Source of the DNA: Denitrovibrio sp.
GTDB lineage: Bacteria; Chrysiogenota; Deferribacteres; Deferribacterales; Geovibrionaceae
Reading direction: 5' to 3'
Length of the DNA stretch: 64,000 bases
NCBI GenBank assembly: GCA_002869145.1
Contig: PKTM01000011.1
Location: forward strand, 262,236-326,235
In this document: piece by piece, positions 1 through 64,000 of the stretch
Numbering within the stretch: position 1 is the first letter of the stretch
How the letters are laid out: each line of letters opens with the position of its first letter
Position numbers and translations under genes: made by a program
Notes under the pieces: generated by a model
Database searches by the model: none
What the model was told of the DNA's origin: nothing
Seen by the model: only the letters and a program-made list of their open reading frames with translations

Positions 1-2
1 GC

Positions 3-152
3 AGACTATTGACGATGGTGATGGAATATGAAAATGACGAACCGGAAGCGCTTAGCGAAAACATTAAGAGTGTGGGGATAAATTTTGAAGGATTTAACGC
101 AATAGTTCAAGAAAGTATAGAGTATGCAGAAAAATTTACGTCAATCGGATAA
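3..152 (+). CDS. C-terminal fragment of a probable HDOD-type signalling protein
   Basis: The open frame enters from the left edge and stops with TAA at 150-152, leaving 49 codons. The readable tail has a tyrosine, acidic residues, a short helix, a GINFEGF loop and a final helix ending YAEKF. This resembles the C-terminal helical end of HDOD or EAL-HDOD (modified HD-GYP) proteins, where a similar xLGLxxxxL loop precedes a final xAxxWA helix. That is a resemblance only; the diagnostic part lies outside the window. No start, promoter or catalytic motif can be seen. The frame could equally belong to another all-helical domain. Confidence 0.45.
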   Translation, partial: RLLTMVMEYENDEPEALSENIKSVGINFEGFNAIVQESIEYAEKFTSIG

Positions 153-228
153 AATCTTATTACCTAACAATATAGAAATAAATAGTACAAAGCACAAGTT
201 GAACACTATTAATCTGTTAAATATATTG

Positions 229-257
229 TTGACTAGACAGTAATTTTTTGTAAAGAT
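229..257 (+). promoter_or_regulatory. Possible sigma-70 promoter of the IclR-family gene
   Basis: TTGACT at 229-234 is followed 16-17 bases later by TAAAGA/AAAGAT. The -35 box is good and the -10 box is poor. It lies about 60 bases before the IclR regulator start, in the only AT-rich gap on this side of the gene. Confidence 0.3.
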
Positions 258-315
258 ACAAATAAGTAGGGATATATTAAAAACAGTGTTTTATACATAA
301 CGTTTGGGAGTAGGT

Positions 316-1110
316 ATGAAGAGAGAAAAATCTGAATACGCCGTACAGGCAGTCAGTAATGCGATAGATATACTCGAACTGCTCGGAGATAAAGACAACG
401 AACTTAGTATTACTGATATTGTCAGTGACCTCGGTCTTACAAGAAGCAATGTAAATAAGCTTCTAGCAACTCTCGAACTTCTTGGCTACGTCGAGCATAA
501 CCGTTACACAGGAAACTTCAGGCTGGGTGTTAAAACTTTCCAGATATCACAAGCCTACATAAATAAACTTAGTGTAATAGAGATATCAATTCAGGTGCTC
601 CAGCAGCTGAAAAACGACACTAACGAGTCAGCTTACATAAGCGTACTGCGTGATGAAAATGTTGTATATTTGAATGTGATAGAGACAGAGCAGGCTGTAA
701 GAGTTCTGCCTAGAATAGGCAATGTCGGCCCAGCATATGCTACTGCAACAGGCAAAGCGCAGCTTGCATATTATGACGCTATGGAACTCGAAAAACTCTA
801 TTCCGGTGAGTTTATGAAGATAACGCCGAATACCATCAAAAATTTTGAAGAACTAAAAGAAGAGCTTGCAGAAGCCAAAAGGCTTGGTTACGCCATTGAC
901 AATGAAGAATATGAAACAGGCGTAAGATGTATAGGGGCACCCATTAAGGATTTTATGGGGAACGTTATTGCCGGAATAAGTGTTTCCGCACCGGCAGAAA
1001 GAATGGGTCTTGATCATATCCATAATCATATTGCACCTATAGTCGTTGATGCTGCGAGACTGCTTTCGAAAAAGTTTGGATACAGAGAGTACGCTGAAAG
1101 CGCTGATTAA
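316..1110 (+). CDS. IclR family transcriptional regulator
   Basis: This is a cytoplasmic DNA-binding regulator of about 264 residues, normal for IclR proteins. Residues about 8-70 form the N-terminal winged helix-turn-helix (NAIDILELL, then LSITDIVSDLGLTRSNVNKLLATLELLGY). Residues about 80-255 form the IclR effector-binding domain, with the typical ATATGKAQLAY stretch and a C-terminal GISVSAPAERM strand. A TTG at 304 would add four residues, but GGGAG at 306-310 is five bases before ATG 316, so 316 is preferred. The effector and targets cannot be read. The sensor kinase downstream begins 48 bases after the stop on the same strand, so co-transcription is plausible. IclR proteins usually control catabolic genes, but none lies next to it here. 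Confidence 0.9.
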   Translation: MKREKSEYAVQAVSNAIDILELLGDKDNELSITDIVSDLGLTRSNVNKLLATLELLGYVEHNRYTGNFRLGVKTFQISQAYINKLSVIEISIQVLQQLKNDTNESAYISVLRDENVVYLNVIETEQAVRVLPRIGNVGPAYATATGKAQLAYYDAMELEKLYSGEFMKITPNTIKNFEELKEELAEAKRLGYAIDNEEYETGVRCIGAPIKDFMGNVIAGISVSAPAERMGLDHIHNHIAPIVVDAARLLSKKFGYREYAESAD

Positions 1111-1158
1111 AATCACAATCTCTTGTAATGATGCACTCTTAGGGTTTATAGTTTGTTT

Positions 1159-3417
1159 ATGAAACTCATAAACAGGCAGCTTATCATCTTTTTTACAGAA
1201 AACTCCTACCTATCTCATACAGTGAAGAAATATCTGGATTCAACCAATTACGGTAAATATCTTACCATCACATACAGCTTAGAAGACATGGAGCGCGTAC
1301 TGCGTTCTGGCAGAGTTGTTTTAAGCCTTGCAGACCAGACTTTAGGCGCTGAAACTATCAGAGAAGTGATAAATATCCATGTGAAAATAAATGAAGACCT
1401 TCCTATAGTGCTAATCACAGACAAGAACAAGCAGGATGATGCCGCAGAGCTAATTGAAACAGGTGTTTATGATTATATCACAACAGACAATCTCAAAAGG
1501 CTGGTTCCGGTTATAAGGCGTGAGATAAAGGCTTATAATGGAATTGTTTCAGAAAAAAAGGCACGGCAGGAGATCAAAGAGCTTTTGAACATAATAGAAT
1601 CTGCCGAGGACGAGATTTATATTATGGGCGGAGAAAGTTATAAGATAAAGTTTGCCAACAAAAAAGCACTGTCAAATCTTGGGTATACAATGCAGGAGCT
1701 GCACGGAAAAAACATGCAGGACATTACCGACGAGATACTGCCAATAGATATAAAAAACAAGGTAAAGACACCTGGCAGGGTAACATTCCGAACCATGTTC
1801 AAGAGGCGTGACGGGTCTAAATATCTTGGAGAATCAGTTTTCCAGATGGCGGAAACTGAAGGTAATTTAGCAGTTTTATGCATAGTTCATGATATAACCG
1901 AGAAAGAAGAGGCCAGAAAGCACGCATATGTTCTGGATAAAGCAATAGATGCCAGTGCTTCCGCAGTGACCGTAATAGACATCAAAAACAGAATAATATA
2001 TATAAATAAAACACAACTGCAAGTGACTGGTAAAAAACGGGAAGAGATACTAGGAGAAGATATTACTGACGAGCAGATGTATGCTCACAGCGGGATAGAA
2101 TTTTTTAATGCTATAGAGGAGTGCAAAAAAGGCGAAAGCTGGGTAGGCGAGTATCAGAAGACCAATGTAAATGGAGAGGAATATATTGTAGTAAGCTCTA
2201 TGTCGCCCGTTTACGCTGACGGAATCAATATAACTAATGTTGTAATAGTAGAAGAGGACATAACCGAAAGAGTTAAGATAAAAAGCCAGCTTCTGCATGC
2301 TCAGAAAATGGAAACTGTTGGAGAGTTAACCAGCGGGATAGCTCATGACTTTACCAATATGCTCACCGCGATAGGCGGTTTTGCCTCCATTATGAAACGT
2401 AAAATGGATAAAGAGAACGCTTTTTATACATACGTAGAAAAGATATCAGAGCTCACTGTGAGAGCAAAGAGCCTTACAAAAAACCTCCTTACCTTTTCAA
2501 GAAAGCAGGTGCAGGCAGAAAGCGTGATCAGTGTTAACACGCTGGTTCAGTCCGTGGGCGAGTTTCTTGCAATGGTCATAGGCAGCAGGTTAGACCTTGA
2601 AATAAAGATGACAGATGAGGAGTTTAATATTGTTGGTGATCCTGTTCAGCTTGAGCAGGTTATAATAAACCTCGCCACTAATGCACGTGATGCCATAGAG
2701 GCGGACGGTAAAATTACTATATCTACAGGTAAAACCATGTTGAGCGATGAAACAGCGATGGGTGGTTTTAGAGATTTTGCAGTTATAAATGTTAAAGACA
2801 ACGGATGTGGAATACCGCCAGAGAAGACAGCAAAGATTTTTGAGCCTTTTTACACTACAAAAGATGAGGGCAAAGGAACAGGCCTTGGACTATACATAGT
2901 TGCAGATATTATAGAAAGACACAAAGGTGATATACAGTGTAACAGCATTGTGGGTGAGGGCACAGAATTTGTAATAAAGCTGCCCATCACAGACAGGCTG
3001 ATAGAGTGCAGCACAGAGGATGCCGATGCAGAAGGCGAATCCTCAGAAAATGTCTGCATACTTCTGGTTGAGGACGAAAAGGTCGTGCGGGAATCACTAG
3101 TGCATGCACTTGATATTTATGGCTACACCATACTTGAAGCTGTGAACGGGAAGGAAGCGCTGGAGATATTTAAACATAAGAGCTCTGAGATAGATGTTGT
3201 TGTGACTGACATAGTAATGCCAATTATGAGTGGCATCACAGCATATAAAGAGATGATAGCTATAAAGCCGCAGCAGAAGGTGATTTTCACTACAGGATAT
3301 GTTGGAGAGGCACACAGGAAGGAAGGTTTTAATGAAAAAGACCATGTAGTGATGATAAAGCCATTGATGATAAAAGATCTGGTTAAAAATATAGAAAAAA
3401 TATTACGTAATGACTAA
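1159..3417 (+). CDS. Soluble hybrid sensor histidine kinase (REC-PAS-PAS-HK-REC)
   Basis: A signalling kinase of about 752 residues with no membrane segment. Order of domains: an N-terminal receiver-like domain (about 1-125, with ALADQTLG-type acceptor region and ITTDNLKRL end), a coiled linker, two PAS domains (about 140-250 and 262-370), a HisKA domain with GIAHDF giving phospho-acceptor His near residue 396, an HATPase with NLATNARDAIE, DNGCGIPP and GKGTGLGLYIV boxes, and a C-terminal receiver (about 630-750) with VEDE, VVTDIVMP and a KP lysine. It is therefore likely to run an internal phosphorelay. TTG at 1153 could add two residues; ATG 1159 was chosen, though neither start has a clear Shine-Dalgarno site. 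No response regulator gene is adjacent. The stop is followed directly by a terminator hairpin. Confidence 0.9.
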   Translation: MKLINRQLIIFFTENSYLSHTVKKYLDSTNYGKYLTITYSLEDMERVLRSGRVVLSLADQTLGAETIREVINIHVKINEDLPIVLITDKNKQDDAAELIETGVYDYITTDNLKRLVPVIRREIKAYNGIVSEKKARQEIKELLNIIESAEDEIYIMGGESYKIKFANKKALSNLGYTMQELHGKNMQDITDEILPIDIKNKVKTPGRVTFRTMFKRRDGSKYLGESVFQMAETEGNLAVLCIVHDITEKEEARKHAYVLDKAIDASASAVTVIDIKNRIIYINKTQLQVTGKKREEILGEDITDEQMYAHSGIEFFNAIEECKKGESWVGEYQKTNVNGEEYIVVSSMSPVYADGINITNVVIVEEDITERVKIKSQLLHAQKMETVGELTSGIAHDFTNMLTAIGGFASIMKRKMDKENAFYTYVEKISELTVRAKSLTKNLLTFSRKQVQAESVISVNTLVQSVGEFLAMVIGSRLDLEIKMTDEEFNIVGDPVQLEQVIINLATNARDAIEADGKITISTGKTMLSDETAMGGFRDFAVINVKDNGCGIPPEKTAKIFEPFYTTKDEGKGTGLGLYIVADIIERHKGDIQCNSIVGEGTEFVIKLPITDRLIECSTEDADAEGESSENVCILLVEDEKVVRESLVHALDIYGYTILEAVNGKEALEIFKHKSSEIDVVVTDIVMPIMSGITAYKEMIAIKPQQKVIFTTGYVGEAHRKEGFNEKDHVVMIKPLMIKDLVKNIEKILRND

Positions 3418-3440
3418 AAAGGCGGCTTGTTGGCCGCCTT
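3417..3440. terminator. Bidirectional rho-independent terminator
   Basis: AAGGCGGC (3419-3426) pairs perfectly with GCCGCCTT (3433-3440) around a six-base loop. On the minus strand the stem is followed by a run of T (the A run at 3414-3420), so it serves the aminotransferase gene best; on the plus strand it closes the hybrid kinase gene. Confidence 0.85.
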
Positions 3441-3479
3441 AGTTATGTTTGTAGCTTGTTTTATATACAAGTCAGGGCG

Positions 3480-4796
3480 CTAATAATGCGCTTTGCCTGA
3501 TTCGACGTATTCCACTATCTTCGCTTTGATGGTCTTTATAGTTGTTTCAAACTTATCCACATTTTTTTCCAGCAGAGTCATTCTGAAACCAGGAGTAGAT
3601 GTGAAAAATGATGTGAGCGGAACTACACATATGCCTGTTGCGCCTAGCAGATAATAAACAAAACGCTTATCCATTTCGATTCTTGTAGAGGTGAGGTCTT
3701 CAACGATGGCTTTAACCTCATTTATCTCTATGTTCAGCTTTTGATTATCAGAAAGAACAGCCTCATTGAAAACCACTGACATGTAAAAAGCCCCGTTAGA
3801 GCGGTTTACAACCACATAAGGGCAGTCTTTCAGTATGTTGTAAGCGATATTTGACAGTTTTTCATAATGCTTCAGTCTTTCATCAAGATATCCCTGATAG
3901 TTTGGGTGACCCATAATCTCAGGTATAGACAGCTGAGGGAGAGTTGTTGAACAGACCTCTGACATCTTCTGGTTTAAGATAGCGTTTACAAATCTGGCAA
4001 ACTGCTCGTCTTTGTCAGCGTTATAAATCTCCATCCATCCGCATCTTGCGCCCGGCCATGGATATTCTTTAGAAATACCTTTCATGGATATACCGGGAAC
4101 ATCGCCAATGATGTCTGCGAGAGCAAGTGTTTTTGAGCTGTTGTAGATCATGTTCAGGTAGATCTCGTCGAAAACCAGCATAAGTTCATACTCTTTAGCA
4201 ATCTCAACAATCTTTCTGAGGTCTTCTTCTGTGTGAACATATCCTGTAGGGTTATCAGGGTTTATGACCAGTATACCTACGATAGAGTTTGAGCTTCTTA
4301 CCTTTCGCTCCAGTTCGTTTAAATCAGGGCGCCAGTTATTATAAGGGTTCATTCTGTATGTGTTTGGAGGATAGGAAGCGTGAAGAACTTCCGCCAGCAG
4401 GTGTGTCGAGTAGGTAGGCTCAGGAAGCATTATCCTTGCATCTACTCTTATTGAGCTATACGCTCGCGCTATTGCGTCGCCAAGTCCGTTAAAAAATATG
4501 ATATCATCTTTCGTTATCTGTGCACCGCCTCTGGCATTGTTTTTCTCCGCGAGAAATTCGCGAACATGATCAACACCTTTTGTCGGGCAGTAGGCAAAAG
4601 AGAGCGGGTTATTCTTAACTATATTTCCTATAGTGTCGCTCATCCACTCAGGGATACATTCACCTTTTGCCACAGGGTCGCCTATGTTTTCAAAACATAT
4701 CTCGACTCCATGCTTCTCCAGCAGCTTAGCTACTGTTACAATATTGCGGATTTCATATGTTAGTCCATTTCCGCTTTTTGCTAAATCATAGCGCAT
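3480..4796 (-). CDS. Pyridoxal-phosphate-dependent aminotransferase, class I/II
   Basis: A fold-type I aminotransferase of 438 residues, cytoplasmic. The PLP lysine is seen as Lys243 in GISKEYPWPGARCGW; the substrate/cofactor loops NPDNPTG (179-185) and FDEIYLN (209-215) and the C-terminal GFRMTLL arginine are all present. The SKEYPWPGAR form resembles AlaT/aspartate-type subgroups, but the amino donor cannot be fixed from sequence. AGGTG lies just before the ATG in the minus-strand message. Likely monocistronic: a promoter candidate lies upstream, the bidirectional terminator lies downstream, and the upstream gene der ends 167 bases away. Confidence 0.9.
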   Translation of the reverse strand: MRYDLAKSGNGLTYEIRNIVTVAKLLEKHGVEICFENIGDPVAKGECIPEWMSDTIGNIVKNNPLSFAYCPTKGVDHVREFLAEKNNARGGAQITKDDIIFFNGLGDAIARAYSSIRVDARIMLPEPTYSTHLLAEVLHASYPPNTYRMNPYNNWRPDLNELERKVRSSNSIVGILVINPDNPTGYVHTEEDLRKIVEIAKEYELMLVFDEIYLNMIYNSSKTLALADIIGDVPGISMKGISKEYPWPGARCGWMEIYNADKDEQFARFVNAILNQKMSEVCSTTLPQLSIPEIMGHPNYQGYLDERLKHYEKLSNIAYNILKDCPYVVVNRSNGAFYMSVVFNEAVLSDNQKLNIEINEVKAIVEDLTSTRIEMDKRFVYYLLGATGICVVPLTSFFTSTPGFRMTLLEKNVDKFETTIKTIKAKIVEYVESGKAHY

Positions 4797-4862
4797 ATCA
4801 ACACCTTTTGTTTTTGGGGCTTTACCCCTTTATTTCCAACATCTTTTTGTTGCGACGCAAAA

Positions 4863-4890
4863 AGAATACAAGTTATCGGTTATATTACAA
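4863..4890 (-). promoter_or_regulatory. Candidate promoter of the aminotransferase gene
   Basis: On the minus strand TTGTAA (4885-4890) and TATTCT (4863-4868) are spaced by 16 bases. Two direct copies of a TTATCGG word (4873-4879 and 4892-4898) sit in and beside this promoter and could be a regulator site; that part is speculation. Confidence 0.4.
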
Positions 4891-4963
4891 CTTATCGGAG
4901 ATTTCCAGTGGAAAATGAGCATATGTGTGGCAAAAAAGGGTTATTGTTTAAAGAAGTAAGGTA

Positions 4964-6319
4964 TTAGTCCTGGTTTTCATTCTCTTTAGACATTGCACCA
5001 CCTTTTCCTTCACCTCTTTTGCGCAGGTGCAGCTTAATAGGGACACCGGAAAAACCGTGGTATTCCCTGATAAGGTTCACAAGAAATCTCTGATATGAGA
5101 AGTGAACAGAATCCGGGTGGTTAACAAATACAACAAATTCAGGCGGGAGAATGCTTACCTGTGTTACAAAGTAGAATTTGATTCGCTTGTTCTTGACAAC
5201 AGGCGGCTGATGCCTATAAACAGCTTCTTCTATTATGTGCTGCAGCTTATGTGTGCCTATTCTTTTAGAAGCCTCAACGTAAAGTTCTTTTGCAGCTTTG
5301 AAAATCTTAAATATATTTTTCCCTGTAATGGTTGATGTAAAAATCATAGGGGGTTTGTTCAGAAACTGAAGTTTATAGTCCACATCATTCAGAAATGCTT
5401 TTGCAGCGTCATCTTTGTCCTCTATAAGGTCCCATTTGTTGATAACAAGGATAACAGGTCTGCCAGCTTCCCAAGTGTCTGCAATAACCTTTACATCTCT
5501 CTCTGTAATCCCTTCCACAGCATCTACAAGACATACAGAGACATGGGCGTTTTCCACAGAGTCTTTCCAGCGGAAATAACCATATTTCTCGATTTTATCT
5601 TTGAACATGGATTTCTTTTTGCGAATACCGGCAGTATCAATAAGAACATATTTATCGCCGTCCAGCTCAAAAAAAGTGTCAACAGCATCACGTGTAGTAC
5701 CCGGGATAGGAGTAACTATGAGCCTCTCTTCACCGAGCCATTTGTTTATCATGCTGGATTTACCGACGTTTGGACGACCGGTAATAACCAGTTTGATGCG
5801 GTCTTCGTAGGGGTCTATGTCTATCTGGTCTTCGGGGATACGCTTTACAATATCGTCAAGAACCATGTCGACGTTACGTCCGTGTGAAGCACTTATGGAT
5901 ATTATGTCGTTAACGCCTAAACGGTAAAAATCATACATCAGGCTTTCTCTGGCATCAGAGTCCACTTTGTTTACCACTAGCTGAAAGGGCTTATTTTTTT
6001 GTCTGAGCAGCTCTACCACTATCTCATCAAGCGAGTGCAGCCCTTCTGTTCCGTCTGTCATAAGTATAAAGAAGTCCGCCTCATCAAGTGCAGAGAAAAA
6101 CTGAGCCTGCATCTCTTTTTTCAGCAGTTCCTCTTTCAGGTCAAACCCTGCGGTGTCCACTATGGTAAAACGATGGCCTTCCCAGTCACAGGTATATTCT
6201 ATCCTGTCACGGGTAACACCCGCCATATCGTCCACAATTGCAAGCCTCTTGCCTGCTAGTCTGTTGAAAAGAGTTGATTTACCAACGTTTGGTCTGCCGA
6301 TTATTCCGACTGTAAACAT
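4964..6319 (-). CDS. der: Ribosome-assembly GTPase Der (EngA)
   Basis: An essential double-GTPase for 50S ribosome maturation, 451 residues. Two tandem G domains are visible: GRPNVGKS at residues 8-15 with DTAGFD and NKVDSD, and a second GRPNVGKS at 181-188 with DTAGIRKK and NKWDLIED. A C-terminal KH-like domain (about 355-440) ends in LHLRKRGEGKGG. Length and order are normal. It is the last gene of a minus-strand run argH-lipoprotein-der, starting 15 bases after the lipoprotein stop. Confidence 0.97.
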   Translation of the reverse strand: MFTVGIIGRPNVGKSTLFNRLAGKRLAIVDDMAGVTRDRIEYTCDWEGHRFTIVDTAGFDLKEELLKKEMQAQFFSALDEADFFILMTDGTEGLHSLDEIVVELLRQKNKPFQLVVNKVDSDARESLMYDFYRLGVNDIISISASHGRNVDMVLDDIVKRIPEDQIDIDPYEDRIKLVITGRPNVGKSSMINKWLGEERLIVTPIPGTTRDAVDTFFELDGDKYVLIDTAGIRKKKSMFKDKIEKYGYFRWKDSVENAHVSVCLVDAVEGITERDVKVIADTWEAGRPVILVINKWDLIEDKDDAAKAFLNDVDYKLQFLNKPPMIFTSTITGKNIFKIFKAAKELYVEASKRIGTHKLQHIIEEAVYRHQPPVVKNKRIKFYFVTQVSILPPEFVVFVNHPDSVHFSYQRFLVNLIREYHGFSGVPIKLHLRKRGEGKGGAMSKENENQD

Positions 6320-6334
6320 GTATTTATATCCTTA

Positions 6335-7192
6335 TTATTTGCAAAATCTTATGGAAGACGCTTCTGAGCGTGCTCCGCCGCCTGTAGCATATACAATTAT
6401 AGAGAGGCAGTTGTCAAACTCTTTCTGATAAACAGTGTAAGTAAGTGCTGTTTCGAATGTTTCACATGAATCATTTTCACAAACCTGAACCTCATAACCA
6501 GTCGCTTTTGAAGAGTCCCAGAATATCCTGAGCTCATTATCGAACTTCACTGCACTGAGCCCTTTGACTGGTTGGTTTTCAGGAAGAGTTTGTTCAGATG
6601 TCAGGTCTATGCTGTAAGCAGGACCTTTGTTTCCAAATTTATCTGTGAGCACAATGCTTAGTCTGCTGCTGAGTGACTCAAGCGGTGCAGTCATGGTGTT
6701 TTTTCCAGTCTGTATTATACTTTTATCACCAGAAAAAAGATCCATCCTCAGAAATGGTTCGGAGGTGGTAACTTTTATATGAAGGATATCTGAATTCCTT
6801 TCAAGCTCTGCTGATATCACTTTGGGAGGTTTGCTGTATGTCACCTGTTTCACCACAGAATCAGATACCATACCATAATTTATAGTTTTCGCTGTTAGCC
6901 TGTAGTTGTAAACGTTTCCTTCGCTGACATCTTTGTCAAGAAATGTCTCTTTTGGGTCTATAATCTTGAGTTTGCTGTATTCGGAGCAGACTTCATCTTT
7001 AACAACGGCTTTTTCCACCAGAAGATACATATCTTCGCTGTTTGCTATGAGCACTCCATTATCTGTGGCAGAAACCGTAAAGTTCTCGGGGCGTGAGGCA
7101 CGCTCAAGTGAATCTTTAGCCACTGGGTCTGTCTTTTTACCACAGGAGAAAGCAAAAATTGTCACGAAAAGGATTAAACTAATATATTTCAT
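6335..7192 (-). CDS. Putative lipoprotein with fibronectin-III-like folds
   Basis: 285 residues. The N-terminus [20 protein letters not shown] is a lipoprotein signal with lipobox FAFSC and acceptor Cys17, so the mature protein should be lipid-anchored in the envelope. The rest is beta-rich and reads like two or three fibronectin-III-type modules (for example [20 protein letters not shown], then GYEVQVC). A short lipoprotein next to argH is a common arrangement in Gram-negative genomes, but this is a longer unrelated-looking one. Its start overlaps the end of argH by 14 bases, suggesting translational coupling. Function is unknown. Confidence 0.8.
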
Positions 7193-8564
7193 TTAAAAAT
7201 TTCTTTGCAGAGTTTAATTGTTCTACTACTGAGCTTTTCGCTGTACCGCCGTATGCGCTTCTGCTGTTAACGGAGGCTCTGACTGTTATAAACTGATAGA
7301 TGTCTTCGGTTATCACATCGGTAAATTTTGAAAACTCATCAAGTGACAGCTCTGACAAATCTGCCCCTTTTTCTATAGCATAAGCTACAGCAGAACCCAC
7401 TATATGATGACACTGGCGAAACGGAAGTCCCTTGCGCACAAGATAATCAGCAAGGTCTGTGGCAGTGGAATATCCTGCACCTGCACTCTTTTCCATCTTA
7501 GCAGGCTTCAGTTTCATCTTTCCAACCATAGGAGCAAATATCTTAAGCGATGCCTTTAGTGTGTCAAGAGCGTCAAATACCGGCTCTTTGTCTTCCTGCA
7601 TGTCTTTGTTATATGCAAGAGGAAGCCCTTTCATGGTGGTAAGCATGCTTATGAGCGAGCCGTACACTCTGCCTGTTTTGCCTCTGATAAGCTCAGGCAT
7701 GTCAGGATTTTTCTTCTGCGGCATAATGGATGAGCCTGTGCAGAAATCGTCTGACAACTCTATAAAGTCAAACTCCGAAGTGGAGTAAATTATTAATTCT
7801 TCTGAAAACCGGGACATATGCATCTGGCATATAGAGGCCGCTGAAAGAAACTCAATGGCAAAATCCCTGTCAGAAACAGAGTCCAGACTGTTCTCGGTGG
7901 GAGCTTTAAACCCAAGCTCTTTTGCCGTGAAATGTCTGTCTATGTCAAATGTGGTTCCCGCCAGAGCGCCAGCTCCAAGAGGACAGTAGTCCATTCTGTG
8001 CAGGCAGTCCTCAAAACGGGTGAAATCTCTCTTAAGCATTTGAAAATATGCCATCAGCCAGTGTGCAAAAAGTATTGGCTGCGCTGTTTGAAGATGTGTG
8101 AAGCCGGGCATCATGGTCTCTTTATCCATGTCAGCCTTCTCAGTGATTGCTTTTAAAAGTTCTGCAAGCAGTGCCTGTATCTCAATTATTTCAGATTTCA
8201 TATACATGCGGAAATCAACAGCCACCTGATCGTTTCTGCTTCTTGCTGTGTGCAGGCGTTTACCTGCATCTCCGACTATCTCGGTAAGCCGCTTTTCGAT
8301 AGCCATATGAATGTCTTCGTCTTCCGTTTTCCACTGGAATCTGCCGGATTCTATTTCGGTTAATACCTGTTCCAGACCACTTATGATATCATCTCTGTCC
8401 TTGTCAGATATTATCTTCTGTTTAGCCAGCATCTTAGCATGTGCAATGCTGCCTTTTATGTCGTATTTATAAAATCTGTTATCAAAATGAACAGAAGCGT
8501 TGAACTCTTCTACAAATTTATCTGTTGGGAGTGTGAATCTCCCCGACCACATCTTTTCAGACAT
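7179..8564 (-). CDS. argH: Argininosuccinate lyase
   Basis: Last step of arginine synthesis: argininosuccinate to arginine and fumarate. 461 residues, normal length. The fumarase/aspartase superfamily signature is [12 protein letters not shown] with the catalytic serine, and other family blocks are MWSGRF at the N-terminus, [10 protein letters not shown] and [16 protein letters not shown]-containing ribosome site lies 12 bases before ATG. First gene of a run with the lipoprotein gene (14-base overlap) and der. No other arg gene is in the window. Confidence 0.97.
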
Positions 8565-8654
8565 AACTCTGTTTCTCCTTCATGAGGTGACTATAATGAA
8601 TATACCATAAGTTCCAGCGCTGCTCACTAAAGTAAGCGGCTAATTTTGGGCTGC

Positions 8655-9770
8655 TTAGGCGAAAAAACCTTTCATTTTGTCCCAGATAGATTTGTGCTGA
8701 GAGTAATTATCATCTGTAGTGGCGCCGTCAAACTTCTGAAGCAGGTCTTTCTGTTCTTTTGTTAGCTTGGTCGGCAGCATAACCTTGATGTCGATATTCA
8801 TATTGCCTACGCCGTATCCCTGAACATCAGGAAGACCTTTGCCTTTAAGAACTATTCTGTCTCCGGGTTGAGTGCCTGATTTAATTTCGATATTTTCGCT
8901 GCCGTCCAGTGTTGATATCTGGATATTTTTGCCCATTATGGCATCAACAAAAGAGACCGGAAGCTCCACATATATATCTCTCCCCTCTCTGCGGAAGAAA
9001 TCGTGTTCTATGACATTTATTTCAACATAAAGATCACCTGAAGGTCCGCCGTTTATGCCTGCATTCCCTTTTCCTGTCACGCGAAGTGTCATTCCGGACT
9101 CTATTCCTGCAGGTATTTTTATGTTTATCTTGCTGTTGACCCTGTGTGTTCCTGCGCCCCTGCACTCAGTACAGACTTCTTTGATAACCTGTCCTGCACC
9201 GCCGCAGTTTGAGCAAGGTGTGCTTATGGCGAAAAGTCCCTGTCTTCTCTGGACTGTTCCCGAACCGTTACAGCTTGGACAAGTCTCCATTGCTCCTGGT
9301 TCTGCACCGGAGCCGTCGCATCTTTTGCAGTTTGCAGTTAAAGGGATATCCAGCTCTTTTTCACTTCCGAAAGCCGCCTCCATAAAGGTAATGTCCAGAT
9401 TATACTGAACACTTTGCCCTTTCTGAGGCCTGCGTCTGCGTTTGGTGTTTCCAGTGGTTCAGAAAAAATCACCGAACACATCTCCGAAAAACTCTTCAAA
9501 TATTGTGTCGCCGGAGAACCCGCCTCCGCCGCCGCCGAATCCGTTGCTTTCGTCAAAGACCCTTCCGTACTGATCGAACTGGGCACGTTTTGTGCCGTCA
9601 GACAGCACGCCGTATGCTTCATTTATTTCACGGAATTTATTTTCAGCTTCTTCGTTACCGGGGTTTCTGTCCGGATGATACTGCATAGCTAGTTTTCTAT
9701 AGGCTTTTTTCAGTTCTGCATCTGTAGCGTTTTTGTTTACGCCAAGTATTTGGTAGTAGTCTTTAGACAT
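8655..9770 (-). CDS. dnaJ: Chaperone DnaJ, interrupted by an in-frame UGA codon
   Basis: Hsp40 co-chaperone of DnaK. The frame contains every DnaJ domain in order. The J domain (1-70) has HPD in YHPDRNPG. A Gly/Phe-rich region (about 76-103) follows. The zinc domain has four CxxCxGxG repeats ([32 protein letters not shown]), and the two C-terminal beta domains end in WDKMKGFFA. Codon 104 (9459-9461 on the plus strand) is TGA, directly after GDFF, and the same frame resumes with [14 protein letters not shown]. No ribosome site was seen ahead of the internal Met at 9383. The position is normally a small or glycine residue, so GGA to TGA is the simplest origin. Alternatives are readthrough, selenocysteine insertion, sequencing error or a real pseudogene. 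Last gene of the hrcA operon. Confidence 0.85.
9459..9461 (-). other. In-frame UGA within dnaJ (codon 104)
   Basis: Minus-strand reading is GAT TTT TTC TGA ACC ACT. The reading frame before and after is the same, so this is a nonsense codon and not a frameshift. I see no strong stem-loop with a GU-containing apical loop just after the UGA, which a bacterial SECIS element would need. Confidence 0.9.
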
Positions 9771-9805
9771 TCTTCTAATTCCTTTTTATCTTATTATCAT
9801 TCTGG

Positions 9806-9831
9806 CTGAATGCTATTTATACAGCATTTAG
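9806..9831 (-). other. Small hairpin between dnaK and dnaJ
   Basis: CTxAATGCT pairs with AGCATTxAG around an eight-base AT-rich loop. It lies in the dnaJ leader after the dnaK terminator-like hairpin. No T run follows, so it is more likely an mRNA structure than a terminator. Confidence 0.35.
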
Positions 9832-9836
9832 CTAGA

Positions 9837-9867
9837 AAGATAAAGGGCGGCACAAAGTGTACCGCCC
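9837..9867 (-). terminator. Terminator-like hairpin after dnaK, ahead of dnaJ
   Basis: GGGCGG (9845-9850) pairs with CCGCCC (9862-9867); CAC/GTG extends the stem over a short bulge. In the minus direction it is followed by TTTATCTTTC. It would cut transcription between dnaK and dnaJ, so dnaJ is probably expressed from readthrough at a lower level. Confidence 0.7.
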
Positions 9868-9886
9868 ATGTATTAACTGTTTTTAT

Positions 9887-11821
9887 TTACTTCTTATCCT
9901 CATCGGATACTTCTTCAAACTCAGCATCTACAACATCATCAGCAGGTTTTTCCCCGGAAGCTTCTTCGGCTTGTTCGCCGCCTTCCTGAGCAGCTGCATT
10001 TTCAGCCTGAGCTGTTTTGTAGATCTCTTCTGCCAGTTTGTGAGCTGACTGAGTAAGCTTATCGATAGCAGCTTTGATGGCTTCTGCATCATCGCCTGCA
10101 GATTTTTCTTTAAGCTCTGCAAGTGCTTCCTCGATAGCTTTTTTAGTCTCTTCGTCAACCTTGTCGCCGTGCTCTGTGAGAGATTTCTCAGTGGAGTACA
10201 CAAGTGTGTCAGCCTGATTTTTTGTTTCAACGAGCTCTTTCTTATTCTTGTCCGCTTCTGCATTTACTTCTGCATCTTTAACCATCTTGTCGATCTCTTC
10301 ATCTGAAAGACCGCTGGAAGGTGTGATGCGGATTGACTGCTCTTTGCCTGTGCCCTGATCCTTAGCGGATACATGCAGAATACCGTTCGCATCAATGTCG
10401 AAAGATACTTCGATCTGAGGTATGCCTCTTGGAGCCGAAGGTATTCCGACAAGGTCGAAACGTCCGATAGATTTGTTATCAGCAGACATTTCACGCTCAC
10501 CCTGCAGAACAGAGATGGTAACAGATGTCTGATTGTCAGCGGCAGTTGTGAAAACCTGTGACTGACGTGCAGGGATAGTTGTATTTCTGGTGATGATCTT
10601 TGTCATAACTCCGCCAAGAGTTTCTATACCGAGTGAAAGCGGTGTAACATCAAGCAGGAGTACATCCTTCACATCACCGGAAAGAACGGCACCCTGAATA
10701 GCAGCACCAACTGCAACGACTTCGTCAGGGTTGATGCCTTTGTGAGGGTCTTTGCCGAAAAATTCTTTTACTTTCTTCTGTACAAGAGGCATTCTTGTCA
10801 TACCGCCAACCAGAATCACTTCTTCGATCTGGCTTGCAGAAAGCCCAGCATCTTTCAGAGCTTTTTTACATGGCTCAAGTGATGCGTCTACAAGGTCGCC
10901 TACAAGAGACTCAAACTTGCTTCTGGAAAGCTTTACCACAAGGTGCTTAGGTCCAGAGGCATCAGCAGTGATGAATGGAAGGTTTATCTCTGTGTCGCCG
11001 GTGGATGAAAGCTCATGTTTTGCTTTTTCTGCGGCTTCTTTCAGTCTCTGAAGAGCCATCTTGTCAGATTTCAAATCTACGCCCTGATCTTTCTTAAACT
11101 CATCAATGAGCCACTCAACTATGCGCATGTCAAAGTCGTCACCACCAAGGAATGTATCTCCGTTTGTGGATTTCACTTCAAAAACACCGTCGCCAAGCTC
11201 AAGAATGGAGATATCAAATGTACCGCCACCAAGGTCATAAACAGCTATCTTCTCGTCATTTTTCTTATCCAGTCCATATGCGAGAGCAGCAGCTGTCGGC
11301 TCGTTGATAATACGCTGAACGTTCAGTCCGGCAATCTTTCCAGCGTCTTTTGTTGCCTGACGCTGTGCATCGTTGAAATATGCAGGAACGGTAATAACAG
11401 CCTCTGTGACTGTTTCTCCAAGGTAGTCTTCCGCTGTTGACTTCAGTTTCTGAAGTATCATTGCAGATATCTCCTGCGGAGCGTATTTTTTACCCTTCAC
11501 ATCTACCCAAGCATCGTCGTTGTCAGATGCAACGATTTTGTATGGGAGGATGTCTTTAGCTTTTACAACTTCCTTTGCGCCTATCTTACGACCTATAAGT
11601 CTTTTGATAGAGAAAACTGTGTTTTCCGGATTTGTGATGGCCTGTCTTTTTGCAAGCTGACCAACAAGCTTGTCTGAGTCGGTAAAAGCAACAACTGAAG
11701 GTGTAGTAAGTGTACCTTCAGAGTTAGCAATAACCTTTGGCTTTCCACCCTCCATAATGCTTACGCAAGAGTTTGTGGTTCCAAGGTCAATACCAATTAC
11801 TTTTTTTGATTTTCCAGCCAT
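9887..11821 (-). CDS. dnaK: Chaperone DnaK (Hsp70)
   Basis: ATP-dependent Hsp70 chaperone, 644 residues, the usual size. The nucleotide-binding domain starts [18 protein letters not shown] and has the [31 protein letters not shown] and [11 protein letters not shown] signatures. The linker [17 protein letters not shown] leads to the substrate-binding domain, then a helical lid and an acidic tail ending [17 protein letters not shown]. It works with GrpE and DnaJ, encoded on either side. Control is through the HrcA/CIRCE operator upstream of hrcA; no separate CIRCE was seen in the grpE-dnaK gap, which instead holds a hairpin. Confidence 0.98.
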
Positions 11822-11874
11822 AAAATTCTCTCCTTAATCTATAGTTTTTTTGTTATACCTAATGTTGTCTATGA

Positions 11875-11904
11875 CCTCGTTACAGACAGCTGCCTGTAAT
11901 GAGG
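11875..11904 (-). other. Hairpin in the grpE-dnaK intergenic mRNA
   Basis: An 11-base stem (11875-11885 with 11894-11904, one G-U pair) encloses an eight-base loop. No T tract follows in the minus direction, so it is not an ordinary terminator. Intergenic stems in hrcA-grpE-dnaK messages are known in other bacteria as processing or stability points; that role here is inference. Confidence 0.5.
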
Positions 11905-11917
11905 CTGTTAAAACGCA

Positions 11918-12469
11918 CTAGCGTTTATTTACCTTTACTTTGGAAGGACGTACAACTCTTCCGTGCAGTTTGTAGCCTTTCTGCAGTATCATCAGCACTG
12001 CGTTGTTGTCGTATTTATCGTCACTGTCCACCATAAGAGCTTCGTGAAAAAGAGGGTTAAACTCGTCACCTATGTTCAGCTCTATCTCTTCCAGTCCATT
12101 TTTTTCAAGCACTTCACGCATCTGCTTAAGCGTTATGTCTACGCCCTCTTTGAGCGATTCCACAGGGTTTTCCGTGTTAATGTGCTCTAGGGCTGTTTCG
12201 AAATTGTCCATAACAGGGAAAAGCCCGGCTATGAGATTCAGGTTGGCGAACTTGAGCTTGTCGTCATACTCTTTCACCAGCCTTTTGCGGACGTTTTCCA
12301 GCTCCGCTACTTTACGAAGTTCGTTGTCTTTTGCTTCGTTCATCTGCTCAAGCAGACGCATATTTTGCTCCTGAAGAAGCTCTATGGGGTCTTTTTCTTC
12401 TGTCTCAAGATTTTCTTCCTCTAAGTTTTGGGAATCAGTTTCACGGTTTTCGCCTTTTTTCTCTTCCAT
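11918..12469 (-). CDS. grpE: Nucleotide exchange factor GrpE
   Basis: Exchange factor for DnaK, 183 residues. An acidic, disordered N-terminus (about 1-35) leads into a long coiled coil (LLEQMNEAKDNELRKVAELENVRKRL) and a C-terminal beta domain with the GrpE block FNPLFHEALMVDSD and a final GYKLHGRVVRPSKVKV. Length and architecture are normal. It starts eight bases after the hrcA stop, in the same operon. Confidence 0.96.
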   Translation of the reverse strand: MEEKKGENRETDSQNLEEENLETEEKDPIELLQEQNMRLLEQMNEAKDNELRKVAELENVRKRLVKEYDDKLKFANLNLIAGLFPVMDNFETALEHINTENPVESLKEGVDITLKQMREVLEKNGLEEIELNIGDEFNPLFHEALMVDSDDKYDNNAVLMILQKGYKLHGRVVRPSKVKVNKR

Positions 12470-12477
12470 CTATATCC

Positions 12478-13518
12478 TCACTTATGCTCTAAAAATTTTC
12501 CTAAAATGTCAGATACTATGTCTGCGGAACAGTCCACAACAGAAACAACGTCAGAATATTTCATGCGTTTAGGGCCGATAATGCCAAGCATTCCGACAAC
12601 GTTTCCACCTCTGTTGTATGTTTTGGTCACAAGGCCTAGTTCGGATATCTCCTCTCTGCCTATCTCTGCACCAACAAATATATTTACACCCTTATCATTC
12701 TGGCATTTATCCAGAACATCAAAGATGAATTTTTTCTCTTCAAACGTGCCAAGCAGCCCTTTCAGTCTCGATACATCAGAAAACTCCGGAAGGTCGAGAA
12801 TGCCGGAAGTACTGCTGACGATAATGTCTGAATCTTCTGAGCTTTTTTCAAACACCGCATCCGCCATAGAGGAGACTCTGCTGAAAAGATGATCCATCTT
12901 TCTTTTGTCATCCTTCATCTCTTCCACTATTTCATTTTTCAAATCCATAAGAGACTTGTTTGCAAAGTTGTGGTTCAGGTAGTTACTGACCTGTGTAAGG
13001 TCAGAATCTGTAGTGTCTGGCTGAATGTTGATCATAACGTTATGCACGATACCAGTTTTTGCCACAACAACTGCAAGCACAGTGTTTACGTTCAATCTAA
13101 CAAATTCTATATGTTTCAAAAGCATTGTGTTCAGCTTCGGTGAGATAACAAATCCGACAGACCTGGTAAGTTTTCCAAGATTATCACTCACTTTTTTCAG
13201 CACACCACTTATGTTGTCTGCTGTACAGGATTCTTTAAGGCTCTTTATTATTGTTTCTTTGTCAGCGTCAAAAGTTACAAGCTTGTCTATGTAATATCTG
13301 TATCCTTCGTCTGAAGGTATGCGCCCGGATGATGTGTGTGGCTGCATTATGTAGCCTTTGTCCTCCAGATCGCTCATGATATTTCTTATGGACGCAGCAC
13401 CAAGTTTTAACGGACCTGACTTTGATATATATCGAGATCCTACAGGCTCGTTATTCTGTACAAACTCTTCAATAATTGTTTTGAGGACTATCTCCTCTCT
13501 TTCGTTGAGAAAGCTCAT
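12478..13518 (-). CDS. hrcA: Heat-inducible transcription repressor HrcA
   Basis: Repressor of class I heat-shock genes that binds CIRCE and is kept active by GroEL in other bacteria. 346 residues: an N-terminal winged helix (about 1-75, with VGSRYISKSGPLKLGAASIRNIMSDLEDKG), then a GAF-like and dimerisation region ending in GPKRMKYSDVVSVVDC. It is the first gene of hrcA-grpE-dnaK-dnaJ. A CIRCE element lies 51-77 bases upstream of its start, just inside a strong promoter, so the operon should be autoregulated. Confidence 0.97.
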   Translation of the reverse strand: MSFLNEREEIVLKTIIEEFVQNNEPVGSRYISKSGPLKLGAASIRNIMSDLEDKGYIMQPHTSSGRIPSDEGYRYYIDKLVTFDADKETIIKSLKESCTADNISGVLKKVSDNLGKLTRSVGFVISPKLNTMLLKHIEFVRLNVNTVLAVVVAKTGIVHNVMINIQPDTTDSDLTQVSNYLNHNFANKSLMDLKNEIVEEMKDDKRKMDHLFSRVSSMADAVFEKSSEDSDIIVSSTSGILDLPEFSDVSRLKGLLGTFEEKKFIFDVLDKCQNDKGVNIFVGAEIGREEISELGLVTKTYNRGGNVVGMLGIIGPKRMKYSDVVSVVDCSADIVSDILGKFLEHK

Positions 13519-13568
13519 ATACTGTATCCGTTAATTTGTAAGCACCTTAAGGTGATCATTTCGTATTA

Positions 13569-13595
13569 TTAGCACTCTGGTGTGACGAGTGCCAA
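13569..13595 (-). promoter_or_regulatory. CIRCE operator (HrcA binding site)
   Basis: TTAGCACTC (13569-13577), nine-base spacer, GAGTGCCAA (13587-13595). It matches the consensus TTAGCACTC-N9-GAGTGCTAA at all positions but one. It starts eight bases after the -10 box of the promoter, an ideal position for repression of transcription initiation. Confidence 0.96.
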
Positions 13596-13602
13596 CAATG
13601 AT

Positions 13603-13631
13603 AGAATAAGAATTGAGTCGGTTAGTGTCAA
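13603..13631 (-). promoter_or_regulatory. Sigma-70 promoter of the hrcA operon
   Basis: On the minus strand TTGACA (13626-13631), 17-base spacer, TATTCT (13603-13608). The consensus -35 box and optimal spacing indicate housekeeping-sigma control with HrcA repression, and not a sigma-32 promoter. Confidence 0.88.
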
Positions 13632-13665
13632 GGATTTTTTCAACAAGTTTTTCTATGAAGTGATA

Positions 13666-14487
13666 TTAGACGGAAGCAATTATATCTCCAACCGTTTCAA
13701 AGGCTTGAAGAGCACCCATCTCCATAAAGATATCAGGCGGGCAGACTCTTGTGCATGACTGGTCAGGGTTTATTGTGACAACTTTGGAACCGCTGCTCTG
13801 AAGTTTTCTGGCTATGTAGTCGTTTGTAGGTATTTCGCTGCTGGAACCTACAAGAAATACGATATCCGGAACAGGGGTGTCTTCAAGAAAAGCCTGAAAA
13901 TTATGGTACTGATGCATATGGTCAACATATTCCCAGTCACCGAACATCAGCACGTTTGGTCTGATAAGCGAGCCGCATTCCGGGCAGTAGGGCATCTTGG
14001 TTGCGGTCATTGTTTCGTAGTCCAGATCGCAGTAAGGAACGTCATCGTTCTCCTGATACATAAAATTACAGCTCATACCCTGCATGCACTGGATACGCCA
14101 TATGGATCCGTGTACCTCTGTCACTTTTGTTTTATCCAGACCGGAAATAAGATGGTAACCGTCTGTGTTTGTGGTGTGCACAAATGCGCTGTCGAAGTAT
14201 TTGTTAATCAACCTGTTTATAATGTTGTAGCCTTCGTGGGGAGAGTTTTCTCTGGCATTGCGCCTGCGCCACTCATAAAACGCCCAGCTGTGGTGTGCCT
14301 GAGTGCGGAAAGATTGCGGTGAGGCCAGCTGTTGAGGCAGAAGCCCTTTATCCCTGAATACTGGGAAATTTCTCCAGTACCCTTCACGGTCTCTGAAAGT
14401 AGGGATGCCTGAGTCTGCGCTCATACCTGCGCTGGTTAGAAAAAGAGATGTTCTGGATTTGCTCAGCAGCCGTTTTAAATCTTCCAT
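13666..14487 (-). CDS. Sir2 (sirtuin) family protein, divergent motifs
   Basis: 273 residues with the Sir2 order of motifs: TSAGMSADSGIPTFRD (GAG changed to SAG), TTNTDGYH in place of TQNxDxLH, EVHGS with the catalytic histidine, zinc ligands CMQGMSC (five residues between the cysteines instead of the usual two) and CPECG, then RPNVLMFGD. It is probably an NAD-dependent deacylase or related ADP-ribosyl-chemistry enzyme. The Gln-to-Thr and Glu-to-Asp changes make the exact activity uncertain. A perfect TATAAT (14511-14516, minus) and a GGAGGGA ribosome site precede ATG. It stands alone, 35 bases from the hrcA promoter. Confidence 0.82.
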   Translation of the reverse strand: MEDLKRLLSKSRTSLFLTSAGMSADSGIPTFRDREGYWRNFPVFRDKGLLPQQLASPQSFRTQAHHSWAFYEWRRRNARENSPHEGYNIINRLINKYFDSAFVHTTNTDGYHLISGLDKTKVTEVHGSIWRIQCMQGMSCNFMYQENDDVPYCDLDYETMTATKMPYCPECGSLIRPNVLMFGDWEYVDHMHQYHNFQAFLEDTPVPDIVFLVGSSSEIPTNDYIARKLQSSGSKVVTINPDQSCTRVCPPDIFMEMGALQAFETVGDIIASV

Positions 14488-14531
14488 AGTTCCCTCCGCA
14501 TTATTAATGAATTATAACATAAAATAATTTT

Positions 14532-14571
14532 AGACGAAAAAAAGAGGCACATACTTGCATATATGTGCCTC
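14532..14571 (-). terminator. Rho-independent terminator after the DUF2917 gene
   Basis: GAGGCACATA (14544-14553) pairs perfectly with TATGTGCCTC (14562-14571). In the minus direction it runs into a run of seven T. It ends the short DUF2917 transcript before the Sir2-like gene. Confidence 0.9.
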
Positions 14572-14610
14572 ACTTTACGTTTGAAAAACAGGGAAGTCCC
14601 TGAGAATATT

Positions 14611-14871
14611 TTAGTTTTGCAAAGCTTGCTGTTTGAATTCCTGCGAAGTTTTGCTGCATATCTCTATTTCACTTTCAGAGAGAGCTTCGATGACTATTGC
14701 TGATTTTGAGATGACAGAGATGCTTTGCCCTGCTTTTAAGATCAAATCAGAAAAGCCTTTGCCGGCTGTTATCCAAACTGATCCTTTTGAGCAGGATATG
14801 TTTGTGTATTTACTGCCGGAGATACTTTGTATCTCGAAACGGTTAAGCCTGATATTTCCTCTCTCAAACAT
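14611..14871 (-). CDS. DUF2917 domain-containing small protein
   Basis: 86 residues, probably cytoplasmic, a single compact beta domain. The line GSVWITAGKGFSDLILKAG followed by QSISVISKSAIVIEAL fits DUF2917 (small cupin-like fold, function unknown). It is divergent from the MocR-type regulator, whose start is 102 bases away. DUF2917 genes are often found beside such regulators in other genomes, so control by that neighbour is a reasonable inference. It has its own terminator. Confidence 0.75.
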   Translation of the reverse strand: MFERGNIRLNRFEIQSISGSKYTNISCSKGSVWITAGKGFSDLILKAGQSISVISKSAIVIEALSESEIEICSKTSQEFKQQALQN

Positions 14872-14923
14872 AGGAGCACCTCTTATTAATATTGTGATTG
14901 TAATATATGACCTAAACAGTTAC

Positions 14924-14962
14924 CATAACAGATACAGAAAACATAAAATGTTTACATAACAG
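14924..14962. promoter_or_regulatory. Direct repeat CATAACAG x2 in the divergent MocR/DUF2917 gap
   Basis: CATAACAG occurs at 14924-14931 and 14955-14962, 31 bases (about three turns) apart on the same strand; a related CTAAACAG ends at 14919. Paired direct repeats are the usual operator form for MocR-type regulators, so this is a candidate self-regulated site. Confidence 0.35.
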
Positions 14963-14973
14963 TTGGAGTGCTT

Positions 14974-16404
14974 ATGACGAAGCTGAAACAAGACTATAAG
15001 TTTCGACAGATAATGGATGTCATTGTCAACATGATAAAAAACGAGATACTATCGCCCGGAGACAAGGTTCCGTCACTTCGTAAAATGAGCGAAGATCAGG
15101 GAGTTAGCATATCAACTGTTATGCAAGCATACATGGAGCTGGAGTCTGTGGGGATGATAGAGGCCAGACCTCAGTCTGGATTTTATATATCCAAAGCGGA
15201 TATAGGCCCAAGAGAGCAGATAACCAGAACAAAGCCGAGTCAGGAACCTGTGCAGGTAACCAAAAGCGAGCATGTCACCACTATTCTGGAGGCTATGATA
15301 GACCCGGATGTTATACCCCTTGGCTGTGCCATACCGTCATCTGATCTGCTTCCGCATAAAGAACTTACTAATATTATGAAGAAAGTGCTGAATATGGAGA
15401 ATACGGATCTGATGGAGTACGGAGACACTCAGGGCGCAAAATTTTTCCGACAGCAGATAGCCTACTACATGAACATGAACGGGAATTCCGTACATGCAGA
15501 CAACATTATTGCAACAAACGGCGCCGCAGAGGGGATGTCTCTCGCACTTCGTGCACTTACCAGCCCCGGTGATCTTGTGCTTATGGAGTCCCCAAGCTAT
15601 TTCGGTTTTATGCACCTGCTTGAAACCAGCAAAGTTTTCGCAATGGAACTGCCCACTTGCCCGGAGGATGGCGTGGATATAGACGACCTTTATCAGGCAT
15701 GTAAAAGATATGGAGTGAAGGCATTTCTTACACAGCCGAATTTTGGCAATCCGCTTGGGCACAGCTACCCTGAAGAGGCTAAAAAGGAGATAGTGGATAT
15801 TTGCAGCAGGTTTAACGTGCCTATAATCGAAGACGATATAAATGGTGATTTCGCTCTGTACGGTAAGCGGGGAAGTAATCTGAAAAAATACGATAAAGAC
15901 GGCAACGTAATACACATCTCCTCATTTTCCAAAACACTCTCGTCAGGGATGCGAATAGGCTGGCTTGAGGCGGGGAGATATTTTGATAAAATAATGAAAC
16001 AAAAAATAGCAAGCTCACTCGCTTCCAATGTGATAACCCAGCTTACCTTTGCGCACTATTTGGCGTCAGGCAAATACCCCAGACATCTTAGAAAGCTGAA
16101 CAACTCAATAAAGCACCATGTTGAATCCTACACACTGAAAGTGCTGAAATATTTCCCTGAAGGCACAAGAGTTTCCGCTCCTGATGGGGGGTTTGTCCTT
16201 TGGGTGGAGCTTCCAGAGCATATAGATACTAATGATATATTTCATGAGGCGCTGTCGAATAAAATATCCTTTACACCCGGAAGTATCTTTTCCACTCAGG
16301 AGAAATACAATAACTGTATGCGGCTGAACTGCGGGTATCCACTGGATGAACGAATAGAGAAGGGGATAGCAAAACTTGGAGAGCTCTGCAGGGCTAAAGT
16401 GTGA
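14974..16404 (+). CDS. MocR-type transcriptional regulator (GntR wHTH-aminotransferase fusion)
   Basis: About 476 residues. Residues about 1-75 are a GntR winged helix (LSPGDKVPSLRKMSEDQGVS, then TVMQAYMELESVGMIEARPQSGFY). Residues about 110-470 are a fold-type I aminotransferase domain with the PLP lysine at Lys320 in SSFSKTLSSGMRIGW, plus TQPNFGNPLG and EDDINGDF. GTG 14968 would add two residues; ATG 14974 has GGAG five bases upstream and is preferred. Such proteins bind PLP or an amino-compound adduct as effector. Targets are unknown, the divergent DUF2917 gene being the obvious candidate. Its 3' end overlaps murI tail-to-tail by 11 bases. Confidence 0.92.
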   Translation: MTKLKQDYKFRQIMDVIVNMIKNEILSPGDKVPSLRKMSEDQGVSISTVMQAYMELESVGMIEARPQSGFYISKADIGPREQITRTKPSQEPVQVTKSEHVTTILEAMIDPDVIPLGCAIPSSDLLPHKELTNIMKKVLNMENTDLMEYGDTQGAKFFRQQIAYYMNMNGNSVHADNIIATNGAAEGMSLALRALTSPGDLVLMESPSYFGFMHLLETSKVFAMELPTCPEDGVDIDDLYQACKRYGVKAFLTQPNFGNPLGHSYPEEAKKEIVDICSRFNVPIIEDDINGDFALYGKRGSNLKKYDKDGNVIHISSFSKTLSSGMRIGWLEAGRYFDKIMKQKIASSLASNVITQLTFAHYLASGKYPRHLRKLNNSIKHHVESYTLKVLKYFPEGTRVSAPDGGFVLWVELPEHIDTNDIFHEALSNKISFTPGSIFSTQEKYNNCMRLNCGYPLDERIEKGIAKLGELCRAKV

Positions 16405-17158
16405 CCTTTTTAGAAGCAAGTCCACCGGCCAGAACATTTTTCAGAGTTTCAAATGCGGGAGATTCGTCTGTGAGATAAATTTCTCTGATGCCGTTTTGAA
16501 GTGTATCAACTGAAAGCTCTTCAATGCATGCTATGATAGCCTCAGAAGAATCAACTATGCTTACATGGGGATATATCTTTGATATGACTCCTTTCAGCAG
16601 AGGGTAATGTGTGCAGCCTAGTATAAGCGTATCCACACCTTTGTTTATAAGCTCATCCAGATAATGTTTTACAACATTTTCTGCTATTTCAGTCTCTATG
16701 AGCATCTCTTCCACTATGGGCACAAACAAAGGGCAAGCTGTTTGCTGAATACTTATTCCCGGCGAAAGAGCCTGAAGAGCTTTTACGTATGACTGGCTTC
16801 TGATGGTGGCTCTAGTTCCTATGATGCCTATTTTTCTGTTTGCAGACAACATAAAGGCGCTTTTTGCACCCGGCTCCACAACCCCTATGACATTCACGCC
16901 GAACTTCTCTCTGATGTTGTCTATAGCATAAGAAGAGGCGGTGTTGCACGCGACTATTATTGTGTCTATGTCAAAGTTTTCCACAAGGAACTGTGCGCAT
17001 TGAAGGCTGTATTTTATCACAGTCTCCTGAGATCTGCTTCCGTAAGGCACTCTTGCAGTGTCGCCAAGATAGTGTATATCCGCTTTAGGGAAGTGCTCGC
17101 TGATGGTTTTGTATACTGTAAGTCCGCCTACGCCGGAGTCGAAAATGCCGATAGCCAA
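16394..17158 (-). CDS. murI: Glutamate racemase
   Basis: Makes D-glutamate for peptidoglycan, cytoplasmic, 254 residues. Both catalytic cysteines are present: Cys71 in ACNTAS and the second in GCTHYPLL (about 182); Asp7 and Ser8 lie in IFDSGVGGL. The end overlaps the convergent MocR gene by 11 bases. No other cell-wall gene is near. Confidence 0.97.
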   Translation of the reverse strand: MAIGIFDSGVGGLTVYKTISEHFPKADIHYLGDTARVPYGSRSQETVIKYSLQCAQFLVENFDIDTIIVACNTASSYAIDNIREKFGVNVIGVVEPGAKSAFMLSANRKIGIIGTRATIRSQSYVKALQALSPGISIQQTACPLFVPIVEEMLIETEIAENVVKHYLDELINKGVDTLILGCTHYPLLKGVISKIYPHVSIVDSSEAIIACIEELSVDTLQNGIREIYLTDESPAFETLKNVLAGGLASKKVTL

Positions 17159-17222
17159 TTTTGTAACCTCGTGTGATATAGCATGGGATAATAGCTTCTA
17201 TGGAATATGTTTTCAATAGCGA

Positions 17223-20200
17223 TTATTGCCAGTCTTTAAGGAACTGGCGGAACTCTTCCAGAGGCATGGGTTTGCCGAAAAAATATCCCTGAACAATATT
17301 GCACCCCATCTGCTTCAGAAGCTCCACCTGAGCTTCAGTCTCAGCGCCCTCTGCCACAACGCTTATGCCAAGGCTTTTCGCCATAAGTATAACCGAAGAT
17401 ACTATGGATTCGTTCTCAGCATCGCTGTCAATATAGTCTACAAAACTTTTATCTATCTTCAATGTGCTGATAGGCATCTTTTTAAGGTAGCTTATAGAGC
17501 TGTACCCTGTTCCGAAATCATCTATGGCGAATTTGAGATTCATTTTACTCATCTCATTCATTACATAAGATATTTTGTTAAGATCTTCGGTGAATATGTT
17601 CTCTGTAATTTCAAATTCAAAGTATTTGCCGTTAAGTCCGTTTTCCTCAAGAGTCTTACTTACAATACTTATAATATCTTTTTTCATAAACTGTCTGATG
17701 CTAAGGTTAACAGCAATTTTTAGATTATTAAAACCCTCGCTGTGAAGCAAGACAGTATCTTTTATGGACTGCTCCATAACCCATTGCCCAATAGGAAGAA
17801 TAAGGCCGTTCTCCTCTGCTAAAGGGATAAATGTGGAAGGCGGAACATTTCCCAGCTCAGGATTATTCCACCTGAGAAGTGCTTCCATCCCCATTACCTG
17901 CATATCAGCCAGATCAATCTTCGGCTGATAAAAGACAGTAAATTCTTCGTTTTGAATGGCTCTGTTCAGTTTTGATTCCAGCAGAAGTCTGTTCTTCAGT
18001 GCGCTGTCCATCCCTGCGGTATAGGTCTGGATGTTGTTTCGTCCTTTCTGCTTTGCCTGATACATGGCTATTTCAGCGTTTTTTATCAACTCGGAGGCGC
18101 TTCTTCCGTTTTCAGGGTAGTGGCAAAGTCCAGCGCTCATATGTATAAAAAGTTCATAGTCCTGAAGAATAATAGGTCTGTAAACGCTGTCAATCAGTCT
18201 TTTTGACTTATGAGCTGCATCCTCTTTATTTTTAAGCTCGGTGAACAGAACAGCAAACTCATCTCCGCTGAGTCTGGCACAGAAAGAGGTTGGTTTAAGC
18301 CTATTTTTAATGCGTTCTGCTATGATCTCAAGCACTCTGTCCCCAGTGGCGTGACCTAATGTGTCGTTCAGGTTTTTGAAATTATCTATATCCAGAAAAA
18401 GTATAGCGGTATGGGAGTATCCGTCGTTTTCCTCTATGGTCTCTTGTAGCTTTGACATGAAAAAATTTCTATTCGGAAGTCCAGTGAGGTTGTCGTGGGT
18501 CGCCTGATATTTTATGCGGTCTTCATATGTTTTTCGCTCGGTGATGTCGTGTGAGGAGGTAGTGAAATTTATAAGCTTACCCTCACTGTTTTTTATACCT
18601 GAAATGGTCATTATTACCGGAGTGAACTTGCCGGATTTGCTCTTCATCCAGAGCTCGCCGCTCCAGTGACTGTCTTTGATGAGATTTCTGATTATACTAG
18701 CATAAAATTCATCCGAGTGTTTTTCACAGCGAAACATATTAGCATTCTGCCCCAAAAGCTCATTTGCATTATAGCCCGTCATATTTATAAATGCCGAGTT
18801 ACATGAGACAATGTAGCCGGATGGGTCTATTATAGTCATTCCGTCATGGGCGTTTTCGAAGACTTTCGATGCAAGCTCCATCTCCTGTTCTGCTTTTTTC
18901 CGCTTAGTAATGTCAACTCCCTGAAGTATTGTCCCTGAGTATTGCGAGTCGGTAAAAACATCTGTGATATTCCAGAGTATATAACGTTCTTCCCCTGTTT
19001 TGTTATTTGTAATAGTAGACTCAAACCGCGAAGACTTGTAAGTTGATGCCACTGGTACAGTAAGCTGAGGGAAAAGAGAGTAGATGCTGCTGATATGTTT
19101 ACCTGTGACATCTTCCGATGAAAGCCCAGACAGTTTTTCCAGTGCATAGTTGAAAATACTTATATTGCCGTTTTTATCCCAAACAGAGATGGGGGCATAA
19201 GCGCTGTTTATAAGATTTTTCAGATATGCCTGTGTTTCAGACAGGTCTTCATTTACCGTGGATATGTGGTTTGCCAGAAGGTTAAACTCAAATATAACTG
19301 AGTCTTTGTAAATGCTGAAAGTTTCACCGGAAAGAACATCTTTTGTGTAGTCTACAAGTCTGTAAAGCGACTTTACTGTTGTCAGGTTTACTATATAGCC
19401 AAGCAGTATGGAGGTAGCTAAAACAAGGAATATTGTCAGGTATGCCATTATGCGGTACTGCCTGCTTACGTTGGAGATAAATGATTCCGGCATGCTCTGG
19501 TAAAATTTCAAGGTTATGCTGTTTCCTTTAAGAGTGATATCTGAACAGTCCAGGAGATGGTCATTGTTGAAAATGACCTTAGTTTGGTTGTAGCAGCTTT
19601 TGATTACCTCGTTCTTATCCCTTTTTATATTTCCGGTTATGACGGAATCGCCATAAATGATGGCCGCTTCGCTTATGGACGCAGTCTCTAGAATCTCATT
19701 CAAAAGTTCGTCTGAATTGTTCAGTATGGTTCCGATGTAGAAGTATCCCGCCAGTTCACCTGTTGTCTGGCTTACCCCTTTAGCAGCACCGGTGAGTGCC
19801 AGAAGAGTTCCTTTGCTAGATTCGGACTGAATTAGACTCACGTCTTGGTTCAGAAAGATGTTGTTTGCTACCATATATTTTTTTATATAACTGGTGTCAA
19901 AAAACGGTGAGCTTGCATCAAAGAGATAGTTCCCATCCACTGAGCGAAAGAAGAAGATGTCTATGTTGTCGGCAAAGGATTTATCGTATAGGTTCAGCAC
20001 TTCACTTTCAAAAGAGTTGATATCGCCATTAAGCAGAAGATCAGTTTTTTGAGAAAAGATATACTGCATGTCGTGTACTGCGTTAGCTAAGATTGCTGCC
20101 TTTTTTTCTAATATCATCTGGGCAATTCGGCTGTTAGCGCTGGTAAGCTCTTCTGATTTATCCAGAAATTCATTTTTGACAAACTTGTCACCCACCAGAT

Positions 20201-20246
20201 ACATAGTTATGGATAAGATGAGTGCCATTATGACTATTGCAGACAT
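17223..20246 (-). CDS. LuxQ-like membrane sensor with PAS-PAS-GGDEF-EAL output
   Basis: 1007 residues, inner membrane. TM1 about 1-20, periplasmic domain 21-265, TM2 266-287, helical linker, PAS about 345-450 and 460-570, GGDEF about 580-740, EAL about 755-1000. The periplasmic part (DNIDIFFFRSVDG, later GELAGYFYIGTILNN) resembles the LuxQ periplasmic domain. GGDEF reads RLSGDEF (residues about 660-664), close to functional, with no RxxD inhibitory site. The EAL part has EALLRW, EITE, DDFGTGYSS, KIDKSF and VVAEGAET, so phosphodiesterase activity is likely. ATG 20246 lies 35 bases after the luxP-like stop; it leaves a short N-terminal tail before TM1 and has only a weak ribosome site. The frame is open further upstream but has no ATG, GTG or TTG. 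Its partner is the LuxP-type protein just upstream. Confidence 0.88.
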   Translation of the reverse strand: MSAIVIMALILSITMYLVGDKFVKNEFLDKSEELTSANSRIAQMILEKKAAILANAVHDMQYIFSQKTDLLLNGDINSFESEVLNLYDKSFADNIDIFFFRSVDGNYLFDASSPFFDTSYIKKYMVANNIFLNQDVSLIQSESSKGTLLALTGAAKGVSQTTGELAGYFYIGTILNNSDELLNEILETASISEAAIIYGDSVITGNIKRDKNEVIKSCYNQTKVIFNNDHLLDCSDITLKGNSITLKFYQSMPESFISNVSRQYRIMAYLTIFLVLATSILLGYIVNLTTVKSLYRLVDYTKDVLSGETFSIYKDSVIFEFNLLANHISTVNEDLSETQAYLKNLINSAYAPISVWDKNGNISIFNYALEKLSGLSSEDVTGKHISSIYSLFPQLTVPVASTYKSSRFESTITNNKTGEERYILWNITDVFTDSQYSGTILQGVDITKRKKAEQEMELASKVFENAHDGMTIIDPSGYIVSCNSAFINMTGYNANELLGQNANMFRCEKHSDEFYASIIRNLIKDSHWSGELWMKSKSGKFTPVIMTISGIKNSEGKLINFTTSSHDITERKTYEDRIKYQATHDNLTGLPNRNFFMSKLQETIEENDGYSHTAILFLDIDNFKNLNDTLGHATGDRVLEIIAERIKNRLKPTSFCARLSGDEFAVLFTELKNKEDAAHKSKRLIDSVYRPIILQDYELFIHMSAGLCHYPENGRSASELIKNAEIAMYQAKQKGRNNIQTYTAGMDSALKNRLLLESKLNRAIQNEEFTVFYQPKIDLADMQVMGMEALLRWNNPELGNVPPSTFIPLAEENGLILPIGQWVMEQSIKDTVLLHSEGFNNLKIAVNLSIRQFMKKDIISIVSKTLEENGLNGKYFEFEITENIFTEDLNKISYVMNEMSKMNLKFAIDDFGTGYSSISYLKKMPISTLKIDKSFVDYIDSDAENESIVSSVILMAKSLGISVVAEGAETEAQVELLKQMGCNIVQGYFFGKPMPLEEFRQFLKDWQ

Positions 20247-20281
20247 GAAAATGGTGTAAAGTCTAAATCCCTTTCCCGAGG

Positions 20282-21397
20282 TTATCTTCCAGAATATCTT
20301 AGTGCCCTCTCTGTAAGTCTATTTATTATATCAGGGTTCATATCACTTGTAATGGTAGCAAATTCGCCGCTGAAAATCCTTGGAGTTTTATCAGTTTCGC
20401 CAATCATGTCCATTTTTATTGCTTCAGCAATGGCAACACCGCTGTCATCGGTCATCCTCATAATGGTGAAGTCAAGTTTACCGATTTTTATAAGCTCAAG
20501 CTCCTGTTTTGCTCCGCCCCATCCGTTTAAAGCAATTTCACCGGTGAGACCGGCATCTTCCAGAGCTTTTGCAGCACCTATGGCAATATCGGTAGAGCAC
20601 GCGTATATAAAAGAGAATTTGTCACCGCGTTTTAGAGATTTCATCACAGAATCGTAAGCCTTTTCTGAACTGAAATTTGTGTAAAACTTTGCCACAGGGC
20701 TAAGTCCTTTGGAGAGTGCGTAAAGCTCAAAGCCTTTCCCCCGCTGTTCGCTGACAGTGCCGTTTGACCCGTAAAGCATAAGATATGATGCACCATCCGG
20801 AAAAAGGCTGCTGTATTTCTCAGCTATCATCCGTGCGCCTTGCAGGTGATCAAACCCAACATACATGAATGGGGGAGTGTCTTCCCATCTTTCGAACGGT
20901 GTAGTCAGATTTTGTATGAAGACTTTAGGTTTTCCGCTGGCGAGGGTTGCTGTTATCAGCCTTTTGATGTTTTCATTATCTACCGACACCGCCACATAAT
21001 CCACATCGCTCTTCAAAACTTCTGAAAGCTGTAAAGCCTGTCTTCTGAAATTGCCTGAAGGTTTGCTGAAATATGTAAGGATTTCGTGCGGAATGTTTAG
21101 TTCATCAAGCCTTTTTGACATTGCCTTTACACTGCTGCGCCAGTAGTCGGATTTTTGTATTCCGGGATAAATAGCTGCAACTTTAACAGTTTTTGATGGC
21201 CGCTCTTGTATTGGGGATGCAGGGGATGAGACAATTTCTTTAAAACTATTCATAAGTCCGCTTTCAGAAGGGTGTCCTGAAATAAAAAGGTCTATAGGGA
21301 TATATTTATCATTTTCGGCGCTGAAAACCGGCATGAATGAAAATAATAAAAAAACTAAAACAGTAAAAATTTTTTCAACAGGCAGCAGATATTTCAT
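20282..21397 (-). CDS. luxP: LuxP-type periplasmic autoinducer-2 binding protein
   Basis: 371 residues with a signal peptide (about 1-26, ending PVFSA). It is a type I periplasmic binding protein strongly like Vibrio LuxP: KSDYWR, IQNLTTPFERW, YVGFDHLQGAR, IYACSTDIAIGAAKALE, NGWGGA and MRMTDDSG. Residues matching the recalled AI-2 contacts of V. harveyi LuxP are all present: Gln81, Ser83, Trp86, Asn163, Arg219, Ser268, Thr269, Asp270, Trp293, Arg314, at a near-constant offset of three to four. The gene for a membrane sensor with a LuxQ-like periplasmic domain follows after 35 bases. No luxS is in the window, so the source of AI-2 (self or foreign) is open. A ribose-type sugar-binding protein is the alternative, but the residue match argues for AI-2. 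Confidence 0.9.
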   Translation of the reverse strand: MKYLLPVEKIFTVLVFLLFSFMPVFSAENDKYIPIDLFISGHPSESGLMNSFKEIVSSPASPIQERPSKTVKVAAIYPGIQKSDYWRSSVKAMSKRLDELNIPHEILTYFSKPSGNFRRQALQLSEVLKSDVDYVAVSVDNENIKRLITATLASGKPKVFIQNLTTPFERWEDTPPFMYVGFDHLQGARMIAEKYSSLFPDGASYLMLYGSNGTVSEQRGKGFELYALSKGLSPVAKFYTNFSSEKAYDSVMKSLKRGDKFSFIYACSTDIAIGAAKALEDAGLTGEIALNGWGGAKQELELIKIGKLDFTIMRMTDDSGVAIAEAIKMDMIGETDKTPRIFSGEFATITSDMNPDIINRLTERALRYSGR

Positions 21398-21435
21398 TAT
21401 TAGACTATATCATAAAACTTTGCTAAAACTTTTTT

Positions 21436-22533
21436 TTAAAAGTCTTTTACTTTGTAATTGCCTCTGGAAAAGAACACCGCATAAAGAAAAAGCATATATA
21501 TGGCTATTGTAAAGAGGGCGGCGTAAGGGTTGAAAACTGAAAATGGCGCAAGCACTCCAACTATTAGCCAGTGCAGAAATATTGCCGGGCCAGAGTGTAG
21601 CATTATAGGAAAATCTCTGAACCTGCATATAACTGCAAGCCCGCTTATGTTCCAGCCGTAAAGTGCAAGTGTCCTGTGGTAAAGCATTGTCAGATCTTTA
21701 TAAAAAGGATCTGTATAGCCCGAAGCGTATATTAAAATATATGCAACACCAGAGATGGACGTCATGAGCAGAAATATTATGCCTGATGTGAGATACGCCT
21801 TTTGCTGTTCTTTGATCCCAAGTTTTATGTATAGAAAAAGCACACATGAGACGGCAAAAAAAAGTATGAGCGATATTACAAGCTCAAGATATATAGCTTC
21901 AAAAAGTATAAAAGCAAAAAAGATGATAACTCCCATAGTTATTGTCCAGAAGCATATTACCTTCAGGTTACGGTAAAAATTGCTCCCCGCCTTGTGCATG
22001 GTTGTGAACATTACGCTTAAGGATATAAGTGAAACGGGGAAGGAGAACCCAAGAAAAAAAGTGTTTAGTGTAAGTTTTTCCGATTGAATAAAAATGTAGT
22101 ATTCCTGATTTATTATAGCGATGATAGATATAAGAAGCCCTGTGGATAGGCAAAGCAGAGATGCATGGTGAAATTTCTGTGCTGTTGTCACTTTTCTGGT
22201 GAAGAAGTCTTTAGGGAAGAAGTCGAACTTCATGTTTCTCACAGATTCTACAATAAAAAATAGAACTAGCGACACAGCTATAGCCGCAGCGTAATACTCA
22301 AAAAAAGCTAGAAATGCATATACAAAAGAGAGTGTGAGAAAAAGATATAGGCGCTTGGTCATTCGCCCTTTATCCATGGTGAAATAAAGTATTATGGTTC
22401 CGCCGGTGCACAGGTTAAAAAGAAAAATGTGCAGTCTTTCAAAGTTGTATCCCTGAATGAAATGATGCATAAACCCGAATGAGAGAGCTATGGTCATTAT
22501 AATCATAAAAGTCAGACGCAGCCTTCCGCTCAT
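21436..22533 (-). CDS. Polytopic membrane protein of unknown function
   Basis: 365 residues with roughly ten hydrophobic segments spread over the whole length and short loops, an inner-membrane protein. No family motif was recognised. A few histidines near membrane ends (MHHFIQGY, QKFHHASLL) and an FHH/HH pattern hint at a possible metal or heme role, but this is weak. Its start overlaps the stop of the TIGR01777-type oxidoreductase by four bases (ATGA), so the two are translationally coupled and probably act together. The luxP-like gene begins 38 bases downstream. Confidence 0.8.
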   Translation of the reverse strand: MSGRLRLTFMIIMTIALSFGFMHHFIQGYNFERLHIFLFNLCTGGTIILYFTMDKGRMTKRLYLFLTLSFVYAFLAFFEYYAAAIAVSLVLFFIVESVRNMKFDFFPKDFFTRKVTTAQKFHHASLLCLSTGLLISIIAIINQEYYIFIQSEKLTLNTFFLGFSFPVSLISLSVMFTTMHKAGSNFYRNLKVICFWTITMGVIIFFAFILFEAIYLELVISLILFFAVSCVLFLYIKLGIKEQQKAYLTSGIIFLLMTSISGVAYILIYASGYTDPFYKDLTMLYHRTLALYGWNISGLAVICRFRDFPIMLHSGPAIFLHWLIVGVLAPFSVFNPYAALFTIAIYMLFLYAVFFSRGNYKVKDF

Positions 22534-23906
22534 TTTTTGCCCCCCAGAAGATGCGTAAGCGCATCGTCTAACATAGGATATCTGAAGCGGAAACCGCTTT
22601 CAAGAATCTTTTTCGGCTTTACGTTTGAGCCCGCTATAAGAACTTCTTCACCCATTTGTCCGTATTTAAGCCGGATAAGCCACTCGGGTATGCGGAAAAA
22701 ACAAGGTCGTTTAAGGATGCGTGCAATATTATAGGAAAACTCTTTCATCCTCACAGGGTGCGGGGCTGTAAGATTTATCGCTCCATCCAGAGATTCTGTT
22801 TCTATTATGTGGGTGATAGCGTATAGAACATCATCTATCCCTATCCAGCTTAGGTACTGATTACCACTGCCCAGAACCATCCCTATTCCCAGCTTAAAAG
22901 GAGTCAGCATTCGCTCCAGTGCACCGCCTGCCGGACTAAGCGCAACGCCTATGCGCAGATGGACAACACGCATTCCTCTCTCCTGAGCAGACTTAGTAGC
23001 CTTTTCACAGTGGTAGCAAACATTAGATATAAAGTTTGTGCCCGCAGGACTATCCTCTGTCAGTTCTTCATCCCCTCTGTCACCGTAATAGCCTATGGCT
23101 GATGCGCTTATGAATAGCTTTGGCGGATTTTCCATAGCCGCTATACTTTTAGCAAGCAGGCTGGTGCTTTTGGTTCTGCTGTCTACAATGGAGAGTTTCT
23201 TTTCGTTGCTCCAGTTCTCGTCCCCTATAGGCTCTCCGGCCAGATGTATTACAACATCTGCGTGTCCGAACATCTCCTCAATAGTGTCAGAGTTGGGGTT
23301 CCAGCAGATATCACCTACACATAGCTGTTTTTCATTGCGGATCAGGCGTATAACCTTATGCCCCTGAGTTTGCAGGTAAGGGATAAGCTCAGACCCCACA
23401 ACGCCGGTGGATCCGGATACAACTATTGTCTTTGGTTCTGGCTTGTATTCATTAAGTATCTCTATGTCGTTTTTAGAGACATTCTGCCTGTAGTTGAACA
23501 TCTTTTTCAGCTTGTTATGAACAAACCTTCCTGCTATCGGTTTTGCGACAGGGTGCAGCGGAAGTCTGTATTTTACGCTGTCTGTTATAGTAGTTGTGCC
23601 GTTTTCCTCTTCGAAATCGTTGGAGTGTTCCCAAAGCGAGAACGGACCGGAGTTTTGCCTGTCTTTAAAATGCTTGTCTTTGTAATACTCAATATGCTCC
23701 GCCTGCCATGGTATGCTGAAAAAACCAGTACCAACATTCAGGTTGCATTTGGCACCAACTTGTATCCCTTCGTCCTTTTCAAGCAGTTCCACCTTTTCCC
23801 AGGGTGGAGTAAGCCGTTGGAGCGCACCTTCTCTTTCGTGCCAACCGAAGGCTGTGTTTATGTCGGATTTAATTTCTGTTGTGCATCTGAAGTATGAGTG
23901 TTTCAT
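22530..23906 (-). CDS. TIGR01777-family NAD(P)-binding oxidoreductase with SRPBCC domain
   Basis: 458 residues, a fusion. Residues about 1-150 form an SRPBCC (START-like) ligand-binding domain, and residues about 155-455 an atypical short-chain dehydrogenase of the YfcH/TIGR01777 type. The latter has VSGSTGVVGSEL as nucleotide loop, VVIHLAGEPIGDENW, SASAIGYYGDRGDE and GIGMVLGSGNQYLSWIGIDD. This SRPBCC-plus-epimerase fusion is a known architecture whose substrate is unknown. First gene of a minus-strand run, overlapping the next gene by four bases. The 271-base gap to pta holds divergent promoters. Confidence 0.88.
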   Translation of the reverse strand: MKHSYFRCTTEIKSDINTAFGWHEREGALQRLTPPWEKVELLEKDEGIQVGAKCNLNVGTGFFSIPWQAEHIEYYKDKHFKDRQNSGPFSLWEHSNDFEEENGTTTITDSVKYRLPLHPVAKPIAGRFVHNKLKKMFNYRQNVSKNDIEILNEYKPEPKTIVVSGSTGVVGSELIPYLQTQGHKVIRLIRNEKQLCVGDICWNPNSDTIEEMFGHADVVIHLAGEPIGDENWSNEKKLSIVDSRTKSTSLLAKSIAAMENPPKLFISASAIGYYGDRGDEELTEDSPAGTNFISNVCYHCEKATKSAQERGMRVVHLRIGVALSPAGGALERMLTPFKLGIGMVLGSGNQYLSWIGIDDVLYAITHIIETESLDGAINLTAPHPVRMKEFSYNIARILKRPCFFRIPEWLIRLKYGQMGEEVLIAGSNVKPKKILESGFRFRYPMLDDALTHLLGGKK

Positions 23907-24120
23907 ATAAAAGACATTTTATATCTAAAAAAGGCTCAAGGCAACTTGCAATCTTTATGTCTTCCTGCTATTAATGTATGATATCCGTAATAAAAAGATG
24001 TTTTATAAGGGTTTATCCTCAATAAAGTTCGCTTGATAAAGGTTTCAGGTACCTTTGTATTATGAAAAGGCAATACGGAAGTATATTTTATGCTGGTAAT
24101 AAAAATCTCAATCTTTTGCA

Positions 24121-24149
24121 TTGAGTTTTTTGATGATAAAATGTAAAAC
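24121..24149 (+). promoter_or_regulatory. Candidate promoter of pta
   Basis: TTGAGT (24121-24126), 17-base spacer, TAAAAC (24144-24149), 28 bases before the pta start. Each box matches four of six consensus bases. The rest of the 23907-24177 gap is AT-rich and shows no gene. Confidence 0.3.
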
Positions 24150-24177
24150 TTTATACATATTGAATCGGAGGTAAGAC

Positions 24178-25167
24178 ATGTCATTAATGGATAAGTTCTG
24201 GAGCTTGGCTAAGTCCAGACAGAAGACTATTGTACTCCCGGAAGGTGAGGATGAAAGGTCTATTGACGCAGCCAATGCTATTGCAGAAAATGGACTTTGC
24301 AAAGTAATCCTTCTCGGTGATGAAGCCGAAATCAGAAAAACATTTAAATCTAAAGGGTATGAGGTTAGGTGCGACATCATCGAACCTGCGAAAAGTATCT
24401 ACTACGAAGATTTTTCAAATACATACTACGAAAGCAGAAAAGCAAAAGGTATGCAGCTGGAAGAGGCACAGGAAGCTATGAAAGATGTGCTTTATTTCGG
24501 CTCTATGCTTGTGCAGAAAGGTATAGCTGATGGTGCTGTTACAGGCGCTTGCCATACCACAGGTGACGTTTTGCGTGCTGCTATAAGAGTTATCGGAACT
24601 AAAAAAGGGATGAGAACAGTATCAAGCTGCTTTATTATGGTTACTCCAAAGTCAGAATTTGGTGCAGACGGCGCTGTTATTTTTGCTGATTGCGCTGTAA
24701 ACCCTAACCCTGACGCTAAAACTCTCGGAGAGATAGCTGTGGCTACTGCCGCAAGCTGCAAGTCTTTTCTGGAAGTTGAACCGAAGGTAGCTATGCTCTC
24801 TTTTTCCACAAAGGGATCTGCCGAACACGATGATGTTACAAAGGTGAGGGAAGCTATGGCTGTTGCCAAAGAGCTTGACCCTTCACTCTCTATAGATGGC
24901 GAACTGCAGGCTGATGCCGCGCTGCTTGAAGCAGTTGGCGCAAAAAAAGCACCCGGCAGTGATGTTGCAGGAAAGGCCAACGTTCTTGTATTTCCTACGC
25001 TTGATGCCGGCAACATCGGCTACAAGCTGGTGGAGAGAATAGCGGGAGCTGAGGCTATAGGTCCAGTTATCCAGGGTCTTGCTAAACCTGTGAACTACCT
25101 TTCAAGAGGTTGCAAGTACATGGATATAGTTAATGTTGCAGCTATCACTGCTGTACAGGCAGATTAA
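24178..25167 (+). CDS. pta: Phosphate acetyltransferase
   Basis: Interconverts acetyl-CoA and acetyl-phosphate, 329 residues, the short catalytic-only form (no N-terminal regulatory domain). Family blocks: [103 protein letters not shown] lies before the ATG. It is followed after 122 bases by ackA on the same strand, giving the acetate production or assimilation pair; the gap holds a palindromic repeat. Confidence 0.97.
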
Positions 25168-25191
25168 GGAGTAATCAAAGATTTATCTTAT

Positions 25192-25267
25192 TTCCATGGA
25201 TGGAATTCGCCGTGCGTAGCGAAGAGCATTTAGGTGCTCGCGAGCGGCTATAAAATTTTCCATGGAG
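25192..25267. repeat. Palindromic intergenic element between pta and ackA
   Basis: Two TTTCCATGGA words (from 25191 and 25257) bound a 76-base imperfect palindrome. GCCG near 25209 faces CGGC near 25244, and the centre is GAGCA (25224-25228) with TGCTC (25235-25239) around a TTTAGG loop. It has the look of a REP- or MITE-like unit carried in the pta-ackA message. No T run follows, so it is not a terminator. Confidence 0.6.
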
Positions 25268-25289
25268 GGTAAAATTTTAAGGAGTTATC

Positions 25290-26540
25290 ATGGTTATATT
25301 AGCACTGAACTGCGGAAGTTCATCTGTAAAATATCAGCTTTACGACTGGGAAAAAAAGCAGGTTGTAGCAAAAGGTGTTGTGGAGAGAATAGGCATAGGT
25401 GATTCGTTCATTATCCACGAGCCGGAAGGTAAAGATAATCACAGAGAAGAGTACGAGTGCCACGACCACTCCACAGCTATAAGCCTTATTGTAAAAACAC
25501 TTACAAAAGGTGACGGAGCTGTTGTTGAGAGTATGGATGCTATATCTGCTGTTGGACACAGAGTTGTCCATGGCGGTGATAAGTTTGCAAGCTCAGTTCT
25601 TCTAAACGATGAAGTAATAAAGACAATAGAGGATGTTCAGCACCTCGCACCTCTGCATAACCCGCCTAACCTTGCTGGTATTAAAGCTGCGCAGGAAGTT
25701 ATGCCGAATATTCCGCATGTTGCAATATTTGACACAGCTTTCCATCAGACAATGCCTGCTTACGCATACACATACCCTGTTCCATATGAATGGTATGAGG
25801 AATACGGGGTAAGGCGCTACGGATTTCACGGAACAAGCCACCTGTACGTTTCAAAACGCGCTGCGGCTATGCTTGGTAAAGATGCAAAAGACTGCAATAT
25901 AATTACAATGCACATAGGTAACGGTGTTTCCCACACTGCAATCAAAAATGGTGTTTCAGTAGATACATCAATGGGTTTAACCCCTCTTGAAGGCGCGATG
26001 ATGGGAACAAGATGTGGAGATATCGACCCGGCTATCCCGCTTTTCATGCAGCAGCAGCTGGATGTTGATGCGAAAACAATGGACAACATCCTGAATAAAA
26101 AATCAGGAGTACTCGGCATCACAGGCAGATATACAGACAGGCGTGACGTGCTCACATGTGATGATTCAGATTACAAACACCGCTGTTCACTGGCTGTAGA
26201 GACTGAGGCTTACAGGCTTCGTAAATACATAGGCTCCTACTATGCAGTTCTCGGCCGTGTTGATGCGATAGTTTTTACTGCCGGAGTGGGTGAAAATGCT
26301 GGTGTTATACGCCAGATGGCTCTCGAAGGTCTTGAAAATATGGGTATAGTTGTTGATAGAGATAAAAACCTTGGTACTTTCTCTAAACATGGCGAAACAG
26401 AGATATCTACACCTGAATCAAAGGTGAAGGTATATGTTATACCTACTAACGAAGAGCTTGTGTTTGTTGAGGATGTTATCGCGATTCTTAACGACAGCTA
26501 CAAACCTCACACCGAGCACCCTTACTCATTTTTAAAATAA
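25290..26540 (+). CDS. ackA: Acetate kinase
   Basis: Acetyl-phosphate plus ADP to acetate plus ATP, reversible, cytoplasmic, 416 residues. ASKHA-fold signatures are present: VILALNCGSSSVKYQL at the N-terminus, VGHRVVHGG, FDTAFHQTMP, YGFHGTSHLYVS, HIGNGVSH and FTAGVGENAGVIR. AAGGAG seven bases before ATG gives strong initiation. It pairs with pta upstream and ends in a strong terminator. Confidence 0.98.
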   Translation: MVILALNCGSSSVKYQLYDWEKKQVVAKGVVERIGIGDSFIIHEPEGKDNHREEYECHDHSTAISLIVKTLTKGDGAVVESMDAISAVGHRVVHGGDKFASSVLLNDEVIKTIEDVQHLAPLHNPPNLAGIKAAQEVMPNIPHVAIFDTAFHQTMPAYAYTYPVPYEWYEEYGVRRYGFHGTSHLYVSKRAAAMLGKDAKDCNIITMHIGNGVSHTAIKNGVSVDTSMGLTPLEGAMMGTRCGDIDPAIPLFMQQQLDVDAKTMDNILNKKSGVLGITGRYTDRRDVLTCDDSDYKHRCSLAVETEAYRLRKYIGSYYAVLGRVDAIVFTAGVGENAGVIRQMALEGLENMGIVVDRDKNLGTFSKHGETEISTPESKVKVYVIPTNEELVFVEDVIAILNDSYKPHTEHPYSFLK

Positions 26541-26570
26541 TTCTGAGTAAAACAATTTAAAGATAACATA

Positions 26571-26605
26571 GGGGACATGTACTATTACGTGTCCCCATTT
26601 TTTTT
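26571..26605 (+). terminator. Rho-independent terminator after ackA
   Basis: GGGGACATGT (26571-26580) pairs with ACGTGTCCCC (26587-26596), with one G-U pair and a six-base loop, followed by eight T at 26598-26605. Confidence 0.95.
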
Positions 26606-26620
26606 GACTGAAGTGCTTTA

Positions 26621-26649
26621 TTGCCTGTTATCTGATTAACTGATATTAT
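26621..26649 (+). promoter_or_regulatory. Promoter of ruvB-radA-fabI
   Basis: TTGCCT (26621-26626), 17-base spacer, TATTAT (26644-26649), directly after the ackA terminator and 28 bases before the preferred ruvB ATG. Confidence 0.65.
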
Positions 26650-26676
26650 AAAAGATAAATTATTATGGAAGGATTC

Positions 26677-27702
26677 ATGGAAAACATCTTTTCAGATGAG
26701 AAACAGCCGGAAGATTTTGCTTCGCCAAACATTCGCCCTCAGGGCTTCGATGACTATGTCGGGCAGAAGAAGGTCAAAGAAAACCTGAAGGTCTTCGTTC
26801 AGGCGGCGAAAAAACGTGGTCAGTCACTTGACCACTGCCTGTTTCACGGCCCGCCGGGGCTTGGCAAAACTACCCTTGCTAACATCATCTCCCACGAGCT
26901 TGGAGTAAATATAAACTCAACCAGCGGACCTGTCATAGACAGGGCTGGTGACCTTGCGGCAATACTTACAAATATTCAGGAGGGGGACGTCCTCTTCATA
27001 GACGAAATACACAGACTCCACTCCAATGTGGAGGAGATACTTTATCCGGCAATGGAAGATTTTAAGCTGGACATACTCATAGGGCAGGGGCCAGCGGCAA
27101 GAACTGTAAAGATAGACCTTCCGCCGTTTACCCTCATAGGGGCTACAACCAGGGCAGGACTTCTTACATCTCCGCTTCGTTACAGATTCGGCATGATACT
27201 CAGGCTAGAGTTTTATGATGTGGATGAACTGAAAAGTATTTTGCTTCGTGGTGCAGATATTCTTGAGGCACGCATAGAAGATGCAGCAGCAGCAGAGATA
27301 GCTGGCAGAAGCAGAGGGACACCACGTATTGCCCACAGGATACTTCGCAGGGTAAGAGATTTTGCCGATATTTTAAATCAGGGACATATATCGCTTGATA
27401 TGGCCAGAGAAAGCCTTAACAGACTGGAGATAGACACAGAAGGTCTGGATGCGTCCGACAGAAGCCTTTTACTGTCGGTTATCGAAAAATACGACGGAGG
27501 CCCAGTTGGTGTGGATACTCTCGCAGCAACTATGAGCGAAGAGCGTGATACAATAGAAGATGTTATCGAACCCTACCTTATATACAGAGGATTTATCAAA
27601 AAAACTCCCAGAGGCAGAATGGCAACGGCACGTGCCTACGAACATTTGAAGATGAGCGTACCCGGCAAACTGACCGTGGCTGATTTTCTGGAAGAGGAAT
27701 AA
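26677..27702 (+). CDS. ruvB: Holliday junction branch migration helicase RuvB
   Basis: AAA+ motor of the RuvAB complex in recombinational repair, about 341 residues. Walker [15 protein letters not shown], Walker [10 protein letters not shown], sensor [17 protein letters not shown], and a C-terminal winged helix with [16 protein letters not shown] and [16 protein letters not shown]. An ATG at 26665 would add four residues without a ribosome site; GGAAGGA at 26667-26673 favours ATG 26677, though the spacing is short. ruvA and ruvC are not here; radA follows with a one-base gap. Confidence 0.97.
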
Positions 27703-27703
27703 A

Positions 27704-29044
27704 TTGGCGAAGAAAAAGACCAAATACGTTTGTCAGTCATGCGGCTATATCAGCCCTGCATGGATAGGAAAATGCCCCGAATGCTCCGGTTGGAGCACCT
27801 TTGTTGAGGAAGTTGCAGAAGAAGAAACTTCTAAGGGTGCACTGGGTAAAAGAGTGCCAAAAGTGACAGCAGTGTCGCTGAAGGACGTTCGCGGGCTTGA
27901 AACTGCCCGTACTGCCACAGGTATGCCAGAGCTTGATCAGGTGCTCGGCGGAGGTCTTGTGAAGGGCTCTGTTCTGCTTGTGGGGGGTGAGCCGGGCATC
28001 GGAAAATCCACCATTATGCTTCAGGTTGCAGGACTTTTATCCAGAGACAAGCTCAAAGTTTTATATGTGTCCGGTGAGGAATCAGCCGCACAGCTTAAGC
28101 TTAGAGGTGACAGGCTTGGTGTTTCCAAAAATGAGATAGACATTTTATCTACTAACTCTTTAGAAGATGTTTTGCAGGCTTGCGATGAAGAAAAACCGGA
28201 TTACATCATTCTTGATTCTATACAGACAGTTGCTTCTGATGATCTGAACTCTGCTGCAGGCACTGTGGGGCAGGTGAAGCATGTCACTTACCGCCTTGTT
28301 GAGATTGCTAAAAGCAGAGGTATAACCGTTATGATAGTTGGCCAGGTGACAAAGGATGGTTACATAGCAGGACCAAAAGTACTAGAGCACCTTGTAGACA
28401 CGGTGCTTTATTTCGAAGGGGACTACAGCAGGGGAGTGCGTATACTCCGCTCAGTGAAAAACAGGTTCGGCCCCACAAACGAAGTGGGTATTTTCGAGAT
28501 GACAGACAAAGGGCTTTTGGAGCTCTCCTCATACTCTTTTGTAGAAGACGCTAAAGATAACTCCGCAGGGCGTGTTTTTGTCCCTATTATGGAGGGGACC
28601 AGAGCTTTTCTTATAGAGGTGCAGGCTCTTGTTGCACCGACATTTTATCAGTTTCCAAAACGCAACTGTATGGGGTTTGATCATAACAGACTGAATATGC
28701 TTCTTGCTGTGCTTGAAAAGAAAGGTGGACTGAACCTTGCCGGAAGCGATATATATATAAACGTTGCCGGCGGTATGCGTATTACTGAGCCCAGTGCCGA
28801 TTTTGCCATATGCGCAGCGATAGTTTCATCTTTCAGAGACAGGCCTATCCCGCCTGAGACAACTTTTATCGGAGAAGTAGGGCTCACCGGTGTGATACGT
28901 CCGGTGTCAAATATGGGGAGCAGATTATCTGAGAGTTATAAGATGGGTATAAGAAAATATTACCTGCCGGAGAAAGTGGAGTTTGACAAAAGTATAGAAA
29001 TTGGTTTATCTATTAACATATCCAAATTTCTGGATATGTTTTAG
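27704..29044 (+). CDS. radA: DNA repair protein RadA (Sms)
   Basis: RecA-like, DnaB-type branch migration ATPase, 446 residues. N-terminal C4 zinc finger (CQSCGYISPAWIGKCPEC), Walker A GGEPGIGKST (about 91-100), the RadA KNRFG motif, and a C-terminal Lon-protease-like domain (from about 290). Starts at TTG 27704, one base after the ruvB stop, with GAGGA eight bases upstream inside ruvB; the reading MAKKKTKYVCQSC is the normal N-terminus. Second gene of a ruvB-radA-fabI run. Confidence 0.96.
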   Translation: MAKKKTKYVCQSCGYISPAWIGKCPECSGWSTFVEEVAEEETSKGALGKRVPKVTAVSLKDVRGLETARTATGMPELDQVLGGGLVKGSVLLVGGEPGIGKSTIMLQVAGLLSRDKLKVLYVSGEESAAQLKLRGDRLGVSKNEIDILSTNSLEDVLQACDEEKPDYIILDSIQTVASDDLNSAAGTVGQVKHVTYRLVEIAKSRGITVMIVGQVTKDGYIAGPKVLEHLVDTVLYFEGDYSRGVRILRSVKNRFGPTNEVGIFEMTDKGLLELSSYSFVEDAKDNSAGRVFVPIMEGTRAFLIEVQALVAPTFYQFPKRNCMGFDHNRLNMLLAVLEKKGGLNLAGSDIYINVAGGMRITEPSADFAICAAIVSSFRDRPIPPETTFIGEVGLTGVIRPVSNMGSRLSESYKMGIRKYYLPEKVEFDKSIEIGLSINISKFLDMF

Positions 29045-29055
29045 GAGGATTTTAT

Positions 29056-29823
29056 ATGGGACTTCTTGATGGGAAGAAAGCGCTGGTATTCGGCGTTGCT
29101 AATAATAAGAGCATTGCTTATGCAATTGCTAAGAATTTTATAGAACAAGGCGCAGAAGTAGCATTCAGCTATGCTGCTGAGAAACTTTTATCCAGAGTGG
29201 AGAAGGTTTCAGCTGAGCTTGGCGGTAAATTCATCGTTCCGTGTGACGTTACAAATGACGAAGAGATCGAAAAGTGCTTCGAATATGTGAAAGAGCAGTG
29301 GGGCACATTCGACATACTTATACACTCAGTTGCATACGCTCCCGGCGAAGCACTGAAAGGCAGATATATCGATACTCGAAGAGACCACTTTGCTATGGCT
29401 CTAGACATCAGCGCATTTTCGCTAGTGGCAATGGCGAAAGCAGCAGAGCCTATTATGAATGACGGAGGCAGTGTAATCTGCATGTCATACCTTGGCGCTG
29501 AAAAAGTTATCAAAAACTATAACGTAATGGGTGTAGCCAAAGCGGCCCTGGAATCATCCACACAATATCTCGCATATGACCTTGGGGAACGTAAAATAAG
29601 AGTGAACGCAATTTCAGCAGGGCCTATCAAAACCCTGGCTGCGGCAGGCATCTCTGATTTTAAAAAGATTTTTAACCATATAGCAGATAATGCACCGCTT
29701 CGAGATAACTGCACTCAGGATGATGTTGGTAAAACAGCTACGTATCTGGCGAGTGATCTTTCATCGGCTGTGACTGGTGAGGTTATACATGTGGATTGCG
29801 GATACTCCATAATGGGGCTTTAA
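29056..29823 (+). CDS. fabI: Enoyl-[acyl-carrier-protein] reductase (NADH), FabI type
   Basis: Last reductive step of fatty acid elongation, 255 residues, short-chain dehydrogenase fold. GVANNKSIAYAIAK is the FabI-type nucleotide loop; the Tyr-x6-Lys pair is Tyr155 and Lys162 in NYNVMGVAK, with Tyr145 in SYLGAEK. The closing SSAVTGEVIHVDCGYSIMG is typical. AGGAGG-type site precedes ATG. Transcribed after radA with an 11-base gap, and followed by the repeat-rich region and a terminator. Confidence 0.96.
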   Translation: MGLLDGKKALVFGVANNKSIAYAIAKNFIEQGAEVAFSYAAEKLLSRVEKVSAELGGKFIVPCDVTNDEEIEKCFEYVKEQWGTFDILIHSVAYAPGEALKGRYIDTRRDHFAMALDISAFSLVAMAKAAEPIMNDGGSVICMSYLGAEKVIKNYNVMGVAKAALESSTQYLAYDLGERKIRVNAISAGPIKTLAAAGISDFKKIFNHIADNAPLRDNCTQDDVGKTATYLASDLSSAVTGEVIHVDCGYSIMGL

Positions 29824-29946
29824 TTCTTCCTGTAAACATCGTTTTTCGGCGTTGTTTTTTGCTCGCTCGCAACACATACTTCGTATGTATGCTTATGCTC
29901 ATCTCGCAAAAAGCCGCCTTGAATAACTCGTCTACAGAAAGAATTG
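29822..29946. repeat. Imperfect long palindrome (MITE- or REP-like) after fabI
   Basis: AATTCTTCCTGTAAAC at 29822-29837 faces GTCTACAGAAAGAATT (29930-29945), 14 of 16 matching as an inverted repeat. Inside, GGCG...TTTTTTGCTCGC faces CGCAAAAAGCCGCC, and the centre is ACATAC-TTC-GTATGT. The whole could fold as one long hairpin. No coding frame is visible. Confidence 0.65.
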
Positions 29947-29952
29947 TTTGAA
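29919..29952 (+). repeat. 34-base direct repeat, copy 1
   Basis: Begins TTGAATAACTCGTCTACAG and ends AATTGTTTGAA. It is repeated at 29978-30011 with two differences. It includes the right end of the long palindrome. Confidence 0.8.
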
Positions 29953-29977
29953 CTAAGAAAAAAACTCTAGCTTACGG

Positions 29978-30011
29978 TTGAATAACTCGTTTGCAGAAAG
30001 AATTGTTTGAA
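29978..30011 (+). repeat. 34-base direct repeat, copy 2
   Basis: Second copy, TTGAATAACTCGTTTGCAG to AATTGTTTGAA, 25 bases after copy 1. It looks like a duplicated element end. Confidence 0.8.
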
Positions 30012-30043
30012 TAGATTTTATATAAAATTATATAAACCTACAG

Positions 30044-30067
30044 AAAGGGGGCTTCGGCTCCCTTTTT
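30044..30067 (+). terminator. Rho-independent terminator after fabI and the repeat region
   Basis: AAAGGGGGC (30044-30052) pairs with GCTCCCTTT (30057-30065) around a TTCG tetraloop, with T to 30067. It lies between fabI and the convergent DUF2156 gene. Confidence 0.85.
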
Positions 30068-30101
30068 CTTATGAAAAGTAGGAATTAATATAAAAAGCTA
30101 A

Positions 30102-30959
30102 TTAGCCTGTGAAGCGCATCCTGTATTTCTTTTCTAGGATGTCGGGGAGGTAGCTTGATTTTGCAATGCGCAGAGCCATTTTGCCCAGATCCTGTTCGAA
30201 GTTGATAAAAGCGTAGCGTTTCGGCAAAATGTTTGCAAAGTCATTGTATAGGTACTGATAAATACCTTTGTATGAAGTAAGTCCTTTCGCAAAGTGAAGC
30301 ACATATGTAGTTTCGGTGAGTTCCTCGCCTATTATAAATCCCACTGGCTTATCTTCTACATAATAAATCCCGCCGCAGATGTCCAGATCTTCGTAATGTT
30401 CTATAGCCTCACAGCAGGCGAAGTAGTCTGTCTCATCTTTTTCCAGCCCCGACAGCTCCAGCCACTCTTCAAGAACAGCTTTTGTGTCTTCCAGACGATC
30501 TTTGGTCATCTCGTAAGCGACAGCTTCATAGTTGTTGGTAAACTGTTTTAAAAGATTGCGCTTTTTGTGCAGTTTGCGGCCTTTATAGGTGCTCATCTTT
30601 TCTGATGTATAGATATAGTCAGTGTCACCGTCACGGAAATCATACTCGATACCCTTGTCTTTGAAGAATTCCAGCCAGCTTTCGTGTATAGGGAAGAAAA
30701 AATCACATTCGTTTTGAAGTTTGTGAAGTTTTTCTGTGCAGCAGGTAACCATGTCTTTTGTAGGCATGATATATATTTTGTCGTCATATGTTCTGCCCCG
30801 GACATAGTACTCACCTTCAAATTCGAATATCTCATATTTGTGAATGTTACGAAATAGATATAAGTTTGGGAAACTGTACTCAGATATAGGTATATTGACT
30901 GTTTTCAGGCGGTCTTTCAGCAGATGTTTGTGTTTTAGTGATATTGGTTCATAATCCAT
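30102..30959 (-). CDS. DUF2156 (GNAT-like phosphatidylglycerol lysyltransferase C-terminal domain) protein
   Basis: 285 residues, probably cytoplasmic, no membrane segment. Tandem GNAT-like halves: GEYYVRGRTYDDKIYIMPT, then TSEKMSTYKGRKLHKKRN, a motif shared by DUF2156 proteins, then GIYYVEDKPVGFIIGEEL and KGLTSYKGIYQYLYNDFA. Soluble DUF2156 proteins lack the membrane flippase part of MprF. The acyl or aminoacyl substrate is unknown. Monocistronic by layout, convergent with fabI and divergent from the hem cluster. Confidence 0.8.
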   Translation of the reverse strand: MDYEPISLKHKHLLKDRLKTVNIPISEYSFPNLYLFRNIHKYEIFEFEGEYYVRGRTYDDKIYIMPTKDMVTCCTEKLHKLQNECDFFFPIHESWLEFFKDKGIEYDFRDGDTDYIYTSEKMSTYKGRKLHKKRNLLKQFTNNYEAVAYEMTKDRLEDTKAVLEEWLELSGLEKDETDYFACCEAIEHYEDLDICGGIYYVEDKPVGFIIGEELTETTYVLHFAKGLTSYKGIYQYLYNDFANILPKRYAFINFEQDLGKMALRIAKSSYLPDILEKKYRMRFTG

Positions 30960-31114
30960 GTAACTCTAAAATAACACAAAAAAGGTTCAAAAGTCCATTC
31001 CTATATGTTATATTAACTACCCTTTACAAAATTTATCTTCAAAAAAACTCCTTGAGTATATATACTTAAAACGGTGGGACTTTTAGAGACGGATATTGAT
31101 AAACTGGAGAAGAT

Positions 31115-31903
31115 ATGTATTTTGACTTAGCATTGCTTGCATGTGTGCTTTCACTGCTTCATGTGACGCTTTTCTTTTTTATGGGGCACAAAAAACTCGA
31201 ACTGACAGCAAATCTTTTTGCTCTTTTAGGCCTTGTGCTTACGACAATCCAGTACGTGATGTTATACAAAACACCTATCCCCCCTTTTGAGTCTTTGACA
31301 GGAGTGCTTCTGCTTCTTTCGATGGCGCTCTTTATAGGTTACTTTGCTATGTATATTAAATATAAGCGTCCTTCCATTGGGCTTTTTGTTTTTCCTCTTG
31401 CCATCATCTTTGTTATGTTGTCACGGTTCTCGTCCGGTGTAGAAATGGCTGGGGACAGCGTGGTGGTAACATTCTGGCTGTATATACACTTACCTTTCAC
31501 AATACTTGGCACAGCATTTTTTATGCTTTCCACACTGACAGGAGTGATGTATTTCATCCAGGAGCGACAGCTTAAAAATAAGAACTTCGGTATAATATTC
31601 CGCAGATTTCCACCTCTTGACACCATAAACAATCTAAACAATACTACCCTCTACATTGGTTTTTACACATTTACCATAGGGCTTCTGGCTGGGGTGGTAT
31701 GGATGTTTTACTCAAGCGGCAGGGTTAATTTTTATAGTACCAAGCTTGTTTTTGCTTTGATAACATGGATTATTTACAGTAGTATCACTTTTTATAAACA
31801 ATTCAGAGGAATGTCACCAAAATACACGGCACTTTCAACTATAGTAGGTTTTATTTCAGTGCTGGTTACTTATGTCGGTGTGGCATTTTTTGTTATGGGA
31901 TAA
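31115..31903 (+). CDS. HemX/CcsA-like integral membrane protein
   Basis: 262 residues with about eight membrane helices, inner membrane. It resembles the CcsA/ResC/HemX group of cytochrome c assembly proteins, with LYIHLPFTILGTAFFMLSTL in place of the usual tryptophan-rich loop and several histidines near helix ends. Position directly before hemA (six-base gap) matches HemX, which in other bacteria affects glutamyl-tRNA reductase level. Whether this one handles heme or regulates HemA cannot be told. Confidence 0.82.
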   Translation: MYFDLALLACVLSLLHVTLFFFMGHKKLELTANLFALLGLVLTTIQYVMLYKTPIPPFESLTGVLLLLSMALFIGYFAMYIKYKRPSIGLFVFPLAIIFVMLSRFSSGVEMAGDSVVVTFWLYIHLPFTILGTAFFMLSTLTGVMYFIQERQLKNKNFGIIFRRFPPLDTINNLNNTTLYIGFYTFTIGLLAGVVWMFYSSGRVNFYSTKLVFALITWIIYSSITFYKQFRGMSPKYTALSTIVGFISVLVTYVGVAFFVMG

Positions 31904-31909
31904 TAATAG

Positions 31910-33175
31910 ATGCAATTAGCAGTTCTCGGTCTAAATCATAATACAGCGCCTGTGGAAGTTCGGGAGACCCTTGCGGTTTCAGGGGACGAGCTGTCACAAA
32001 TATATGCAGAGATCATGCAGAATGACCGTATATATGAGGCTATGATTATTTCAACCTGCAATAGAGTAGAGTACTATATAGTCACTGATGATTTTCTTTG
32101 CAATATCGAAAGTGTTTTAGGGATAGTTTCTGAACACTGCAATATGGAGAGGGATCAGCTCAGGAAATATACATATATCCACTGTGGTGAGGACTCTGTG
32201 CACCATATTTTTCGTGTGGCATCCGGTCTGGATTCCCTTGTAATGGGTGAGCCTCAGATATTTGGCCAGGTGAAGGAATCTTTCGAGGCATGCCGTGAGT
32301 TCGGCGGCGCAGGTACTTTTATCAGGAAACTGGAAGAATACACCATCAAAACTACGAAAAAGGTGCGCACGTACACAGGGATAGGCGAAAACCCCGTCTC
32401 CGTAAGTTATGCCGCTGTGGAGCTTGCTGCAAAGATTTTCGGCAATCTTAAAAGCCACAATGCGCTTATAATAGGTGCCGGTGAAATGTGTGAGCTTGCA
32501 GCAAAACACCTTGTAACATCAGATATCGGAAGCATCACAGTAACTAACAGAACAATGGAAAAAGCTGAAAAGCTGGCCTCAGAGGTTAATGGCAATGTGC
32601 TTCCTTTTGAAAATTATCGTGAAAACCTGAAAGACTACGATATAGTTATAAGCTCAACAGGAGCAACAGAACTCCTGGTTACAAAAGATGATGCGAAAAA
32701 TGCTATGGCGCAGAGGAAGAAGCGCCCTATGTTTTTTATAGATATAGCTGTTCCCAGAGATATTGACCCTGCCATAAACGAAGTGGAAAATGTTTATGTG
32801 TATGACATTGATGATTTGAAAGCAGTGGTTGAGGCGAACAAAAAGCAGCGTGAAAAAGAAGCGGTGAAGGCTGAGGAATACATTCAGCAAGGGCTGGAGA
32901 ACTTTTACGGCTGGCTTGATTCTATGAAGATAGTTACTGTTATAAAGTCTCTGCGTGCCTCATTCGAAGACACCATAGAGGCTGAGGTGCAGAGGTTTGC
33001 GCAGAAAAACAAAGTGGAAAGCAAGGACGAGATGGTAAAGATGCATTATCTCCTTAGCGCTTATATGAACAAGGTGCTTCACACGCCACTTAAAAACCTT
33101 AAAAATAAAAGCTCCGAAGGCGGAAAATATACGCTGGATGAAGCTATGAAAATATTATTTGAGTTAGAGGATTAG
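31910..33175 (+). CDS. hemA: Glutamyl-tRNA reductase
   Basis: First committed step of C5-pathway tetrapyrrole synthesis, glutamyl-tRNA to glutamate-1-semialdehyde, 421 residues. Catalytic Cys50 in ISTCNRVEYY, His-containing GLNHNTAPVEVRE at the start, GLDSLVMGEPQIFGQVK, then a Rossmann domain with GAGEMCELAAKHL and a C-terminal dimerisation helix region. Second gene of the hem run, coupled closely to hemC (four-base gap). hemL is not in the window. Confidence 0.97.
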   Translation: MQLAVLGLNHNTAPVEVRETLAVSGDELSQIYAEIMQNDRIYEAMIISTCNRVEYYIVTDDFLCNIESVLGIVSEHCNMERDQLRKYTYIHCGEDSVHHIFRVASGLDSLVMGEPQIFGQVKESFEACREFGGAGTFIRKLEEYTIKTTKKVRTYTGIGENPVSVSYAAVELAAKIFGNLKSHNALIIGAGEMCELAAKHLVTSDIGSITVTNRTMEKAEKLASEVNGNVLPFENYRENLKDYDIVISSTGATELLVTKDDAKNAMAQRKKRPMFFIDIAVPRDIDPAINEVENVYVYDIDDLKAVVEANKKQREKEAVKAEEYIQQGLENFYGWLDSMKIVTVIKSLRASFEDTIEAEVQRFAQKNKVESKDEMVKMHYLLSAYMNKVLHTPLKNLKNKSSEGGKYTLDEAMKILFELED

Positions 33176-33179
33176 AAAT

Positions 33180-34106
33180 ATGGAAAAAGTTATTATTGCC
33201 ACCAGAGGGAGCAACCTTGCACTGTGGCAGGCATATCACATTAAAGCGCTTCTGGAGAAGGAGCACGGTGCTGAGGTTGAGCTTAACATCATAAAAACCA
33301 AAGGTGACAAGATACTGGATGTTCCTCTGGCTAAAATAGGCGGTAAAGGTCTTTTTGTAAAAGAGATAGAGCAGGCTCTCATAGATGATAAAGCTGATAT
33401 CGCAGTGCACAGCATGAAAGATGTGCCTATGGAGATGCCGGAAGTGCTGAAGCTTTATGCATCACCAAAAGGTGAAACACCTTATGACTGCTTTGTTTCT
33501 GTTAAGTACAATAACGTAGAAGAGCTTCCAAAGAATGCTGTTGTGGGGACTAGCAGTCTCCGCAGAAAACTTCAGCTAAAAAAATTAAGACCAGACCTTG
33601 TTATAAATGACCTTAGAGGCAATGTTAATACTAGACTTGCTAAGCTTGAAGCCGGCGATTATGACGGCATAATCCTTGCAAAAGCAGGGCTTGTCCGTTT
33701 GGAGCTGGATCACCACGTGAAAGAGACTTTCACCACTGAGCAGATGCTTCCATCATGCTGTCAGGGTATTTTAGGTATTCAGATCAGACAGGATGACAAT
33801 CGCGTAATGAAAATGCTTAATTTTCTTCGTCATGATGAGACAGAGACTAGAGTTAACATGGAGCGAGCATTCCTTCGCAAGCTTGAAGGCGGATGTAAGG
33901 CTCCTATCGCAGGACACTCAGTTTTGGAAGGGGATAAAATATTCATGAGAGGTATTGTTGCCGATCTTGATGGTAAAACATTTATCGAACGTTCTATCGA
34001 AGGCCCGAGGACATATGCTGAGAGGCTGGGAATTGAGCTGGCTGATAACATTCTAGATGCCGGAGCTAAAGAGATACTCGACGAGATATATAAAAACGCT
34101 GATTAA
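33180..34106 (+). CDS. hemC: Hydroxymethylbilane synthase (porphobilinogen deaminase)
   Basis: Polymerises four porphobilinogens, 308 residues. The dipyrromethane-cofactor cysteine is in LEGGCKAPIAGH (about 240); RGSNLALWQA, IKTKGD, HSMKDVPME and GTSSLRRKLQLKKLRPDL are the substrate/cofactor-binding blocks. Four bases after hemA. A stable stem (34117-34138) lies in the 62-base gap to hemD. Confidence 0.97.
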   Translation: MEKVIIATRGSNLALWQAYHIKALLEKEHGAEVELNIIKTKGDKILDVPLAKIGGKGLFVKEIEQALIDDKADIAVHSMKDVPMEMPEVLKLYASPKGETPYDCFVSVKYNNVEELPKNAVVGTSSLRRKLQLKKLRPDLVINDLRGNVNTRLAKLEAGDYDGIILAKAGLVRLELDHHVKETFTTEQMLPSCCQGILGIQIRQDDNRVMKMLNFLRHDETETRVNMERAFLRKLEGGCKAPIAGHSVLEGDKIFMRGIVADLDGKTFIERSIEGPRTYAERLGIELADNILDAGAKEILDEIYKNAD

Positions 34107-34116
34107 TAAGGTATAT

Positions 34117-34138
34117 ACGGGAATCTGTTAATTCCCGT
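34117..34138 (+). other. Hairpin in the hemC-hemD spacer
   Basis: ACGGGAAT (34117-34124) pairs perfectly with ATTCCCGT (34131-34138) around CTGTTA. No T tract follows, so it is probably an mRNA stability or processing element. Confidence 0.5.
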
Positions 34139-34168
34139 GATGCCGAGAGAAGAGGTGCGGTAGGACAT

Positions 34169-34852
34169 ATGAATATATTGATTACCCGCGAAGAAGAAAA
34201 ATATCAGGTTTTTGCTGACAAACTTGAATCTGTTGGCCTCACACCTTTCAGTCTTCCTATGATAGAGTGTGTTCCTGTGCCCGCTATCATTTCAGGCAGC
34301 TACGATTATGCCGTTTTCACAAGTATTAACTCTGCAAAATATTTTGTTACATATAAAAATCGTGTCCAGTTTGACAAGGTTGTATCTGTTGGGGTGTCAA
34401 CCGCAGAAGCGCTTTTGGATATAGGTGTTGTAACAGATATAATACCTGACAATGCATCTGCTGAAAGTCTGAAAAAGCTCTTTGCTGATATTGATGTCGA
34501 CGGAAAAAAATTTCTTTTCGCCGGAGCAGAAACAAGAGCAGGGGACTTTCACTCTTTTCTCAAAGAGAAGGGTGCAGAAGTAGACCTTGTAACCATATAC
34601 CGAACTGCCCCTGTTAAGTATCCTGAAGGCTATATTGAAAAATTTCTTGAAGATAAAAACATAAACATCGTTACTTTTGCTTCCCCCTCTTCGGCTGTGT
34701 CAATGCTGGAAAACATAGACGGTTTAACGCAGCAGATTGTCTGCATAGGGAAGACTACAGCGGACGCTGTAAGAAAGATGGGGTATGATGCGAGGTATCC
34801 GGATGATTTTTCTCTGGACTGGATGGTAAAATTGATAACAGAGCTCAGTTAG
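34169..34852 (+). CDS. hemD: Uroporphyrinogen-III synthase
   Basis: Cyclises hydroxymethylbilane with ring D inversion, 227 residues, normal length. The family is poorly conserved; seen here are ITREEEKYQVFADKLE, FTSINSAKYF, ETRAGDFHSFLKEKGAEVDLVTIYRT, TFASPSSAVSML and CIGKTTADAVRKMG, the standard HEM4 pattern. Not fused to a methyltransferase. It sits between hemC and hemB. Confidence 0.93.
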   Translation: MNILITREEEKYQVFADKLESVGLTPFSLPMIECVPVPAIISGSYDYAVFTSINSAKYFVTYKNRVQFDKVVSVGVSTAEALLDIGVVTDIIPDNASAESLKKLFADIDVDGKKFLFAGAETRAGDFHSFLKEKGAEVDLVTIYRTAPVKYPEGYIEKFLEDKNINIVTFASPSSAVSMLENIDGLTQQIVCIGKTTADAVRKMGYDARYPDDFSLDWMVKLITELS

Positions 34853-34880
34853 GTGCTGCGCACAGACAAAATAACTGAGC
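34843..34880 (+). other. Nested inverted repeat at the end of hemD
   Basis: GCTCAGTTA (34843-34851) pairs with TAACTGAGC (34872-34880), enclosing a small GTGC-TGC-GCAC stem, followed by GTTTATTAAAT. It might act as a weak terminator between hemD and hemB. Confidence 0.45.
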
Positions 34881-34962
34881 GTTTATTAAATAAGTTTCTA
34901 TGCTGCACTGGCATTAAGTTAAACTGGTAAAAAATAAATAACATTAGTAGGAGATAAAGACT

Positions 34963-35940
34963 ATGGGATTTCCTGTGGATAGACCGAGAAGGCTGAGAAC
35001 AAGCGAAACAATGAGAAAAATGGTGCGAGAGACAACTCTTAGCGCCAGTGATTTTATATTACCTCTTTTTGTCTGTGAAGGCGAAAATGTAAAGAAACCT
35101 GTGGGCTCTATGCCAGGCGTTTATCAGATGTCTGTGGATGTTATGGTGGAGGAGTGCAAAGAGGTGGAATCACTGGGCATTCCCGGCGTTATCCTTTTTG
35201 GTATCCCCGCTTTTAAAGATGCCATGGGTACCGAGGCATACAACGAAAACGGCATAGTGCAGAAGGCTGTTCGTGCTATTAAGGCTGCTACCACTAAGCT
35301 TTTAGTGGTGACAGATGTGTGTATGTGCGAATACACAGACCATGGTCACTGCGGAATCATCAAAGGTGAAGAAGTGGATAATGACGAAACCCTTGTGCAC
35401 CTTGCAAATGAAGCTCTGACTCATGCGAAAGCTGGAGCAGACATTGTAGCTCCTAGTGATATGATGGATGGCCGGATAGATGCACTGCGTGAGATACTGG
35501 ACGATAACGGTTTTGAAAATGTACCTATAATGAGCTATGCAGTGAAGTATTGTTCATCATTTTACGGCCCTTTCCGTGAGGCGGCAGAATCTGCCCCTTC
35601 GTTTGGTGATCGTAAAACTTACCAGATGGACCCGGCAAACAGACGAGAAGGCTTGAAAGAGGCTGAACTTGATGTCCTTGAAGGGGCTGACATTCTAATG
35701 GTTAAGCCGGCTCTTCCGTATCTTGATATAATAAGTGACTTAAAACAGAATTTTGACAGGCCAGTAGCCGCATATCACGTGAGTGGAGAATACTCTATGA
35801 TAATAGCAGCAGACAAGATGGGCTGGCTTGACGGCCACAGGGCAATGATGGAATCACTAACTTCCATAAAAAGAGCTGGTGCAGACATAATTCTTACATA
35901 CTATGCAAAAGAGGCCGCTAAAGCTCTTAAAGAGGGATAA
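34963..35940 (+). CDS. hemB: Porphobilinogen synthase (delta-aminolevulinic acid dehydratase)
   Basis: Condenses two aminolevulinates, 325 residues. Both Schiff-base lysines are visible, in SYAVKYCSSFYGPFREA and DILMVKPALPYLD. The metal region VTDVCMCEYTDHGHCG has the cysteines of the zinc-using type. GGAG precedes ATG by about ten bases. It closes the hem run and is followed two bases later by the DUF815 ATPase. Confidence 0.97.
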   Translation: MGFPVDRPRRLRTSETMRKMVRETTLSASDFILPLFVCEGENVKKPVGSMPGVYQMSVDVMVEECKEVESLGIPGVILFGIPAFKDAMGTEAYNENGIVQKAVRAIKAATTKLLVVTDVCMCEYTDHGHCGIIKGEEVDNDETLVHLANEALTHAKAGADIVAPSDMMDGRIDALREILDDNGFENVPIMSYAVKYCSSFYGPFREAAESAPSFGDRKTYQMDPANRREGLKEAELDVLEGADILMVKPALPYLDIISDLKQNFDRPVAAYHVSGEYSMIIAADKMGWLDGHRAMMESLTSIKRAGADIILTYYAKEAAKALKEG

Positions 35941-35942
35941 TT

Positions 35943-36683
35943 TTGACAATAAAGGGACACGCATATAGGTGGACAAAGGACGGACTGAGCATAATTGACC
36001 ATTTGGATCATGTGAAGCGATCCGATCTGGTAGCCATAGACAGACAGATAGAAGCTGCGGAGAAGAATATTCAGGCTCTTGTTAACGGTAAACCTGCCTT
36101 AAACATGCTTTTATGGGGCGAAAGAGGGCTGGGTAAATCAACTCTGGTTAAGCTGCTTCTGCACGAATATGCAGAAAAAGGGCTGGTGGCTATTGAGTTT
36201 AGAAACGAAAATGTGCTGTCGCTCTATGACCTTTATCGCGACATAAGAAAAATGAAGGGGCGGTATGTCATGATTTATCTGGATGACATCTCCTTTGACA
36301 CAGGCGACATGCTCTACCGGATGTTTAAATCTGTGCTTGAGGGCGGCCTGGAGCAGGTTCCTGAGAACTGCATCTTTGTTGCCACTTCAAACAAAAGACA
36401 CATGATAACAGAAAGTGCAGCTGATTCAGGAGATCTTTACGACAGGGATGATGCAAACGAGAAGACTTCACTTTTTGCAAGATTCGGTCTTGCCATAGGA
36501 TTTTACCCTATTTTAAAGAAAGACTACCTTAAAATAGTTGATAACTATATGACTATATTTAATATTCAAAAATATGCAGGCTGGGAACAGGAAGCAGAGA
36601 ATTATGCTATGGACAGAGGCGGCAGAAGCGGCCGAATAGCAAAGCAGTTTGCAGTGCACAAGAGTATCTACAATTATCAATAA
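35943..36683 (+). CDS. DUF815 family AAA+ ATPase
   Basis: 246 residues, cytoplasmic. Walker A is WGERGLGKSTLVK (about 59-67), Walker B-like YVMIYLDDISFD, sensor VATSNKRHM, and an arginine-rich end GGRSGRIAKQF, all typical for DUF815/YrhK-type ATPases of unknown function. Begins with TTG 35943 two bases after hemB, with GAGGGA upstream, so it is translationally linked to the heme operon; why is unknown. Confidence 0.85.
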   Translation: MTIKGHAYRWTKDGLSIIDHLDHVKRSDLVAIDRQIEAAEKNIQALVNGKPALNMLLWGERGLGKSTLVKLLLHEYAEKGLVAIEFRNENVLSLYDLYRDIRKMKGRYVMIYLDDISFDTGDMLYRMFKSVLEGGLEQVPENCIFVATSNKRHMITESAADSGDLYDRDDANEKTSLFARFGLAIGFYPILKKDYLKIVDNYMTIFNIQKYAGWEQEAENYAMDRGGRSGRIAKQFAVHKSIYNYQ

Positions 36684-36775
36684 ATATATCTTAATAATCT
36701 TTATTGCACTGAAAAAGCTCTAAAAGTATAATTTAATATTAAGTTATTTATTTCTAAGTTTACTAAAGGTTTAAA

Positions 36776-39475
36776 ATGTTAGCTAGAAAAGATATTGTTG
36801 CCTTAGTAGTTCTTTCAGTATTGGGGCTTTTTGGTAATATACTGAAATTTGAAATATTTTTTAATGTAGATTTCCTGTTTGGCAGTATCTTTGCGGTTTT
36901 AGCTGTCAGGATATTTGGTTTTTACGGGATAATACCAGCTTTTATCGCAAGTCTTTACACATATGTTTTGTGGAACCACCCTTATGCTATAATTATTTTT
37001 ACCGCAGAGGCTGTTTTTATCGCAGCTTTCAGGAAAAAGACTGGCAATTTAGTTATTTCTGATTTGCTTTACTGGCTTTTCTGCGGAGCGCCTTTAATAT
37101 TGTTTTTTTATCACTTCGCTATGGAACTTCCATTGAGGCCAACTCATATCATAATGATGAAGCAGAGCATCAACGGCATATTCGGTGCACTGGTAGCTTC
37201 TATTATGTACGATTTATACAGCTACTTTATTAGCTCACGTGGCGAAGAAAAAGTAAGAATATCATTTAAACTCCTTATCTTTCAGATAATTGTTTTTATT
37301 ATCATCATCCCTATGGTTTTTTATGTGATTGTAAGTGTGAGAGTAAACAGAGAATTTACATCTAAAAATATGAGAGAAAATTTTAGCGTACTTTTAGAAG
37401 CCACAACAACATCACTCGAAAGATTTACACACGACACTCTGTTAACAATAGACTATGTGAATAAAGAAGTTGTTAACCATGAAAACAAGTCAGAAGAAGA
37501 GGAAGAACTAAATACTGAGCTCAAAGACATACTGAGTTCGAACAAGGAGTTCATAAGCATAGGTGTTCTTGATAAATATTTTAATATTTTAAAGAGTGTT
37601 CGTTATGAAGATGCCGAGGTTGTAATTACCGACACCGGCAGCATTGGTAAGGTCATAAGTGAAGATTATCATTGGCGCAAAGGTGAAGTTTATGTCTCTG
37701 ACATTCACAAGGTTGATAAAAAAAATGTTATATACCTAATAAAACCTATAGTAAGGGACAATGGTGATATTGATAAATACGTTTACTGCTCTTTGAACTT
37801 TGAGTTTATATCTACGCTTATTAAGCAAATGTCGAGAAGTACAAATATGTTTTTCAGCCTATACGACAGAAATGGTGACATCATAACATACACCGGCCCT
37901 GACAATGTTCATATCAACAGCCTTTCAGAAAGAACCGAGAAGGGAGTTACCGAGCTTCTTGAAGACGGGATTTCAATCTGGACACCAAAACCTTCTGAAA
38001 ATATTTCGGTTATGACTCTGTGGCGTGATTCCAGATATACCAAAGCCGTCAGGTTAAGCGACCCAATGCCTTTTACACTTGTGGCGGATATGCCGCTTAT
38101 AGGATTTGTGAGGTACATGGGCAAAACTGCAAATGGAGCGCTGTTTGCTATTTTCGCCATTGGATTAGTTTCTATATGTATAGCCTACTTCATAAGCAGC
38201 AGGGTAACAAAACAGATCAGTATCCTAAGCGAGCAGACCAAGAACCTTCCGGAAAGACTGCGTAAGGGTGAAAATGTAAACTGGCCAGAGACAAAGCTTA
38301 CTGAAGCGAACACTCTTAGAGATAACTTTATTCATATGAGCGAGCAGCTGAACGAACGTTTCTTTGAGTTGAAAATGCAGCAGGAAGAGCTAAACATTCT
38401 GCTGGATAACATACCTTCGATGATCCTGGTGAAAGACACTCAGAACAATATACTTAGAGCAAATAAAAAAGGAGCCGAGGCATTTGGTATTAAAAAACAG
38501 GAAGTTGTGCCTCTTGGTGACATAATGCCTGATTTTGCCAAAGGTTATTATGAGAAAGACACTAAGGTCATTGCCAGCAAAAAGGGTATATATAACCAGA
38601 CGACCAGATATGTATTTCCCGACGGTAACGAGATAATGGCGAGGGTGAGCAGGATACCGCTCATGAGTAAAGAAGACGAGGTTGAGAACATTATCCTGGT
38701 TATTGAGGATATTACAGAAGAGCTTAAGTCTAACGAAGAAAAACAGCAGATGCTGGACGTAATGAACCATCAGTCCAAAATGGCAGAAATGGGTGCAATG
38801 ATAAACATTATTACACATCAGTGGAAACAACCACTTAATGTTACCGGACTTGTTGTCCAAAACCTGAAGGAAGCATTAGAAAGCGATGAGTTTGACAAAG
38901 AGAGCTTAAGCGAAGAAGTCATGATGCTGGAAGCAAATAATAACTTTTTGACAGAGACGATAGATGATTTCTCGGACTTTTTCAAAAAGAATAAGTCTAA
39001 GTCTGTGTTTAATGTTCATGAGGTTTTAAAGGATGTTTACTTTCTTATTGAAAAGCAGTTCATACAGTGCGGTATCTCAGTGAATGTTTATTCTAAGAAT
39101 GCTTTCGAAGTGAATAGTTTAAAAAATGAATTTAAGCAGGTTATCCTGAATCTTTTTAATAATGCAAAAGATGCGATTGTTGATAAAGGTATTAAGAATG
39201 GAGCTATACATATATATTATGAGAAACACGAAGAGTTTGGCAAAATTATATTTACCGATAATGCAGGCGGAATTGCACAGGATCTTTTGCCCGAAAAACT
39301 CTTTAACCCTTATGTTTCTACAAAAGGCGGAGACGGGTCTGGTATCGGGCTTCATGTCAGCAGAACTATTGCAAGAGAGAGTATGGGTGGTGACCTGATT
39401 GCATTCAATGAGGATGGCGGAGCCAGATTCGAAATGACCATACCTTTCGCTGATTTGGAAAAGCCAGCTGTTTAG
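36776..39475 (+). CDS. Membrane sensor histidine kinase (multi-TM, CACHE-like, HAMP, PAS, HQWKQPL kinase)
   Basis: 899 residues, inner membrane. About six N-terminal helices (1-150), one more at about 165-185, a sensory region (190-440, CACHE-like) then a helix at about 455-475, HAMP-like linker, PAS about 535-650, and kinase core. The phospho-acceptor is His681 in ITHQWKQPLN, the subtype common in delta/epsilon-proteobacterial kinases. ATPase boxes: NLFNNAKDAI, FTDNAGGI, GDGSGIGLHVS. It has no receiver domain and no neighbouring response regulator, so its partner is unknown. AAAGG lies about eight bases before ATG. Confidence 0.9.
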   Translation: MLARKDIVALVVLSVLGLFGNILKFEIFFNVDFLFGSIFAVLAVRIFGFYGIIPAFIASLYTYVLWNHPYAIIIFTAEAVFIAAFRKKTGNLVISDLLYWLFCGAPLILFFYHFAMELPLRPTHIIMMKQSINGIFGALVASIMYDLYSYFISSRGEEKVRISFKLLIFQIIVFIIIIPMVFYVIVSVRVNREFTSKNMRENFSVLLEATTTSLERFTHDTLLTIDYVNKEVVNHENKSEEEEELNTELKDILSSNKEFISIGVLDKYFNILKSVRYEDAEVVITDTGSIGKVISEDYHWRKGEVYVSDIHKVDKKNVIYLIKPIVRDNGDIDKYVYCSLNFEFISTLIKQMSRSTNMFFSLYDRNGDIITYTGPDNVHINSLSERTEKGVTELLEDGISIWTPKPSENISVMTLWRDSRYTKAVRLSDPMPFTLVADMPLIGFVRYMGKTANGALFAIFAIGLVSICIAYFISSRVTKQISILSEQTKNLPERLRKGENVNWPETKLTEANTLRDNFIHMSEQLNERFFELKMQQEELNILLDNIPSMILVKDTQNNILRANKKGAEAFGIKKQEVVPLGDIMPDFAKGYYEKDTKVIASKKGIYNQTTRYVFPDGNEIMARVSRIPLMSKEDEVENIILVIEDITEELKSNEEKQQMLDVMNHQSKMAEMGAMINIITHQWKQPLNVTGLVVQNLKEALESDEFDKESLSEEVMMLEANNNFLTETIDDFSDFFKKNKSKSVFNVHEVLKDVYFLIEKQFIQCGISVNVYSKNAFEVNSLKNEFKQVILNLFNNAKDAIVDKGIKNGAIHIYYEKHEEFGKIIFTDNAGGIAQDLLPEKLFNPYVSTKGGDGSGIGLHVSRTIARESMGGDLIAFNEDGGARFEMTIPFADLEKPAV

Positions 39476-39864
39476 GTTTTAGCAAGAAATTCTTTTACAA
39501 AAGTGCAGTCCCCTTCTGCGAGCAGACCTCCCTCTAGTAGAGTCTTCATATCAGCCCATTTTATGTCCTGATGCTCCAAAGGGGTAAGGTTTCCCTCTGT
39601 TACAGTTGCAGAGTAAAAAAACAGGTGTATTGTACGCTCAGGATAAATGTGTATTACATCTCCAATAAGCCTGCCGGCCTCTATCACGGTAGCGAATTCC
39701 TCCATCATTTCTCTTTTCAGAGCTTTTTCAGTTGTTTCGCCCTCGTCAATCTTTCCGCCAGGAAACTCCCACTGACCACCCAGATGTTTTTTATCATTTC
39801 GCTGGGCGATGAAGTAACGATCATCAATCTTTATAACAGCTGCAACAACATCTATTTTTTTAAT
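39472..39864 (-). CDS. mutT: MutT-like Nudix hydrolase (8-oxo-dGTP diphosphatase type), apparent AUU start
   Basis: 130 residues read from ATT at 39862-39864: MKKIDVVAAVIKIDDRYFIA, then QRNDKKHLGGQWEFPGGK, matching the MutT family from its first strand. The Nudix box is GGKIDEGETTEKALK then REMMEEF, with Ala where the last Gly normally sits. The in-frame region has no ATG, GTG or TTG before the internal Met at 39708, which would remove the Gly and Glu of the Nudix box, so that start cannot be right. GAGGTG lies five bases before ATT. An ATG at 39869 leads into the same protein only if the A7 run held one base more. The end overlaps the convergent kinase gene by four bases. It follows the pgk terminator. 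Confidence 0.85.
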   Translation of the reverse strand: MKKIDVVAAVIKIDDRYFIAQRNDKKHLGGQWEFPGGKIDEGETTEKALKREMMEEFATVIEAGRLIGDVIHIYPERTIHLFFYSATVTEGNLTPLEHQDIKWADMKTLLEGGLLAEGDCTFVKEFLAKT

Positions 39865-39874
39865 GACATCACCT

Positions 39875-39904
39875 CAAAAAAAAAGGCCGGAGTATGTCCG
39901 GCCT
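39875..39904 (-). terminator. Rho-independent terminator after pgk
   Basis: AGGCCGGA (39884-39891) pairs perfectly with TCCGGCCT (39897-39904); nine T follow on the minus strand, running directly into the ribosome site of the mutT-like gene. Confidence 0.93.
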
Positions 39905-39908
39905 GTGT

Positions 39909-41075
39909 TTAATCTAAAATGTCAACGCCCGGTAATCTGCCGAACTCAATATATTCCAGTGAGGCGCCGCCTCCTGTGGATATGTGGTCTATGTTTGCAG
40001 AAACCCCAGCCTGATTAACAGCAGCTGCGGAATCACCTCCGCCCACTACAACAGTAGCCTTGCCTGCACCAAGAGCTTCGGCTATGGCGAAAGTCGCTTT
40101 TGCATAATCAGGGTTTTCGAAAACACCCATAGGGCCGTTCCATAAAACAGTCTTGCACTTGTTCAGCTCTTCTATGTAGAGATCTGTGCTCTTTTTTCCT
40201 ATATCAAGCCCCATGAAACCGTTTGGTATGTTAACATCATCACAGTCCATTGGAGCTCCGTTGAACTCAGAAGATATAACATGGTCTACGGGGAGAAATA
40301 TCTGAACCTTTTTCTTTTTGGCAGTGGTATAAATCTCTTGAACAACGCTAAGCTGATCTTCCTCAACCATAGAAGTTCCTATTGTTTTCCCTTCGTGTTT
40401 AAGGAAAGTATAGGCCATAGCGCCTCCGATAAAAATCTTATCAGCAAGCTGCATCAGTGATTCTATAACGCCTATTTTGTCAGAAACCTTTGCACCTCCC
40501 ACGATAGCGCCGAAAGGCCTCGCAGTGTTTTTAAGCATCCCTTCAAAATACTTAATCTCTTTGTCAACCAGAAAGCCTGCCGCTTTCTCAGACATTATCT
40601 CTGCCATGCCATAAGTCGATGCGTGCTTTCTGTGGCAAGCGCCAAAAGCATCATTTACATATACATCAGCCAGTGAAGCAAGTTCCGCAGCGAAATCAGG
40701 TAAATTCTTCTCTTCTGCTTTGTGATAGCGGAGGTTTTCGAGAAGTACCACATCGCCATCTTCAAGTGCATCTATAGCTGATTTTGCCGGACTGCCTATG
40801 CAGTCATCAGCGAATGCACACGGGAAGAAGTTTGCACTTATATATTCGGCAACGGGCTTAAGGCTCATTTCCGGAACTCTTTCGCCCTTTGGTCTGCCCA
40901 GATGTGATGCGAGAATCACCTTTGCACCTTCATTTTTTGCAAACCTTATGGTTTTAAGAGCTTCGACAATACGGGTATCGTCTTTGACTTCGCCGTCTTT
41001 TACTGGGACATTGAAATCCACACGGATAAAGAGCTTTTTACCTTTAATATTCAGATCTTTGATACTTTTTGCCAT
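39909..41075 (-). CDS. pgk: Phosphoglycerate kinase
   Basis: Glycolytic/gluconeogenic 1,3-bisphosphoglycerate to 3-phosphoglycerate step with ATP formation, 388 residues. N-domain substrate motifs RVDFNVPVKDGEV, SHLGRPKG and LLENLRYHKAEE, C-domain nucleotide motifs GGAKVSDKIGV, NGPMGVFE and VVGGGDSAAAV. It starts three bases after the gap stop, so gap-pgk is one operon, and ends in a strong terminator. Confidence 0.98.
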   Translation of the reverse strand: MAKSIKDLNIKGKKLFIRVDFNVPVKDGEVKDDTRIVEALKTIRFAKNEGAKVILASHLGRPKGERVPEMSLKPVAEYISANFFPCAFADDCIGSPAKSAIDALEDGDVVLLENLRYHKAEEKNLPDFAAELASLADVYVNDAFGACHRKHASTYGMAEIMSEKAAGFLVDKEIKYFEGMLKNTARPFGAIVGGAKVSDKIGVIESLMQLADKIFIGGAMAYTFLKHEGKTIGTSMVEEDQLSVVQEIYTTAKKKKVQIFLPVDHVISSEFNGAPMDCDDVNIPNGFMGLDIGKKSTDLYIEELNKCKTVLWNGPMGVFENPDYAKATFAIAEALGAGKATVVVGGGDSAAAVNQAGVSANIDHISTGGGASLEYIEFGRLPGVDILD

Positions 41076-41078
41076 TTC

Positions 41079-42077
41079 TTAAAGCACCTTGCCTACAAGT
41101 TCTGCGACTCTGTTTGAGTAACCCCATTCGTTGTCATACCAGCTAATAACTTTTGCAAGTTTACCGTCTATGACCTCTGTGAGCAGAGAATCAAAAACAG
41201 AGGAAGCTGGGTTGCCGTTTACATCTATAGAAACAATAGGGTCGGAAGTGTATTCGAGGTAGCCCTTCATAGAGCTTTCAGCTGCGGCCTTAATAGCTGC
41301 ATTTATCTCTTCTTTTGTAGTTTCTTTCGCAAGGTTTACCGTTAGGTCTACCATAGAGACATTCGGAGTAGGGACGCGTACTGCAAATCCTGTCAGTTTG
41401 CCTTTCATTTCAGGCAGAACAAGACCCACAGCTTTCGCTGCGCCGGTTGATGTAGGTATCATGCTCATAGCGCACGCCCTTGTTCTTCTTAGGTCTTTAT
41501 GTGGCTGATCCAGTACTGACTGGTCGTTTGTGTAGGAGTGAATTGTTGTCATAATGCCCTGATTGATGCCAAAGCTGTCGTTAAGAACTTTGGCTACAGG
41601 AGCAAGACAGTTAGTGGTACAGGAAGCGTTTGATATTATTGAATGTTTTGAAGCATCGTATTCATTATCGTTGACGCCGAGTACAAGAGTAATGTCTGAA
41701 TCTGTTCCTGGGGCGGAGATTATGACTTTTTTTGCACCCGCTTTAAGGTGCAGTGCAGCCTTGTCGCGGCTGGTGAAAAGCCCTGTTGATTCGATAACAA
41801 CATCTGCGCCTACAGCACCCCAAGGGAGTGCAGAAGGGTCTCTTTCTGCTGTGATCTTGATTTTTTTGCCGTTTACTATAATACCGTCTTCTGCGGCTTC
41901 AACGCTGAAAGGCGCTATTCCGTGTACTGAGTCATATTTAAGAAGATGTGCCAGTGTTTTAGTGTCAGTCAGGTCGTTAATACCTACTACTTCTGCATCT
42001 ATACCTCTTTCAATGATTGCTCTGAATGTGCATCGGCCAATCCGCCCGAAACCATTGATTCCCACTTTTACAGACAT
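41079..42077 (-). CDS. gap: Glyceraldehyde-3-phosphate dehydrogenase, type I
   Basis: NAD-linked glycolytic dehydrogenase, 332 residues. [15 protein letters not shown] is the Rossmann loop; the catalytic cysteine is in [12 protein letters not shown] (about 149) with the His in the following helix region; [11 protein letters not shown]-type ending is present as [21 protein letters not shown] precedes ATG; a perfect TATAAT (42119-42124, minus) lies upstream though without a good -35. First gene of gap-pgk. Confidence 0.98.
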
Positions 42078-42160
42078 TATGTTCCTCCTGAAATTGTATT
42101 TAAAAATTTAAGTTATTTATTATAACGTCAAAGGTAAAACTATTCTATTATTTTTCTAAC

Positions 42161-43357
42161 CTAAGGCATTTTAAGATTCTTTTTGATATCTTTCATATCT
42201 TCCACAACGGTCTTAAGAAGACGTTTAACATCTTCATCAGTTATCATGCTTTTTTTATTTACAGTATTAATGAGTCTTTCAAGCTGATAAACGGTTTTTT
42301 TGCTGAGATCAGAGTATTTTTGCTGTTGAAGTTCCAGTGTGTTCTGGAAGTTTTTCAGTGCAGTAGCAGAGCGGATAAGCTTATTTTTTACGTCTCTGGT
42401 TTCCTGTCTCATCTTCACCAGCTCATTAACATTATTGTCCGCCATCAGTCTTTCCAAAGCTTTGCTCATTTTCTTGTTTTTAGAAAACATGTCGTCATAG
42501 TTACGTGACAGGTCTTTGTAGGCTCTTTTCAGTTCGCCTATTTCGTTCATTTTATCCACTTCTGCTTTCTGTATGCTTTTCACTTTCTCTTTGTACTGTT
42601 CTATTGATTCCAGATGCTTGTAGTTCTCGGAAACATCTATCATAAACTCGCCGACTTCGTCCATCTCGCCTGTCTGGGCGTATATAGGGAACATATGGTG
42701 CTCGAAATAGTAATGTTGTCCGTCGAATTCAAGCTGAATCACCTGTCCGCCTGTCTGCTCTCCGTTCACAATCTCCTGCATACGGCAAAACTCACACGGC
42801 TCTGTCCTGCCGTGAATAATTTCGAAACACTGTTTGTTTAAAATGGAGGGGATGTTAGGAGTGTCCAGCAGGTTTGCCAGTTCTTTATTAACATTAAGTA
42901 TTTTATAGTCAGGGGTAATACTGAAAAGAGGCATAACAAGTCCGTCCAGAAGCTTAAGCATTTTCTGTCTGGACCTGCGGAGTATCTGGACAGATTCATT
43001 AGCTTCGTTCAGTTCCTGCTGAAGAGCTTTTTCCAGCTCACGCATATTGTCGTGCATTGCGCTGGTTACACCCTGCAGATGCTTACGTCCTTTATCCGAA
43101 TTAATCATTATAACGAACTTTTCTTCGCCTACGGTCAGTCGCAGGAAATAGAAATACATGAAGGAGTCGCCCTTTTTAAACGACTGAAAAAAGACATCGT
43201 CATTATCCAAATGTTCCTTCATGTTTGCGGGAGTGGGTTTTGATTCGGGCTTATCGTTTAATACCTGATAAAAATCGTTGCTTTCGGGCATATAAATATA
43301 TACTGGGAAGTTACAATCTTTAAAAAGAGAGACAACTGCATTATTAAAACTTTCCAT
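42161..43357 (-). CDS. PAS-domain protein with long coiled coils and a CxxC in the PAS, function unknown
   Basis: 398 residues, soluble. An N-terminal region (1-95) of unknown fold, then coiled coil, a PAS domain about 140-240 carrying HGRTEPCEFCRMQE and a YYFEHHMFPIY strand, then a long charged coiled coil (245-390). The PEPCxFC pattern occurs in PAS domains of anaerobe sensory proteins. No output domain is visible, so it may be a scaffold or a partner of a kinase in trans. It lies between comF (26 bases upstream) and gap (83 bases downstream) on the same strand. Confidence 0.8.
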   Translation of the reverse strand: MESFNNAVVSLFKDCNFPVYIYMPESNDFYQVLNDKPESKPTPANMKEHLDNDDVFFQSFKKGDSFMYFYFLRLTVGEEKFVIMINSDKGRKHLQGVTSAMHDNMRELEKALQQELNEANESVQILRRSRQKMLKLLDGLVMPLFSITPDYKILNVNKELANLLDTPNIPSILNKQCFEIIHGRTEPCEFCRMQEIVNGEQTGGQVIQLEFDGQHYYFEHHMFPIYAQTGEMDEVGEFMIDVSENYKHLESIEQYKEKVKSIQKAEVDKMNEIGELKRAYKDLSRNYDDMFSKNKKMSKALERLMADNNVNELVKMRQETRDVKNKLIRSATALKNFQNTLELQQQKYSDLSKKTVYQLERLINTVNKKSMITDEDVKRLLKTVVEDMKDIKKNLKMP

Positions 43358-43383
43358 AGTAAACGCCTCAAAAAAATTAATAA

Positions 43384-44043
43384 TTAAGAACGCCCGCCTG
43401 TCATGGCAAAAACATCTACTTTGGATGCGCCAGACTTCTTAAGAACACGGGAACACTCCTCAATGGTGGATCCTGTAGTAATAATATCATCTACCAGCAG
43501 AATTTTCAAACCTCTAACATCTGCACAAAGGGAAAAGGCACCAAAAACATTAGATATCCGCTGACTTTTTCTTAATTTAAACTGATATTCAGTCCGTTTG
43601 CTTCTTTTAAGAACTTTTTTATATTCGCTTTTTGTATTTATTGCAATGTATTTTGCAATAACTGTTGCTGGGTGGGAAAAACGTCTGAATCTGCGGGTAA
43701 AATGTGACGGAACGTCAGTTATCAGGTCATACTGGCCTATCATCTCTGTGCTAATGATCTTATTCACTGCGTTATGTCCGGTTATCCTGAAATTAAATTT
43801 CAGATCACGAATCAGGCTTTTGATAGCACCCCGGTATTTATATGCGATAAAAATTTTGTCTCGATGCTTTTTGGATGTGCATTTTCCGCATACTTTTGCA
43901 GATACACTAGACGGATAACCGCAACTCTCGCATGCGTACGGGTATGTCTCCTGAGATTCCAGACAGTCAGAGCATATTGGAGAGCCGTCCTCGGTAGGGA
44001 GAGAACACCCAAGACACACTCTGTAAAAAATCTCGCTAAGCAT
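43384..44043 (-). CDS. comF: ComF-family phosphoribosyltransferase-like protein
   Basis: 219 residues. An N-terminal zinc-finger region (CLGC, CSDC, CESC, CGKC) is followed by AYKYRGAIKSLIRDLKF and a phosphoribosyltransferase fold with the PRPP loop ILLVDDIITTGSTIEEC. ComF proteins act in DNA uptake in competent bacteria; here no competence gene is nearby, so the role is open. The start overlaps the gpmI stop by eight bases. Confidence 0.9.
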   Translation of the reverse strand: MLSEIFYRVCLGCSLPTEDGSPICSDCLESQETYPYACESCGYPSSVSAKVCGKCTSKKHRDKIFIAYKYRGAIKSLIRDLKFNFRITGHNAVNKIISTEMIGQYDLITDVPSHFTRRFRRFSHPATVIAKYIAINTKSEYKKVLKRSKRTEYQFKLRKSQRISNVFGAFSLCADVRGLKILLVDDIITTGSTIEECSRVLKKSGASKVDVFAMTGGRS

Positions 44044-45559
44044 TTTCTAACAGGCTTACGCCGGTCATCTCAGCAGGCTGATCTGCACCGAGAAGTTTCA
44101 GTATTGTAGGGGCGATATCCGCCAGCTTACCGGTTTTGGATTTCAGCTTGCAGTTATGGTTATATACTATAAAAGGTACAGGATTCAAAGTGTGGGCTGT
44201 GTGCGGCTGGTTTGTTTTATAGTCCCACATCTGTTCAGCATTTCCATGGTCTGCTGTAACACAAAGTATGGCATTGTGTTCATCAGCTACTTTTATAACT
44301 TCGCCGAGACACTCATCCACAGCTCTGCATGCGCTTACCGCAGCTTCAAGAACTCCAGAATGACCAACCATATCAGGGTTTGCGAAGTTCATAATGACTA
44401 CATCCACAGAGTCGATCTCCTGTTTAAACCTTTCAGTTACCTTGTATATGCTCATTGAAGGCTTCAGGTCATAAGTTGCAACCTCTTTCGGGGATTCGAT
44501 AAGTGCACGTTTTTCACCTTCGAAGACCTTCTCTTCTCCGCCGTTGAAGAAGTATGTTACATGGGCGTATTTCTCAGTTTCAGCTATACGGAGCTGTGTC
44601 ATACCATTTTTGCTTATCACTTCGCCAAGAATGTTTGTGAGCACCTGCGGAGCAAAAGCGATATCAGAGCTGAATGATGAATCGTAAAAAGTAAGGGTGA
44701 TGAAATGAACTTCGGGCTTTGCCCCGCGCTGGAACCCGTCGAAATCGTCCATTATGAAAGCTCGGGTGAGCTGCCTGGCCCTGTCTGCACGGAAATTAAA
44801 GAAGAAGACACCGTCTCCATCCTTTACATTGCCGTTTGTGTTGTCTATCACTGTGGGTTTGATGAATTCGTCTGTTTCGCCTCTGTCGTAACCGTTTTGA
44901 ACGGCGGTGACGCCATCTGGTGCAGAAAGTCCAATGCCGTTGCGTACAGCATCATATCCCAGCTTTGTTCTTTCCCATCTCTGGTCTCTGTCCATAGGGT
45001 AGTAACGTCCTGATACCGTGGCAACTTTGCCATAGCCGAGCTCGCTCATAAAATTTACTATGTCTTCCATATGACCTTTGCCGCTGTTTGGAGGGGTATC
45101 ACGCCCGTCCATGAAAGCGTGTAAGTACGCCTGATTTACACCTGCATTTTTTGCCGCTTTGATAAGGCCTTTTAAATGTTTTATATGGCTGTGGACTCCT
45201 CCATCTGAAAGCAGTCCGAAAAAATGTACATTACCGTTATCGTCTTTAATGCTGTTAAAGAATTTTATAAGATTTACGTTTTGCTCTATGTCTCCGGTTT
45301 CTATGGATTTGGTTATTTTCAGAAAATCCTGATAAACAATGCGTCCTGCGCCTATGTTGGTGTGTCCGACTTCAGAGTTGCCCATTTGTCCTTTAGGCAG
45401 ACCGACCTCTTCTTCACTGGCATTCAGTTTAGTGTGGGGGCATTCCGCAAGCAGTCGGTGAAAATTCGGTGCTCCGCTTATCTTTATTGCGTTATTATCT
45501 TCATCGTCCCTGAGTCCCCATCCGTCTAGTATCAAAAGAATAAGTTTTTGTCTGGTCAT
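44036..45559 (-). CDS. gpmI: 2,3-bisphosphoglycerate-independent phosphoglycerate mutase
   Basis: 3-phosphoglycerate to 2-phosphoglycerate, alkaline phosphatase superfamily, two manganese ions, 507 residues. Nucleophile Ser62 in GQMGNSEVGH, LILDGWG metal aspartate at the N-terminus, HAFMDGRDTPP, and HGNAEQM near the C-terminus. First gene of a minus-strand run with comF and the PAS protein, next to gap-pgk, giving a glycolysis cluster. Confidence 0.97.
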   Translation of the reverse strand: MTRQKLILLILDGWGLRDDEDNNAIKISGAPNFHRLLAECPHTKLNASEEEVGLPKGQMGNSEVGHTNIGAGRIVYQDFLKITKSIETGDIEQNVNLIKFFNSIKDDNGNVHFFGLLSDGGVHSHIKHLKGLIKAAKNAGVNQAYLHAFMDGRDTPPNSGKGHMEDIVNFMSELGYGKVATVSGRYYPMDRDQRWERTKLGYDAVRNGIGLSAPDGVTAVQNGYDRGETDEFIKPTVIDNTNGNVKDGDGVFFFNFRADRARQLTRAFIMDDFDGFQRGAKPEVHFITLTFYDSSFSSDIAFAPQVLTNILGEVISKNGMTQLRIAETEKYAHVTYFFNGGEEKVFEGEKRALIESPKEVATYDLKPSMSIYKVTERFKQEIDSVDVVIMNFANPDMVGHSGVLEAAVSACRAVDECLGEVIKVADEHNAILCVTADHGNAEQMWDYKTNQPHTAHTLNPVPFIVYNHNCKLKSKTGKLADIAPTILKLLGADQPAEMTGVSLLENA

Positions 45560-45591
45560 TTGGTCACCTTTATAGTTGTTGGTTTAATACA

Positions 45592-45620
45592 ATATTAGAC
45601 ATTGTACTGTTAATAGGCAA
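45592..45620 (-). promoter_or_regulatory. Candidate promoter of gpmI-comF
   Basis: TTGCCT (45615-45620), 17-base spacer, TAATAT (45592-45597) on the minus strand, between the DksA-like gene terminator and the gpmI start. Confidence 0.5.
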
Positions 45621-45646
45621 GAGCAAAGGCGTGCATGGATTTTTGG

Positions 45647-45677
45647 ACAAAAAAAACCGGCGGTTTTTGCCGCCGGT
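45647..45677 (-). terminator. Rho-independent terminator after the DksA-like gene
   Basis: ACCGGCGG (45656-45663) pairs perfectly with CCGCCGGT (45670-45677); a T run follows on the minus strand. Confidence 0.95.
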
Positions 45678-45682
45678 GTTAG

Positions 45683-46045
45683 TTACATTTTTATAAGACC
45701 CTTTTTTTCAAGCTCAGATTTGCAGTCAGTGCAGTATCTGGCGAAAGGCACATACTCAAGGCGTTTTTCCTCGATGTCTTCTTCGCATTCGATACAAACA
45801 CCGTATGTGGCTGCATCAATACGCTGAAGAGCCTGTTCAATGAGCCTTAGCTTCAGCGCATCAGTCTCTACACGACCAAGCATGAGGTTTTTATTATATA
45901 AGTTATACGCTTCATCAGCTGAGTCTTGTGTACCGTCTCCACCCAGACCCATGGCCTCATTATATCTTTCGTTCAGTTTTGTGATGAGGTTACGCCTCAT
46001 CTCAAGCAGTTTTTCTCTGTTGTAGCGCAGTTTCTCTTTTTCCAT
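45683..46045 (-). CDS. TraR/DksA family zinc-finger protein
   Basis: 120 residues. N-terminal coiled coil (about 1-75) with DSADEAY near the tip, then a C4 zinc finger CIEC...CTDC (about 87-112). DksA-type proteins enter the RNA polymerase secondary channel and act with ppGpp. The tip lacks the classic DxxDxA spacing of E. coli DksA but has an Asp-Ser-Ala-Asp. AAGGAGGG is a strong ribosome site. A second, divergent relative lies at 56818-57156. Confidence 0.88.
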   Translation of the reverse strand: MEKEKLRYNREKLLEMRRNLITKLNERYNEAMGLGGDGTQDSADEAYNLYNKNLMLGRVETDALKLRLIEQALQRIDAATYGVCIECEEDIEEKRLEYVPFARYCTDCKSELEKKGLIKM

Positions 46046-46103
46046 ACCACCCTCCTTAGCGAGTGCGGGTGTTTTATCACATCCGCTTTGCAGCAGTCTT
46101 CTG

Positions 46104-46514
46104 CTACTTGTGGTAGGGGTGACCGTTTATAATAGTCAGTGCCCTATATATCTGTTCAGCCAGAACAATCAGACTGATTCTATGTGCCATTGTCATGCCG
46201 GAGAGTGAAATAAACTCTGAAGCTTCTGCCTTCACATCCTTAGGCAGCCCTTCGGCTTCACCTATATAGAATGTAATATCTCCATATACTTCAACTCTTT
46301 TCCGTATCCACTCTGCAAACTCTTCGCTGGTGAATTGCTTGCCTGTGGGATCCATCCCCACAAGAAGGCCTTTTCTTTCAGCGGATTTTTTTTTCCCGCT
46401 GTCAACCTCGACCTTTACCGGCATAAAACCGGAAGCCATCTTTACGTACCTTTCGGTCAAGTTTTGAACTTCGGCTTCTTTAATTTTTGAAGCCATTACA
46501 ATTTTCAGCAACAT
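46104..46514 (-). CDS. rlmH: 23S rRNA (pseudouridine-1915-N3)-methyltransferase RlmH
   Basis: SPOUT methyltransferase, 136 residues. ERKGLLVGMDPTGKQFTSEEFAEW and ITFYIGEAEGLPKDV are the SAM-knot blocks, and the C-terminus HRISLIVLAEQIYRALTIINGHPYHK with the HPYHK/YH end is the RlmH mark. ATG 46514 is preferred over the TTG one codon upstream. A strong promoter lies 14 bases upstream. It is 58 bases from the DksA-like gene on the same strand. Confidence 0.96.
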   Translation of the reverse strand: MLLKIVMASKIKEAEVQNLTERYVKMASGFMPVKVEVDSGKKKSAERKGLLVGMDPTGKQFTSEEFAEWIRKRVEVYGDITFYIGEAEGLPKDVKAEASEFISLSGMTMAHRISLIVLAEQIYRALTIINGHPYHK

Positions 46515-46527
46515 CAAGTTTGCCCGT

Positions 46528-46556
46528 AAAATATATAAATGCTATTAGTATGTCAA
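46528..46556 (-). promoter_or_regulatory. Promoter of rlmH
   Basis: TTGACA (46551-46556), 17-base spacer, TATTTT (46528-46533) on the minus strand, just upstream of rlmH. Confidence 0.7.
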
Positions 46557-46617
46557 CTCTTTTCAGAAAAATTATCTTTCAAAACTAAATGTTTTAACTT
46601 TTCAAAGCAAATTTTTG

Positions 46618-47295
46618 TTATTTTTCATACTCATAAAGTATAACAGCGGCGCTTTGAGAAACATTCAGAGAGTCGATATCTCCACTCATTGGTATTTTTA
46701 TATGAATATCAGCAGACTCAAGCAGAGCCGGGCGGATTCCCTTCCCCTCAGAGCCCATTATTATCACTGATTTTTCTGCAAATTCGGCATCTTTCAGCGC
46801 GACTTTGCCGTTTATGTCTGCGGCGTATGCCTTATAGCCTTTCTCTTGAAGCATTTTTAATGCGGTGGCGGTATTAACAGCGCCCACAACGTCTGTGTGG
46901 AAAATAGTACCGCTTGATGCTTTGCATACAGCTGAGGTTACAGGTGCCTGCCTGTCCAGCCCCACCAGAACAGTTTTTATGCCAAAGCAGTTTGCAGCAC
47001 GGATAATAGCGCCATAGTTCATCGGGTCAAAAATGCGATCGAGAAGGACAACAGAGCCTTTTTCGAGTATTTCGTCAAATGCTTTGTCGAATTTCTTAGG
47101 AATTATATCTTTTATCTCTGCTGCAATCACCTGCGCTTCTTTGCCGTAGTAGTGTTCAAACTCTTTAGGCCCGTAAGTGCGTGTTTCCACATCATACTTT
47201 GTAGCATCAAACGTTGAATTAACCTTCACATAGAGCATCTTTACTATGCCCATACGGAGAGCCTCTTCAACGGTGTTTCTTCCGTGTATTATCAT
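46618..47295 (-). CDS. rlmB: TrmH/SpoU family RNA 2'-O-ribose methyltransferase (RlmB-like)
   Basis: 225 residues. The N-terminal substrate-binding part (IIHGRNTVEEAL) leads to the SpoU fold: VLLDRIFDPMNYGAIIRAANCFGIKTVL (motif 1), IIMGSEGKGIRP (motif 2) and IPMSGDIDSLNVSQSAAVILYEY (motif 3). It resembles the 23S rRNA Gm2251 enzyme RlmB, though related TrmH types cannot be excluded. The start overlaps the tkt stop by four bases, so tkt-rlmB is a coupled pair. Confidence 0.9.
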   Translation of the reverse strand: MIIHGRNTVEEALRMGIVKMLYVKVNSTFDATKYDVETRTYGPKEFEHYYGKEAQVIAAEIKDIIPKKFDKAFDEILEKGSVVLLDRIFDPMNYGAIIRAANCFGIKTVLVGLDRQAPVTSAVCKASSGTIFHTDVVGAVNTATALKMLQEKGYKAYAADINGKVALKDAEFAEKSVIIMGSEGKGIRPALLESADIHIKIPMSGDIDSLNVSQSAAVILYEYEK

Positions 47296-49196
47296 GAAAT
47301 CTCTTCTTTTATTGTTTCAGCAACTGTTTCAGGGTCAAGGCCGAGCATTTTAAAAATTTCATCAGGTTTGCCGGAGTACGCATATCCTTTAACTCCGAAA
47401 CGCACTATCCTGGTTCCTGTACCTTCGTCGGAGAATTTATTAGCCAATGTAGCAGCCAGTCCAGTGTATTCATTATGGTCTTCGTAAACGAATACTGGTT
47501 TATCAAGGAAATTTTCGAAAGCCTCCATGTCAGGGTGCAGCGGACATGAACAGTTAAGCACACTTACATTGATACCTTCTTTTGCGAGGATATCTGCTAC
47601 CTGCAAAGCGCGGTTTGTCATGCTGCCGTATGTGGCTAGTGCGAAATCACCCTCGGTAAGCACATCTACTTTTCCATATTCGAATGTATAGTCATCACCA
47701 AAAGCTGGCTTTTCACCTGTTATATCCGGGATAGTAGGGAGTTTTGATCTGCCCATTGCAACAAGGAAGTTGCCGGGATTTTCAGCAGCATAGCACACAG
47801 CCTTATAAGTTTGGTTAGGGTCAGCAGGAGTTATGACACGGTATCCGAAAACATTCCTGAGTGCGCCAACATAGTCGAGACACTGGTGAGTTTTACCGTC
47901 CTCGCCCACATCTATCCCCACGTGTGTGGTGCATGTTTTAAGTCCTGCGCCGTTTATGTCTGCAAGTCTCTGCTGGTTGTAAACCTCGTCCACACCGAAA
48001 ACGCCGAAATCTGCGAAAAAGCTTACAACTCCGTTACAGCTTGCTGCTGCTGCTGCTGCAGCTGTGTGGTGTTCCTGAATACCTGACTGGATGAAATTCA
48101 CAGGGAATTCCTTCTCCACCTTGTCAGTTTTTACAGAACCTGCCAGATCACAGTCGAAAACCGCGAAAGGTGTCATGCCGTCTTCCTGAGAGTTTTTGAC
48201 AAGAGAATATATTGCATCGCCAAAAGCTGAACGGCAGTCTGTTTTAACATCTAATCCATACTCTTTGGCATCATATTTAACAGTCACCTCAGGAAGTTCC
48301 AGTTCGTGGTGAGCTGCATCAAATTTAAAATTTGCTCTTATCTTTTTGTATTTATCAAGATCGTTCTCAAGCCCAAGCTCAGTGAGGGCATTTGACAACT
48401 GGTCTTCGGTGAGCGGTTTGCCGTGATACCCGTGGATGTTCTCCATAAAGGAAACGCCTTTCCCCATAATTGTTTCTGCGAGAATAAGAACTGGTCTGTC
48501 TACGGTGTGTCCGTATTTAACAGCTCCGAAGAGCTTTTCAAAGTCGTGACCGTCCACGCAGATAACATGCCAGCCTGCTGCTGCATAGTCATCTTTTATG
48601 TTCTGGAACATTACCTCTTCTATATTGCCGCTTATTTGTAGTTTATTGTAATCGATGAATGCTGTGATGTTGTTCAAATCGTGCTGAACTGCGAACCTTC
48701 TGGCTTCGGATATCTGACCTTTTTGAGACTCACCGTCACCCATGAAGCAGTACACATTGAACTCTTCGTCCCTAATTTTGCCGGCTATAGCAGCTCCGCA
48801 TGCAGCAGAAAGTCCCTGACCAAGGTTTCCTGTGGTCCACTCGACACCTTTTATCATCCGCTCAATGTGGCCTTCGTATATGCTTCCTGCCAGTCTGAAC
48901 TCCCCTATTGCCTGATCCACATCGAAAAATCCGTTACGGCCGAGAGCAGAGTAAACTGCCGGTGACACATGGCCGTGTGATACGTATACTCTATCCCTTG
49001 AAGTGCTCTCCCAGTTTTCTGGGGAGATGTCTGCATATTTATATACTGTTGCAAGCATGTCTATTGTAGACATAGAACCACCGGGATGTCCGCTTGCTGC
49101 GATAGTCGTAGCTTTGAGTATGTCACCCCTGCAAAGAGTCGTCAGTTTTTCGAGCTCCGCCTTGTCCTCATTTGTAAATGCCTTATCGAAAGTCAT
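47292..49196 (-). CDS. tkt: Transketolase
   Basis: ThDP-dependent enzyme of the non-oxidative pentose phosphate pathway, 634 residues, single chain. ThDP-binding CFMGDGESQKGQISEA with the later LQISG, and the catalytic Glu in IQEHHTAAAAAAA; the C-terminal domain is complete. The run of seven Ala after the catalytic Glu is encoded by a GCT/GCA repeat at about 48041-48062. It shows the short-type start HPGGSMSTID. A textbook promoter lies upstream. It is followed by rlmB with a four-base overlap. Confidence 0.95.
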   Translation of the reverse strand: MTFDKAFTNEDKAELEKLTTLCRGDILKATTIAASGHPGGSMSTIDMLATVYKYADISPENWESTSRDRVYVSHGHVSPAVYSALGRNGFFDVDQAIGEFRLAGSIYEGHIERMIKGVEWTTGNLGQGLSAACGAAIAGKIRDEEFNVYCFMGDGESQKGQISEARRFAVQHDLNNITAFIDYNKLQISGNIEEVMFQNIKDDYAAAGWHVICVDGHDFEKLFGAVKYGHTVDRPVLILAETIMGKGVSFMENIHGYHGKPLTEDQLSNALTELGLENDLDKYKKIRANFKFDAAHHELELPEVTVKYDAKEYGLDVKTDCRSAFGDAIYSLVKNSQEDGMTPFAVFDCDLAGSVKTDKVEKEFPVNFIQSGIQEHHTAAAAAAASCNGVVSFFADFGVFGVDEVYNQQRLADINGAGLKTCTTHVGIDVGEDGKTHQCLDYVGALRNVFGYRVITPADPNQTYKAVCYAAENPGNFLVAMGRSKLPTIPDITGEKPAFGDDYTFEYGKVDVLTEGDFALATYGSMTNRALQVADILAKEGINVSVLNCSCPLHPDMEAFENFLDKPVFVYEDHNEYTGLAATLANKFSDEGTGTRIVRFGVKGYAYSGKPDEIFKMLGLDPETVAETIKEEIS

Positions 49197-49243
49197 CTGG
49201 AATACCTCTATATGAAAATTATTTGGTTATTTATGTTAGCAGG

Positions 49244-49272
49244 GTTATATAATGGATAGCTCCTAGTGTCAA
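49244..49272 (-). promoter_or_regulatory. Promoter of tkt-rlmB
   Basis: TTGACA (49267-49272), 17-base spacer, TATAAC (49244-49249) on the minus strand. It lies 48 bases upstream of the tkt start. Confidence 0.85.
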
Positions 49273-49277
49273 TTCAT

Positions 49278-49306
49278 TTGACCCTGACGCTTTATCAGGG
49301 TAAAAA
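49278..49306 (+). promoter_or_regulatory. Candidate promoter and palindrome of the TPR gene
   Basis: TTGACC (49278-49283), 17-base spacer, TAAAAA (49301-49306). A perfect seven-base inverted repeat, ACCCTGA (49281-49287) with TCAGGGT (49295-49301), fills the spacer and looks like an operator. If correct, transcription would start almost at the ATG, giving a leaderless or near-leaderless message. Confidence 0.4.
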
Positions 49307-49312
49307 TAATGT

Positions 49313-49978
49313 ATGAATATTATCGATAAACTCATTGTACACACCTATGAACGTGTTGCATTCAAAAGTTATACTCTTTCAAAATTTGCTAAAGCTGACA
49401 GGTTTTTTCGTAAAATACTAGCCATAGAGCCTGACCGCACAGGCACCTGTTATAATCTGGGCATGGTCAACTATGCCATGGGCAATTTCGAAGAGGCGGA
49501 GAAATATGTCGGTCGGGAACGTGCCCGAATCGGAGATACTTACGAGATATGTCGTGGGCTGGCAGATATTTATTGGCATAAAAAAGACAGAGAGAGTGCC
49601 CACAGGTTTTTTAAACTGGCTAAAAACTGCGCTATGAATGACAAGGATAAGAACCTCATGACTAAAAAGATGGGGCTGTGCGCCAGTGACAAAAGCTTTG
49701 TGGATGCCCTGTCCGCTGCAAAAATACTTGAGGAAGCGGATTACTTAATGAGTGAAAAGCAGTATGAAAAGGCAGAAGCTAAGTATATGGAAGGGATAGA
49801 GAAGGATCCTTCGAACTTTTTTGCCTTGAATAATATCGGCGTTATTGCAATGAATATACGTATGAACTATGACATTGCTGAGAAGTATTTTGGTCTGGCG
49901 AGTGAGATTTCGTCTTTTAAACTGCTTGAAGATAACATTAGAAGTCTGAAAAAACTGAGGGAAAAAACCGGAAGATGA
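49313..49978 (+). CDS. Tetratricopeptide repeat protein
   Basis: 221 residues, soluble, no signal peptide. TPR-like helix pairs: AKADRFFRKILAIEPDRTG, CYNLGMVNYAMGNFEEAEKY, then GLADIYWHKKDRESAHRFFK, KQYEKAEAKYMEGIEKDPS, and FFALNNIGVIAMNIRMNYDIAEKYFG. It is presumably a protein-interaction scaffold. The stop overlaps the glycerate kinase start by four bases, so both are made together. No clear ribosome site precedes ATG. Confidence 0.85.
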   Translation: MNIIDKLIVHTYERVAFKSYTLSKFAKADRFFRKILAIEPDRTGTCYNLGMVNYAMGNFEEAEKYVGRERARIGDTYEICRGLADIYWHKKDRESAHRFFKLAKNCAMNDKDKNLMTKKMGLCASDKSFVDALSAAKILEEADYLMSEKQYEKAEAKYMEGIEKDPSNFFALNNIGVIAMNIRMNYDIAEKYFGLASEISSFKLLEDNIRSLKKLREKTGR

Positions 49979-51300
49979 AAGACTATCGGAGCGACCTTAC
50001 AGATATTTTTATGTCTGCTGTTTCCCATGCTGAACCCGAAGAACTGGTTAGAAGCCGTGTATTTATGGATAGAGACTGCTTAGTTATCGACTCGTCCTTT
50101 ACATGTACCCCGAAAAAAATATTTATGTTTGCATTTGGCAAAGCTGCAGCTGGAATGGCTAAAGGCTTTATGTCTGTTTGCAAAGTGGATAAAGGTGTTG
50201 TCGCTTCTAATGTCATATCTGAGTTTCCTGAAAATATTAATGTCATAAAGGCAAGCCACCAAATGCCAGATGAGGGGAGCTTGACAGCTGCGGAGAAGAT
50301 GCTGGAGCTTGCCGAAGAGGCCGATGAAAAAACTCTGTGCGTCTTTCTTGTCTCAGGAGGTGGGTCAGCTATTTTGTGCTCTCCAGCTTTTGGGATAACA
50401 CTTCAGGATAAGATGCAGACTTTCAGTCTGTTAATACGATCTGGTGCCAGCATAGAAGATGTGAATACTGTGCGCAGACACATCTCCGGTGTGAAAGGGG
50501 GAAGGCTGCTGGAGGCCGCAAGACCCGCCCATTGTGTGACACTTGCAATATCAGACGTGATCTCAGGCTCTCCTAACGCCATAGCATCTGGTCCGACATT
50601 TTATGATGATTCCACATGGGGCGATGCACTTGAGGTCATAGAGAGATATGGGCTGCGTGATAAACTTCCGGAACGAGTCATCAGCACAGTAGAAAAAGGG
50701 TATAATCGTCAACTGCCTGATACCATGAAAAAAGGTTCTCATGAGTATAATTACTTTTTAATAGGAACAAATCTTGACGGAATGCAGGCGGCAGCTGATA
50801 AGGCTTCAGAAATGGGCTACAAGGTCAGGGTTTACTCTCAGCTTGTTTGCGATGTTTCAGAGGCGGCAGAGGCTATGGCTTCAAGTGTAGGTGAAAACCT
50901 TTACAGCGAAAAAGATCTGCGTCCTGTTTGTATGATATATGGCGGGGAGGTGACGGTGAATGTTCGTGGCTCCGGGAAAGGCGGAAGGTGTCAGCAGCTT
51001 GCTCTGGATTATCTTTTAAAGGATAAGCCGGCCCACACTTTTGCGCTTTGTGCTTCCACAGACGGCATGGATGGCCCCACAGATGCAGCAGGTGCTTACG
51101 CAGACTGTGAGCAGGATATAGAGGGTGCTGAAGCGTATCTTCTTGATAATGACGCATATGCTTTTTTCAAAAAGAACGGAGCACTTTTTAAGACTGGGCT
51201 GACAGGAACAAACATTAACGATCTTTATATAATAATTATACCAGCATCTCAGATAAAAGCCGGACTGCAAGCTCTGGCTGAAGAGCGTTCATACATTTAA
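49975..51300 (+). CDS. Glycerate 2-kinase (GckA/TtuD type, DUF4147/MOFRL)
   Basis: Phosphorylates D-glycerate to 2-phosphoglycerate, feeding lower glycolysis, 441 residues. N-terminal DUF4147 domain with FGKAAAGMA, SGGGSAILC, TVRRHISGVKGG and ISDVISGSPNAIASGPT; C-terminal MOFRL domain with IYGGEVTVNVRGSGKGGR, CASTDGMDGPTDAAGA and the final GLTGTNINDLYI. Overlaps the TPR gene by four bases at the start and the convergent heptosyltransferase by 65 bases at the end. Confidence 0.93.
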   Translation: MKDYRSDLTDIFMSAVSHAEPEELVRSRVFMDRDCLVIDSSFTCTPKKIFMFAFGKAAAGMAKGFMSVCKVDKGVVASNVISEFPENINVIKASHQMPDEGSLTAAEKMLELAEEADEKTLCVFLVSGGGSAILCSPAFGITLQDKMQTFSLLIRSGASIEDVNTVRRHISGVKGGRLLEAARPAHCVTLAISDVISGSPNAIASGPTFYDDSTWGDALEVIERYGLRDKLPERVISTVEKGYNRQLPDTMKKGSHEYNYFLIGTNLDGMQAAADKASEMGYKVRVYSQLVCDVSEAAEAMASSVGENLYSEKDLRPVCMIYGGEVTVNVRGSGKGGRCQQLALDYLLKDKPAHTFALCASTDGMDGPTDAAGAYADCEQDIEGAEAYLLDNDAYAFFKKNGALFKTGLTGTNINDLYIIIIPASQIKAGLQALAEERSYI

Positions 51301-52180
51301 AATGCCCCTCCGGACACTTGTCCAGCCCGTGCACATCACAAGGACGACAGCTCAGCTCATTATTTTCAAGAACCCTGCACGATTTAAATGACGGGTAAAA
51401 CCCGAAGTGCTTTGTTGTGGAGCCGAATATTGCCACTGTTGGTTTCTTAAGTGCAATAGCGGCATGCATAGGTCCTGAATCAGAAGAGATGCAAGCTTCA
51501 CAAGAGTCTATTATATCAAGCATATCGCCTACATTCCTTTGTCCTGTCTCGTTAATGACACCCGCCACATCCGGCGCTTCTCCAATCCCTGCAAAAACAG
51601 GTGTGTAGCCTTCCTTAATAAGAAGCTGGGCAAGCTCTTTTGCATAAGGGTATGCTTTTGTGTTTTTGCTGGCAAAAGGGTGTACAAATATATGCTTCTT
51701 TTTTACTTCCTGATTTCTTATCAGCACAGGTCTCAGCTCTTCGATATCAGGCATCGCAAGGTCTAAAGGTTTCTGGAGTGTTTCGAAGTATTTTTCCACC
51801 ACATGCATGTTAAGCCTTGGATTATCTTTTTTGTTTTTTACAAAAACACGCCGAAGCTTCGAGTCTTTTTTATAGCAGTGATAGTCTGCCTGTGAGTGGA
51901 ACTTAAGAAACTTGGACCGGAGCTTGCCGTGCAGGTCAAAAATATAATCGTGCTCTTCAAATTCGTTTTGTACTATGTAAAAATATTCCTTGAGACCTCT
52001 TGACTTGTCGTATGCGAAGACCTCGTTAACAAAAGGCAGCTTGTCAAATATTGGTGCATACTGTGAAAATGTGAGAACGTCTATTGCTGCACCTGGGAGC
52101 ATACGGTTAACGTGTTTCAGCACCCCTGTGGTGAGGATAATGTCCCCTAGTGAGCTGAACCGGACAAAGAGCAGTTTCAT
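51236..52180 (-). CDS. Glycosyltransferase family 9 (LPS heptosyltransferase-like)
   Basis: 314 residues, GT-B fold. MKLLFVRFSSLGDIILTTGV is the family 9 start; SSDSGPMHAAIALKKPTVAIFG and SCRPCDVHGLDKCPEGHFKCM are C-terminal family blocks. It most probably adds heptose to the LPS core, heptosyltransferase I-like, but the acceptor is not readable. Its stop lies 65 bases inside the convergent glycerate kinase gene. Second gene of a pair; it starts directly after the waaF-like stop. Confidence 0.9.
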   Translation of the reverse strand: MKLLFVRFSSLGDIILTTGVLKHVNRMLPGAAIDVLTFSQYAPIFDKLPFVNEVFAYDKSRGLKEYFYIVQNEFEEHDYIFDLHGKLRSKFLKFHSQADYHCYKKDSKLRRVFVKNKKDNPRLNMHVVEKYFETLQKPLDLAMPDIEELRPVLIRNQEVKKKHIFVHPFASKNTKAYPYAKELAQLLIKEGYTPVFAGIGEAPDVAGVINETGQRNVGDMLDIIDSCEACISSDSGPMHAAIALKKPTVAIFGSTTKHFGFYPSFKSCRVLENNELSCRPCDVHGLDKCPEGHFKCMNALQPELAVRLLSEMLV

Positions 52181-53236
52181 TTAGTCAACCTTTTCGGTGA
52201 CGTATTTGGGAGGGCGTATCACCTCCGGCGCAGAAACAATATCAAAAAGCGCCAGAACGTTTTCCGGTGTAATCTCTTCCATGCACCTGAAATGACCTTT
52301 CGGACATTTGTGTCCGCCATGTTTTCCACATGGACGGCAGCTCAGACCTTCTATCTCAGCTACCAGAGATTTTTCGTCATAAGGCGTGAAGCCGAGCTCT
52401 TTGACAGTAGGGCCGAATATCGCAACACAGGGAACATCTGTGGCAGCGGCTATATGCATAGGGCCGCTGTCGTTAGTTATCAAATATTTAAAGTTTGAGA
52501 TAAGTGCAGGGAGTTCTTTCAGCTCTGTTTTACCGCACATGTCTATATGTTCGTGTTTTGCGGAGGCTTTTAGCCTTTCCGTATCTTCTCTGTCTTGCTC
52601 ACTCCCTATTATTACAGGGGTGTAGCCTCTTTCTTTCAGATTGTCAGCAACAGCAGCGAATTTTTCAGCAGGCCATTTTTTAGTGTTCCACACGCTTCCG
52701 CAGTTTATCCCAACAGGTTTTTTGCCGAACATCGGCTTGTATTTATCAGCCAGCTCTTTGTCTACAAAGACCTCAGGCTGTATAGCCTCATCCGGGAACT
52801 CGCCAAAATAACGCTTGTAAAGGAGTATATATCGTTCTACTTCGTGGTATGTGAGATCCTTTGCGCAGCTCATAGTGTACAAAGCGGAGAAAGCACTCTC
52901 TACAAAACCGAGACGTTCAGGGATTTGTGCAAGAAAGAGTGTCAGGCTTGTGCGCAGGGACATGTGCGGAGACATAACAAGATCAAAATTCATCTTTTTT
53001 AATTTTCGTGCGAAACTTAATATCCCTTTCAGACCGGATTCGGAGCCTCTTTTATTAAAAACGATAACCTCATCTATGAAATCAAGGCCTTCGAAAAGCG
53101 GAGCGTTCTCGGGTCTCACACAGAATGTAATGCGGCTTTCAGGCATTTTTTTTCTTACTGCTTTAATAAGCGGTGTGGTGAGTACAGAATCGCCCAGATA
53201 TGACGGGTTAAAAATTAGTATATTCAATGTCGACAT
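52181..53236 (-). CDS. waaF: LPS heptosyltransferase II (WaaF-like)
   Basis: 351 residues, glycosyltransferase family 9. NILIFNPSYLGDSVLTTPLI is the typical WaaF start, GINCGSVWNTKKWP (equivalent of the GSVWxTKRW motif) marks the nucleotide-sugar loop, ITNDSGPMHIAAATDVPCVAIFGP and SCRPCGKHGGHKCPKGHFRCM follow. ATG 53236 touches its ribosome site AAAAGG without spacing; TTG at 53225-53227 (fourth codon) has correct spacing and gives the usual M-N-I-L start, so it may be the true one. First gene of the two-gene LPS run. Confidence 0.93.
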   Translation of the reverse strand: MSTLNILIFNPSYLGDSVLTTPLIKAVRKKMPESRITFCVRPENAPLFEGLDFIDEVIVFNKRGSESGLKGILSFARKLKKMNFDLVMSPHMSLRTSLTLFLAQIPERLGFVESAFSALYTMSCAKDLTYHEVERYILLYKRYFGEFPDEAIQPEVFVDKELADKYKPMFGKKPVGINCGSVWNTKKWPAEKFAAVADNLKERGYTPVIIGSEQDREDTERLKASAKHEHIDMCGKTELKELPALISNFKYLITNDSGPMHIAAATDVPCVAIFGPTVKELGFTPYDEKSLVAEIEGLSCRPCGKHGGHKCPKGHFRCMEEITPENVLALFDIVSAPEVIRPPKYVTEKVD

Positions 53237-53323
53237 CCTTTTATTATTATGTAATTATGTTCTAGTAAGGGAATATAGCTTAGATAGAATTTTTTGCAAA
53301 CAATTATCGGGTAAAGTGGTGAT

Positions 53324-54190
53324 ATGGGATACTTTTTTGCACTTATGGCAACATTATTCTGGGCGGGAAATGCCGTTGCTGCTAGGTTTCTGGCAGAATC
53401 TGTTCCCCCGCTTGGGGTTTCGTTCTGGCGGTGGGCTGTGGCTCTGATAATATGCATTCCAGCCACTTATCCCGCATTCAGAAGGAACATTCCTGCTGTG
53501 AAAGAACACTGGAAGTACCTTTTGCTGCTTGCTTTTTTAGGAGTTGCCCTTTTTAACACCCTTCTGTATACAGCAGCGCACACAACTACCGCATTCAATC
53601 TTTCTGTGATATCTACAGTTACCCCGGTAATAATATTTGTATTTTCTTTTATTTTTACAGGAGAAAGCCTAAGCAGAACTGGTTTTGTAGGTTTTGTACT
53701 GGCAAGCTTAGGCATACTTTTTCTGATAACAGACGGTCGTCCGGCAAATATACTTGCTATGAAAACAGCATCTGGTGATCTTATTATGCTACTGGCAGCC
53801 TGTGTTTTTGCGGCATATACTGTTCTGGTGCGAAAAAAGCCTCCGGAGATTACAATAAACACTATGGTTTTTGCGACATTTGTGATGGGCTTTTTTATGC
53901 TGCTGCCCCCTTACATAATTCAGGAGATATTTTTTGTTCAGGTAAAATTCGGCATGCCTCAGATCCTTGGTTTTATATATGTAGGCGTTTTTGCATCTTT
54001 CGCTTCTTTTATGTTTTGGAACAGAGCAGTGGTAATGATAGGAGCATCGCGTTCTGCGGCTGTTTATTACAGCATTCCGGTGTTTTCAGGAACACTCGGT
54101 TTCATATTGCTTGGCGAATCGCTCACATACACTGATATAACAAGTATGTTTATGGTGGGATTCGGGGTTTATCTTACTGGGAAGCAGTAG
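53324..54190 (+). CDS. EamA/DMT-family transporter
   Basis: 288 residues with ten hydrophobic helices in two EamA repeats (1-140 and 150-288), inner membrane. The N-terminal GYFFALMATLFWAGNAVAARF and the central FAAYTVLVRKKP are typical of RhaT/YdcZ-like DMT exporters. Substrate unknown. Divergent from the LPS pair; 34 bases before the TauE/SafE gene on the same strand. Confidence 0.9.
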   Translation: MGYFFALMATLFWAGNAVAARFLAESVPPLGVSFWRWAVALIICIPATYPAFRRNIPAVKEHWKYLLLLAFLGVALFNTLLYTAAHTTTAFNLSVISTVTPVIIFVFSFIFTGESLSRTGFVGFVLASLGILFLITDGRPANILAMKTASGDLIMLLAACVFAAYTVLVRKKPPEITINTMVFATFVMGFFMLLPPYIIQEIFFVQVKFGMPQILGFIYVGVFASFASFMFWNRAVVMIGASRSAAVYYSIPVFSGTLGFILLGESLTYTDITSMFMVGFGVYLTGKQ

Positions 54191-54224
54191 TATTATGTTC
54201 TGAATTAAAAGGGAGTTATTTTAA

Positions 54225-55049
54225 GTGGTTATTGAACTGATTGGTCTTCTTGTGCTTGGCTTTGCTGCTGCTGTGATAGCTTATTTGCTTGGGGTCGGAG
54301 GCGGAGCACTGATTGTACCGATACTTGTTGTCTTTTTTGATTTCCCTGTGCATGAAGCCGTTGCGGTATCTCTTGTGGTTATAGTAGCTTCCAGTCTCAG
54401 TCTAACCTCTGTCAATCTGCTTAAAAATCTTGTTAATGTCAAACTGGCGCTTTATATGGAACTTTCAGCTATTGTGGGCGCAGTTGCCGGCGGGCTTATC
54501 AGTGTAAATATCAGCGGGGAAGCTCTCGCTTACATATTTGCATCCATAATGTTTGTTACCGCATTCATTATGTGGAAGAAATCAGAGGTGGACACCTCTA
54601 CTTCAGAAAAGCCAGATGAGATGGGTGAATTTGACACATCATACGTTGATGCACAGAGTGGAAGTATCCGTTATTACAAGGTTTCATCAGTTAATAAAAC
54701 CGCGGGATTTGCGTTTTTTGCAGGTATTGTGTCCGGTCTGCTTGGTCTGGGCGGCGGTGTTTTTAAAGTGCCCGCCATGAATATTATTTCAAAAGTTCCC
54801 ATAAAGGCGGCAACAGCCACTAGTAATTTTATGATATGTTTTACCGCTTCAGCAGGTGCTATACCGTACATGCTGAAAGGGTATTTTCATCCGATAGCTG
54901 CGGGAGCTATGGTTATAGGTGTTTTTGCCGGATCAAAGTTCGCCACAGGGAGGCTTTCTAAAGTAGAAAGCAAGAGGATAAAGCGGCTCTTCATAATTTT
55001 TGTTCTCTTTGTTGCGTTACAGATGGTTTATAAGGCGGTGCAGGGATGA
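54225..55049 (+). CDS. TauE/SafE family anion (sulfite) exporter
   Basis: 274 residues with about eight membrane helices and the two family repeats LGVGGGALIVPILV and GLLGLGGGVFKVPAMN. A cytoplasmic loop (about 120-150) contains acidic residues. GTG start at 54225 with GGGAG about nine bases upstream. The stop overlaps the DUF1634 gene by four bases, a pairing known from many genomes. It probably exports sulfite, sulfoacetate or another organosulfur anion. Confidence 0.9.
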   Translation: MVIELIGLLVLGFAAAVIAYLLGVGGGALIVPILVVFFDFPVHEAVAVSLVVIVASSLSLTSVNLLKNLVNVKLALYMELSAIVGAVAGGLISVNISGEALAYIFASIMFVTAFIMWKKSEVDTSTSEKPDEMGEFDTSYVDAQSGSIRYYKVSSVNKTAGFAFFAGIVSGLLGLGGGVFKVPAMNIISKVPIKAATATSNFMICFTASAGAIPYMLKGYFHPIAAGAMVIGVFAGSKFATGRLSKVESKRIKRLFIIFVLFVALQMVYKAVQG

Positions 55050-55369
55050 TGCCCGAAAAAACTGTTTCAAAAGTCATGCGTTCAGGGCTTTCACTGGGGC
55101 TTCTGCTTATGCTTGCGGGTGTACTTCTGTCGTTAACCGGAAGCCATGAAGTTAATCTTACCATGGAGAATTTTCTGAACGGAAAGCTCATGACAAAAGG
55201 CGTTGGGCTTTTGTATCTGGGGACACTTTTAATGATCCTTACTCCTGTGGCTGTTCTTATATTTCTTGCATTTTATTATGCCTTTAGCGATACAAAAAAA
55301 TATTCTGTATATTGTCTGATTATGATAGCTGTACTAATTATTGTGGTTCTTATGAGGTTTAGTTTATGA
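55046..55369 (+). CDS. DUF1634 membrane protein
   Basis: 107 residues with three membrane helices (about 13-31, 53-77, 86-105), small inner-membrane protein. DUF1634 genes typically follow TauE/SafE transporters, and here the two overlap by four bases, so it is probably an accessory subunit. The stop overlaps the start of the first enoyl-CoA hydratase-like gene by four bases as well. Confidence 0.82.
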   Translation: MMPEKTVSKVMRSGLSLGLLLMLAGVLLSLTGSHEVNLTMENFLNGKLMTKGVGLLYLGTLLMILTPVAVLIFLAFYYAFSDTKKYSVYCLIMIAVLIIVVLMRFSL

Positions 55370-56166
55370 AAAACACAACAGAAACAAGTATTAAAAACCG
55401 AGCATACCATATAATCCTGAATTGCCCTGTGACAGGAAATCTTTTTTGTTCGGAGATGATGGACAGTCTGTATGAGGCTCTTTTTGAAGCGGAAGGGCTG
55501 AAAGATACTGATATGGTTATAATTAAAAGCGGTCAGGCCGGAGTTTTTTCGAAAGGGCACAACATTGAAAAGCTTGAAGGGATGGATCATATTGAGACGA
55601 GACACTACAACCTGAGAGGGCAGCGCATAATAAAGCTGATACGCAGCATGAAAAAGCCTGTAATGATGCTGGTGGACGGTGATTGTTTTGGACCCGGTTT
55701 TGAGCTGGCGCTTGCGTGCGACATGGTTTTTGCCACCGAAGGCAGCCGTTTTGCTTTTCCTGAGACAGAGTTCGGGTTTATGCCCGGTTTCGGGGGGACA
55801 CAGCTTGCGTCAAAGAAGATATACGAATCATTTGTTAAATATATGGTTTTTACAGGGGACAGCGTAACTCCTTCTGAGCTTTTTGAAAAAGGGATCATCA
55901 GCAAAGTATTTGCAGATAATATTTTAATGGAGCAAAAAGCGGATGAATTTGCACTGATGATATCAAAACGAAGCTCATTTGCTATAGGACTTGCCAAAGA
56001 GACCATAAACAATACATGCAGCATGGACTTTGATAAGGGGCTGCTGCTTGAACAGAACGCCTTCACCTTCTCTTTCAGCACCTATGACAAGAACGAAGGG
56101 ACAAAAGCTTTTATAGAGAAGCGTGAGGCAGATTTTAAAGACAGATGGGAAGACTACAGGTTCTGA
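55366..56166 (+). CDS. Enoyl-CoA hydratase/isomerase family protein 1
   Basis: 266 residues, crotonase fold. The oxyanion-hole blocks are KSGQAGVFSKGHNIEKL and VDGDCFGPGFELALACD. One catalytic Glu aligned with Glu144 of rat enoyl-CoA hydratase is kept in FAFPETEFGFMPGFGGTQ, but the second (Glu164 position, in FVKYMVFTG) appears to be Tyr. It may therefore be an isomerase or other crotonase. It overlaps the DUF1634 gene by four bases and is followed immediately by a second crotonase. Confidence 0.85.
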   Translation: MKNTTETSIKNRAYHIILNCPVTGNLFCSEMMDSLYEALFEAEGLKDTDMVIIKSGQAGVFSKGHNIEKLEGMDHIETRHYNLRGQRIIKLIRSMKKPVMMLVDGDCFGPGFELALACDMVFATEGSRFAFPETEFGFMPGFGGTQLASKKIYESFVKYMVFTGDSVTPSELFEKGIISKVFADNILMEQKADEFALMISKRSSFAIGLAKETINNTCSMDFDKGLLLEQNAFTFSFSTYDKNEGTKAFIEKREADFKDRWEDYRF

Positions 56167-56167
56167 T

Positions 56168-56821
56168 ATGATAGACATTAAAATTGATGGATTAACAGCA
56201 TATATAGACCTTGTGCCGGCAGAGGGGAAGTTCACCCTTTTGGATGTGGATAACCTGAAGCTGATAATATCTGCTTTTCGCAAACTACAGGAATCGCCGG
56301 CTAAGGTGATACGAATATACGGGCACGGAGGCTGTTTTGCTGTTGGTGCAGACCTTAAAACACTGCACACCTACTCAGGTTTTGATGCAAAATGGTTTTC
56401 AAGACTTGGCAACACACTTTTCGGGCTCATGCGCACAATGCCGCAGGTTATAATAGGCGAGATAGACGGATTCTGTATGGGTGGCGGTGTGGATTTCGCT
56501 TCTGCGTGCGATCTTCGACTGGCAACAGCCGGCAGCAAATTTGCACACCCCGGTTCCAAGCTTGGCCTCATAACAGGCTTTGGCGGGACACAGTCTGTTG
56601 TTAGGCTTATGAAAAGCGGATACGCTAATAGGTTTTTTCTCTCAGGAAACGTCTATGAGGCAGATTTTATGCAGGAGGCGGGCTTTTTGAATGCTGTTTA
56701 TGAAAACAGGGGCGAGATGCACAAAGGAGCCGTAAGTCTGGCGGAAAAGATTAACAGGAAGCCTAGACAGCTTTTGACAGGGTTCAAAGGCTCTCTGGAT
56801 ATATCAAAGAGCATATCATGA
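56168..56821 (+). CDS. Enoyl-CoA hydratase/isomerase family protein 2, degenerate active site
   Basis: 217 residues, crotonase fold, shorter than usual (about 260). GHGGCFAVGADLKTLHTY and GEIDGFCMGGGVDFASACDLRLA form the oxyanion hole and CoA site, but both catalytic Glu positions look changed: FAHPGSKLGLITGFGGTQ (Gly for Glu144) and YANRFFLSG (Arg for Glu164). It may be a non-hydratase crotonase or a partner subunit of the gene before. An ORF could start at 56123, but ATG 56168 has ACAGG seven bases upstream and follows the previous stop by one base. Confidence 0.8.
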   Translation: MIDIKIDGLTAYIDLVPAEGKFTLLDVDNLKLIISAFRKLQESPAKVIRIYGHGGCFAVGADLKTLHTYSGFDAKWFSRLGNTLFGLMRTMPQVIIGEIDGFCMGGGVDFASACDLRLATAGSKFAHPGSKLGLITGFGGTQSVVRLMKSGYANRFFLSGNVYEADFMQEAGFLNAVYENRGEMHKGAVSLAEKINRKPRQLLTGFKGSLDISKSIS

Positions 56822-57156
56822 CAGAAAAAGAACTAGAGTATTATGAAGAGCTAATAAAAAAACAGATTGACGAACTGCAAGTTACAATAGCTTCTATGAT
56901 GCAGTCGGTGAAGCCCATCGAACCGGACACATCCATAGGCAGGCTAAGCCGGATGGAGGCTATTCAGGCCAAAAGCATCAGCGAGTCTAACCTGAGAAGT
57001 AAACGAATGAGACTGCAAAGGCTGGAAGCAGCGTTATTACGTATTCAGCGGGGGACATTCGGACTTTGCTCAGTTTGCGAAGAAGATATTCCGGAAAAAC
57101 GGCTTAAAATCGCACCGGAAAGTACTGTTTGTATGGACTGTCTGACCGAAAAGTAA
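56818..57156 (+). CDS. Second TraR/DksA-like zinc-finger protein
   Basis: 112 residues: coiled-coil N-terminus (1-70), then CSVC...CMDC zinc finger (about 83-107) with EEDIPEKRLKIAPE between, the DksA/TraR pattern. It is shorter than the relative at 45683-46045 and differs in the coiled-coil tip. The start overlaps the crotonase 2 stop by four bases, so it is the last gene of the TauE-DUF1634-crotonase run. A role in RNA polymerase control of this operon or a general role are both possible. Confidence 0.82.
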   Translation: MTEKELEYYEELIKKQIDELQVTIASMMQSVKPIEPDTSIGRLSRMEAIQAKSISESNLRSKRMRLQRLEAALLRIQRGTFGLCSVCEEDIPEKRLKIAPESTVCMDCLTEK

Positions 57157-57157
57157 C

Positions 57158-58063
57158 CTATCCTGCGAAATAGATAACTATAGGAAGCGTTATGGCAGAA
57201 AGAGCTGTTGAAAGAAGTATGGCAGCAGCCAGAAGATCGGCATTACGTCCGAACCTGATGGCGTACATAAGAGGCAGAATTGCTGAAGGCCCTGAAAGCT
57301 GGATAAGCGCTACAGAGTATGACAGCCCTTCAAAAGACATAAAGCCAAGAATGGCAGCAATAACAAAAGGCGCAGCTACAAGCTTTATGCCAACAGAAGC
57401 GAGAGCAGCCTTTATGAGTCCGGGGTTCAGCTTTATTGTGGCGAGCTGCAGACCCAGAATGAATATCATAAAAGGAAAAGCTGCCTGACCTAAAAAACCC
57501 GTGACTTTCATTATTACCTCAGGAACAGGTATCTCAAAAGAAGCGATAATAAGAGCAAGTATAGCTGCGTGAAAGATGGGTATTTTCAGGACATCCTTCA
57601 CATTCCCCTTTATGGTGGGTTCTCCGCTTGCTAAATATATAGCTATTGTGACAAGGGGGAGGTTGAAAGAGATAAATGTCAGTATTGATGGGTATATACC
57701 CTCCTGCCCGTAGGTAAAAAAGATGAGTGGTACACCGAAATTGCCGATATTTATCATGGACACACTCATTACAAACAGTATGACATCGGTTTTAGACAGC
57801 CGAAGAAGTTTTGCGCCTATATACCCCAAAGCCATAAGAGCTGCTGTGACAAGCACCATAAGAACCAGATATTTGAATATTTCCGAGAAGCCGATTCCCT
57901 CTTTGATGAGTGAGTTGAAAACGACAGCGGGGGAAAAAGTGTATAGTGATATGTTCACAAGCTGCTTTATATCAGGCTGGTAAACCCTGAAATATATGTA
58001 CGCCACCGCAAGAATTATAAAAATCGGCAGAACCGACTGGTTTAGAAGAACTAAAAATCCCAT
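57158..58063 (-). CDS. AEC-family auxin-efflux-like transporter
   Basis: 301 residues, about ten membrane helices with the AEC two-fold pattern (SVSMINIGNFGVPLIFFTYG in the first half, LSGPSAILPLMYAIRFG in the second). Inner membrane, substrate unknown; relatives carry malate, malonate or auxin-like acids. It ends one base after the convergent DksA-like gene. No partner gene is close on its 5' side, where decayed IS DNA begins. Confidence 0.9.
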   Translation of the reverse strand: MGFLVLLNQSVLPIFIILAVAYIYFRVYQPDIKQLVNISLYTFSPAVVFNSLIKEGIGFSEIFKYLVLMVLVTAALMALGYIGAKLLRLSKTDVILFVMSVSMINIGNFGVPLIFFTYGQEGIYPSILTFISFNLPLVTIAIYLASGEPTIKGNVKDVLKIPIFHAAILALIIASFEIPVPEVIMKVTGFLGQAAFPFMIFILGLQLATIKLNPGLIKAALASVGIKLVAAPFVIAAILGFMSFEGLSYSVALIQLSGPSAILPLMYAIRFGRNADLLAAAILLSTALSAITLPIVIYFAG

Positions 58064-58130
58064 CAGATAATTATGCCCGGAAGTGGATAAAAATCAACAT
58101 GATAAAAGCAAATACTGTTTTTTTGTGTTT

Positions 58131-58431
58131 ACTGAAAGCTGTAGTATAACTATGCTGTGTGCGAGGTACATCTCCCGTTCAGTCAGAGACACTATAGTCT
58201 GATTGTGGTTCTTGCCTATGATAGTATCCACTTCCCAATCAACGAGTCGTTTTTTGTTATCAACCAACTTGGGGTGTTCATCAATGATAGTTCTGTCCTC
58301 TATATGATTAGACCTGCGGTCATGTTTACCGTAACGCTTTTTTTCGCTTCTTTTGGCAGCGCAGGTGTTTGTACAAACGATCTACACCCTTTTGGCGTGT
58401 TCTGCGTTTGAACAGGCTGCTGTGGCATCCA
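58131..58431 (-). pseudogene. Decayed IS30-family transposase fragment (relic 1)
   Basis: On the minus strand, KGVDRLYKHLRCQKKRKK is read to an A7 run near 58338-58345, where a one-base insertion puts the rest out of frame. In the next frame it continues GKHDRRSNHIEDRTIIDEH, then DWEVDTIIGKNHNQTIVSLT with the first catalytic Asp of the IS30 DDE domain. The N-terminal DNA-binding part and the C-terminal half are missing. No intact inverted repeat was found. It abuts the 3' end of the LtaS-like gene. Confidence 0.85.
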
Positions 58432-60339
58432 CTAGTTATAAAGTTGCTTGTTATATAAATGATCAATAGTAATCAATAACGCCAGTGTATCTTTTTCCAT
58501 CTCTGAATCATGCTCAGTTGGCAATAATCTTTCATTTTCATACAAAAAGGTAACCCCTTTTTTACCGGGTCTTAATATAACAACCTTATTGTCCTTTAAA
58601 AGAGCATAAGAGGTATGAAATTGCAGCAATGCCAAATTTTGCTTTTTATCACTAAATATTGAATGCCCCATAATGGGATATTCTAAATCCAGCCCGATTA
58701 AGTCCAATACTGTTGCAAGCACATCAGGCTGACTGGTGATGCCGTCATAAACCATTGGCTCTATATCTTGCCCTAGTATTAATGCAGGTATCGGAAATTG
58801 ACTCACAGGAACCATGTCGTCACCCTCAAACCTGATATTATGGTCAGCGATAACGACGAAAATAGTATTTTTATAGTAATGCTCTTTTTTGGCTAATTTA
58901 ATAAATTCTCCGACAGCAAAATCTGCATACTTTATTGCACTTTTTAATGAAGCTTTTTCACCTTCGTGAGGTTCTATCTTGTTATCCGGGTACTCATATG
59001 GAGAATGGCTTGACTGGGAAAACATCAAAGACGCAAACCTCTGATTTTTCGCATCCAGTTCCTTAAACTCTTCATTCGCCCTGACTACTAAATCACCGTC
59101 ACACACGCCCCAGGTTCCAACAAATGTGGGATTAACAAAATCCTTTTGCTCAATAACGTTAGTGAAGCCATTTCCTATAAACCAATTCTTCATATTATCG
59201 AATCTGGCTTCTCCCCCATAAATGAATGAAGTCTTATAGCCATATGGTTTCAGAAGTGAGGCAATATTAAAGAAATTATAACTTGCCTTATTCCTTTTCA
59301 GTATTGTTTTGCCGGGTACAGAGTAGATACCTGCTGTTACTCCAACAATTCCGCGGTTACTTCTCGTGCCGTTTGAATATGTGTTTTTTAATACAATACC
59401 TTCTTTACTTAATTTGTTTATGTTAGGAGTAATGCCCTTTTCACCGCCAAAAGCTTCTACGAACCGGGCTCCCATACTTTCTTGCAGAAATATTACCAGA
59501 TTTTTTGGTTGATCCGTTTTAAAGTGACTTTTTTCAAGTCTTTTAAGCGAGAATATCTCTTTTGTATTCGTAATATTTAATAATGTTTTAACTCTATTTA
59601 TAGCAACTTCGACATCCATTTTTCCATATTGTCTGGCATGATTAATATCGTCACTATGATGAATATTAACGTCGATGGCGGTTCCTATGCTGTGCAATGA
59701 ATTTTTAGTAATTTCATTTATTGTCCGGTTAGGAGACCACAAAGCATCTGATAAATTAGCAGGTCTGTGTCCAATGGATGACCTTGCTCCCATTACTAAA
59801 ATAAAAAGAATGGGGACAAACAGTAATACACGTTTTATATATTTTGTTTCTATAACAGTCGTGATTTTATCAGTTTTAAATTTAGTGATGAAAAAGTATG
59901 AAAATATAATAATCGCTATAATAGCCGATATCAATTCAGTCAGATACTCGTTAATAACCATATTGAATATCTCTTTCGGAAAACTCAGATATTCAACGAA
60001 TATAAAGTTTGGCCTAACGTCATACTGGTCAACAAATGGGATTGTTGCAATTTCTATGTAAATAACAACAGTCAGGATAACCAAGAGGTAATATTTTAAA
60101 AAAATACTGGATATTTTTTTTATTCTTTTCGGGGATAATGTCAGCACCATTAAAGGTATAGCTAAAATAATACACGCTGTCATTGTGTCCATTCTTAAGC
60201 CATGCAGGAAAGTTAGCCAATAATTAACTTCAGTATCTTTGAATTTATCAAAGTATTTTACAAATAAAAATAATCTGCCTATGAAAAAGATACTTATCAT
60301 ATAAAGATAGTAGCTTAGCAGCTGTTGTATGACGTTCAT
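58432..60339 (-). CDS. LtaS-like phosphoglycerol transferase (sulfatase/alkaline phosphatase superfamily)
   Basis: 635 residues, inner membrane with a periplasmic catalytic domain. Five or so N-terminal helices (about 5-200) precede a sulfatase fold from about 280. QESMGARFVEAFGGEKG and SNGTRSNRGIVGVTAG hold the metal-binding Glu and the likely nucleophile Thr in NGTRSNRG; FSQSSHSPYEYP and FVVIADHNIRF give further metal ligands. Such proteins transfer phosphoglycerol or phosphoethanolamine to membrane glycans. The DNA is visibly more AT-rich than its neighbours and lies between two IS30 relics, so transfer is likely. An AGAGGC ribosome site precedes ATG. Confidence 0.88.
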   Translation of the reverse strand: MNVIQQLLSYYLYMISIFFIGRLFLFVKYFDKFKDTEVNYWLTFLHGLRMDTMTACIILAIPLMVLTLSPKRIKKISSIFLKYYLLVILTVVIYIEIATIPFVDQYDVRPNFIFVEYLSFPKEIFNMVINEYLTELISAIIAIIIFSYFFITKFKTDKITTVIETKYIKRVLLFVPILFILVMGARSSIGHRPANLSDALWSPNRTINEITKNSLHSIGTAIDVNIHHSDDINHARQYGKMDVEVAINRVKTLLNITNTKEIFSLKRLEKSHFKTDQPKNLVIFLQESMGARFVEAFGGEKGITPNINKLSKEGIVLKNTYSNGTRSNRGIVGVTAGIYSVPGKTILKRNKASYNFFNIASLLKPYGYKTSFIYGGEARFDNMKNWFIGNGFTNVIEQKDFVNPTFVGTWGVCDGDLVVRANEEFKELDAKNQRFASLMFSQSSHSPYEYPDNKIEPHEGEKASLKSAIKYADFAVGEFIKLAKKEHYYKNTIFVVIADHNIRFEGDDMVPVSQFPIPALILGQDIEPMVYDGITSQPDVLATVLDLIGLDLEYPIMGHSIFSDKKQNLALLQFHTSYALLKDNKVVILRPGKKGVTFLYENERLLPTEHDSEMEKDTLALLITIDHLYNKQLYN

Positions 60340-60355
60340 TTGCCTCTAATTGTGG

Positions 60356-60960
60356 CTACAATGGTTTAGTTCGAGCTTTATAGCCTGTCCTGAATTCAAA
60401 TTCTAAGTGCAAAAGTTTCACATTGGATAATACCTGAATAGACGTCTTATATCCATTCATTTTTCTTGGTCTTGTATTCAGCCTTTCCATGATGTCTTGA
60501 ATCTTGCTGTCATCTATATGATTAGACCTTCGGTCATATTTACCATAACGCTTTTTTCGCTTCTTTTGGCAGCGCAGGTGTTTGCACAAATGACCTCCAG
60601 CCTTTTTATCTGTAAGAGCATACTGATATATTGACTCTTGGCTGATACGAATATCCTTATTCAGATTAAGCCACCCACTAATCTGCTCTGGACTCCAGTC
60701 TTCTTTCAGGTATTTTTCTGCAAGTATCCATGTGGACGTTGGAATCCTTGGAGACACTTTGCCATTTCTACGGCAGAGAGCTTTCCGGTGAGCCTGACGG
60801 GGCTGATATCCATTGCCGCCTGTGTTCCTTTTAAGTTCCCTGCTTATAGTTGATTTATGAACTCACAAGAGGTTTGTTATCTCAATCTGAGAATGTCCTA
60901 TTTGTTTCAAAGCAGAAATCTGGTATCTTTGACTCTGATCAAGTGCGCATAGATTCTCAT
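60356..60960 (-). pseudogene. IS30-family transposase, disrupted (relic 2)
   Basis: On the minus strand the start is ATG 60958-60960 (MRIYAHL), then a frameshift near 60945, then DQSQRYQISALKQIGHSQ in another frame. An in-frame TGA (60863-60865) replaces the glycine of LLGVHKST; HKSTISRELKRN follows, then DWSPEQISGWL and HLRCQKKRKKRYGKYDRRSN. At about 60511 the sequence jumps to IQDIMERLNTRPRKMNGYKT, the C-terminal end of the family. The DDE catalytic core is deleted. At least three lesions make it dead. Confidence 0.9.
60391..60420 (+). repeat. IS30 remnant left inverted repeat
   Basis: GAATTCAA, a variable few bases, then TAAGTGCAA and AGTTT, as in IS30-family ends. Confidence 0.8.
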
Positions 60961-61028
60961 TGGTGCTCCTTTTATTTGGTAGTGGAAGCTGTGCCAATGC
61001 TAGCGCGCTTGCTCAACTATTACCAACT

Positions 61029-61058
61029 ATTAAAAGTTGCACTTAATTATTGAATTCG
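61029..61058 (-). repeat. IS30 remnant right inverted repeat
   Basis: On the minus strand GAATTCAATAATTAAGTGCA then ACTTTTAAT, matching the left end with a few mismatches. Confidence 0.8.
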
Positions 61059-61118
61059 GGTCTGCTTAAGAGCTAAACGAGTATGCTCTGGTATGATTTA
61101 TATATTAAGGGGGCTTAA

Positions 61119-61556
61119 GTGAGTTTCAGCTTTGTGCCGGAATACTTTTATAATCAATCCGGTGTTATCCCTTACAGAGAGAAAAAAGGGGTGCTTCAGG
61201 TGCTTTTGGTAACATCCAGAAAAAAGGGGAAGTGGATTATACCAAAAGGCGTTGTGGAGCCTTATATGACAGCCAGGGAATCCGCTGCTCAGGAAGCATA
61301 TGAAGAGGCCGGGGTTTTTGGTGAGGTCTGGAGCGAGCCGGTAGGCAGCTTTGAAATGGATAAATGGGACGGGGTATGCAGTGTTGCTGTTTACCCTATG
61401 CATGTTGAGAAAATATATGAAAACTGGATGGAGTCGGGCTTTCGTAAAAGGAGATGGATGTCCCCTGAGAAAGCTCTTGATAAGTGCGGCAATAAAGAGA
61501 TGAAAAAGATGATCAAGCTTTTCCTTAAGGCCTATGAAGTTCGGTCAGAAGTCTGA
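61119..61556 (+). CDS. Nudix hydrolase (diadenosine/diphosphoinositol polyphosphate hydrolase-like)
   Basis: 145 residues, cytoplasmic. SGVIPYREKKGVLQVLLVTS, KGKWIIPKGVVEPYMTARES and AAQEAYEEAGVFGEV form the Nudix box in the short-linker version seen in DIPP/ApaH-like Nudix proteins. GTG start at 61119 with AAGGGGG five bases before it. It starts 60 bases after the IS30 remnant's right end and stands alone on this strand before the sucrose genes. Confidence 0.88.
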   Translation: MSFSFVPEYFYNQSGVIPYREKKGVLQVLLVTSRKKGKWIIPKGVVEPYMTARESAAQEAYEEAGVFGEVWSEPVGSFEMDKWDGVCSVAVYPMHVEKIYENWMESGFRKRRWMSPEKALDKCGNKEMKKMIKLFLKAYEVRSEV

Positions 61557-61629
61557 AATACAAAAGCGGTCTTTCGCTATACTGTCATGAGATTTATTCT
61601 ATTCTAAGAGACTAATCACACTTAATTAT

Positions 61630-61731
61630 ATGTTCAAAAAAGATATTGACGAGTTAAGTTCAGCCGCTCGTGAGATATTGCGCAAATTGGACAAAAAAAC
61701 GCTGATATGTTATATTTTATATTATGAATGA
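61630..61731 (+). CDS. Small ORF overlapping the fructokinase start
   Basis: 33 codons, MFKKDIDELSSAAREILRKL then DKKTLICYILYYE, stopping inside the next gene (TGA 61729-61731, overlapping its ATG 61724). It reads as one amphipathic helix plus a hydrophobic tail. No ribosome site is strong and no family is known. It might be a leader peptide coupling translation to the kinase, or noise. Confidence 0.25.
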   Translation: MFKKDIDELSSAAREILRKLDKKTLICYILYYE

Positions 61732-62617
61732 TTTTAATAGCAATTTGTTAGTTTTCGGGGAGATACTTTACGATGTCTTTGAAGAAGAGGAAAAGTTAGG
61801 CGGAGCACCGTTTAACGTGGCTTATAATCTAAATATGTTAGGCTTCTCGCCTTTGTTTATCTCAAAAGTAGGAGATGACAAGCTAGGCAATAAGATACTC
61901 AGCTTTATGGAGAGTTCTGGTCTCAGTACAGAATACGTCTCTGTTGACAGTACACGACCCACCGGAAGGGTTATTGTGAGTGTTACAGCCGGCGAACCTT
62001 ATTACAAGATTATAAAAGATCAGGCATATGACCATATAGACGGAAAACTGCCTGAAGCAGACGGACTAATCTATTACGGTACTCTGGCTGCCAGATCAAA
62101 GACATCCAAGGCTTCACTTCTGAAACTGATTGAAAAGACAACAGCGACAAAATTTTACGATGTAAATCTGCGCAAAGACTGCTGGGACATGAATACCGTG
62201 TCGCTTCTGGCCTCTTATGCGGATCACATGAAACTAAATGAGAACGAACTGATTATTCTCACTGAGGGGATATGTCCTTATGATGGCGGATACGTCTCAA
62301 GAGGTCGGGTTCTTATGGAGATGTATGGAATTAAAAATCTATATATAACCTTTGGGGCGAAGGGTGCAGCGTTTATCAGCGAAGACAAAAACATAGAAAG
62401 CAGATGCTTTTACGTTGAATCCATGAAGGACACAGTAGGAGCAGGGGACGCTTTCAGCTCGGTTATTATATCGGGTCTGTTGAACGACACAGATATTGAG
62501 AAGAGTCTGAATATGGCAGCTTATTACGCGTCAAGGATATGCACTCTTCAGGGCGCACTCACAGAGGATAAAAAGTTTTATGAAGATATCAAGGAGGAGC
62601 TAAATGCCTTCAGGTAG
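61724..62617 (+). CDS. PfkB-family carbohydrate kinase, probable fructokinase
   Basis: 297 residues, ribokinase fold. Sugar-binding VFGEILYDVFEEEEKLGGAP with the GGAP glycine pair, and the PfkB C-terminal signature KDTVGAGDAFSSVIISG with the catalytic Asp in GAGDAF. FNVAYNLNMLG is the fructokinase-like N-terminal loop. Its neighbour is sucrose-phosphate synthase, whose start overlaps its stop by 14 bases, so a role in recycling fructose from sucrose is likely. Confidence 0.9.
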   Translation: MNDFNSNLLVFGEILYDVFEEEEKLGGAPFNVAYNLNMLGFSPLFISKVGDDKLGNKILSFMESSGLSTEYVSVDSTRPTGRVIVSVTAGEPYYKIIKDQAYDHIDGKLPEADGLIYYGTLAARSKTSKASLLKLIEKTTATKFYDVNLRKDCWDMNTVSLLASYADHMKLNENELIILTEGICPYDGGYVSRGRVLMEMYGIKNLYITFGAKGAAFISEDKNIESRCFYVESMKDTVGAGDAFSSVIISGLLNDTDIEKSLNMAAYYASRICTLQGALTEDKKFYEDIKEELNAFR

Positions 62618-64000
62618 AGATGGACTTTATGTGATGCTTCTCAGCATCCACGGCCTTGTGCGATGGAACGAACCTGAACTGGGGCGTGATTCGGACACAG
62701 GCGGACAGGTTAAATATGTACTTGAACTGCTGGATAATCTTGCACTGCATGAAAAAGTTGACCGTGCCGAGCTTATTACCAGACAGGTTTTTGATAAAAG
62801 GGTAAGTGACGACTACTCTGTTAAAGAGGAACTCACTGACAACGGAGGCATCATATCAAGGCTGCCTTTCGGTCCCAGCAGATATCTTAAAAAAGAACGT
62901 TTCTGGCCTTATCTGGACACCTTGGTGGAGAATCTGCTGCGCCATATAAAAAGTGTCGGGCGTGTGCCGGATATCATACACGCTCACTATGCTGATGCAG
63001 GTTTTGTGGGCTCTCAGCTCTCTCATTATGTAGGTGTTCCGCTGATTTTTACCGGACACTCTTTGGGGCATGACAAGCTTCGAACCCTTCTTGAAAAGGG
63101 TGTGTCCAAAGACGAAGCCGATAAAACATATAATATTAACAGAAGGATAAAAGCCGAAGAGACAGCTCTTCGTTTCGCAAAGGCTGTCGTTACCAGCACA
63201 AAACAGGAAGCAACGGCTCAGTACGGTGATTATCAGAACTTCCGTCCAAAAAAAATACATGTAATGCCGCCGGGCGTTTATCTGGACAAATTTTTTAAAT
63301 ACAAAGGGCCGGTAAAAAAACTATCAGTATATGACAAGGTTGCGAGGTTTCTTGATGAGCCGGATAAGCCTGCGGTGCTTGCTATATCAAGAGCTGATGA
63401 AAAGAAAAACATAACAACACTTCTGGACGCATATGGTCAGAATAAAGCTCTTCAGGAGGCTGCAAATCTCATTATTGTGGCAGGCAACAGAGAAGATATT
63501 GCAGAGATGCCCTCTGGCGCCAGAAAGGTTCTTTCGGATATGCTCCGAAAGATAGATAAATATGACCTTTACGGCAAGGTTGCCTACCCAAAGAAGCACC
63601 AGTCTGAACAGGTAGTTGAGTTTTATCAGCTGGCAGAAAGACTGAACGGCGTATTTGTGAACCCTGCACTGGTGGAACCATTCGGGCTTACTATACTTGA
63701 GGCTACAGCAACGGGAATACCTGTTGTAGCCACTAACGACGGTGGTCCAACTGAGATTTTAGGCAATTGCAAGAACGGCCTTCTGGTGAACCCCACAGAT
63801 GCTGAGGCTATGGGTAATGCAATACTGAAAGGTGTTACAGATAAAAAACTGCATAGGCAGTGGTCCAAAGCAGGACTGACAAACATTTATAAATTCTATA
63901 CGTGGAAAGGGCATGTTCAGAAATATGTCCGGCTGGTTGAAAAGATAAAAAATATAGACAGGAAAGGTTATTACACAATGAAAAGCGCAAAAAGGATTAC
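62604..64000 (+). CDS. Sucrose-phosphate synthase (GT4), N-terminal part, cut by the window edge
   Basis: 465 codons are seen with no stop before the edge. Start ATG 62604 has AAGGAGGAG upstream. Motifs: SIHGLVRWNEPELGRDSDTG, then GGQVKYVLELL; PDIIHAHYADAGFVGSQLS; FTGHSLGHDK; and in the C-half NPALVEPFGLTILEAT and GIPVVATNDGGP. This is the sucrose-phosphate synthase/sucrose synthase type of GT4; RDSDTGGQ favours SPS. A C-terminal phosphatase domain may follow beyond the edge. Together with fructokinase it points to sucrose as osmolyte or reserve. Confidence 0.93.
   Translation, partial: MPSGRDGLYVMLLSIHGLVRWNEPELGRDSDTGGQVKYVLELLDNLALHEKVDRAELITRQVFDKRVSDDYSVKEELTDNGGIISRLPFGPSRYLKKERFWPYLDTLVENLLRHIKSVGRVPDIIHAHYADAGFVGSQLSHYVGVPLIFTGHSLGHDKLRTLLEKGVSKDEADKTYNINRRIKAEETALRFAKAVVTSTKQEATAQYGDYQNFRPKKIHVMPPGVYLDKFFKYKGPVKKLSVYDKVARFLDEPDKPAVLAISRADEKKNITTLLDAYGQNKALQEAANLIIVAGNREDIAEMPSGARKVLSDMLRKIDKYDLYGKVAYPKKHQSEQVVEFYQLAERLNGVFVNPALVEPFGLTILEATATGIPVVATNDGGPTEILGNCKNGLLVNPTDAEAMGNAILKGVTDKKLHRQWSKAGLTNIYKFYTWKGHVQKYVRLVEKIKNIDRKGYYTMKSAKRI

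Follow-up and report, generated by a model that had tools for sequence, protein, structure and literature searches.

The closest described relatives of the locus analyzed here are the LuxP/LuxQ receptors of Vibrio, in which the AI-2-binding protein LuxP acts with a hybrid histidine kinase, LuxQ, that feeds LuxU and LuxO. The locus lies in a 64,000-nucleotide stretch of Denitrovibrio DNA (hereafter the window, meaning the whole stretch that was analyzed). It resembles the Vibrio system in the family of its binding protein, in the AI-2 pocket of that protein, in the LuxQ fold of the periplasmic domain of the partner, in the two transmembrane (TM) helices of the partner, and in the luxP-luxQ gene order. 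It differs in having a PAS-PAS-GGDEF-EAL output where the Vibrio receptor has its hybrid kinase.

Other described systems share parts of this design. In NspS-MbaA of V. cholerae, the gene for a binding protein likewise immediately precedes that for a membrane GGDEF-EAL protein, which also carries the motif SGDEF, and NspS is reported to switch MbaA (an SGDEF-EVL sensor) between phosphodiesterase and cyclase (PMC8079147). However, NspS binds polyamines, an unrelated ligand, whereas the binding protein of the window belongs to the LuxP family; the two systems resemble each other in how they work and not in family. A one-step route from AI-2 to c-di-GMP is also found in the dCache diguanylate cyclase rpHK1S-Z16 (PMC7584622) and in YeaJ of Salmonella (Enterobacterales), but there the dCache_1 domain of the former binds AI-2 directly and without LuxP, and the GAPES1 sensor domain of the latter does so without a separate binding protein. 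The dCache receptors of the rpHK1S-Z16 study prefer boron-free AI-2 (PMC7584622).

We found no description in the open-access literature of LuxP, or of a LuxQ periplasmic domain, paired with GGDEF. Reviews up to 2026, on c-di-GMP sensing (PMC8846402), AI-2 (PMC12834153) and quorum sensing (PMC13220807), present LuxP with a kinase only, as the input of a Vibrio phosphorelay, or not at all. A census of 2016 counted 115 proteins with a LuxQ periplasmic domain, 112 of them kinases and one a c-di-GMP enzyme (PMC4822843), so that the architecture was visible at that time as a single database entry. According to a survey of 2018, LuxP is confined to Vibrionales and Oceanospirillales; the Deferribacteres that it covered had none (PMC6022435). 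The available text of a further study of LuxP proteins speaks of transport into the cell and mentions no GGDEF-EAL partner (PMC12268683). The first-pass annotation of this DNA had seen here a candidate for an undescribed system; its parts are of known kinds, and their combination, together with its breadth, appears to be undescribed in the open literature.

The LuxP homologue and its pocket

The luxP homologue (positions 20,282 to 21,397, minus strand) encodes 371 amino acids, predicted from phmmer, an AF2 model and alignments to form a periplasmic binding protein of the AI-2 type. It matches V. harveyi LuxP (1jx6/1zhh) over nearly its full length at 259 bits (phmmer, E = 3e-76). Among proteins of known structure, four distinct V. 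harveyi LuxP sequences are its best-scoring relatives, and a sugar-binding protein comes next at E 8e-13. The AF2 model (pLDDT 90.5) superposes on AI-2-bound LuxP along the full length of 1jx6 at an rmsd of 1.4 Å (E 8e-36; TM-score on the target 0.96), and ribose-type binding proteins match its fold at E 2e-17 or weaker. An identity as ribose-binding protein was rejected because LuxP leads the ribose proteins by at least 17 orders of magnitude when folds are compared by E-value, and by far more in sequence.

The AI-2 contacts, which had been read from the letters as present at a near-constant offset, were all recovered by alignment. The ten residues of the homologue (Q81, S83, Y85, W86, N163, R219, T269, D270, W293 and R314) stand at an offset of +4 from those of V. 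harveyi LuxP, or +3 for T266 and D267, and include both borate-facing arginines. Three of the reference residues, Y81, D267 and W289, we take to be AI-2 contacts. The other seven (Q77, S79, W82, N159, R215, T266 and R310) have been listed from 1JX6 (PMC9687752). All ten sites are invariant in nine Deferribacterota LuxP sequences, and none is conserved in fewer than 86 of 87 aligned LuxP sequences, an alignment with a mean column identity of 60%. Given the E-value of the match and ten invariant or nearly invariant sites where no more than 53 of 308 columns are at least 95% identical, the sequence comparison places both the match and the conservation of the pocket far beyond chance. The whole pocket on which the initial reading depended is kept and, as judged by sequence and model together, the luxP product of the window is a true LuxP homologue.

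The sensor protein: input and output

Exactly 35 bases separate luxP from the sensor gene downstream of it (17,223 to 20,246, minus strand), an adjacency that the first-pass annotation had placed correctly to the base. The sensor, defined by its ORF, Pfam and NCBIfam, has 1007 amino acids, counted from a first ATG that may not be the true start, since the 5-10 bases ahead of it contain no good ribosome site and relatives begin slightly upstream. Upstream of luxP, the ORF list and Pfam place a membrane protein without a Pfam match (21,436 to 22,533, minus strand); the order of this gene and luxP is kept in two other genomes of the same genus, and the two possibly belong to one operon.

The two TM helices of the sensor (about residues 1-23 and 264-291) stand on either side of a periplasmic double-Cache domain of LuxQ type (about residues 24-263; 19,458 to 20,177, minus strand), as assigned by PF09308, AF2 and fold matches. 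The LuxQ-periplasm family (PF09308) scores 29.6 bits in the whole sensor against a cut-off of 25.7, and 33.3 bits on the periplasmic part alone. The NCBIfam equivalog of the LuxQ sensor kinase (LuxQ_Vibrio, NF041947) reaches 117.7 bits, against a cut-off of 1200, over residues 4-464, a stretch that takes in the periplasmic part and the first PAS domain. The sensor therefore fails it, as expected of a protein that lacks the kinase part and has GGDEF-EAL where the histidine kinase would be.

For an AF2 model of residues 1-300 (pLDDT 88.8), the first six places among PDB fold matches go to LuxQ from V. cholerae and V. harveyi, in each case to its periplasmic domain (E 1e-10 to 2e-9); other dCache domains follow from E 2e-6. 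A generic dCache match was rejected, since every other dCache structure trails those of LuxQ by three to four orders of magnitude. The match is modest in sequence, with about 13% identity in the LuxQ fold match; profile and fold nonetheless agree on the LuxQ-like periplasmic domain that had been proposed. LuxQ-periplasm is matched by 30 of 30 GGDEF-EAL partners of LuxP from diverse genomes (N-termini scanned, E 0.01 or better).

These observations bear on whether the two proteins form a receptor at all. The genes could be co-inherited neighbors, LuxP serving a transporter while the membrane protein senses a ligand of its own by its Cache domain. Cache domains often bind ligands directly, and a distant LuxP-like protein of Ruegeria pomeroyi, which keeps six of the ten contacts, adjoins an ABC transporter. 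However, among the ORFs of the window no transporter genes adjoin luxP, the LuxQ-type Cache subtype recurs in every tested GGDEF-EAL partner encoded next to LuxP, and the pairing persists whether the output is a kinase, GGDEF-EAL or SpoIIE (see below). We therefore regard mere co-inheritance as very improbable.

Pfam confirmed the proposed cytoplasmic part, with PAS found twice and GGDEF-EAL in place of a histidine kinase. All its domains are on the minus strand: a first PAS domain (about residues 342-447; 18,906 to 19,223) recognized by PAS families in two stretches, a second PAS domain (about residues 461-575; 18,522 to 18,866; Pfam), the GGDEF domain (residues 582-738; 18,033 to 18,503; 153.6 bits) and the EAL domain (residues 759-993; 17,268 to 17,972; 239 bits). 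The GGDEF domain has the motif SGDEF, the metal and substrate residues and no RxxD inhibitory site, and the EAL domain has every catalytic residue; both catalytic sets are thus complete, as in bifunctional GGDEF-EAL enzymes. Across 39 GGDEF-EAL partners of LuxP, the EAL catalytic positions examined do not vary; one EAL motif has the form ESL. Thirty-six partners have an intact GGDEF motif (GGDEF, GGDEY or SGDEF) and three a degraded one (GGDGF, NADEF and NADEY), and a few further partners differ at other GGDEF metal or substrate positions. None of the 39 partners has a degraded EAL site, and the essential output is therefore probably a regulated phosphodiesterase activity. With about 12 matches to EAL and 5 to PilZ in the genome, c-di-GMP has targets in this organism.

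The pattern invites a narrower version of an AI-2 receptor with c-di-GMP output, compatible with the general one, in which AI-2 would regulate hydrolysis alone and the GGDEF domain would bind GTP as a regulator. The invariance of the EAL residues beside a GGDEF domain that varies among partners, as well as the missing RxxD site in the window sensor, is consistent with it. The window sensor has, however, SGDEF and all metal and substrate residues, like MbaA of V. cholerae, which needs its SGDEF domain (PMC8079147). We consider this restriction to hydrolysis possible but rather doubtful.

Distribution of the pair and source of the signal

The first-pass annotation had suggested looking for the gene pair in other genomes and for luxS elsewhere, and both searches were run. 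The pair is conserved in other genomes; that it might be unique to the Denitrovibrio genome was rejected, as it was found both in a phylum set of 51 genomes and in a scan of GTDB genome contigs. In the phylum set it occurs in seven genomes of the family of Denitrovibrio, this one included, and is absent from one genus of that family (g4). It also occurs, without PAS domains, in another family of Deferribacterota (G040), and a further genome (G019) has LuxP with a hybrid kinase. The GTDB scan gave 307 LuxP relatives. Partners were classified for the best 80 of the 307, a sample biased towards this query, so that its proportions differ from those of the whole LuxP family: luxP adjoins the gene of a GGDEF-EAL partner in 33 of these 80 closest loci (among them loci of Oceanospirillaceae, Halomonas, Stappiaceae and Zobellella), about 34 have a histidine kinase, one has a SpoIIE phosphatase and one a protein with a LuxQ periplasmic domain and PAS only. 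In the remainder the partner is unclassified or a contig end cuts the locus.

In the tree of LuxP, the c-di-GMP type of Deferribacterota forms one supported group, apart from those of Stappiaceae and of Oceanospirillaceae with Halomonas. The tree requires at least four changes between kinase and c-di-GMP types, with two loci (L055 and L098) labelled by position and not by domain scan. The GGDEF-EAL partners of Deferribacterota, of Stappiaceae, and of Oceanospirillaceae with Halomonas are also separate groups, with unrelated GGDEF-EAL proteins between them and weak deep forks; this output may have been recruited a single time or more than once.

The search for luxS found none in the Denitrovibrio genome, a difference from the phosphorelay quorum sensing of LuxPQ, and none in 13 related Deferribacterota genomes. 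SAH hydrolase is present in nine of nine LuxP-bearing Deferribacterota genomes. Given this combination, methyl-cycle recycling is not expected to yield AI-2. Outside the phylum, 31 genomes with the GGDEF-EAL pair divide into 14 with luxS (including Halomonas, most Marinobacterium, Pontibacterium, Amphritea and Zobellella) and 17 that lack it (including all Stappiaceae tested and most Neptuniibacter); as a control, luxS was found in seven of seven Vibrionaceae with kinase partners. Since its own genome has no luxS, the Denitrovibrio bacterium probably hears the AI-2 of its neighbors and would be a receiver only.

The natural ligand may differ from AI-2, as borate sugar diesters other than AI-2 can also occupy LuxP (PDB 4yr7). 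The same complex, with the same c-di-GMP output, could be a nutrient or boron-sugar sensor for another borate diester or a sugar of the habitat. The lack of luxS in the genome, the membership of the LuxP homologue in the sugar-binding Peripla_BP_4 family (Pfam), and crystal structures of LuxP with borate sugars other than AI-2 (4yr7, 4yp9) are compatible with such a role. On the other hand, the ten AI-2 contacts are shared by LuxP proteins as far apart as those of Vibrio and Deferribacterota, and luxS accompanies the pair in those 14 of 31 genomes outside the phylum. Furthermore, LuxP proteins from Proteobacteria and Deferribacterota, the exact ones unnamed in the available text, bound AI-2 in a published V. 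harveyi MM32 assay, retaining that of E. coli (PMC12268683). A ligand other than AI-2 seems to us improbable.

Proposed mechanism and significance

We consider it quite probable, from sequence comparison and structure models, that the locus encodes an AI-2 receptor of LuxP/LuxQ type with a one-step c-di-GMP output. The interpretation given in the first-pass annotation is thus supported overall, and nothing that it had named as speaking against it was found. LuxP would dock on the periplasmic domain of the sensor as in Vibrio LuxPQ; AI-2 would close LuxP and the receptor dimer would rearrange; the change would travel via the second TM helix and the PAS domains, and the balance between synthesis and hydrolysis of c-di-GMP would shift. 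The cell, its own luxS missing, would in this manner read AI-2 from other producers. That AI-2 lowers c-di-GMP is a guess that we hold at little better than even, drawn by analogy from the fact that AI-2 stops the LuxQ kinase.

We also lean towards the broader proposal of a second class of LuxP receptor, so far undescribed, in which AI-2 acts on c-di-GMP in one step through LuxQ-GGDEF-EAL proteins. The class would be widespread outside Vibrionaceae, would have arisen or been exchanged more than once and, in lineages without luxS (such as Deferribacterota and Stappiaceae), would be dedicated to listening to other species. If the pair works as proposed, AI-2 sensed by LuxP could set c-di-GMP, and hence whether cells attach or disperse, with neither a phosphorelay nor transcription in between, and bacteria unable to make AI-2 would possess a receiver specific to it. 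Whether AI-2 is an interspecies signal, long debated, would then become directly testable in tractable genera such as Halomonas, Marinobacterium and Stappia. Kinase, GGDEF-EAL and phosphatase outputs naturally swapped behind one input constitute, moreover, a ready set of receptors for studies of transmembrane signalling.

Gene context in the window's genus and its relatives

In genera g2 and g3 of the Deferribacterota, a stand-alone gene for a receiver domain lies immediately before luxP (L019-L022, from genomes G003, G004, G006 and G008), and in the window's genus that position is occupied by the gene at window 21436-22533, whose membrane-protein product matches no Pfam family. Within the window's genus, the pair is interrupted in genome G001 (locus L017), where an ORF at 7058-8458, a putative transposase given its transposase-like look, separates luxP from the GGDEF-EAL sensor gene on the strand opposite to both; the two genes are still open. 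The sensor gene of Denitrovibrio sp. BM704 (G002, locus L018; 7393-10491) carries a single in-frame TAA within the periplasmic domain. This stop codon is possibly an assembly error, since an epimerase gene nearby is likewise broken.

LuxP loci of other bacteria

The Vibrio fluvialis plasmid pIDH5335-3 (L114), typed as mobilizable in its record, carries the whole luxPQ kinase pair. A LuxP-like protein encoded on the Ruegeria pomeroyi megaplasmid (L113, 3878-5032; about 25% identity) keeps 6 of the 10 AI-2 pocket residues, including both arginines, and its gene adjoins ABC transporter genes. Its ligand may be a molecule related to AI-2.

A SpoIIE output

In Desulfococcaceae bacterium HSG9 (L045, 6215-8458), the LuxP partner joins a LuxQ-type periplasmic domain to a PAS domain and a SpoIIE phosphatase domain, and is a third output type for the same LuxP input.
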